Shown piece by piece: positions 1-34,320 of a stretch of DNA of 34,320 bases. Source of the stretch: Candidatus Polarisedimenticolia bacterium. GTDB taxonomy: Bacteria; Acidobacteriota; Polarisedimenticolia; Gp22-AA2. The position numbers and the translations under genes were made by a program. The first letter of the stretch is position 1. Every line of letters starts with the position of its first letter. The notes beneath the pieces were generated by a model. That model searched no databases. It was not told where the DNA came from and saw only the letters and a program-made list of their open reading frames with translations. The stretch lies in contig DASYUH010000114.1 in assembly GCA_036001465.1 (NCBI GenBank), forward strand, positions 1 through 34,320, in the 5' to 3' direction.

Positions 1-2
1 CC

Positions 3-128
3 CTGGCCCGGCGCCTGTTCCCGGCCCGGGAGACCCTCCCCAGGGCATGGCGCGACCTCTACCGACGAGACTGGCTCACCCCCGTGCTCCCCTCCAACAC
101 CCGTCACCGACTCATCCACGCCAACTGA
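3..128 (+). CDS. C-terminal fragment of an unknown protein
   Basis: The reading frame is open from the window edge to a TGA at 126-128 and gives about 41 residues rich in Arg, Leu and Trp, ending RHRLIHAN. The composition (LARRLFPARETLPRAW, then RDLYRRDWLTPVLPSN) looks like real protein rather than random frame, but no family is recognisable from so short a tail. It converges with the minus-strand gene ending at 241. The start lies outside the window. Confidence 0.35.
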   Translation: MARRLFPARETLPRAWRDLYRRDWLTPVLPSNTRHRLIHAN

Positions 129-190
129 CACCTCAAGCCCGACGCGGACGTCGCCACTTTTGCTCCCAACGTAGCCAGTGAGATTCGATC

Positions 191-207
191 GGTCCGCTCC
201 GCGGACC
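191..207. terminator. Hairpin between convergent genes, possible terminator
   Basis: GGTCCGC-TCC-GCGGACC is a perfect 7-bp stem with a 3-nt loop, in the gap between the gene ending at 128 (plus) and the gene ending at 241 (minus). No T-run follows on either strand, so it is only terminator-like. Confidence 0.25.
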
Positions 208-240
208 ACCAGAAGACCTACAAGCTTCGCACCACTATGG

Positions 241-1755
241 TCAGTTGTCCCCGGGGCAGGGAGGGCCGGGGTCGGATGGCAGGGAGGCGGAGAGCCGCAC
301 CGCCTCCGGGACGTGAAACTCCTCCACGATCTGCGCCGTGGCCGCCTCCATCCCCTCCGCACCGAGGACGATTTCCCGGCGGTAGCCGTTCGGCGCCAGG
401 ACGATCGTGTGCAGCCCGCCCGCCGGGTGTCGCAGCGCCTCGACCACGTCCTCGAGCGAGTCGACGGCCTGGCCATTGACCGCCTCGACAGGAAGGTCCT
501 CGAGTCCGTAGTAGCCGATGGTGTACGACGACGGCAGCACGGATTTCAGCAGGATGATCCGCCGACGTTCCGGCGCCTGGGCGAAGCGCTCGATGTTGTA
601 GAGACCGATGAGCCGGAGGGGGGCGTCGGAGGGCCATTCATTCCCCCACGTTCGCAGGTAATCCGCGGTCAGCTCCCGGAACACCAGGCCGCCGGCGACC
701 AGGTAGGGCGGGGGCTCGGGGCCGCTCTGCGACGGGATCAGAGCCTGAGCCGCCGGGTAGGCGCGCAGGGGCATGCTCAGGTCGATGACCCGCCGGCCGC
801 GCAGGACCTGGATCGCGACGACGTCCCCCGGGACGCGATCGACCACGAAGATTGCCGGGAACCGGAGCTGGCCGAAGCGGGGGTGGGCGAAGTAGCCTTC
901 GGAGTCGATCGGCCGCCCGTCGATCGACAGCAGGATGTCCCACGGCTTGAGGACCCCGCAGCCCGAGCTGCCCCACGGCACCTGCCGGATCACGATGCCG
1001 CGCGGCTCGCCGCTCTGACCCAGCCAGGCGGCGACGGCGGGATCGGTGTTGATCTGCCACAGCGTGCCGAACACGGGGAAGGGCCGGTACGTCCCGGGAT
1101 GCGAGGCCTTCTCGAGGAAACGGGCCACGATCTCGATCGGGATCACCCGGCCCCGCTGTTCATTCTGCGACACCGTGATGCCGACCAGGCGCCCGTCGGA
1201 GAAGACCGGCTCGGCCCAGCCGCCCGCGTTGAGATCGGTCTGCACCGTCAGGAAGGGATGCTCGACGTGTCCCAGGCTCGACTCTTCGACCTGGAACCCC
1301 TTCACCCGGGAGGCCGCCGATTCCAGCTGCTGGTCCCGCCAGCGGACCGATCGCAGAGTGCCTTCCGTCGGCGTGTGCTCGGCCAGCGGCGCGGCCTTGA
1401 GATCGGCGAAGAAGGCCGGATCGTCGACGGCGAGCAGGGCCAGGTCGACCTCGCGGTCCACGAAGAAGACCCGCGGGTGGGCCCGCGAGGATCGGCCGAA
1501 CTTGTCCGCCTGGATGAAGGTGGCGTCCTCCACCATCTGCGCGGTGGTCAGGAGGCGCGGGCCCTCGACCACCACGGCCGACGTGGTGCGCACACCGGGG
1601 CGGGTCTTGGCCCACGGGCGGTCCTCGTTCCAGGACTGGTAGGTCACGGACAGGGAGACGACGTTCAGATCGTACGACTCGCGCCGTGCGGCGGCGGCCG
1701 GGGGAAGGGCCGCCATCGAGAGCAGCAGGACGGTGAGCGCGCCGCCGCGACTCAC
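241..1755 (-). CDS. Secreted HtrA/Deg-like pseudoprotease, catalytic His and Ser replaced
   Basis: A protein of 504 residues starting at a GTG that shares four bases (GTGA) with the stop of the protease gene upstream. A signal peptide (SRGGALTVLLLSMAALPPAAA) is followed by a trypsin-like domain aligning with its neighbour. Where the neighbour has MTNAHVV this protein has LTTAQMV (Gln73 for His). Where the neighbour has NPGNSGGPV it has NAGGWAEPV (Trp180 for Ser). The Asp motif VDLALL (Asp104) is kept. A PDZ-like region (GVLKPWDILLSIDGRPID) and a second one near the C-terminus (VEAVNGQAVDSLEDVVEAL) follow. Loss of two of three triad residues predicts no proteolysis; a chaperone, adaptor or regulatory role for the adjacent protease is inferred from tandem placement and overlap. 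A longer in-frame start at 2097 lies inside the neighbouring gene and is unlikely. Confidence 0.85.
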   Translation of the reverse strand: MSRGGALTVLLLSMAALPPAAAARRESYDLNVVSLSVTYQSWNEDRPWAKTRPGVRTTSAVVVEGPRLLTTAQMVEDATFIQADKFGRSSRAHPRVFFVDREVDLALLAVDDPAFFADLKAAPLAEHTPTEGTLRSVRWRDQQLESAASRVKGFQVEESSLGHVEHPFLTVQTDLNAGGWAEPVFSDGRLVGITVSQNEQRGRVIPIEIVARFLEKASHPGTYRPFPVFGTLWQINTDPAVAAWLGQSGEPRGIVIRQVPWGSSGCGVLKPWDILLSIDGRPIDSEGYFAHPRFGQLRFPAIFVVDRVPGDVVAIQVLRGRRVIDLSMPLRAYPAAQALIPSQSGPEPPPYLVAGGLVFRELTADYLRTWGNEWPSDAPLRLIGLYNIERFAQAPERRRIILLKSVLPSSYTIGYYGLEDLPVEAVNGQAVDSLEDVVEALRHPAGGLHTIVLAPNGYRREIVLGAEGMEAATAQIVEEFHVPEAVRLSASLPSDPGPPCPGDN

Positions 1756-3239
1756 AGCCGGCGATCCTTCGCGATGCCGTACTGCCTCAGGATGTCCGCG
1801 TTGGCCTCGTCCGCCGCCTTGCGGTCGAGGACCGAGAGCCGCCGGTGATGCGCGAGCTCGATGACGTGGAAGTCGCCCTGGTTCGACTCCACCGCCGCGA
1901 TCAGGTCCTCCAGCCGGTTGATGGCCCGGCCATTGACGCGCTCGACCACCGCATTCCGGAACCATGCCATGCCGCCGTTCACCGGATGATCGAGCCTGCG
2001 GAGCAGGACCACGCGCTCGCGCAGCAGCAATCCCGGCTCCTCGATCGGCTGTTCGAAGAAGGCGTGGAGGAGCAGCTTGTCCCCCTGCTCGTACCACTTC
2101 TCCCCGAAGGTCTTGAGGGTCTCCTTCTCGAGCGGCACGAAGACGAGCCCCGCGTACACGTAGTACCGCGGCAGCACGTCGTAGCTGTTGGCATGGGTCC
2201 TGTGCGGGGGATAGAGGGTCAAAGGCACCGTGACGTCGGCACGCTGGCCCCGGCTGAGAACGCGCAGGATCACCGGCTCTCCGGCCTGCCGCCTGTCCGC
2301 CAGGAGGCCGAAGGGGATGCGCTGTTCTCCGTCTTCCACCGTGCCGTCGTTCGCCACCGCCCGGCCGTCGACCTTGAGGATGACGTCCCCTTCCCGGAGC
2401 AGGCCGTCGCTGCTGCCTTTCGGATCGACGGCGTCCACCCTCACGCCGCTCTCCCCATCCGCCATCTCCGCTTTCCGGCGCGCCGCCGGGTTCTCCATGC
2501 CCGCGGTCCGGACCCCGAGATCGGGATAGCCGTCGTAGCGGCCGTCCGCGATGTCCCGCAGAAACCGCTGGACGACTTCCGTCGGGATCATGTAGCCGAC
2601 GTTCTCGAGATCCTCCACCGCCTGAAAGGCCACGCCGACCACGCGGCCGTCCTGCACGACCGGGCCGCCGCTGTTGCCGGGATTGATGGCCGCGTCGGTC
2701 TGCACCGTGAGGTGGCTGTCGATCCCCGAGTGCTGGTAGACCTGGTCGTCGATGCGCGACACGATGCCGCGCGTGACCGACTTCTGGGTCCCGCCCGTCG
2801 GGTATCCGAAGGTTTCGACCATCGAGCCCGGAAAGGGCAGGCCGCCGATCGGCAGTACCGGGACGGACTTGAGCAGGCCGGCTTCGCGCGGCCGCACGAG
2901 CGCCAGGTCGCAGTCGTGGGCGATGTGGGCCACCGTGGCCGGATAGGGGGTCGGGTCGTGATCCAGGAAGACCAGGAGCAGGCGGGAGTCGCTGACCACA
3001 TGCGCATTCGTCATGATCGCCCCCCCCGCGACGACGAAGCCGCTGCCGGAGAGCTCACTGACCTGCGTCACCTCCCACGGCGAGAACCAGTCTCCCCGCT
3101 GGGAATAGTTGATCAGTCGCACCACCGACCGCTCGATCCGAACCGGGTTGGTCGCCGGCGGCGGAGCGGCGGAGCGGCCGGCCGCCAGGACGGCCGGCAG
3201 GGACGCCAGGATGAGGGCTTTCGCTGCGGGACCTCGCAT
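1752..3239 (-). CDS. Secreted HtrA/Deg-family serine protease with PDZ domains
   Basis: A protein of 495 residues beginning with a signal peptide (MRGPAAKALILASLPAVLAA). The trypsin-like S1C domain has a complete triad: His80 in MTNAHVV, Asp111 in CDLALV and Ser190 in NPGNSGGPV. A PDZ domain follows around residues 255-310 (GLLREGDVILKVDGRAV), then a long region resembling the C-terminal part of plant-type Deg proteases, with a last PDZ-like element (VVERVNGRAINRLEDLIAAV). Such enzymes degrade or refold damaged envelope proteins. It lies 81 nt downstream of a TonB receptor gene on the same strand and overlaps the pseudoprotease gene by four bases, so the three may be co-transcribed. No clear Shine-Dalgarno sequence precedes the ATG. 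Confidence 0.92.
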   Translation of the reverse strand: MRGPAAKALILASLPAVLAAGRSAAPPPATNPVRIERSVVRLINYSQRGDWFSPWEVTQVSELSGSGFVVAGGAIMTNAHVVSDSRLLLVFLDHDPTPYPATVAHIAHDCDLALVRPREAGLLKSVPVLPIGGLPFPGSMVETFGYPTGGTQKSVTRGIVSRIDDQVYQHSGIDSHLTVQTDAAINPGNSGGPVVQDGRVVGVAFQAVEDLENVGYMIPTEVVQRFLRDIADGRYDGYPDLGVRTAGMENPAARRKAEMADGESGVRVDAVDPKGSSDGLLREGDVILKVDGRAVANDGTVEDGEQRIPFGLLADRRQAGEPVILRVLSRGQRADVTVPLTLYPPHRTHANSYDVLPRYYVYAGLVFVPLEKETLKTFGEKWYEQGDKLLLHAFFEQPIEEPGLLLRERVVLLRRLDHPVNGGMAWFRNAVVERVNGRAINRLEDLIAAVESNQGDFHVIELAHHRRLSVLDRKAADEANADILRQYGIAKDRRL

Positions 3240-3320
3240 GGCTGCGGGAGCCTACAGGGGACCCCGTGGAAGGTCAAGGCCGCAGGCGGCCCGCGGACCG
3301 CCCACGACCAGGACCACCTG

Positions 3321-6300
3321 TCAGAATTCCCAGCGGGCCGCGAGCCGGAAGGACCGGGGCACCTGGAACTGGATCGGTTTCAGGAAGTCCGGATCGGTCA
3401 CTCCGGCCGTGAGCTCGACGGTGTCCTCGTAGATCATCGCCTTGCGCGAATCCGTGACGTTGAAGACGTCGAACATGATCCGGAGCTGGCTCTTCCCGAA
3501 GTCCATCGGGTAGTCGGCATGCAGGTCGAGGGAGGCGACGCTCGGCGTCCGTCCCAGGTTGCCGCGCCTCACCGGGGTGTAGCTGTACAGGAAGATGTTG
3601 CTCAGCAGGTCCGGATCGGTCAGGGCTCTCGAAAGCGACGAGGTCGTCCGGATGATCGGGCCGGTGCCGGGATCGGCCCAATAGCCGTACACCGGGTCCT
3701 TCCCCGGGATCTCCCCGGCATTCTGGTAGATCGGGTGGGCCAGCATCGAGGTGCGCGGCACGCCGGTCTGCCAGGTGACGTTCGCTCCGACCCGCAGCTT
3801 GAAGGGGAACACATAACTCGGATAGACGTGCAGTACGTGCCGCGCGTCGGACGGCAGCGGTCCCGACGCGAACTGGCTCTGCAGCAGCGGGGAGCTGGGG
3901 AAATCGTAGAGCGAGGTGATGTTCGGATCGCTCTGGCCGTTGTCGTTGCGGAACAGCCCCTCGTAGTTTCCCTCGAGCTTGGACAGCCGGTAGTTGGCGT
4001 AGAGCGACCAGTTCTCCGAGAAGCGCCGGTTGTAGATCACCTCCAGCGCCTCATAGGTGCGCTCCGGCTTGGGGAACGGGAAGAGCCCTCCCTGCGGCAC
4101 CTTGCTGGTCCCCGGGTTGGCCAGCACGTACGGACCGAAGACGGTCGCCGGGAACGCCATGCTCCGGCCCACCCCGCCCCCCTGGTCCAGGCCGTTCACT
4201 CCCCCGAACGGATCGTACGGGAAGCCGTAGGAGACCCCGTAATAGAAATTCTGGATCTGCTCGATGGCGTTGACCTGCGTGTCCTCGAGCGCGCGCCCCT
4301 GCGTCCTGTAGACCAGGCGCGCCTCGAGGGAGGAGGTCGGCGTCAGCTCGAAGGCGTAGCCGCCCGAGATCTCGTCCTCATACGGCAGCTTCGCCCCCCC
4401 GACCACCGTCGTCGGCTCGACCCCCTGCGTGAACGTGGCCCCCAGCGGATCGCAGGTGCTGGCCACGCCGGAGCCGTCGACGCATGAGCCGGGAGGGAGC
4501 CCCCCCGCCGCGACGCGGGCCGAGGTCAGGGCGCTATCGTTGAACTCCTGCAGGCTGACACCCACCTCGTTGCTGAAGGCGCGCACCGCCAGGTCGTTGG
4601 GGACCCGCTCGAAGTAGCGGCCATAGTTCAAGTAGGCCTTGCTTTTGCCGTTCCCCTGGACGTCCCAGACGACGCCGAGGCGCGGGGCGAGGTTGCCGGT
4701 GAAGCTGTACCGGTTGGGGAGGTAGCTCGAAGTGCCCGGCTGGTAGATGCGCGTCGGGACGCCGTCGACATCGACCACCTTGGTCGCAAACGGCAGGCTG
4801 AACCGCCCGGAGCCGCCCACGGTCTCCTGCGTGGCGCGCAGGCCGAGCTTCAGGGTGACGCGCGGCTGGATCGTCCAGGTGTCCTGGATGAACGCGTTGT
4901 ACTCCCTGGCCGAGGTGGGTGGAAGCGCGGGTCCCATCCGGGCCCTGGTCACCCGGAACCGGTTGGCGCTGTCGAAGGCGACCGTCGGATCGCCCGTTCC
5001 GTTCCGCACGTCCACCTGCGCGCCGCCCCGGGTCGGGACGAAGACGACGTCCTGGACCCCGTCGGGCCCCGGAGAGCAGGTCCCGGAGCTCCCGGAGCAG
5101 GTGAAGGCATCCACCGGAGCTCCCGCGTCGTCGCTGACCGGCAGCTGCACGTTGAAGGACGATCCCGTGTAGGTGCCCGTGTCGAGGTAGCCGATGTCGT
5201 CGTACTCCACGCCCCACTTGATCTCGTGGTTCCCCGCGATGTGGGTGAACTTGATCAAATACTGCGTGCTCTTGTCGTCCTGGTTGCTGATGAAGCCGAC
5301 GCCGCCCCGGAAGTCCACCACGGGAGAGATCGGAGCGAGGAAGGGGGCCGTGTTGCCCGAGGTCCCGTCGAGGCTGTAGGACGTCGCTCCCCGCCGGAAC
5401 TCCAGGTTGTTGCGCAGGTCGCGGTAGCGGATCTCGTCCTTGTCCGAGTCCTCCCGGAATTTTCCGACGTGCCGGCCGATCTGGGCCTCCACGAAGAACT
5501 TCGGGCTGATGACGCCGTTCCACTTCAAGGTGCCGTTGTTCGACCCGTACTCGATCTCGCTCTGCCCGCCTCCCGTGGCGAAATCGGTGAACTGGGGGGC
5601 GGTGTCCCGCTGGAAGCCCCGATCCCCCGTGGCCGGATCGCCGAAGAAGGTCAGATCAATCATGTGATTCGGGCCGGGCCGCCAGGAGAATTTGAGGGCG
5701 TAATTGTCGGCCGTTCTCGTCCTCTCCAGCTCCCGGATGGACGACGGGAAGGCCTGGGCATCGGTGACGTTGAATCCGAGCGCCGCGTCGGTGAACCTGG
5801 GATTGCCGGCCTGCGCCGCCGCGAAACCGGGATTCACGATCGAGTTGGCCTGGTTTCTCTGGGTCGTCACGACCGGGTTGAGGGCGACGAAGTAGAACAG
5901 CTTGTCCTTGCGGATCGGGCCGCCGGCGGAGAAGGCGAAGTCCTGGACGTCCTCGTGGATGAGGTTGGAGGTGCCGCTCTCGAGATCGACGCGGGTGTAG
6001 TCGGATCGCGCCCCGCCCGGGGTGGAATACCAGGCGACGCTCCCCTTGAAATCGTTGGTCCCCGACTTGACGATGGTGTTGATGATGCCGCCCAGCGCCC
6101 GTCCGTACTCCGCCTCGAAGCCGGCGGTCTTGATCTGCACCTCGTCCAGGAACTCGCTGGTGACCCCCGTGCCGAGCGATCCGTAGACGATGTTGTAGGC
6201 GCCGATCCCGCCGTACCCCGTGTTCGTTACGTTGACCCCGTCGATCAGGTACGAGTTCTCCAGGCCGCTCGCGCCGCCGATGGAGTAGTTCCCCTGGCCG

Positions 6301-6806
6301 GTGCCGAGACCGCTGACCACGCCGGGGGCGACCGCGTACGTGTCGGTGAAGGAGCGCCCGAGCGGGACCGAGTTGGCGAATTCGTCGTAGCGGATGTTGG
6401 TGCTGGCCCCCGTGGACTTGGTGTCGACCAGGGGCGCCTCGCCGGTGACCGTGACCGTCTCGGTCTTTCCCGGCTCGAGCGTGAAGTTGAGCTGCGACCG
6501 CTGGCTCAGGCCGACAGTGACGTCGTTCCTGATGACGGTCGTGAAGCCGCCCGGGGCCTCCACCCTGACGCTGTACGCTCCGGGCCGCAGGAACGGAAGG
6601 ATGTAGTTGCCGCCGGCATCGGTGTCGGCCGTGCGCGTTCCGGATGCGGAGGTTGCGATGACCACCGCGCCGGGGATGCCGTGTCCCGCCGGGTCGGTCA
6701 CCTTTCCGGTGATCGTGCCGGTGGTGATTTCCTGCGCCCAATCGCTCGTCCACGGCAGCAGCGCCGCCGCGACGAGCCCTGCCAGCAGAATGCTCGGTGT
6801 CCTCAT
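3321..6806 (-). CDS. TonB-dependent receptor, Oar-like, with N-terminal carboxypeptidase-regulatory domain
   Basis: A protein of 1161 residues. A signal peptide (MRTPSILLAGLVAAALLPW) is followed by a carboxypeptidase-regulatory-like beta-sandwich (about 30-112; TGTITGKVTDPAGHGIPGA), a plug domain (about 118-270; GLENSYLIDGVNVTN, FLDEVQIKTAGFEAEYGRA, GGIINTIVKSGTN) and a long beta-barrel ending in Phe (RLAARWEF), as outer-membrane proteins do. This architecture matches the Oar-like receptors of Acidobacteriota and Myxococcota; the substrate is unknown, and peptides, glycans or protein secretion are all possible. The ATG at 6806 is preferred because AGGGGGG lies just upstream; an in-frame TTG at 6824 would put that site inside the coding region. 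The HtrA pair follows downstream, consistent with envelope maintenance. Confidence 0.93.
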   Translation of the reverse strand: MRTPSILLAGLVAAALLPWTSDWAQEITTGTITGKVTDPAGHGIPGAVVIATSASGTRTADTDAGGNYILPFLRPGAYSVRVEAPGGFTTVIRNDVTVGLSQRSQLNFTLEPGKTETVTVTGEAPLVDTKSTGASTNIRYDEFANSVPLGRSFTDTYAVAPGVVSGLGTGQGNYSIGGASGLENSYLIDGVNVTNTGYGGIGAYNIVYGSLGTGVTSEFLDEVQIKTAGFEAEYGRALGGIINTIVKSGTNDFKGSVAWYSTPGGARSDYTRVDLESGTSNLIHEDVQDFAFSAGGPIRKDKLFYFVALNPVVTTQRNQANSIVNPGFAAAQAGNPRFTDAALGFNVTDAQAFPSSIRELERTRTADNYALKFSWRPGPNHMIDLTFFGDPATGDRGFQRDTAPQFTDFATGGGQSEIEYGSNNGTLKWNGVISPKFFVEAQIGRHVGKFREDSDKDEIRYRDLRNNLEFRRGATSYSLDGTSGNTAPFLAPISPVVDFRGGVGFISNQDDKSTQYLIKFTHIAGNHEIKWGVEYDDIGYLDTGTYTGSSFNVQLPVSDDAGAPVDAFTCSGSSGTCSPGPDGVQDVVFVPTRGGAQVDVRNGTGDPTVAFDSANRFRVTRARMGPALPPTSAREYNAFIQDTWTIQPRVTLKLGLRATQETVGGSGRFSLPFATKVVDVDGVPTRIYQPGTSSYLPNRYSFTGNLAPRLGVVWDVQGNGKSKAYLNYGRYFERVPNDLAVRAFSNEVGVSLQEFNDSALTSARVAAGGLPPGSCVDGSGVASTCDPLGATFTQGVEPTTVVGGAKLPYEDEISGGYAFELTPTSSLEARLVYRTQGRALEDTQVNAIEQIQNFYYGVSYGFPYDPFGGVNGLDQGGGVGRSMAFPATVFGPYVLANPGTSKVPQGGLFPFPKPERTYEALEVIYNRRFSENWSLYANYRLSKLEGNYEGLFRNDNGQSDPNITSLYDFPSSPLLQSQFASGPLPSDARHVLHVYPSYVFPFKLRVGANVTWQTGVPRTSMLAHPIYQNAGEIPGKDPVYGYWADPGTGPIIRTTSSLSRALTDPDLLSNIFLYSYTPVRRGNLGRTPSVASLDLHADYPMDFGKSQLRIMFDVFNVTDSRKAMIYEDTVELTAGVTDPDFLKPIQFQVPRSFRLAARWEF

Positions 6807-7146
6807 GGTGGGGCCCCCCTTCAATCGCCTTGGGCCCTGCTCGCATGCCGGGGAGGATTGACGTGACGGGGGGCGCTCCGGGTATCGCGGGCGGATGGGA
6901 TCCGCCGGCCTCTATCCGCTACTCGTCACCCGCCACTCCGGCCCCCTGCACAACGGGCGAGCCAGAATCGAGCCGGATTCGCACAGCCCGTGAAAGGTGC
7001 GCCCGGCGCGTGCGGCGAGGAAGTACGCTTTGACGGTACGCTCAAGGCCGCAACCCGACCAGCGAAACGTCAGGTCGGTGCTGCATCCCAGAAGCATCGG
7101 CGGCGGCCAATCCGGCCCAACCCGCCACTTCCTGGGGCTGGAGTCG
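6807..7146. other. Intergenic region with a possible leader hairpin
   Basis: About 340 bases separate the lysyl oxidase stop from the TonB receptor start. A perfect 7-bp hairpin with a GGG loop (GGCGGAT-GGG-ATCCGCC) lies at 6890-6906 and would be in the leader of the receptor mRNA. I saw no convincing -35/-10 pair and no credible small gene. Confidence 0.3.
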
Positions 7147-7902
7147 TCAAGGGGCCGGGATGGTGACGACCTTCGCGGCGACGTTGTCCAGGTAGTTCGT
7201 CTCGGTGACGAGGCGCAGCGGGTTCACTTCGATCTCCAGGACGTACGTGCCCGGGACGGTACTGGTGACGTCGATCCACTGTCCTTCGGTGAACGCGCTG
7301 TAGATGTCGGACCATCCGACCGAGATCCCCTGGTTCAGGTCGCAGTCAACATAGCGGTACGGCCGTCCCGCCGGACAGACCTCCTCGACGTCGACGACGC
7401 AGAACCCCTCCTTCCGCCCGGCGATCATCTCCCTCGCCACGGGAGGGTGCGCGGCCAGCAAGTCGCTGGAACAGACGTCGGGATTGGCCGCCCGCAGCTG
7501 GATCCAATCGGAGTAGCCGGCCGGCGTCCAGAGCCGGTAGCCCGCGTAGCCGCGCAGGTGGTAATGATCATGGCAGGACTGATACTCGAACAACCCCAGG
7601 TGATCGATCGGCCTGCCGACTGCGAGGTCCCCCGGCCCGATATTCGGCAGGATGCTCTCGAAGCTGATCAACCGCCGCGTTCCCGCGACGACGTCCCCTT
7701 CAACCACGGCGCAGTCGGTCGGCAAGAAATTCCAGACCTGGATGAAGGTGCTCAGGAGGCTCCGGGGATCGACGCGCAGGTTGGGGCAGCCGCGCGGGTC
7801 GGAGCACCCCAGCTGCGGCCCGCACTCGCTCGGGGTGGGCGCGGCCTCCGACCCGATCACTCCGCCAAGCGCCATCGCGAGCAGAAGAACCGTACGTTTC
7901 AT
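7147..7902 (-). CDS. Secreted bacterial lysyl oxidase (copper amine oxidase of the LOX family)
   Basis: A protein of 251 residues with a signal peptide (MKRTVLLLAMALGGVIGSEA). The copper motif is CHDHYH (His111, His113, His115), matching CHQHYH of animal LOX. Lys164 in KEGFC and Tyr201 in WSDIY align with human Lys320 (KASFC) and Tyr355 (YDTY), the pair that forms the lysyl tyrosylquinone cofactor. The C-terminal GQWIDVTSTVPGTYVLEIEV and VNPLRLVTETNYLDN closely follow the LOX pattern (CQWIDIT..PGNYIL..VNP). The family oxidatively deaminates peptidyl lysine to allysine, allowing cross-links; the bacterial substrate is unknown. GGAGGG sits 5 nt before the ATG, which overlaps the stop of the TSP3 gene upstream (ATGA), implying coupled translation. 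Some animal disulfide cysteines are absent. Confidence 0.9.
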   Translation of the reverse strand: MKRTVLLLAMALGGVIGSEAAPTPSECGPQLGCSDPRGCPNLRVDPRSLLSTFIQVWNFLPTDCAVVEGDVVAGTRRLISFESILPNIGPGDLAVGRPIDHLGLFEYQSCHDHYHLRGYAGYRLWTPAGYSDWIQLRAANPDVCSSDLLAAHPPVAREMIAGRKEGFCVVDVEEVCPAGRPYRYVDCDLNQGISVGWSDIYSAFTEGQWIDVTSTVPGTYVLEIEVNPLRLVTETNYLDNVAAKVVTIPAP

Positions 7903-10262
7903 GGGCACCCTCCGACGCAGGACACCGGTTCCCTTTCCCAGAACACCGATTCGCTGCCGAACCCGCTGCGTCCCGAGACATCGTGATACTGGACCAGGTA
8001 GAAGAACGCCTGACCGGCGAGCGGCAAGGGAGCCGCCGGATCCTCGCTCCAGGACGTGCCGGTCCAAGCACGCGCGAGGACGCGGACCCCTCCCAGGTCG
8101 ACGCGGTCCCCCTGCACCGAAAGCGCGGCCGTATCCCCGGCAATCACGTCGTACGCCAGCGCTCCCGGCACGGCGTCCCAGTCCAGCCGCGTGGCCCCGG
8201 GCGCGGGATCGGTCAGCAGGCGAATCTGGAGAGGCTCGGGCCCGCGACCGTCGTCCAGGGGGACGGTCGTCACGACGGCCGCCGTGGCGGCGTTCCCCGA
8301 GGCGTCGAAGGCCGTGTAGAGCAGACGGTAGGCGCGCCCGGGCCCGGTGCGCGAACGCTCCGCCCGGAATTGGAGCGCGAAGTCCGGCGTCCCCAAATCG
8401 GCGCCGGCGACGTCGACGCTGGTGCGTCCGTCCTCGTCACCGATCGCGTCCGCCGGCTCGCTGCTCCCGGCCTCCGACAGGACCACGTTCGGAGCCGGGT
8501 CGCAGCGGTCGGTCACCTGCCACGCCGGCCGCACCGCGGCCAGCCGATGGTTGGGAGGCCAGAGGACCGAGGGAACACTGCCGAGGCTCAGCGTCGGGGC
8601 CTCCGTGTCGTTGACGGTCACGGTGGCTTCGGCCGTGTCGACCGACCCCTGCTGATCCACGACGCGCAGCGTGATCCGGCTGGCGCCGAGCGGCAGGATG
8701 GCCGGCTGGATCGCCTGCGTCCCGAGCAGCGCCTGGCCCGGAGCGCCAAAGTTCCTGAACCACTCGTACGACGCGATCGAGTTGGCTCCGGACGCCGCGG
8801 GCGGGGCCGCCGAGGAGGTCGCATCCAGGATCGCGGTGGCCGAAAGGGCGGCCTCGCATTCGAGGCCCGCCGGCGCCGCGATCACCGCCTGCGGAGCGGG
8901 CGCGAACACCAGGGCCGTCTCGGCCTGGTGCCAGAAGATCATCTGATCCCGGACCGGCGGCGTGGATCCGTCCGCCGCCTCGATCACCAGAGTGTAGGCC
9001 GCGTCCGGCACGAGGGCCGAGATGTCGATGACGGACGGCAATCCCGCGACGAACGATTGTCGCAGGGCGGGACTCCCCGAGGCGATCTCCGCCTCCATGA
9101 ATCCCGGCTCCGCGCGCCGGACGGTGAGGTCGTACCGTGGCTCCTCCTGGCCCAGCCGGCGCAGGCAGAACGGCGCCGGCAGCGTCAGGCCGCTCAGAGC
9201 CACCAGGTCGGTGAACTCGGTCAGGGTATGGCCGCACATCCCGAACGCCAGCTCGAAATCGTGCTGGCCGTCGACGCATCCCCCATACGCATCCAGGTCG
9301 AACAGGAGCGGATTGCTCGTCGAACCGGAGACATAGGCGATTCCCTCCCCGGGCACGCCGTCGGGGTGGTAGCCGAAGCCGCACATCACGGGGAAGCCCG
9401 CGTCCTGCAGCGTGAGCGACGCGACGCCGCCCGGGCGTATTTCAATCGTGCCGCTCAAAGGCTCGTCCTGCGGATCGGCCGCCAGGAGCCTGACCTCCAG
9501 ATCGGTGCCGCCATCCTGCACGATCTCCGAGATGGCCAGCCGCGGCTGGCAGGCGTCCCCCGCGCCGTCGCCGTTGCCGTCCTTCTGATCCGGGTTCCAC
9601 GCACCGGCGCAGTTGTCGCAGGCGTCCCCGACCCCATCCCCATCGGACTCGATCTGGGACGCGTTCCACAACGACGGGCAGTTGTCGCACGCGTCGCCGC
9701 TGAGATCGCGGTCCGCATCCGACTGGCCGAGGTTCGCGATCCCCGGACAGTTGTCGCACGCGTCGCCCGGTCCGTCGCCATCCGCATCGCTCTGGTCGGG
9801 GTTGTACGTCGCCGGACAGTTGTCAAGCCCCTCGCAGACCGTGTCGCGGTCCGCGTCGTTTTGCGGAGCGAACGGACACGGGTCGCAGGCGTCTCCCACT
9901 CCGTCGGCATCGGTGTCCGCCTGGGAGACGTTGGGAACGGCGATGCAGTTGTCGACGCCGCAGTCGCTCGCGGCGAGGCAGGTGTCCCCCACCCCGTCTC
10001 CGTCGGAATCGGAACACGTGTCGCAGGCGTCCCCCAGGCCGTCGCCATCGCTGTCCATCTGGTCGGGGTTCGGGAGTCCGGCGCAGTTGTCCTGGCTGTC
10101 GCAGACGAAATCGACGTCGGTATCGACGCACGGCGCCAGGGGCACGATTCCGGCCCCGGAGGGGGCCGCGGTCGCGGACGCTCGCGCCGGCCACAGCACC
10201 AGCGCCAGCGACAGCGTCAGAACGGGTGTCCGCCGGAGGGCCGTCCCCGTCATAATCGGCAT
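7899..10262 (-). CDS. Secreted thrombospondin type-3 repeat protein with PKD/HYR-like C-terminal module
   Basis: A protein of 787 residues. A signal peptide (residues 1-30, ALVLWPARASA) is followed by a calcium-binding thrombospondin type-3 array (about 45-240) with units such as DSDGDGLGDACD and DNCP..NPDQ. A Cys-containing domain (242-453) and a C-terminal module (454-787) come next. The module has an Ig/PKD-like part, a VLWPPNHRL motif (567-574), TDRCDPAP, DASGN and a final CVGGCP. The last two domains recur in the giant gene at 26485. The stop overlaps the lysyl oxidase ATG by four bases, so the two are expected to be made together; this protein could be a substrate, scaffold or partner of the oxidase. 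Start choice is uncertain: ATGs at 10262 and 10253 both lead into the signal peptide and neither has a strong ribosome-binding site. Confidence 0.87.
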   Translation of the reverse strand: MPIMTGTALRRTPVLTLSLALVLWPARASATAAPSGAGIVPLAPCVDTDVDFVCDSQDNCAGLPNPDQMDSDGDGLGDACDTCSDSDGDGVGDTCLAASDCGVDNCIAVPNVSQADTDADGVGDACDPCPFAPQNDADRDTVCEGLDNCPATYNPDQSDADGDGPGDACDNCPGIANLGQSDADRDLSGDACDNCPSLWNASQIESDGDGVGDACDNCAGAWNPDQKDGNGDGAGDACQPRLAISEIVQDGGTDLEVRLLAADPQDEPLSGTIEIRPGGVASLTLQDAGFPVMCGFGYHPDGVPGEGIAYVSGSTSNPLLFDLDAYGGCVDGQHDFELAFGMCGHTLTEFTDLVALSGLTLPAPFCLRRLGQEEPRYDLTVRRAEPGFMEAEIASGSPALRQSFVAGLPSVIDISALVPDAAYTLVIEAADGSTPPVRDQMIFWHQAETALVFAPAPQAVIAAPAGLECEAALSATAILDATSSAAPPAASGANSIASYEWFRNFGAPGQALLGTQAIQPAILPLGASRITLRVVDQQGSVDTAEATVTVNDTEAPTLSLGSVPSVLWPPNHRLAAVRPAWQVTDRCDPAPNVVLSEAGSSEPADAIGDEDGRTSVDVAGADLGTPDFALQFRAERSRTGPGRAYRLLYTAFDASGNAATAAVVTTVPLDDGRGPEPLQIRLLTDPAPGATRLDWDAVPGALAYDVIAGDTAALSVQGDRVDLGGVRVLARAWTGTSWSEDPAAPLPLAGQAFFYLVQYHDVSGRSGFGSESVFWEREPVSCVGGCP
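8904..9539 (-). repeat. Copy 1 of a recurring ~215-residue Cys-containing domain
   Basis: Residues 242-453 of the TSP3 protein. The domain begins right after GDACQP. It contains PLSGTIEI, CGFGYHPDGVPGEGIAYV, NPLLFDLDA and GLPSVIDISALVPDAA. The same order of motifs occurs at 31708-32364 and 32629-33273, both also directly after a TSP3 block. Confidence 0.7.
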
Positions 10263-10404
10263 GAACCCATCGGGCCGAGTCGAAAATGGCTGCGCGAAGT
10301 ATACGACCACATCGGCCGGTGGCAACCTGTTTCTGCGGCATCCGCGGCAGGAGCGGTCCTATCGCGTTGACTCCACCCCGAACCACGCCTACCATTCCGA
10401 ACAC

Positions 10405-10809
10405 ATGGCCGCGCCATCCCAATTAGTAGGTCGTGCGCTTGGGCGATATCAGATCCTCGAGCAGATCGGCGAAGGCGGAATGGGTGTGGTCTATCGCGCC
10501 CATGATGGACGCCTGGATCGCGAAGTCGCTCTCAAAGCGCTTCCGACGGGTTCCATCAGCGATGAAGCTGCCCGCAAGCGGTTTCACAGGGAAGCCCTCA
10601 CTCTCTCCAGACTGAGCCATCATCGCATCGCCACCATCTTTGATTTTGATTCGCAGGAGGGCGTGGACTTCCTGGTGATGGAGCTGATCCCTGGAATCAC
10701 TCTGGACCAGAAGCTCGCACTCGGTCGGCTGCCGGAGCCGGAATTCCTTCCCCTCGGCGTGCAACTGGCCGACGGACTGGCGGCCGCTCACAGGAGCGGG
10801 GTCATCTGA
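10405..10809 (+). CDS. 5' piece: protein kinase N-lobe fragment
   Basis: A fragment of 134 residues starting at ATG 10405. It holds the complete ATP-binding lobe: glycine loop IGEGGMGVVYRA (21-32), Lys44 in REVALKAL, Glu63 of helix C in FHREALTL, and the hinge VMELIPGITL. It ends in frame with a TGA immediately after AAHRSGVI, exactly where HRDLKP should begin. Alone it would bind ATP at best and could not phosphorylate. The upstream region to 10263 is shared with the divergent TSP3 gene and must hold both promoters. Confidence 0.6.
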   Translation: MAAPSQLVGRALGRYQILEQIGEGGMGVVYRAHDGRLDREVALKALPTGSISDEAARKRFHREALTLSRLSHHRIATIFDFDSQEGVDFLVMELIPGITLDQKLALGRLPEPEFLPLGVQLADGLAAAHRSGVI

Positions 10810-10952
10810 AGGTTTCGCCCGACGGTTCCCTGACCATCCTCGACTTCGGCATCGCCAGGCTGCTGCACCCCACGAGTCAGGCCGCCACAATCCAGACTCT
10901 GACCAACGACACGGCATTTCGAGGCACGCTCCCATATGCCGCGCCCGAGCAA

Positions 10953-12788
10953 TTGAGCGGCAACGAGGCCGATGCGCGGAGCGACATTTACAGTGCGGGA
11001 ACCATACTTTACGAAATGGCGACTGGTCGCCGACCCTTTGCGGAAGCGCACACTCCGTCCCTGTTGATCGATGCGATTCTGCATCAGATGCCTCAACCGC
11101 CCCGCGAGCTCAATCGTCACGTGTCGCCGGAGCTCGAGAGCATCATCTTGAAGGCCCTCGACAAGCAGCCAGAGCGGCGCTACCAATCGGCCGAAGAATT
11201 GGTCGTCGATTTGCAGCGATTGAGCATTCCCGCTGCGTTGCGGGCGACACCGACCCGGAGAGCTCGATGGCACCCCTGGTTGCTCTGGCCGGTCGGAGCG
11301 CTCGTCCTCCTATCCATTGCTCTCCTGACATGGATAGTGGGAGGCCGGCACGGGCGCTGGCCTGGGTTCGCCGGCCTCTCGCCCCCCGAGTCTCTGGCCG
11401 TGTTGCCCCTTGCGAATCTTTCCGGTGATCCGAACCAGGAGTACTTCGCCCAGGGCATGACCGAGGCCTTGATCACCGATTTGGGAAAGGTCGGTGCATT
11501 CCGGGTCATTTCACGAACTTCGGCAGCGCCGGACAAGAACCTCGACAAGCCCATCTCCCAGATGGTCCGCGAGTGGAAGGTCGATGCCGTGGTCGCGGGC
11601 GCGGTGCTTCAATCTGGCGAGCGCGTACGCATCACCGCACGATTGATCGACGCGCGTACAGAGCGTCAGCTCTGGGCCGAGACCTATGAACGAAACCTGC
11701 GCGATGTACTCTCGCTGCAGGACGATGTGGCGCGGGCCATCACCGAAGCAATCAAAGGACGGCTGACACCGGACACTCCCCCACCCGCCCAGCGGCACGT
11801 CGACCCGGAGGCCTACCGCTTGTTTCTTCAAGGCCAGTATTATTGGAACAAGCGTAACAAGGCTGGCTTTGAGAAGGCGATCGACTATTACCAGCAGGCG
11901 ATCGCCAAGGACCCGACAGACCCCTTGCCGTACGCCGCGGTGGCGAATGGCTATCTTCATTTGAGCGGCTACGGCCTCGCTTCGGCCCACGAGGGGCTGC
12001 CAAAGGCGAGGGCCGCGGCCTTGAAGGCGATCGACCTCGATGACAACTCGCCCGCGGCTCATGAGGCCATGGCAGAGATTGACCTGCAGGACTGGAACTT
12101 CTCGGAAGCCAACAGGGAGTTCCGACGAGCCCTGGAGCTGGACCCGAACTTCGCTGGAGCGCATCAATCATTCGGCATATTCGTGGCGATGCAGGGACGT
12201 CTCGACGAGGCGTTGATCGAGGCGAGGCAATCCGCGCAACTGGACCCGATCTGGTTCATCAACACTGTCTATGTCGGCGACATCTATCGCTACATGGGAC
12301 AACCGGACAAAGCCATTGAGCAGTACCGGCAGGTCCTTGAAATGGATCCCGGTTTCTGGCAGGCCCGTGGTTCACTGGCGTTCGCGTATGAGCAGAAGCA
12401 GATGTACTCGGAAGCCTATACTGAATTGCAGAAGGTGATGAGCGAATTTCCCCATACCAATGCCCTCGTGGCACTGGGTCAGGTCTATGCGCTCTGGGGC
12501 AAGACTGCAGACGCCCGGAGAGTCATTCGTGAGGTTCAAGAGACATCAAAGAAGGAGCCCGTGTCAGATTACTGGGTCGCGACCATCCACGCTGCTTTGG
12601 GCGAAAGAGATGAGGCGTTTCGCCTCCTGGAGAACGCGTACCAGGACCATTCTCAGTGGATTCTCTTTCTTGGAGTCGACCCTCGATTTGCGAACTTGCG
12701 CGCGGACCCTCGTTTTTCGGACCTGCTTCGCCGCGTAGGGCTGGTCCAGCCGCAACGCCGGCACGGAGAGCCAGAAGCCACCCCCTGA
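10953..12788 (+). CDS. 3' piece: kinase C-lobe remainder, transmembrane helix, TolB-like domain and TPR repeats
   Basis: The frame is open from the break at 10806; the TTG at 10953 is only the first conventional in-frame start codon and is not a convincing one. Before it lie DFG (ILDFGIARL) and the APE motif (YAAPEQL); after it comes the C-lobe (DARSDIYSAGTILYEMATGR). A transmembrane helix follows (WHPWLLWPVGALVLLSIALL, about 11269-11340), then a periplasmic TolB/FlgO-like domain (about 11390-11760; LAVLPLANLSGDPNQEYFAQ, RVRITARLIDARTERQLWAE) and about seven TPR-like units to the end (for example AIDYYQQAIAKDP, EANREFRRALELDP, AIEQYRQVLEMDP). The TolB-TPR part is closely related to the protein at 17356-19158, where it follows a helix-turn-helix instead of a kinase. 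Confidence 0.7.
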   Translation: MSGNEADARSDIYSAGTILYEMATGRRPFAEAHTPSLLIDAILHQMPQPPRELNRHVSPELESIILKALDKQPERRYQSAEELVVDLQRLSIPAALRATPTRRARWHPWLLWPVGALVLLSIALLTWIVGGRHGRWPGFAGLSPPESLAVLPLANLSGDPNQEYFAQGMTEALITDLGKVGAFRVISRTSAAPDKNLDKPISQMVREWKVDAVVAGAVLQSGERVRITARLIDARTERQLWAETYERNLRDVLSLQDDVARAITEAIKGRLTPDTPPPAQRHVDPEAYRLFLQGQYYWNKRNKAGFEKAIDYYQQAIAKDPTDPLPYAAVANGYLHLSGYGLASAHEGLPKARAAALKAIDLDDNSPAAHEAMAEIDLQDWNFSEANREFRRALELDPNFAGAHQSFGIFVAMQGRLDEALIEARQSAQLDPIWFINTVYVGDIYRYMGQPDKAIEQYRQVLEMDPGFWQARGSLAFAYEQKQMYSEAYTELQKVMSEFPHTNALVALGQVYALWGKTADARRVIREVQETSKKEPVSDYWVATIHAALGERDEAFRLLENAYQDHSQWILFLGVDPRFANLRADPRFSDLLRRVGLVQPQRRHGEPEATP

Positions 12789-12882
12789 TCCAGGCCCCGG
12801 GTTGGTCGAACTTCCAGGCAACCTTGCCTGTCCGCCATTCTCGTGGCACCATGGTTCATCCACATCGAAAGGAGGTCCCCGC

Positions 12883-13482
12883 ATGCACAAGATCACGCTG
12901 ACCATGGCGTTGGCGGCAGTCCTCGCGCTTTCGTACGGCTGTGGATCACGTCCGATGACTGAGAAGACGGTCCCGGCAGGGACCAGGCTGGATCTGAAGC
13001 TGCTCGACACGGTGTCGAGCGCCGCCAGCTCACCGGGCGACGCCGTCAAGGCGCAGGTGAACCAGGATGTCGTGGTGGACGGCAAGGTGGTCATCCCCGC
13101 CGGCTCGACGGTAAGCGGCACGGTGGCCGAGGCCCGGGGACTCAAGGCGATCGGCGGGCGTGCCAGGCTGCGTGTGGAGTTCAGCTCGGTGGAGCTCCCC
13201 TCGGGCGAGACGCCCATCCTGGCGGGCTTTTCCCGGGAAGGGAAAAGCGAAACCAGGAGAGACGCCGCCACGATCGGCGGCGCGGCCGCCGGCGGAGCGA
13301 TCCTGGGCCGCATCCTGGACCGCGATCACGACGCGAAGGGGACGGCCCTCGGCGCCGTCGTCGGCGGCGCGGCCGGCACGGCGATCGCGGCCGGGACGAA
13401 GGGCGAGGAGATCATCGTCCCATCCGGCACCCGGCTCGCGCTTCGGCTCCAGGCGCCTGTCGCGGTGAGAGTCGAGGGCTAG
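12883..13482 (+). CDS. Lipoprotein with beta domain and glycine-zipper segment
   Basis: A protein of 199 residues with a lipoprotein signal peptide ending LALSYGC (Cys20 as lipidation site). The middle (about 29-120) is beta-rich, with VPAGTRLDLKLLDTVSSAAS and VVIPAGSTVSGTVAEARG. A glycine-zipper stretch follows (GGAAAGGAILGRIL, then GTALGAVVGGAAGTAIAAG), and a last beta segment repeats the first motif (VPSGTRLALRLQAPVAV). Such glycine-zipper lipoproteins are common in Acidobacteriota and Proteobacteria envelopes; the exact function is unknown. GGAGG lies 7 nt before the ATG. The gene sits 94 nt downstream of the broken kinase gene. Confidence 0.85.
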   Translation: MHKITLTMALAAVLALSYGCGSRPMTEKTVPAGTRLDLKLLDTVSSAASSPGDAVKAQVNQDVVVDGKVVIPAGSTVSGTVAEARGLKAIGGRARLRVEFSSVELPSGETPILAGFSREGKSETRRDAATIGGAAAGGAILGRILDRDHDAKGTALGAVVGGAAGTAIAAGTKGEEIIVPSGTRLALRLQAPVAVRVEG

Positions 13483-13608
13483 GACGCCGTCCGCCTCTCG
13501 GGGGCGGCCCGATCGCGCCTGAGGGTCCCTTCGCTCTTCGGGGAACTCCGTAGCGCGCGACGCCCGCTTTGTGGCACCATACGGGCACAATCCCATAAGG
13601 AGCCTGCC

Positions 13609-14622
13609 ATGACGCTCAGGGTCGTCCGGACCGCCTTCGGAGTAGCCTGCCTTTCATTGCTCGTGTCCCTTCCCGGCTTCGCCGCTCCCCAGAGCTGGAA
13701 CTATTTCGTCGTGGGCAATCCTGCCGACGTGGTCACGCCGACCAGCGGCCTGCTCGTGCTGCAGGGCGGCGGCACCGACGTCGACGAAAACTTCGTGCGC
13801 ATGGGCCAGCGGTCCGGCGGCGGAGACTTCGTCGTGATCCGCGCCTTCGGCACCGACGCCTACAACCCATACATCTTCGACCTGTGCCACTGCGACTCGG
13901 TCGCGACGATCGTCTTCAAGAACCGCAACAATTCGTTCGATCCGTTCGTCATCGACACCATCCGCAACGCCGAGGCGCTGTTCATCGCGGGCGGGGACCA
14001 GTCGTACTACGTCGACTTCTGGAAGGGGACGCCGGTGGAGGACGCCATTCACCACGTCGCCGCGAAGCCGGCGCCGATCGGTGGCACCAGCGCTGGGATG
14101 GCGGTGATGAGCGAATTCGTCTACGGCGCCTTGAGCGCCAGCAGCCTGACCTCGGCCGAAGGGCTGGCGAACCCGTTCCACCGCGACCTGACTCTGGTCC
14201 GCGATTTCCTCCATCTGCCGAAGCTGGGCGGCATCATCACGGATCAGCACCTGCAGGAGAGAGACCGGATGGGACGCACGATCGCCTTCCTGGCCCGGCT
14301 CGTGAACGACGGCTGGACCACGGAGGGGCGCGCCATCGCCGCCGATCGCGAGACGTCGCTTCACCTCGATCCGGCGAACGGGACGGCCGAAGTGCTGGCC
14401 ACTCCCACCCACCCGACGCCGTTCGTCTATTTCCTGCGGACGCCCGGCCCGCCCGAGGTGTGCCAGCCGAAGACGCCACTGACGTACCGGAACATCGCAG
14501 TCTACCGCATCGGCCCGGGCGACAGTTTCGACGTCGACACATGGTCCGGCCACGGCGGAATCAGCTACACCCTGACCGCTGAAGCGGGCGCGCTCAGCTC
14601 GTCGCGCGGCGACATCTATTGA
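13609..14622 (+). CDS. Secreted cyanophycinase-like peptidase (family S51)
   Basis: A protein of 337 residues with a signal peptide (MTLRVVRTAFGVACLSLLVS, then LPGFA). Family S51 landmarks are clear: LLVLQGGGTDVDE near the N-terminus, FIAGGDQSYYVDFWKGTP, the nucleophile elbow IGGTSAGMAVMSE (Ser161) and TDQHLQERDRMGR (His214), which matches the DQHF..R.R..R signature of cyanophycinases. Cyanophycinase cleaves the Asp-Arg polymer cyanophycin to beta-Asp-Arg dipeptides. The secreted form implies use of external polymer or other isoaspartyl peptides; that is inference. AAGGAG lies 8 nt before the ATG. The amidohydrolase gene follows 74 nt downstream. Confidence 0.9.
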   Translation: MTLRVVRTAFGVACLSLLVSLPGFAAPQSWNYFVVGNPADVVTPTSGLLVLQGGGTDVDENFVRMGQRSGGGDFVVIRAFGTDAYNPYIFDLCHCDSVATIVFKNRNNSFDPFVIDTIRNAEALFIAGGDQSYYVDFWKGTPVEDAIHHVAAKPAPIGGTSAGMAVMSEFVYGALSASSLTSAEGLANPFHRDLTLVRDFLHLPKLGGIITDQHLQERDRMGRTIAFLARLVNDGWTTEGRAIAADRETSLHLDPANGTAEVLATPTHPTPFVYFLRTPGPPEVCQPKTPLTYRNIAVYRIGPGDSFDVDTWSGHGGISYTLTAEAGALSSSRGDIY

Positions 14623-14659
14623 TGCGCCGTTACTGACACTAAGGAATCCGGGTCTTCGC

Positions 14660-14678
14660 GGCCACGGCCCTCGTGGCC
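14660..14678. terminator. Hairpin between cyanophycinase and amidohydrolase genes
   Basis: GGCCACG-GCCCT-CGTGGCC is a perfect 7-bp stem with a 5-nt loop in the 74-nt gap. No T-run follows, so it could be an attenuating or mRNA-stabilising hairpin rather than a terminator. Confidence 0.3.
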
Positions 14679-14696
14679 TCGTCGCGGTGAGAAACA

Positions 14697-16406
14697 ATGA
14701 AGAGTCGTGCCGCGGGGGCCTGGCTGACGCTCGTGCTCGATCTGTCCGGCTGCTCGCGTTCCGGCCGGACGACCCCGGCCGATCTCATCTTGCGGAACGC
14801 CACCATCCACACCATGGACGAGGCGGCGCCACGCGCCTCCGCGATCGCGGTGAAGGGCGACCGAATCCTGTGGGTCGGCCAGGATGGCGACGCGGAGCGG
14901 TTCGTCGGCGCGGAGACGCGCGTCGTCGATGGCGGAGGGCGGCTGCTCCTGCCCGGCTTCATCGACAGCCACTTCCACGTCGGCCTCGGCAACGATCCGA
15001 ACGTCGGTCGGATCACGGGCCGGTCGCCGGAGGAGATCCGGGCGCAGATCAGGGCGTTCTCCGACAGCCACTCCGATCTGACGTGGATCGAGATGGACGG
15101 CTGGAACTACTCCGCGTTCCCGCAGGGCAGGCTCCCCAAGGCGGCGGATCTGGACGGGCTGACGCGGGGACGCCCCGCCTTCCTCGTGGCGTACGACTAC
15201 CACACGGTCTGGCTGAACCGCGAGGCGCTGGCGGCGTTCAGCATCACGAAGGGCACACGGACCGTCAGCTTCGCCGAGGGCATCGAGCGCGATCCCAGGA
15301 CCGGCGAGCCGACCGGGATCCTGATCGGATTCGGGAGCGCCGGTCTCTCCGAGCAGGCGGAGGTCGATCTGCGGAGGCACCTGCCCTCGCACTCGCCCGA
15401 AGGCGCGGAGGAGCGCGTCCTGGACCTGATGCGGAGGGCCGCTCGCGCGGGGATCACGACGATCGTAGAGCCCCAGACCTACCTCGAGACCTTGCCGCTG
15501 TATGCACGGCTCGAACAGGAGGGCCGGCTCCCGCTGCGGCTTCAGGTCGCGTTGTTCCATCGCCGGGGGACGCGTGACGACGAGATCGCGAGATTCTCCG
15601 AGGCTCGGGATCGACACGCGAGCGACTGGTTCCGCGTCGCCGCGGTCAAGCTCTACATCGACGACGTGATCGAGCCGCGCACCGCGGCCATGATCGATCC
15701 GTACGCCGACCGTCCCGGGGCACGCGGGGACACGCTCTACCCGCCCGAGGAGTTCGAGCGGGTCGTCGCCCGCCTGGACCGGCTCGGATTCCAGATCTTC
15801 ACGCACGCCATCGGCGATCGCGGGATCCGCACGGCGCTCGATGCCTACGAACAAGCGCGGAAAGCGAACGGGACGCGCGATTCGCGTCACGAGATCGTGC
15901 ACGTCGAATGCCTGAGCGGGCCCGACGTGCCGCGCTTTCACAGTCTCGGTGTGACCGCCTGCATGCAGCCGCGCCACTGTGCGCCGGATCTCTCGGCGGA
16001 GTGGGCGCGCGCCGTGGGGCCGCAGCGCTGGAGATATGCCTGGGCCTTCCGCAGTCTGCGCGACTCCGGAGCGACGCTGGCGTTCGGGAGCGACTGGAAC
16101 GTGGCGGAGATGGAGCCGCCGATCGGCATCTACACCGCCGTTACGCGCAGGGGGCTCGACGGCCGTCCGGAGGGAGGCTGGGTGCCCGGGCAGACCATCG
16201 ATCCCGAAACGGCCGTCAAGGCGTACACAATCACGGGGGCCTGGGCGAACTTCATGGAAGGGAATCGCGGGTCCCTGGTGTCCGGCAAGTACGCCGATCT
16301 GGTGATGCTCTCCGACGACCTCTTCACGATCGCGCCCGAAAAGATCAGGGACGTCCGCGCGGTCTGGACGGTCGTGGGCGGCAATGAGGTCTGGCGCGAT
16401 TTTTAG
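14697..16406 (+). CDS. Lipoprotein amidohydrolase, YtcJ-like (amidohydrolase family 3)
   Basis: A protein of 569 residues with a lipoprotein signal ending LDLSGC (Cys19). The amidohydrolase core starts with the beta-sandwich ADLILRNATIHTMD and the metal-binding LLLPGFIDSHFHVGL (His92, His94). Further expected metal or catalytic sites are AAVKLYIDDVIEP (bridging Lys position), FTHAIGDRG, HEIVHVE and LAFGSDWNVAEMEP (Asp). The C-terminal GNRGSLVSGKYADLVMLSDD is the family's closing sandwich. The YtcJ-like group hydrolyses C-N bonds in diverse amides; the substrate is not evident. Weak GGTGAG precedes the ATG. Placement after a secreted cyanophycinase-like enzyme suggests, without proving, scavenging of nitrogenous compounds. 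Confidence 0.88.
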   Translation: MKSRAAGAWLTLVLDLSGCSRSGRTTPADLILRNATIHTMDEAAPRASAIAVKGDRILWVGQDGDAERFVGAETRVVDGGGRLLLPGFIDSHFHVGLGNDPNVGRITGRSPEEIRAQIRAFSDSHSDLTWIEMDGWNYSAFPQGRLPKAADLDGLTRGRPAFLVAYDYHTVWLNREALAAFSITKGTRTVSFAEGIERDPRTGEPTGILIGFGSAGLSEQAEVDLRRHLPSHSPEGAEERVLDLMRRAARAGITTIVEPQTYLETLPLYARLEQEGRLPLRLQVALFHRRGTRDDEIARFSEARDRHASDWFRVAAVKLYIDDVIEPRTAAMIDPYADRPGARGDTLYPPEEFERVVARLDRLGFQIFTHAIGDRGIRTALDAYEQARKANGTRDSRHEIVHVECLSGPDVPRFHSLGVTACMQPRHCAPDLSAEWARAVGPQRWRYAWAFRSLRDSGATLAFGSDWNVAEMEPPIGIYTAVTRRGLDGRPEGGWVPGQTIDPETAVKAYTITGAWANFMEGNRGSLVSGKYADLVMLSDDLFTIAPEKIRDVRAVWTVVGGNEVWRDF

Positions 16407-16430
16407 CCGCGCTGCCAGGACGAGGGCGCT

Positions 16431-16820
16431 TCAGTTCTTCGGGTAGAGGATCTCGGCGATCGCCTTGCGGGCGGCGTCGACATCGACGGAGTGGTCCGGC
16501 TGCTTGTGGAGCAGTTTGCCGTCGGCCGATCGGACCATCAGGCCGTGGTTTTTGAAACCGAGTTCCTTGATCATCGTCTTTGCTTCAGGGGTCGTGGCGT
16601 CGACGTTCTTGGCCTTCACCTGTCCGGGGAAATCCTGCTCGAGCCCGCTCACGGCGGGCTTCAACTTCGCGCACACCATTCAGCCGGGCAGGAAGAAGTA
16701 GGTCACTTGCAACGGCGTCTTGACCGGCGCGCCCTTCGCCGGGTCAGCCAGAGTCCCCCCCGCCGCCAGTCCCAGAGTCACCAGCAGGAGTGCCGCGGTC
16801 TGCAACGCTCTTCTGTTCAT
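16431..16820 (-). CDS. Secreted thioredoxin-like protein with in-frame UGA in a UxxC motif (putative selenoprotein)
   Basis: Reading through one TGA (16680-16682) gives 129 residues. A signal peptide (MNRRALQTAALLLVTLGLAA) leads to a thioredoxin fold: QVTYFFLPG-U-MVCAKLKP, then VKAKNVDATTPEAKTMIKEL and GFKNHGLMVRSADGKLL. UGA is codon 47 and Cys50 follows, so UGA stands exactly where the first Cys of a redox CxxC motif belongs. Both sides of the UGA are in the same frame and needed for one domain. A hairpin 20 nt downstream fits bacterial SECIS rules. GGAGG lies 6 nt before the chosen ATG; another ATG at 16919 with its own GGAGG would add 33 residues before the signal peptide. Annotated without recoding, this gene would be split into two fragments. 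Selenium insertion also requires selABCD elsewhere, not visible here. The alternative is a Cys-to-stop mutation. Confidence 0.75.
16642..16660 (-). promoter_or_regulatory. Candidate bacterial SECIS hairpin
   Basis: On the minus strand AGCCCGC-CGTGA-GCGGGCT forms a perfect 7-bp stem with a 5-nt loop, inside the coding region. Nineteen nucleotides separate the UGA from the stem and 26 separate it from the loop. Published bacterial SECIS rules, as I recall them, ask for an apical loop roughly 16-37 nt after the UGA with a G in its first two positions; here the loop starts CG. GC-rich DNA makes chance hairpins fairly common. Confidence 0.55.
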
Positions 16821-17355
16821 CGCCCACCTCCGCGGAAGAACGCCACCAGGGCATCGGTCGGACCGCAGCGCGAGGCCACCCGCCAGACTCAAGGGTCGGA
16901 TGAGACGAAGCAGGTTCATTGGGATCCTCCCTACGCAGGGATCTTATGTCTGGAAGCTTAGCAGGGTTCATGTCGCAGGTCACTCGGTTCGTTGATCTCA
17001 GTTGAGAAGGGTCGGTCAGCGGGGCGCCTCTGTGATAGGCCACATGGAGAGCGCCATGACGATCGAGACGGCAGCGGCGCCGGGCCATGCAGTCGTGTTC
17101 GCGATCTTGCGAACCTTACGGACAGGAGGAGGGGGGCCGCATTTTTGTAGAGGCGGCGGGAGTCGAACCCGCGCCGCCTCAGAACGCTAACTGGTTGATG
17201 GCGCGCGACTTTCGTCGGAACTCGCTGGAAACTCGTTGCCTTGTGGTCAATTCGTTGTGCTCTGGAGTTCTGAGTCCTCCCCAGTCCTGGAGATATTTTG
17301 GAGAAGGAGTACCCACCGGCAGAGCTGAAGGATGGGTTTCCGACTCATTCGGCTA
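16821..17355. other. Intergenic region with a tRNA-minihelix-like inverted repeat at 17150-17180
   Basis: About 535 bases without a convincing gene. The minus strand at 17180-17150 reads GAGGCGG, CG, CGGG, TTCGACT, CCCG, CCGCCTC. It folds as a 7-bp acceptor-like stem stacked on a T-arm with the classic TTCGACT loop, like a tRNA reduced to acceptor plus T-stem. No CCA follows (TACAAA) and no D or anticodon arm is present. It lies about 175 nt beyond the stop of the HTH-TPR gene on the same strand. It may be a degraded tRNA/tmRNA 3' end, an integration scar or a terminator. Confidence 0.35.
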
Positions 17356-19158
17356 CTAGCGCGATCCAGTGCCCGGTGCCGTGACAAGGGTCGAGGACGC
17401 AGCGATGCGTTCCAATAACGCCTCGAAACGCGGGTCGGAACGCAGGCTATCGACCTTTGGCGTGACCTTCAGCATGACCAGCCACGGGTGTCGATCCTCA
17501 TAGGCCTTGTCGAGCCAGATGAAGGCCAAATCGCGCTCGCCCAATGCGGCATGAACCAGAGCGACGTCAAAAGGAGGGACGTATCGACGCGTGGAAAGCT
17601 TCTGCAACCGGTCGAGAAACTTTCTGGCACGGCCTTGTTGGTGAGCCATCGCAAAGGCGTACGCGAGACCCGAAAGAGTACGTGGCGTGTCGCCCGCGAG
17701 CGACCGAGCCTGCTCGAGCTCTGCAATGGCTTGTTGGTACTCCCCCATTGCCACATACGTCAATCCCAGATCGTAGTGAGTCGGATAGAACCTGGGCTCC
17801 AGCTCAATCGCCTTGCGAAACTCCTGGATCGCCTCGTCGTTCCGGCGCGACAGTGAATAGATCCAGCCGACAACGTCGCCGATGATGAGAGACAGGGGAT
17901 CGAGCTCGCGTGCCCGTGTGATTTGCGCCACCGCTTCTTCGAAACGGCCTTCGGACGCCAGAAAGACTGCGTACCACTGATGACCGGGCGCGTAGTTCGG
18001 ATTCAGCTCCAGGCCCTTCCTGAACTCTGCCTCTGCGGCCGGCCGGTTCCAATCGTACAGATGAATCGCGTAGGCCAAGGCGATGTGCGCCTCCGCAAGG
18101 CGCGCATTCAGCTCGATGGCTTTGCTGGCGGCGGCCTTGGCCTGAGGATAGGCTTGCCTGGGAGGAACCATGCCCCAGTTCCCCAGAACATTGTAGGCAT
18201 CGGCGAGTGCGGAATAGCTCGCCGCACTGGAGGGATCTGCGATGAGAGCCTGTTGAAAATAGGTAATGCTCTTCTGCAGCCCTTCTTCGGTGCGCTGGTT
18301 CCACAAGTACCGCCCGCGTAAATAGAGTTGATAGGACGCGGGATTCACCGGCTCGGCGCTCGCGAGATTCACCCTTTCCCGCGGCGTGAGCCTGAGACTG
18401 ACGGCGTCGGCCACCGCCCGGGCGATGTCGCTTTGCAACGTGAGGATGTCGCGCGCTTCGCGCTGATAGCTCTCCGCCCACACATGCGTCTGGTCGGAGA
18501 TCCGAATGAGTTGCACGCTGATGCGTACCTCCCCGCCGGCGCGGCGGACGCTTCCTTCCATGAGATAGTCCGCGTGGAGCTCATGACCGATTACATCCAC
18601 CCGCTTCGCGGTTCCTTTGTACTGCATCGTGGAGGTGCGCGCGATCACGCCCAGCCGGTCCGGTTGCAGGCGGCTGAGCTGGGTGATCATCTCCTCGGTG
18701 AGGCCGTCGCTGAAGTACTCTTCGTTGGGATCGCCGCTCAGGTTCTGCAGAGGCAACACCGCCAACATGACGTTCCGTGGGGCGTGAGCCCCGCGCGCGT
18801 ACCAGATCCAATAGACACCGGAGCCGAGGACGATCGCGGCCACCAGAAGAGCCGCCAGCGCGGCGGGTAGTCGCGATGTGGCGTCGTGGCCCGGCTCCGC
18901 GTCGGGTACTGGACGCGATTCGGGGGCCTCGTGCTCGGCATTCTTCCACCAGGCATCCAGTTCCGATTTGTAGGCAAACACCGCAGCCCGAAGCTTGTGG
19001 CGGTGCCGGTGCACGGGCAAACCATCCTTCTCCCAGCGGCGCACGGTGCTCTCGTCGCGGCGGAGATAGGCGGCGATCTCCTTCCAGGAATCGAGGCGGT
19101 CGTTCGGCGAGTGCGGCGGCGGTCCCTGCGTGGTTCGGGCTGAGTCGTTCCCGTCCAT
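17356..19158 (-). CDS. Membrane regulator: HTH domain, transmembrane helix, TolB-like domain, TPR repeats
   Basis: A protein of 600 residues. The N-terminal cytoplasmic part has a MerR/excisionase-type helix-turn-helix (about 21-70; SWKEIAAYLRRDESTVRRWE, KDGLPVHRHRHKLRA, AYKSELDAWW). A transmembrane helix follows (AALAALLVAAIVLGSGVYWI, about 115-135). Next come a TolB/FlgO-like domain (LAVLPLQNLSGDPNEEYFSD, RISVQLIRISDQTHVWAESY) and about eight TPR-like units (AAEAEFRKGLELNP, AIQEFRKAIELEP). The layout resembles CadC-like one-component transmembrane regulators: the outer part senses, the HTH binds DNA; targets are unknown. The ATG at 19158 has GGAAAG 6 nt upstream; an ATG at 19197 would add 13 residues. 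The tail is paralogous to that of the broken kinase at 10405-12788. Confidence 0.88.
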   Translation of the reverse strand: MDGNDSARTTQGPPPHSPNDRLDSWKEIAAYLRRDESTVRRWEKDGLPVHRHRHKLRAAVFAYKSELDAWWKNAEHEAPESRPVPDAEPGHDATSRLPAALAALLVAAIVLGSGVYWIWYARGAHAPRNVMLAVLPLQNLSGDPNEEYFSDGLTEEMITQLSRLQPDRLGVIARTSTMQYKGTAKRVDVIGHELHADYLMEGSVRRAGGEVRISVQLIRISDQTHVWAESYQREARDILTLQSDIARAVADAVSLRLTPRERVNLASAEPVNPASYQLYLRGRYLWNQRTEEGLQKSITYFQQALIADPSSAASYSALADAYNVLGNWGMVPPRQAYPQAKAAASKAIELNARLAEAHIALAYAIHLYDWNRPAAEAEFRKGLELNPNYAPGHQWYAVFLASEGRFEEAVAQITRARELDPLSLIIGDVVGWIYSLSRRNDEAIQEFRKAIELEPRFYPTHYDLGLTYVAMGEYQQAIAELEQARSLAGDTPRTLSGLAYAFAMAHQQGRARKFLDRLQKLSTRRYVPPFDVALVHAALGERDLAFIWLDKAYEDRHPWLVMLKVTPKVDSLRSDPRFEALLERIAASSTLVTAPGTGSR

Positions 19159-19410
19159 TTCTGGCTTTCCAAAGGGAGGCGGATAGCATACCAGCATTTC
19201 CCCCTTCCGATGAGGCTTGTATTTCCAGTCGCGGCGAGGCGCTCATTAGCGCTCATCCCGCTCTTGCCCGTTGCAGTCGTTGAAGTTACCCGCCAAAATT
19301 CACGCCTGAGCTCGGAGTTCCCGAGCAATCCGCCAGGAGGGGGCGCGGTGCGCCTTCCTGCCTAAGTCTGACGCCTTGTGTCACGCACGTTCTGAGATGA
19401 GGAGGATCAC

Positions 19411-20469
19411 ATGAGAACATCCGCGAAAGGTTGGAACTGGGATATCGGCCTTGTTGTTGCGGTCTTGCTGGCATCGCTGCCAGTCCAACTTCACGCGCAG
19501 TCCGCCAACGGCCTGCTCAAGGTCACTTCGTTTCCGTCGGGAGCGAAGGTTTCGATTGATGGCGCTGACACCGGCAAGAACACGCCCATGAGTATCAGCG
19601 TGCCGGTGGGCAGCCACACCGTCGTCGTTTCGATCCCCAACTCCGGCTGGAATCCCGACTCACGTACCGTCCTCATCGATTCCGGCACCACCGATCTGAG
19701 CGTCACATTGCTGCCGCTATTGACCGTCGGCCCTCCCGGACCTCAGGGACCGAAGGGCGACAAGGGCGATAAAGGCGATCCCGGTCTTCAGGGCCTTCAA
19801 GGTGTACCCGGAGGCATTGGCCCCGCCGGAGATCAGGGACCCAAGGGCGACAAGGGCGATCCCGGGCCTCAGGGCCCGCCCGGAGCCACTGCAGACCAGA
19901 TAGCCACGATCCAACAGCAGATAGCCGATCTTCAGTCCCAGGCTTCCGGCTTGCACGGAACCCAGGAATTTACCAATCCCGGGAATGCGGCCTCCTTTGA
20001 CGTTACCTGGGCGGCTCCGACCGGTGTGACGCATGCCCTGGTTGAGATGTGGGGTGGCGGGGGCGGGGGCGATACGACCGGTGGTGGCGGAGCAGCTTAC
20101 ACCCGCAGCGTTGTGGCGGTGACCCCGGGGCACGTCTACCACATCTCCGTGGGTGGCGGTGGGAGAGGCTCCGACGTAACCGGTTCGTCGTTCGCAGCAG
20201 ACGGGCATAGGAGCATGATGTTCGATGCAGACCAGCCGAGTCTGATTCTGGTTTTCGCCGCAGGTGGACGGGAAGGTACCGTATTCACGCCTGGACACGG
20301 CGGGGATGCCGACCCAGCCGCGATGATCAGTCACGGCGGCTTTTCAGGTCAGTCCTTTTCTGGAGGTGTGGCCTACGGCGCCCAATTCTGTCCCAACGGC
20401 AGTCTCACCGGAAGAGGTGGTGATGCCTACCAACCGGGCCAGCCTGGCTACATACGGCTCACATGGTGA
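19411..20469 (+). CDS. Secreted PEGA-collagen-like-glycine-rich protein
   Basis: A protein of 352 residues. A signal peptide ends near QLHAQ (30). A PEGA-type beta domain (34-102) has [20 protein letters not shown] and the G.HTV.VS pattern. Seventeen uninterrupted Gly-X-Y triplets follow (107-157), including [13 protein letters not shown] and, further on, [17 protein letters not shown] short heptad-like stretch ([20 protein letters not shown]) could trimerise the collagen helix. The C-terminal domain (about 190-352) is very glycine-rich ([29 protein letters not shown]) and ends PGYIRLTW, like glycine-rich adhesin or tail domains. GAGGAG lies 6 nt before the ATG. It probably forms a surface or secreted trimeric fibre. 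Lys in the GDK triplets could be targets for a lysyl oxidase; that is speculation. Confidence 0.88.
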
Positions 20470-20716
20470 TCTGACGCCTGGACTTGCAGACCCGGTATCC
20501 CGGCGCCCCGGCGAACTCAAAGCGTAGATACTGATTGGGTCGTACCAGGGGCGCCGCAGAGCTTCGAGCGAAATCCGCGCACAGGCAGAAGGAGCCGATA
20601 GGCTTCGAGCATCGAGTCGCCCCCGCTTGCCAAATCGGCACGCGGGACTCCTGGCCATTGGTATGGCGAGATTTGAGGAAAGTCTGGAGCATTGTTTTTC
20701 AGGTGGTCAAGTGGAA

Positions 20717-20753
20717 TGGTGGAGGCAGCGGGAGTCGAATCCGCGTCCGGTGC
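20717..20753 (-). other. tmRNA/tRNA 3'-end-like remnant with encoded CCA
   Basis: The minus strand ends GCGGA-TTCGACT-CCCGC, then TGCCTCC-A-CCA: T-arm, 7-nt acceptor strand, discriminator A and CCA, matching the 3' end typical of ssrA (tmRNA). The T-stem has one A-C mismatch where G53-C61 is normally invariant. No complementary GGAGGCA-type 5' strand occurs at tRNA or tmRNA distance, and the space is occupied by the coding region ending at 20794, so this is not an intact RNA gene. It may be a remnant or attachment site. The rest of the gap 20470-20716 shows nothing else I can support. Confidence 0.45.
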
Positions 20754-20768
20754 ATGCCGGCGTGGGAC

Positions 20769-20788
20769 GGACGCCTATCGAGGCGTCC
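20769..20788 (-). terminator. Perfect hairpin just after the VirJ-like gene
   Basis: GGACGCCT-CGAT-AGGCGTCC has an 8-bp perfect stem and a 4-nt loop, beginning 6 nt after the stop of the gene at 20794-21663, the end of the rex-to-VirJ-like series. No U-run follows, so factor-independent termination is uncertain. Confidence 0.4.
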
Positions 20789-20793
20789 TATGT

Positions 20794-21663
20794 CTACTGT
20801 GGGTCGACCCCTGACGGCGCGGGCGGCGCCGCGGTGGCGCCGGGGGCCGGTTCAGGGCCGGGCGGCCGGCCGGGGAAGGGGGCGGTCAGGCCGTCGATCC
20901 AGCGCAGGGAGTCGTCGAGCAGGCGGAAGAAACTCTCGCGGACTTCCTTGAACTGGCGGTCCCCCCCGACGATCGGGGCGTACTTGTGGGGACCCCGCGG
21001 GACGGCGCTCAGGGCCTTCGCCTCGGAGTGGGGGTCGAGCGTCCCCTCGATCATGACGACGGGGATCGGCGCCATCCTGCGCAGCTCGGCCTCGACGTCG
21101 AACACCTCGTCCGGCGGGCTGTCCAACCGGAGCTGCATCGAGACCCGGAACACGTAGGCCCCTTTCTTGTCCGGGGCGATGAGGACGGCGCCGCGAACGC
21201 CCGCGGGGTCGACCCGGTTCAGGATGTAGGGGACGATCTCGGCCCCGGCCGCGAAGCCGACCAGGATGACAGGCGCCTCCTTCGGCCTCCCCGCCCGCTC
21301 GTTGAGGAACGCCCTGAAGCGCTCGAACTCGGATGCGAGGGTCGCCGGCTCGATCTTGCGGTTGAAGTAGTCGGGAGAATCGATTCCCAGGACGTACCGT
21401 CCCGAGGCGGCCAGGCTGGACGCCGTGTCCTGCTGCAACGGCCGCCAGCCCCATTCGCCGGCATAGAAGATGACCGGCATCGCCGGGCGCGCCGGCTTCC
21501 CCTCGGTTCCTTGCGCGGGCTGCGGCGCGTAGACAGGGACCTGGAAGCTGGGGTTGCTCTCGGTCGGGAGGACCCTCTGCATGGGGACCTGGCGCTCCAC
21601 CGCCGTCGCGGTGGCGCCGGCGCCCAGAAGGATGGCGATCGAGCAGGCCGCAAGGACGCGCAC
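20794..21663 (-). CDS. VirJ/AcvB-like alpha/beta-hydrolase-fold protein lacking the nucleophile Ser
   Basis: A protein of 289 residues starting at GTG 21663, 14 nt after the gdhA stop, with GGAGG just upstream. A signal peptide (VRVLAACSIAILLGAGATAT) is followed by a domain with the order of VirJ/AcvB motifs: VIFYAGEWGWRPLQQD (compare FSGDGGW), VLGIDSPDYFNRKIEP (compare GVDSLRYFW..RTP), VILVGFAAGAEIVPYILNRV (compare LIGYSFGADVLPF..NRLP) and VMIEGTLDPHSE. In the elbow GFAAGAE, Ala138 stands where the family has Ser. AcvB-type proteins hydrolyse lysyl-phosphatidylglycerol in the periplasm; this member would be inactive by that mechanism. The tail (from about 265) is Pro/Gly/Ala-rich and disordered. 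Co-transcription with gdhA is likely from the spacing. Confidence 0.78.
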   Translation of the reverse strand: MRVLAACSIAILLGAGATATAVERQVPMQRVLPTESNPSFQVPVYAPQPAQGTEGKPARPAMPVIFYAGEWGWRPLQQDTASSLAASGRYVLGIDSPDYFNRKIEPATLASEFERFRAFLNERAGRPKEAPVILVGFAAGAEIVPYILNRVDPAGVRGAVLIAPDKKGAYVFRVSMQLRLDSPPDEVFDVEAELRRMAPIPVVMIEGTLDPHSEAKALSAVPRGPHKYAPIVGGDRQFKEVRESFFRLLDDSLRWIDGLTAPFPGRPPGPEPAPGATAAPPAPSGVDPQ

Positions 21664-21677
21664 TCCGCCTCCGCGTC

Positions 21678-22943
21678 CTACGGGTAGATGCCGCGGATGC
21701 GCGTCGCCTCGGCGACGCGGCCGACCGCCAGAATGTAGGCGGCGTCGCGCATGTGCACGTTGAACTTCTTCGCGATCGTCAGGACTTCGTTGAAGGCGCG
21801 GGTCATGACTTTCTCGAGGTGATGGTTGACCTGGGCCTCCTCCCAGAAAAACGCCTGGAGCGACTGCACCCACTCGAAGTAGGACACCGTCACCCCACCG
21901 GCGTTCGCCAGGATGTCCGGGATCAGGAAGACGCCGTTCTTGTGCAGGATCTCGTCGGCGCCCGGTGTCGTCGGACCGTTGGCCGCCTCGGCGACGATCT
22001 TGGCCCGGATGCGGGAGGCGTTCGCCAGGGTGATCTGGTTCTCGAGGGCGGCCGGCACCAGGATGTCGCATTCGAGCTCGAGGAGCTTCTCGTTGCTGAT
22101 CGAATCGGCCTCGCGGAAGCCGCGCAGGGAGCCGGTGCTCTCCTTGTGCGCCAGGACCGCGGTGATGTTGAGGCCCTTCGAGTTCAGGATGCCGCCGCTG
22201 CTGTCGGAGACGGCGATGATCGAGGCACCGTCCTCGCTCAGGAGGCGCGCCGCCACGCTGCCGGCATTGCCGAACCCCTGCACGGCCACCTTCGCCCCCT
22301 TCAGGGAGATTGACCTCTCGCGGCAGGCCTCGCGCGTCACGAACTGCACGCCGCGCGCCGTCGCCTCGCCACGCCCCTGGGAGCCGCCGATCTGCAGGGG
22401 CTTGCCGGTCACGACCCCCAGCTGGGTCGCGCCGACCGTCATCGAGTAGGTGTCCATGATCCAGGCCATCGTCTGGGGGTTGGTGTAGACGTCGGGGGCC
22501 GGGATGTCGCGCTCGGGGCCGATGATGATGCTGATCTCGGAGGCGTAGCGGCGGGTCATGTTCTCGAGCTCGCGCAGCGACATGTGCTTGGGGTCGCAGA
22601 TCACCCCCCCCTTGCCGCCACCGTACGGGATGTTGACCGTGGCGCACTTCCAGGTCATCCAGGAGGCCAGCGCCTTCACCTCGTCCAGGGTGACGCTGGG
22701 GTGGTAGCGGATGCCCCCCTTGGCGGGACCGCGGGCCAGGTTGTGCTGCACCCGGTACCCCTCGAACACCCGGATCGACCCGTCGTCCATCTTGGTGGGG
22801 ATCGACACGATCAGCTGGCGCTTCGGCCGCCGCAGGACCTCGCGCAGCCACGACTCGAGCTTCAGCTGCTCGGCCGCGCTGTCGAACTGCTGCTGGGCGA
22901 TCTCGAACGGATTGAGGGTCTCTTTGGCCAGGACCGTGTCCAT
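21678..22943 (-). CDS. gdhA: Glutamate dehydrogenase (Glu/Leu/Phe/Val dehydrogenase family)
   Basis: A protein of 421 residues, the usual length of hexameric NAD(P)-dependent glutamate dehydrogenases. The N-terminal domain has GPAKGGIRYHP (Lys75), PYGGGKGG (Lys111, catalytic) and ERDIPAPDVYT (Asp151). The Rossmann domain has VAVQGFGNAGSVAARLL (219-235). The segments VPAALENQIT, AEAANGPTTP and PDILANAGGVTVSYFEW are typical. It interconverts glutamate and 2-oxoglutarate plus ammonium in the cytoplasm. GGGAGG lies 4 nt before the ATG. It follows the malic enzyme gene by 113 nt on the same strand and precedes the VirJ-like gene by 14 nt. An assignment to glutamate rather than leucine or phenylalanine rests on length and overall similarity, so cofactor and substrate are not proven. 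Confidence 0.93.
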   Translation of the reverse strand: MDTVLAKETLNPFEIAQQQFDSAAEQLKLESWLREVLRRPKRQLIVSIPTKMDDGSIRVFEGYRVQHNLARGPAKGGIRYHPSVTLDEVKALASWMTWKCATVNIPYGGGKGGVICDPKHMSLRELENMTRRYASEISIIIGPERDIPAPDVYTNPQTMAWIMDTYSMTVGATQLGVVTGKPLQIGGSQGRGEATARGVQFVTREACRERSISLKGAKVAVQGFGNAGSVAARLLSEDGASIIAVSDSSGGILNSKGLNITAVLAHKESTGSLRGFREADSISNEKLLELECDILVPAALENQITLANASRIRAKIVAEAANGPTTPGADEILHKNGVFLIPDILANAGGVTVSYFEWVQSLQAFFWEEAQVNHHLEKVMTRAFNEVLTIAKKFNVHMRDAAYILAVGRVAEATRIRGIYP

Positions 22944-23056
22944 GATGCCTCCCGGTAGAAGGGGTGAGAGCGGGTCTCCGCGATGTCAGGAACGCATGAG
23001 GTTTTATCACAAGCACGCAGGGAAATCCACACGGCGCGGCGCGCGCCTCTGGGGCG

Positions 23057-25642
23057 TCAGCGCTTGAGGGGAAGCACCGGCTGATCGCCGATCGGCTCGC
23101 CCGGCAGCGCCCTGAGCGTGCCGCCGTACAGGTAATCGCGCGTGTTGTCCAGGATGAGACGGGGGTCGACGCGCCTCTGCGCCTCGCCGGTCTCGAGGGC
23201 GGCGCGCGCCACCGCCGCGGCCACCTCGGGGGCGCCGCGGAAGTCGAGCGCCTTCGGCAGGATGTAGTCGGGCGACAGCTCGTAATCCGGGACCAGATCG
23301 GCCAGGGCGTGGGCGGCGGCGATCTTCATCTCGTCGTTGATGTTGCGGGCGGCGACGTCGAGAGCGCCCCGGAAGATTCCCGGGAAGGCGATGGCGTTGT
23401 TGATCTGGTTCCTGTAGTCCGACCGGCCGGTCGCCACCACCGCGGCGCCGGCCGCCAGGGCCGCCTCCGGGGCGATCTCCGGCACCGGGTTCGCCAGCGC
23501 GAAGATGATCGGCCGCGGCGCCATGCTCTTCACCATCTCGGGCGTGACGAGGTTGGGGCCCGAGAGCCCGATGAACAGGTCCCGGCCGCGCAAGGCCTCG
23601 TTCAGCCCGCCGCGCAGACGCTCCGGGTTGGTGACCAGGGCGATCGCCTCCTTCGACGGGTTCATGTGCTCGCGGCCCGGGACCAGGATGCCGTGGGTGT
23701 CGCAGAGGATGACCTCTTTCACCCCCGCCTTCATGATGAGCCGCGTCACGGAGATGCCGGCCGCACCGGAGCCGTTGACCGTGACCTTCAGCGAGCCGAT
23801 GTCGCGCCCGGTCACGCGCAGGGCGTTCAGGAGCCCGACCAGCACGACGACCGCCGTCCCGTGCTGGTCGTCGTGGAAGATCGGGATGCCGGTCTCCTCC
23901 CTCAGGCGCCTCTCGATCTCGAAGCAGCGGGGCGCGGCGATGTCCTCCAGGTTCACCCCGCCGAGCGACGGCTCGAGCGCCTTGACGATCGAGATGATCT
24001 CCTCCGTGTCCTGCGTCCCCAGGCAGATCGGCATCGCCTCGACGCCCGCCAGCGTCTTGAACAGGACGCATTTCCCCTCCATCACCGGGAGCGCCGCCTC
24101 CGGGCCGATGTTCCCCAGGCCGAGGACGGCCGAGCCGTCGGTCACGACCGCCACCAGGTTCCCCTTGGTGGTGTACTCCCAGACCTTGAGGGGGGACTTC
24201 ATGATCTCGCGCACGGGGACCGCCACGCCGGGCGAGGCGATGATCATGAGCGTGTGCTCGTCCTTCAGCGGGATTTTGCCGGTGGTCTCGATGGTGCCGC
24301 GGTAGCGGCGGTGCAGGTCGAGCGCCTCGTCCCCCAGGCTCTTCTCCTCGCTGCTGAAGCCGTGCTCGACGAGCGCCGACTCCCCCTCGTAGACCAGGTG
24401 CCGGGTCCGGTCGCGCACGAAGTCGGGGTCGACGTCCTCGCGCGCCACGCCGAGCGCCACGGCCGCGTTGGCGACGGCCCCCGCCACCGCCGGCCCGACC
24501 CGCAGGTCGAGGACGCGCGGCACGATGCGCTCGTAGTTCAGCTCCTTGTCCGGCACGAGGGAGGCGATGGCGTCGGCGGCCGCGATCAACATCTCGTCGT
24601 AGATGCGCGCCGCGCGCGAGTCGATCACCCCGCGCAGGATGCCGGGAAACGCCAGGGCGACGTTGAGGCCGTGCCGGTAATTGGTCCCTCCCGTCAGGAC
24701 CACCGCGGCGCCGGCGGCGCGGGCCTCGTCGGCGCCGATCTCCGGCTCGGGCGTGGCCAGGGCGAAGACGATCGGCTTCTTGTTCATGGAGCGGATCATC
24801 GCCGGCCGCACCGTGCGCGCCGCCGACAGGCCGACGAACAGGTCGGCCCCCTTGAGGGCTTCCTCGACCGACCCCTGGCGCTTCTCCGGGTTCAGCTCGC
24901 GGGCGGCGGCCTCCTTGAACCGGTTCATCCCCTCCGGCCGGCCTTCCCAGACGATGCCGTGACGATCGCACAGGGTGATCTCCGGCACGCCGGCCTTGCT
25001 CAGGAAGCGGGCCACCGTGATGCCGGCGCCGCCGGCCCCCGTGATGACGGCGCGGATCCCGCCGATGTCCTTGCCGACCAGCTTCAGGGCGTTCCGGAGC
25101 GCCGCCAGGACCGTCGCGCAGGCCCCCTGCATGTCGTTGAAGAAGAACGGCACGGGGAGGTCCGCCTCGCTCATGCCGTCGAGGATCTCCATCAGCTCGA
25201 ACGATCGCGGCGAGGCGATGTCCTCGATCGCGAAGCCCCCGAAGGTCGGGGTCAGGCACTGGATCAGGCGGGCCAGGCGGCGCGGGTCGCGCTCGCTGGC
25301 GCACAGAGGCAGGGCGTCGATCCCGGCGAGCGCCTTGAACAGCAGGCACTTCCCTTCCATGACCGGCACGGCCGCGAAGGGCCCTGCGTCCCCGAACGAC
25401 AGGACCGACGATCCGTCGGTGATGACCGCCACGGCGTTGCCGCGGATGGTGTAGATGAACGACGATTCCGGGTCGTCGCGGATCGCCAGGCACGGCTCGG
25501 CCACGCCCGGGGTGTAGACCAGGCTCAGGACGTGCTCGTCCTTGATCGGGATCTTGCTCTGGATCCCGAGGAGGCCGCGGTTGCGGCGATAGTGCTCGAG
25601 GATCTCCGCCGGATCGAGGCGGTCGCCCGGGGGGAGAGTCAC
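23057..25642 (-). CDS. Double-length malic enzyme: two malic-enzyme domains fused in tandem
   Basis: A protein of 861 residues starting at a GTG that overlaps the rex stop (GTGA). Residues about 12-425 and 438-850 are each a complete small-type malic enzyme. The N-half keeps Tyr43 (LVYTPGVA), Lys98 (VMEGKCLLFK), Glu140-Asp141 (IEDI) and a GAGGAG Rossmann motif, but has FNDMQGACA where FHDDQHGTA is expected (Met171 for the second Asp). The C-half keeps Lys524, Glu566-Asp567 (NLEDI) and Asp591-Asp592 (FHDDQHGTA), but has IIASPGVA, Ala469 for the Tyr. There is no phosphotransacetylase domain, unlike MaeB hybrids. Malic enzymes decarboxylate malate to pyruvate with NAD(P). Control by Rex is likely through the shared transcript. 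See the finding on complementary losses. Confidence 0.9.
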   Translation of the reverse strand: MTLPPGDRLDPAEILEHYRRNRGLLGIQSKIPIKDEHVLSLVYTPGVAEPCLAIRDDPESSFIYTIRGNAVAVITDGSSVLSFGDAGPFAAVPVMEGKCLLFKALAGIDALPLCASERDPRRLARLIQCLTPTFGGFAIEDIASPRSFELMEILDGMSEADLPVPFFFNDMQGACATVLAALRNALKLVGKDIGGIRAVITGAGGAGITVARFLSKAGVPEITLCDRHGIVWEGRPEGMNRFKEAAARELNPEKRQGSVEEALKGADLFVGLSAARTVRPAMIRSMNKKPIVFALATPEPEIGADEARAAGAAVVLTGGTNYRHGLNVALAFPGILRGVIDSRAARIYDEMLIAAADAIASLVPDKELNYERIVPRVLDLRVGPAVAGAVANAAVALGVAREDVDPDFVRDRTRHLVYEGESALVEHGFSSEEKSLGDEALDLHRRYRGTIETTGKIPLKDEHTLMIIASPGVAVPVREIMKSPLKVWEYTTKGNLVAVVTDGSAVLGLGNIGPEAALPVMEGKCVLFKTLAGVEAMPICLGTQDTEEIISIVKALEPSLGGVNLEDIAAPRCFEIERRLREETGIPIFHDDQHGTAVVVLVGLLNALRVTGRDIGSLKVTVNGSGAAGISVTRLIMKAGVKEVILCDTHGILVPGREHMNPSKEAIALVTNPERLRGGLNEALRGRDLFIGLSGPNLVTPEMVKSMAPRPIIFALANPVPEIAPEAALAAGAAVVATGRSDYRNQINNAIAFPGIFRGALDVAARNINDEMKIAAAHALADLVPDYELSPDYILPKALDFRGAPEVAAAVARAALETGEAQRRVDPRLILDNTRDYLYGGTLRALPGEPIGDQPVLPLKR

Positions 25643-26298
25643 CGCCGCGCCTCCTCGGCACGGGCCAGGTGGAAGACCAGGTTCTCGAGCTGAATCTTCA
25701 GATCGACCGCCTTGAGGGTGATGCCCGGGCGCGCCCTCAGCTGCGCCGGGGCGAAATTCAGGATCGCCTTGATGCCGGAGCGGCACACCCGGTCCAGCAC
25801 CTTCTGCGCCACCGCGGCGGGCACGGCCAGGAGGGCGATCCCCGCCTTCTCGCGCCGCGCCACGGCGGGAAGCGCCTCCATGTCCAGGACCGGCACTCCG
25901 CCCCGGGAGCGGCCGCCGATCTTGCCTCGATCATTATCGAACAGCGCGACGATGCGGAAGCCCCCCCCGTTGAACCCCGCGTAGTCCGCGAGGGCCATCC
26001 CCAGGTTCCCCGCCCCGATGATGATCACCTTGCGATCGCGCGTCAGGCCGAGGATCCGCGTGAGCTGATCCTTGAGATCGGCCACCATGTAGCCGACCCC
26101 GCGCACTCCGAACTCGCCGAAGCAGGCCAGGTCCTTGCGAATCTGCGCCGAGTTGAGCCCGAATTTTTCAGCCAGGGCCTGGGAGGAGATGGTGGTGACC
26201 CCGTCGGCCTGGAGGTCTTCGAGGCATCGCAAGTAGACCGACACTCGCTTCGCCGTGAGATCGGAAATCCCCGTGCCCGGTCGCCGTGCCCCCGCCAC
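25639..26298 (-). CDS. rex: Redox-sensing transcriptional repressor Rex
   Basis: A protein of 219 residues, standard for Rex. An N-terminal winged helix (TISSQALAEKFGLNSAQIRK, DLACFGEFGVRGVGY; about 36-70) is followed by a Rossmann domain (VIIIGAGNLGMALADY, about 91-106; FDNDRGKIGG) and the C-terminal swapped helix (LKIQLENLVFHLARAEE). Rex binds operators when NADH/NAD+ is low and releases them when NADH rises. The GTG at 26298 is chosen because GAGG lies 6 nt upstream and because the promoter and Rex operator lie immediately upstream; an in-frame ATG at 26364 would sit upstream of the -35. The stop overlaps the malic enzyme start (GTGA), so the two are co-expressed. Confidence 0.95.
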   Translation of the reverse strand: MAGARRPGTGISDLTAKRVSVYLRCLEDLQADGVTTISSQALAEKFGLNSAQIRKDLACFGEFGVRGVGYMVADLKDQLTRILGLTRDRKVIIIGAGNLGMALADYAGFNGGGFRIVALFDNDRGKIGGRSRGGVPVLDMEALPAVARREKAGIALLAVPAAVAQKVLDRVCRSGIKAILNFAPAQLRARPGITLKAVDLKIQLENLVFHLARAEEARR

Positions 26299-26299
26299 C

Positions 26300-26317
26300 T
26301 TGTGCCTCGATTCACAA
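26300..26317. promoter_or_regulatory. Rex operator
   Basis: On the plus strand TTGTGCCTCGATTCACAA, 18 bp, matches the Rex consensus TTGTGAANNNNTTCACAA except for two positions in the left arm. It begins one base beyond the rex GTG, overlaps its ribosome-binding site and lies downstream of the promoter -10, so bound Rex would block transcription of rex and the genes after it. Confidence 0.85.
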
Positions 26318-26327
26318 AGTCGCAGGA

Positions 26328-26357
26328 ATCGTAGCGGCCGGCCCCCGGGCCCGTCAA
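26328..26357 (-). promoter_or_regulatory. Sigma-70-type promoter of rex
   Basis: On the minus strand TTGACG (26357-26352), an 18-nt GC-rich spacer and TACGAT (26333-26328). The expected start of transcription falls just before or inside the Rex operator. Confidence 0.65.
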
Positions 26358-26380
26358 GCCTCATGCCGGCTGAAATTCGC

Positions 26381-26409
26381 TTTCCTGGGAGCCCCCATCA
26401 CGGTATATA
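26381..26409 (+). promoter_or_regulatory. Possible promoter of the giant FG-GAP/TSP3 gene
   Basis: TTTCCT (26381-26386), a 17-nt spacer and TATATA (26404-26409), an unusually AT-rich stretch for this DNA, about 76 nt upstream of the ATG at 26485. The -35 is poor. It lies back to back with the rex promoter. Confidence 0.35.
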
Positions 26410-26484
26410 AGGGCGCAGACTTTTCGGGCCCCTTACATGCTTCGGTCACCCTGCCCTGCCGGGTGTCGGCAGGCCGGAGGGGAC

Positions 26485-29400
26485 ATGAATCGGCGATTTT
26501 CCCCCGTCCTGGGCCGTGGCTTCGTGCTCTCCATCCTCGTGATGCTGGGCACGGCAGGGGTGCGGCCGGTGCTTGCCAGGGCGCTTTTCTCCCCCCTGCG
26601 GATCGACCTCGGGATCTCTTCCGATGTGATTGCCATGGCCGACCTGAACCGCGACGGGCGACTGGACGTCCTCGAAACGATCCGGGGGGGAAGCGAAGTC
26701 GCCGTCCTCCTGGGTGACGGTGAAGGCGCGTTCTCGGCCCCGCGGCGGTTCCCGGCGGGACTGGCAACAGTGACCGCCGGCCTGGGAGACTTCAACCGCG
26801 ACGGGCGACTGGATATCGTCGTGGCCAGCATCAACCCGTCGACTCCGGCGTGGGAGATCTCCGTCCTGGCCGGGATCGTGGACGGGAGCTTCTCCCCGAG
26901 AGTCGTCCTGGCATCCGGCTCGGGGGACGCCCCCTCCGCCGTTCTGGCCGCGGACGCCGATTTGGACGGGGCCGACGATCTCTTCGTGGCCAACGCCGGA
27001 ACGCTCGACCTGACGGCCTATAGGAGCCGGGGCGATCTGACTTTTTTCCCACCCGTCCGGTACTCGTTGCCGCAGGCGCCTCGCTCGATCGCGGCGGGTA
27101 TTCTGGGCCGGAACGGCACGCTCGACCTGGTGGTCGGGATGTCCGGGGGCTCGGCGATCGCCGTGCTCGCCGGCGTCGGCGACGGCTCCTTCGGGGGGCC
27201 CTACCTCTTGCAAGGCGGACAGGCGCCGCAGGGAGTCGCGCTGGGCGACCTCAATGACGACGGCTCCCTGGACATCGTGTCGGCCAACACAGGCTCCAGC
27301 GGCATCTCGGTGTTCCTGAACGATGGGAACGGCGCCTTCGGGCCTTCCACGCCCTTCGCGACCGCCGCCACCTCACCCTCGATCGCCGTCGGCGATGTCG
27401 ACGGGGACGGAGAGCTGGACGTGGTCACCTCCGGCCAGATGACCGTCCTGCGCGGCCGGGGGGACGGGAGTTTCGATCCTCCCATCACGTTGTCGACATA
27501 CGAGGGAGGGTCACCGCTGGCCCTGGGAGACCTGGACGGGGACGGGCGGCTCGATCTGGCCGCGATGTCCGGTCTGACCCAGCTGCACGTCTATTTCGGG
27601 ACGCCGGCCTCCGTCTTCGCGGGACGCGCGCAACTGGATGTCGGGGAAGGCAGCACCTACGCCCTCACGGCGGGCGATTTCGACGGCGACGGGGCGGACG
27701 ATATCGCGACCGCGATGCACGGTCAGTACGCATTTCAGGACGGACAGGCAGGAGTCATTCTCAACCGCCTCGGCGGAGACTTCGACTTCGCGCCACCGGC
27801 TCGCGTCGGCATATTTCCCAGGTCAATCGCCGCGGGAGATTTCAACGGCGACGGCCACGAGGACGTCGTCACGGCCAACGCCGTGGGGTATGGCTTCCCC
27901 AGTGACGTTTCGGTCCTGCTCGGCGCCGGGGACGGCGCGTTCGGCCCCCAGGTCCGGATCTCCGCGAGTCCCTCCGCTGTGGCGGCCGGGGATTTCAACG
28001 GGGACGGACGGGACGATTTTGCGATCCTGGGCTCCTCGTCGGGTTCAGTCGGACTTTCGATTGCGATCTACACGCAGACGGACCCGTCCAAGCCCGAATT
28101 CCACCCGAAATCCACCGCAATCGCCTCAGGCCAGTCGGCTTTGGCGGCGGGCGACTTCAACACCGACGGGCACCTGGACCTGGTGACCCTGGGATCCGAC
28201 GTGTCGATCCATTTTGGCACCGGGTCCCTCACTTTCAGCTCGGGCGTCCGCTTCCCTGCGGGGTCGTCTCCGACCGCCCTCGGGGTGGGCGACTTCAACG
28301 GGGACGGGAACCCGGATCTGGCCGTCGCCAACCGGAATCCCGCATCCAACCCCCCCTATTCGACGCCACCGGGGTCCGTGGCCATCCTCCTCAACGTTGG
28401 AACCGGGTCCTTCGGACCGCCCACAATCATGCCAGCGGGTGTCTACCCCGCCAGCATCGCGGTGGCCGACTTCAATCAAGACGGCCACACCGACGTTGCG
28501 GTGGGGAACAACGATGATGTCGTGTATACGATGGGGGGGGACGTTTCCCTCTACCTGGGAAGAGGCGATGGGACGTTTCTGGCGCAAACCAAATTCGGCG
28601 CCGGTACGTTCTACAACGCGCGGTCCGTGGCGGCCGGCGACTTCGATCACGACGGCTCCCCAGACCTCGCGATCGCCAATGCCTACGGCGTTGCAGTCCT
28701 CTTCAATCGCGGCCCGGCAGCCGATGCAGATGGCGACGGCGTGCTGGATGCCGTCGATTCGTGCACCGACACCGACGGGGACGGCCTCGGCAATGTCGGG
28801 TTCGCGGCGAACACCTGCCCGCACGACAACTGCGGCACAGTCACCAATCCGGCGCAGGCGGACGCCGATCACGATGGTGCGGGCGATCCCTGCGACCGCT
28901 GCCCCTTCGACGCGCAGAACGATCCGGACGGCGACGGCGTCTGCCAGGACGTGGACAACTGTCCCACGATCGCGAACCCGTCGCAGGGGAACGCCGACCT
29001 GGACTCCAGCGGCGACGCGTGCGACGCGTGCGTCGATTCGGACGGCGATGGTTTCGGCAATCCCGCCTTCTCCGGGACGAATGCGTGCCCCGCCGACAAC
29101 TGTCCGAATACGCCGAATCCCGATCAGCAGGACGCGGATTCGGACGGCTTCGGCGATGCCTGCGAGCCCCCGGATTCTGGTGGCCTGTTCCGGGATCCCG
29201 CCTACGCCACTCAGGCGCGGCCGTGGGGGATAGCCTCAGGAGATTTCAACGGAGATGGCAAGAAGGATCTCGCCGTGGTTGATATCACTCCTGACATCCA
29301 GACCCCGAACCACGTTCAGATTCTGATCGGCCGGGGCGACGGCAGGTTCGATTCCGGCCAGCGACTCGAGGCCGGACGGAGCGCTGCCTGGATCGAAGCC

Positions 29401-32400
29401 GGGGACTTCAACGCCGACTCCCGGCTCGATCTGATCGTGACGAACCGCTTTTCCCGCGAACTGTCCGTGCTCCTGGGACAGGGGGACGGAACATTCGTCG
29501 GGCTCCCCCGGCAGCCGTTGAGCGAGTTTCCCGATGAGGTCGTGGCCGTCGATTTCAACCGCGACTCCCGCCTCGACGTGGCGGTTCTCGGGGACGACTC
29601 GAACATCTCAGTCCACCTCGGGAACGGAGACGGGACCTTCGGCGCGCCGGCAACCCTCGTGGTTCCGAACGCAGCCGCCCTCGCCTCAGGGGATTTCAAC
29701 AACGATGCGATCCCGGATCTGGCGGCCATCAACTATTTCCCCGGAGAGATTCTGATCTTCCTGGGGAACGGGGACGGGACCTTCGGCGCCGCGACGACTT
29801 ATTCCACGGCGAACGACCATCCCTCGAATCCTCTGGCGCTCGAGGTAGCCGATTTCAACCGGGATGGGAACACCGATCTGGCCGTCATCCTCCGGGATAA
29901 CGCCTACATCAACTCGGGCATCGTCCTGTTCCTGGTCGGCAGTGGCGACGGTCATTTCACGCGCTCGCCCCATGTCATCTTCGGCATCGGTGGAGCGCCC
30001 TATTTCGCGACGACAGGGGACTTCAACGGCGACGGGGTACTGGACCTCGCCGTGTCCAATGCGGGGAGTGATTGGGTGACCATCCACCCTGGTCTTGGAG
30101 ATGGCACGTTCGGGTACGCCCCGACCCTCTTCACGGGCGATGGTCCCGTCAGCATCGTCGCAGGTGACCTCGACGGAGATGGACGGGACGATCTCGCGGT
30201 GGCGAACGTTTCTTCCGACAACGTATTCGTGTACCTCTCGAACGGCGACTTCACGTTCAACGACCCCAGGCTTCTCCTCGACCTGGGCCCGACCGCTTCC
30301 ACGACACTCGATGATTTCGACGGAGATGGACGGCTCGATGTGGCGGTGGCCAGCACCTATTCCGACGGAGCGGTGCTCCTCGGTCATGCCGACGGGACGT
30401 TCGATAGCGAGATGAGGTTCAGGACCGGATACCAGACCTATCCGGTGCTCATCGCGAGCGGGGACTTCAACGGCGACGGCCGCAGGGACCTCGTCACGGC
30501 GAATGCAGGTGGAAGCAGCCTCTACGATCCGGGGAGCGTGTCCATCATGCTGGGGAAGGGGGACGGGACCTTCGACGAACCCACCCAGCTGAGATCCGGG
30601 TGGAATCCATTCGGCCTTGCCGTGGGGGATTTCGACCAGGACGGTGCTGAAGATCTCGCTGTCGTCAACGCCGGATCGAATCACCTGATGGTGCACATGG
30701 ACGACGGCCGGGGAGGGTTTGCACCGCCGCGCCAGTATGCGGTCGGGAGTCTCCCCTACTGGGTCACCGCGGACGATCTGAATGGCGACGGCCATCTTGA
30801 TCTCGTGGTCGCCGATTTCGGGACCTACTATGGCTACTCTCCACCGCCCAGTTCCGGCGACGTCCGAGTGCTCCTGGGCAACGGCGACGGCACGTTCCTC
30901 CCCCACGTCACCCTCGTGGCCGGCCTGAATCCTACCGCCGTCGTGACGGGTGACTTCAACGAGGACGCCGTGAGGGACCTGGCGGTGATCAACGCGAACT
31001 CGTCGGACCTATCGGTATTCCTTGGCAAAGGCGGAGGCGACTTCGGCCTCGTTGGCAGGTTTGGCATCGGACAGGGTGGACTGTCGGCCGTGGTCGGAGA
31101 CCTGAATGGCGACCGTCACGAGGACGTCGCGATCTCCAATTACGACTCCGCCGACGTCTCGATACTCCTGGGGATCGGAGACGGCACCTTCTCGCCCGAG
31201 GCGCGCCTGGCCACCGGCGTCGGAACGCTTTTCGTTGCGCTCGGGAATCTGAACGCGGATCGACGGCCGGATCTCGCCGTGTCAGTCCACGTCGGCGTCG
31301 CGACCCTGTTCAATCGAGGGCCGTTCCCGGACAGCGACGGTGACGGGCTCAGGGATCCCGATGATCCCTGCACCGACACCGACCATGATGGCTTCGGAGA
31401 TCCGTTCCTGCCGTCCAATACCTGCCCGGTGGATAACTGCCCGAGCACCTCGAATGCCGGCCAGGAAGACGCGGACGCGGATGGCCGCGGCGACGCCTGC
31501 GATCGGTGCCGGCTGGACGCGGCGAACGACGCCGATCGTGACGCTCTCTGTGGCGATGTCGACAACTGCCCCGCTATCGCCAATCCGGGGCAGGCGGAAA
31601 CAGACGGAGACGGACTCGGCGATGCGTGCGACAATTGCACCCAGCGACGCAATCCGGAACAGGTCGACTCCAACGGCGACGGTGCAGGGGACGCCTGCCA
31701 GCCGTCCGTCGTCATCCTGGACATCGGTCCCGGTCCGGAGTCATACGTGCAGGCGAATGTCCGGCTGAGGAATCCTGCCCACGATCCCCTGAGCGGAGCC
31801 GTGGACGTCACGGGGCGTACTCCGGAACGACTCGTCAGGCTCGAGGATGTCGGCTCCACGAGGTCCTGCTTCGACGGCTATTTTCCGGGTGGCGCGCCAG
31901 GAGGGATCGGCTTTGTCAATGGATCGGTCGGCACTCCGCTTCTGTTCGATTTTTCCTTTGGAGCCCCGTTCCTCGGGCTGACCTGTGGTGACCTCGATCC
32001 GGCCTACTTCCTGCGTTTTGGAGAGTGCAATCTGCCTGGAGACTATGGAAGCTACAGCCTCCAGCTCGAGGGTATCCCGCTTCCGATTCCCGTCTGCCTG
32101 ATCGCCACGAACCCCCCCGGTCTCAGAATCGACCTGACCGTGCAATCGATCACACAGGATTCGATCTACTTCACCACGAGCTACATGACGACGGTGCACG
32201 TGCCGTTCGAGGGATCTCTCCCGTCGGCGATCGACATCTCTTCCCTGGCTTCGCCGGGGCCTCACCACCTCAGCATCTCGGTCACGAACGGGGTGACGCC
32301 CGCGGTGTCGGACGAGGCGGATTTCGAGAATCCCGGCCACGAGACTATCCTGTTCATCAACACTCTCCCTCCCTCCGGCGACGCGGACCAGGACGGCATC

Positions 32401-34320
32401 CCGGACGAATCCGATCGCTGCACCGACGGCGACGCCGACGGCTTCGGAGATCCGGACGTCTCCACGAACGCCTGCCCGGCGGACAATTGCCCGCTCATGG
32501 ACAACCGCTCGCAAATCGATCGGGACGGGGACCGGCTCGGCGACGCCTGCGACAACTGTCCGGCGGCAGCCAATCCGGACCAGGCGGACTCGAACTCCGA
32601 CGGTTCGGGGAACGCCTGCCAGCCGACGCTCGTGATTTCCCGGATTCGACAGGACGACGGGGAGACGATCGCAGTGGAGGCCCGAGCAACGGACCCTCAG
32701 GGGGAGACCTTGCATGGGCAAGTCCTGATCACCGCCCTGGCGGGGATCATCGCCCTGCCCGACATCGGCGCCAGCCACGATTGCGGCGGCGGGTACCTTC
32801 CTTCGGGAGAGCCCGACCGGGGGATCGGCTTCGCCTTCGGCTCCGCGGGGCAGCCGGTGCTGTTCGATCTCAACGCGGGCCTGGCGTGCCACGGCGGCGG
32901 CGCGCCGGATTTCGAGCTGGCGGCCGGTCCGTGCGACCATCCGGAAACGGCGTTCGGGGGGCTCCTGCTGCTCGAGGGGTTGGCCCTGCCCGCGCCTGTT
33001 TGCGCGCGCGCATTCGGCGAGGGTTCCGGAGGGGTGGATCTGATCGTCTTCTCGTTCACCTCCGATGCGCTCCGTTTGGCGGTGCCGGACCCGCATCAAG
33101 CGCTCGCGGTGCCATTCGAGTCGGGCCTGCCAGAACAGATCGACATCTCCGCGCTTGAACGAGGGCTGCCGCATCGGCTCGAGATCAGCCTCACGGACGG
33201 CAATACGGCGCAGGTCCAGGCCGAGGCTCCCTTCACCTACCGCGGCGAGCGGACGATGGTCTTCACCGCCTCGAACGCGCCGCCGCGCGCGTCGATCGCC
33301 GCCCCGGCAACGGTCGAATGCGGCAGCCCGGCGGGCGGCGTCGTCCTCCTCGACGGATCCGGCTCGAGCGATCTCGACTCGAGCCCCGGCACGAACAGTG
33401 ACATCGTCACGTTCGAGTGGTTCCGGGATTTCGGCCTGCCGGCGGCCGAGCTCCTGGGGACCGGACAGGTCCTGAACGTCGTGCTGCCGCTCGGGACCAG
33501 CTCGGTGACACTGCGCGTGACCGATTCCAAGGGGGCCAGCGACACGAGCGCGACGACGACCGAAGTGCGCGACACGACGGCGCCGTCGCTCACCCTGGCT
33601 GCGACGCCATCCATCCTGTGGCCGCCCAATCATCGACTCGTGCCGGTCGGCATCGAGTGGCACGCGAGCGACCGGTGCGATCCGGCCGCGACGGCGCGCC
33701 TGCTCTCGGTTGTGAGCAGCGAGCCGGACGACGCCTCCGGAGACGCAGACGGCCGGACGACGGGCGACATCGTGGGCGCCGACGTCGGTGTGCCCGACGC
33801 GGAGCTTCTCCTGCGGGCCGAGCGCTCGGGGACCGGCGCCGGGCGGACGTACGATCTGACCTACGCCGCAACCGACGCCTCGGGCAACACCACCTCCTCC
33901 CTCGCCGTCGTCACGGTGCCGCACGATCAGGGACAGGGGCCGGAGCCGCTGAGCCTGCGTCTCGAGCCGGCCGGCACCGCGGGGCTGGCGCGCGTGTACT
34001 GGAACGCCGTCGGCGGCGCCCAGAACTACGACGTGATCGCAGGCGACATCGCAAACCTTCGGGTGGACGGCAACCGGATCACATTGGGCGTGGTGCGCGT
34101 GCCGGCGAGACTTTTCGCGCCGACGTCGTTCGTGGAGATGGGCGGGTCGCTCGCGCCGGCCGCCGTTCCGCCGCCGGGGCGGGCGCACTTCTATCTGGTC
34201 GAGTACCGGGACGCCCATGGCACCAGCGGATTCGGCACGGAGTCGGCGCCGTGGCCTCTCGAGCCGGAATCGTGCGACGGCGCCTGCCCGGGGGACGAGG
34301 ATGATCTCCTGACCTCGGGC
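26485..34320 (+). CDS. Giant secreted FG-GAP/thrombospondin type-3 protein (3' end beyond the window)
   Basis: One open frame of at least 2,612 codons, still open at the window end; I translated most of it line by line and saw no stop. GGAGG lies 4 nt before the ATG. Order: signal peptide (LSILVMLGTAGVRPVLARA); 14 FG-GAP/VCBS units (26641-28720; GDFNGDGxxDL pattern); TSP3 block (28729-29169); 14 more FG-GAP units (29221-31320); TSP3 block (31330-31704); Cys-containing domain (31708-32364); short TSP3 block (32386-32628); second copy of that domain (32629-33273); PKD/HYR-like module (33283 on) with LWPPNHRLVP, SDRCDPAA, DASGN and ESCDGACP. The last modules match the TSP3 protein at 7899-10262. 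FG-GAP units form calcium-binding beta-propellers and TSP3 also binds calcium, so this is probably a large calcium-stabilised surface or matrix protein. Ligand unknown. Confidence 0.88.
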   Translation, partial: MNRRFSPVLGRGFVLSILVMLGTAGVRPVLARALFSPLRIDLGISSDVIAMADLNRDGRLDVLETIRGGSEVAVLLGDGEGAFSAPRRFPAGLATVTAGLGDFNRDGRLDIVVASINPSTPAWEISVLAGIVDGSFSPRVVLASGSGDAPSAVLAADADLDGADDLFVANAGTLDLTAYRSRGDLTFFPPVRYSLPQAPRSIAAGILGRNGTLDLVVGMSGGSAIAVLAGVGDGSFGGPYLLQGGQAPQGVALGDLNDDGSLDIVSANTGSSGISVFLNDGNGAFGPSTPFATAATSPSIAVGDVDGDGELDVVTSGQMTVLRGRGDGSFDPPITLSTYEGGSPLALGDLDGDGRLDLAAMSGLTQLHVYFGTPASVFAGRAQLDVGEGSTYALTAGDFDGDGADDIATAMHGQYAFQDGQAGVILNRLGGDFDFAPPARVGIFPRSIAAGDFNGDGHEDVVTANAVGYGFPSDVSVLLGAGDGAFGPQVRISASPSAVAAGDFNGDGRDDFAILGSSSGSVGLSIAIYTQTDPSKPEFHPKSTAIASGQSALAAGDFNTDGHLDLVTLGSDVSIHFGTGSLTFSSGVRFPAGSSPTALGVGDFNGDGNPDLAVANRNPASNPPYSTPPGSVAILLNVGTGSFGPPTIMPAGVYPASIAVADFNQDGHTDVAVGNNDDVVYTMGGDVSLYLGRGDGTFLAQTKFGAGTFYNARSVAAGDFDHDGSPDLAIANAYGVAVLFNRGPAADADGDGVLDAVDSCTDTDGDGLGNVGFAANTCPHDNCGTVTNPAQADADHDGAGDPCDRCPFDAQNDPDGDGVCQDVDNCPTIANPSQGNADLDSSGDACDACVDSDGDGFGNPAFSGTNACPADNCPNTPNPDQQDADSDGFGDACEPPDSGGLFRDPAYATQARPWGIASGDFNGDGKKDLAVVDITPDIQTPNHVQILIGRGDGRFDSGQRLEAGRSAAWIEAGDFNADSRLDLIVTNRFSRELSVLLGQGDGTFVGLPRQPLSEFPDEVVAVDFNRDSRLDVAVLGDDSNISVHLGNGDGTFGAPATLVVPNAAALASGDFNNDAIPDLAAINYFPGEILIFLGNGDGTFGAATTYSTANDHPSNPLALEVADFNRDGNTDLAVILRDNAYINSGIVLFLVGSGDGHFTRSPHVIFGIGGAPYFATTGDFNGDGVLDLAVSNAGSDWVTIHPGLGDGTFGYAPTLFTGDGPVSIVAGDLDGDGRDDLAVANVSSDNVFVYLSNGDFTFNDPRLLLDLGPTASTTLDDFDGDGRLDVAVASTYSDGAVLLGHADGTFDSEMRFRTGYQTYPVLIASGDFNGDGRRDLVTANAGGSSLYDPGSVSIMLGKGDGTFDEPTQLRSGWNPFGLAVGDFDQDGAEDLAVVNAGSNHLMVHMDDGRGGFAPPRQYAVGSLPYWVTADDLNGDGHLDLVVADFGTYYGYSPPPSSGDVRVLLGNGDGTFLPHVTLVAGLNPTAVVTGDFNEDAVRDLAVINANSSDLSVFLGKGGGDFGLVGRFGIGQGGLSAVVGDLNGDRHEDVAISNYDSADVSILLGIGDGTFSPEARLATGVGTLFVALGNLNADRRPDLAVSVHVGVATLFNRGPFPDSDGDGLRDPDDPCTDTDHDGFGDPFLPSNTCPVDNCPSTSNAGQEDADADGRGDACDRCRLDAANDADRDALCGDVDNCPAIANPGQAETDGDGLGDACDNCTQRRNPEQVDSNGDGAGDACQPSVVILDIGPGPESYVQANVRLRNPAHDPLSGAVDVTGRTPERLVRLEDVGSTRSCFDGYFPGGAPGGIGFVNGSVGTPLLFDFSFGAPFLGLTCGDLDPAYFLRFGECNLPGDYGSYSLQLEGIPLPIPVCLIATNPPGLRIDLTVQSITQDSIYFTTSYMTTVHVPFEGSLPSAIDISSLASPGPHHLSISVTNGVTPAVSDEADFENPGHETILFINTLPPSGDADQDGIPDESDRCTDGDADGFGDPDVSTNACPADNCPLMDNRSQIDRDGDRLGDACDNCPAAANPDQADSNSDGSGNACQPTLVISRIRQDDGETIAVEARATDPQGETLHGQVLITALAGIIALPDIGASHDCGGGYLPSGEPDRGIGFAFGSAGQPVLFDLNAGLACHGGGAPDFELAAGPCDHPETAFGGLLLLEGLALPAPVCARAFGEGSGGVDLIVFSFTSDALRLAVPDPHQALAVPFESGLPEQIDISALERGLPHRLEISLTDGNTAQVQAEAPFTYRGERTMVFTASNAPPRASIAAPATVECGSPAGGVVLLDGSGSSDLDSSPGTNSDIVTFEWFRDFGLPAAELLGTGQVLNVVLPLGTSSVTLRVTDSKGASDTSATTTEVRDTTAPSLTLAATPSILWPPNHRLVPVGIEWHASDRCDPAATARLLSVVSSEPDDASGDADGRTTGDIVGADVGVPDAELLLRAERSGTGAGRTYDLTYAATDASGNTTSSLAVVTVPHDQGQGPEPLSLRLEPAGTAGLARVYWNAVGGAQNYDVIAGDIANLRVDGNRITLGVVRVPARLFAPTSFVEMGGSLAPAAVPPPGRAHFYLVEYRDAHGTSGFGTESAPWPLEPESCDGACPGDEDDLLTSG
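26641..28720 (+). repeat. FG-GAP/VCBS repeat block A, 14 units
   Basis: Calcium-loop motifs (for example GDFNRDGRLD, GDLDGDGRLD, GDFNGDGHED) recur about every 150 bases at roughly 26641, 26788, 26956, 27100 (degenerate), 27244, 27394, 27528, 27673, 27837, 27990, 28152, 28294, 28470 and 28638. Fourteen units would make two seven-bladed propellers. Confidence 0.8.
29221..31320 (+). repeat. FG-GAP/VCBS repeat block B, 14 units
   Basis: Units at roughly 29240, 29401, 29551, 29689, 29854, 30019, 30169, 30313, 30466, 30631, 30775, 30949, 31099 and 31252. Several have lost the calcium-loop Gly (NADSRLD, NRDSRLD, NNDAIPD, NEDAVRD), so block B is more degenerate than block A. Confidence 0.8.
31708..32364 (+). 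repeat. Copy 2 of the recurring ~215-residue Cys-containing domain
   Basis: It starts after GDACQP. Motifs in order: PLSGAVDV, CFDGYFPGGAPGGIGFVNGS, TPLLFDFSF, a run of Cys (LTCGDLD, GECNLP, PVCLIA) and VPFEGSLPSAIDISSL. Confidence 0.7.
32629..33273 (+). repeat. Copy 3 of the recurring ~215-residue Cys-containing domain
   Basis: It starts after GNACQP. Motifs in order: TLHGQVLI, CGGGYLPSGEPDRGIGFAFG, QPVLFDLNAGLAC, GPCDHP, APVCAR and VPFESGLPEQIDISALERG. Confidence 0.7.

Follow-up and report, generated by a model that had tools for sequence, protein, structure and literature searches.

An apparently undescribed Acidobacteriota family of predicted selenoproteins with a UxxC motif in a thioredoxin-like fold

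Selenoproteins that combine a thioredoxin fold with a UxxC motif are a known kind, and the family considered here is an unusual one. The portions of the catalogue of prokaryotic selenoprotein families that could be consulted (Table 1 of a May 2026 review) include thioredoxin itself (PF00085) and several thioredoxin-like families (PMC13188914). Among the catalogued families, VPGUxxT (NF041383), HUIPC (NF047660), SaoT (NF040730) and the UXX-star families (NF041114, NF041211) are small thioredoxin- or glutaredoxin-like proteins that carry selenocysteine (Sec) in a redox motif. TlpA, DsbE and their relatives, some of which contain Sec, are exported proteins that likewise have a thioredoxin fold and a UxxC or CxxC motif. 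Nearly all known selenoproteins have homologues with Cys, and current discovery methods depend on this fact (PMC13188914). The authors of deep-Sep acknowledge that their method may filter out families that lack Cys homologues, and they name glycine reductase selenoprotein A as the only one formerly regarded as such a case (PMC12013277). Another shared feature of this fold class is the cis-Pro of thioredoxins, which is reported to be more conserved across the class than CxxC, probably because it helps to form the substrate site and perhaps because it keeps metals from binding (PMC2757866).

The window, meaning the whole stretch of 34,320 nucleotides that was analysed, is a contig (C114) of a 4.58-Mb Acidobacteriota assembly rated 100% complete, from a soil-type bacterium. 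On its minus strand, frame translation and comparison with homologues delimit a gene at 16431-16820 that would encode 129 residues, running from an ATG at 16820-16818 to a terminal TGA at 16433-16431. A Shine-Dalgarno sequence that is a good match as read from the sequence (GGAGGTGG, 16824-16831) ends 3 nt before the ATG, and most homologues have comparable sites 5' of their starts. No sigma-70-type promoter was found upstream of the gene, and an Rfam scan of the window gave no match. A preliminary description of this DNA had reported a single in-frame TGA at the first Cys position of a CxxC motif, and this claim is exact to the base. The codon lies at 16682-16680 and corresponds to residue 47, within FLPG-U-MVCAKLKP, so that the motif reads UxxC with U47 followed by the invariant Cys50 (TGC, 16671-16673), the putative resolving cysteine. 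Elsewhere in the window, positions 17144-17322 form a dispersed repeat with copies at 80-92% identity in C32, C48 and other contigs of the same genome. This repeat contains GGCGGGAGTCGAACCC at 17155-17170, which resembles the complement of a tRNA T arm, and no tRNA was predicted there.

Codon 47 is very probably decoded as Sec. A look for the selenocysteine machinery in the same genome, as had been suggested at the outset, recovered SelA (451 bits), SelB (347 bits), SelD (365 bits) and a tRNA-Sec with anticodon TCA, and the organism is thus equipped to decode UGA as Sec. Its selD gene (L017, around 1531) has a TGA of its own in HARSGG-UGA-AAKLSP (SGGUAAKL), at the position where SelD proteins are known to carry their catalytic Sec, and is thus itself a selenoprotein gene. 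All of the genomes that carry a strong match in a search of 199 relatives encode SelA as well, although this co-presence lends weak support because SelA occurs in 147 of the 199. Insertion of some other amino acid, through an altered code or by a suppressor tRNA, is hardly credible. The frame would indeed be open whichever residue TGA encoded, but TGA is also the terminal stop of this very gene, the site is that of a catalytic Cys, the full Sec machinery is present, and a SECIS-type element is conserved nearby.

The homologues provide the broadest evidence for Sec at this site. Twelve clear family genes, including that of the window, emerged from the 199 related genomes, all with the in-frame TGA; one match, whose ends had been extended, shows a second counted TGA, which is simply the stop that terminates it. 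When 396 genomes of the phylum were searched with a profile, 13 family genes scored E below 1e-37, each of them with TGA, and the next matches were CxxC thioredoxins at E values of about 1e-7 or weaker together with one other TGA-containing protein. Six loci came from scanning 84,980 species for the motif. Each lies in an Acidobacteria metagenome-assembled genome and has TGA at the site; five were members already counted, and the sixth (L058) brought the family to 14 genes from 14 genomes. All 14 genomes are Acidobacteriota, and the proteins share 36-65% identity with the window protein where aligned. Finding these loci across species required the family alignment as a query, since an all-species scan with the window protein alone returned no matches. 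Plasmids and viral contigs were also searched, and no relative was found among them.

The first position of UxxC is TGA in 14 of 14 family genes and TGC or TGT in none. The conserved UGA anticipated for relatives is therefore present throughout, whereas the anticipated homologues with Cys were encountered neither in the 396 genomes of the phylum (profile) nor in the 84,980 species (motif scan). Given that no Cys homologue was found, the family looks Sec-only within the genomes searched. The preliminary description had also named findings that would count against its reading, namely a genome devoid of Sec machinery, homologues with neither Cys nor Sec at the site, and TGC or TGT in place of TGA. 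What was found is the machinery, and TGA in every one of the 14 homologues.

A solitary in-frame stop would ordinarily suggest a pseudogene or a sequencing error, but the recurrence of this TGA in all 14 genes, each from a different genome, makes the former exceedingly improbable and excludes the latter. Moreover, change per codon at positions 1, 2 and 3 is 0.15, 0.16 and 0.43 before the TGA and 0.31, 0.26 and 0.50 after it. Because positions 1 and 2 change less than position 3 on both sides, the two parts appear to be one protein under purifying selection across its length. The other four genomes in the window's genus lack the gene, which is thus dispensable there; a flanking amidohydrolase has relatives in that genus, where the selenoprotein gene is missing.

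A second line of evidence for Sec insertion is an RNA hairpin at 16642-16660 on the minus strand. The preliminary description proposed here a perfect 7-bp stem that begins 19 nt after the UGA and closes a loop starting with CG, and the structure was found exactly as given, with 16660-16654 paired to 16648-16642 and a loop of CGUGA. The published model of bacterial SECIS elements has a loop of 3-9 nt with G within its first two positions, located 16-37 nt from the UGA (PMC13188914). With a 5-nt loop that begins CGU and lies at 26 nt, the window hairpin agrees with that model, and the proposal that it is a bacterial SECIS element gains further from its conservation and compensatory changes. The five codons that lie beneath it (+8 to +12, PAVSG) are nearly frozen at synonymous sites: CCC is used for 11 of 11 Pro, GCC for 12 of 12 Ala, GTG for 13 of 13 Val and AGC for 10 of 11 Ser, compared to an agreement of 0.3-0.4 expected from pooled codon use. 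The third-position difference in these codons is 0.115, the lowest of all five-codon windows, versus 0.549 in codons 14-71.

Within the helix, 90% of cells in the alignment are paired and four of the seven pairs show compensatory double changes, while controls in which the partners were shifted by 1-3 columns gave 20-45% paired and 0-3 pairs changed on both sides. These double changes come from two sequences only (L032 and L033) and hence represent few events. The outer two pairs of the stem each fail in 4 of 13 sequences, and RNAalifold retains the inner five. When the stretch of the window after the UGA was folded alone, it was no stabler than its shuffles (z -0.6), 53 of 200 of which did as well. 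The case that the hairpin exceeds chance is an evolutionary one and comes from the alignment, in which 14 of 14 homologues retain both TGA and hairpin. The hairpin is under RNA-level selection, and the frozen synonymous sites and compensatory changes together point to a conserved SECIS-type element.

The neighbourhood of the UGA also allows for an arrangement of two frames, in which a short secreted peptide would stop at the UGA and translation of the remainder would start afresh from an adjoining ATG (TGA-ATG). An ATG does directly follow the TGA in the window and in five other aligned homologues, but the codon in that place is CCG, CCC, GCG or CAG in 7 of 13, and restart therefore cannot be a general explanation. 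It would also leave the frozen hairpin without a reason, and strand 1, encoded ahead of the UGA, shows protein-level conservation and belongs to a single confident fold with the remainder. Restart is consequently a very unlikely account of the locus. Decoding of the UGA as Sec, to which we return here, is consistent with the way in which protein-level conservation spans the codon, with VTYYYLPG before it and UxxC and the rest of the protein after it.

The AlphaFold2 model of the window protein is a thioredoxin fold, predicted with confidence (pLDDT 97-98 over most of residues 41-120). Strand 1 corresponds to residues 37-43 in this model, which bears out the original placement of that strand before the UGA and of the remaining fold after it. 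The closest solved structures are thioredoxins, with Z scores of 11-13 over 87-89 residues (the best has Z 12.9 over 87 residues at an rmsd of 1.7). Invariant residues in the family alignment include U47, C50, H92, G93, H110 and R118. By alignment to solved thioredoxins, His92-Gly93 (16542-16547, minus strand) takes the place of their Ile-cis-Pro, and His-Gly occurs in all aligned members. Nothing else about the family is as odd as this loss of cis-Pro in a Sec protein. A predicted signal peptide, read by eye, occupies the N terminus (MNRRALQTAALLLVTLGLAAGGTLA, 16746-16820, minus strand). In its place, several homologues carry cysteines in a lipobox-like setting, for example in LPLAGC, IVAAC and ALVGC, also read by eye. 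The window protein is therefore probably exported from the cytoplasm, and many of its relatives are probably lipoproteins.

How these proteins relate to described families can be judged from profile scores and from conserved residues. No Pfam model scores above its cut-off for the window protein; PF00085 reaches 17.3 bits versus a gathering value of 23.5, and it gives weak matches in 9 of 12 members (best E 1.1e-4). Sec-containing thioredoxin (PF00085; PMC13188914, Table 1) is alike in fold, in the place of UxxC and in having an attacking Sec. Unlike it, the window protein remains below the gathering score, carries an export signal and has His-Gly for the cis-Pro before strand 3, and no Cys form was found among the genomes searched. 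With NCBIfam 20.0, the window protein scores well short of the cut-off of every model, and other members give weak E-values at most. The VPGUxxT, HUIPC, SaoT and UXX-star families cited above were not matched at E <= 0.1, and the conserved residues of the window family are other ones; two UXX-star-type models (NF045501 and NF047338) have weak matches, at E 0.08-0.1, to one member each. TlpA, DsbE and their relatives were absent from the Pfam and NCBIfam scans of any member, and the window family differs from them in its missing cis-Pro. No entry in the portions of the 2026 table that could be consulted fits both the motif and the residues (PMC13188914). Whether the family had already been described was left open by the preliminary description. 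Judged from Pfam, NCBIfam 20.0, the parts of the 2026 catalogue searched and open-access papers, it is apparently undescribed, although the broad heading of 'thioredoxin' could cover it.

Read-through of the UGA, the RNA element and the machinery are supported by sequence and conservation, whereas we infer the export, the chemistry and the direction of electron flow of the selenoprotein. At codon 47, SelB would deliver Sec-tRNA such that termination is avoided, and the hairpin 19 nt downstream would aid Sec insertion. Led by an export signal at its N terminus, the product would act outside the cytoplasm through the Sec-x-x-Cys active site of its thioredoxin fold. There, the selenolate of Sec47 could attack a disulfide or another oxidised substrate, and Cys50 could resolve the intermediate through a selenenylsulfide. 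An exported oxidoreductase of the thiol-disulfide type is the reading that we favour, with some reserve.

Because the cis-Pro is missing, handling of metals or metalloids can also be considered. Sec47, Cys50 and His92 might then form an exported site for binding or transferring metals or metalloids rather than for disulfide exchange, in what would be a Sec-only thioredoxin-fold family without cis-Pro. The invariant His-Gly in place of that residue, the second invariant His110 and the probable export all fit such a site. However, UxxC in a thioredoxin fold suits ordinary redox chemistry, no metal-related genes were identified among the partly annotated neighbours, and the His is placed near the site by sequence alignment only, so this role, though a serious competitor, is best regarded as tentative and rather unlikely. 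Gene order gives no operon clue to function, since the neighbourhood is common only to three genomes of one genus and the gene lies beside a DUF885 gene in two.

Two other TGA-containing genes for exported redox proteins came to light in the phylum. One (L045, 5549-6193, minus strand) encodes a secreted AhpC/TSA-like protein with an in-frame TGA (GGWUPYC) and lies 31 nt upstream of a member of the family; it has 14 close homologues with TGA in the phylum, and no NCBIfam model scores above cut-off. Another (L074, plus strand, FHPRULGC frame), known so far from one sequence, is an exported thioredoxin that has TGA at the first UxxC position and keeps the usual cis-Pro, in TPH. Together, these genes hint that acidobacterial selenoproteomes are under-annotated.

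The closeness of the AhpC/TSA-like gene to its downstream neighbour raises the possibility that the family donates electrons to a secreted peroxiredoxin-like selenoprotein in extracytoplasmic defence against peroxide. At E below 1e-30, close relatives of that gene are found in only three of the screened carrier genomes and in many non-carriers, and this role is unlikely. The peroxiredoxin-like neighbour was rejected as a general partner by this co-occurrence test, in that it does not track the family.

The absent cis-Pro offers a clean test of the role of that residue. If this Acidobacteriota family is truly Sec-only, it could serve for testing why Sec is retained. A family without Cys homologues would also escape the search methods that rely on them, and soil-type phyla would then contain selenoproteins that are missing from the catalogues.
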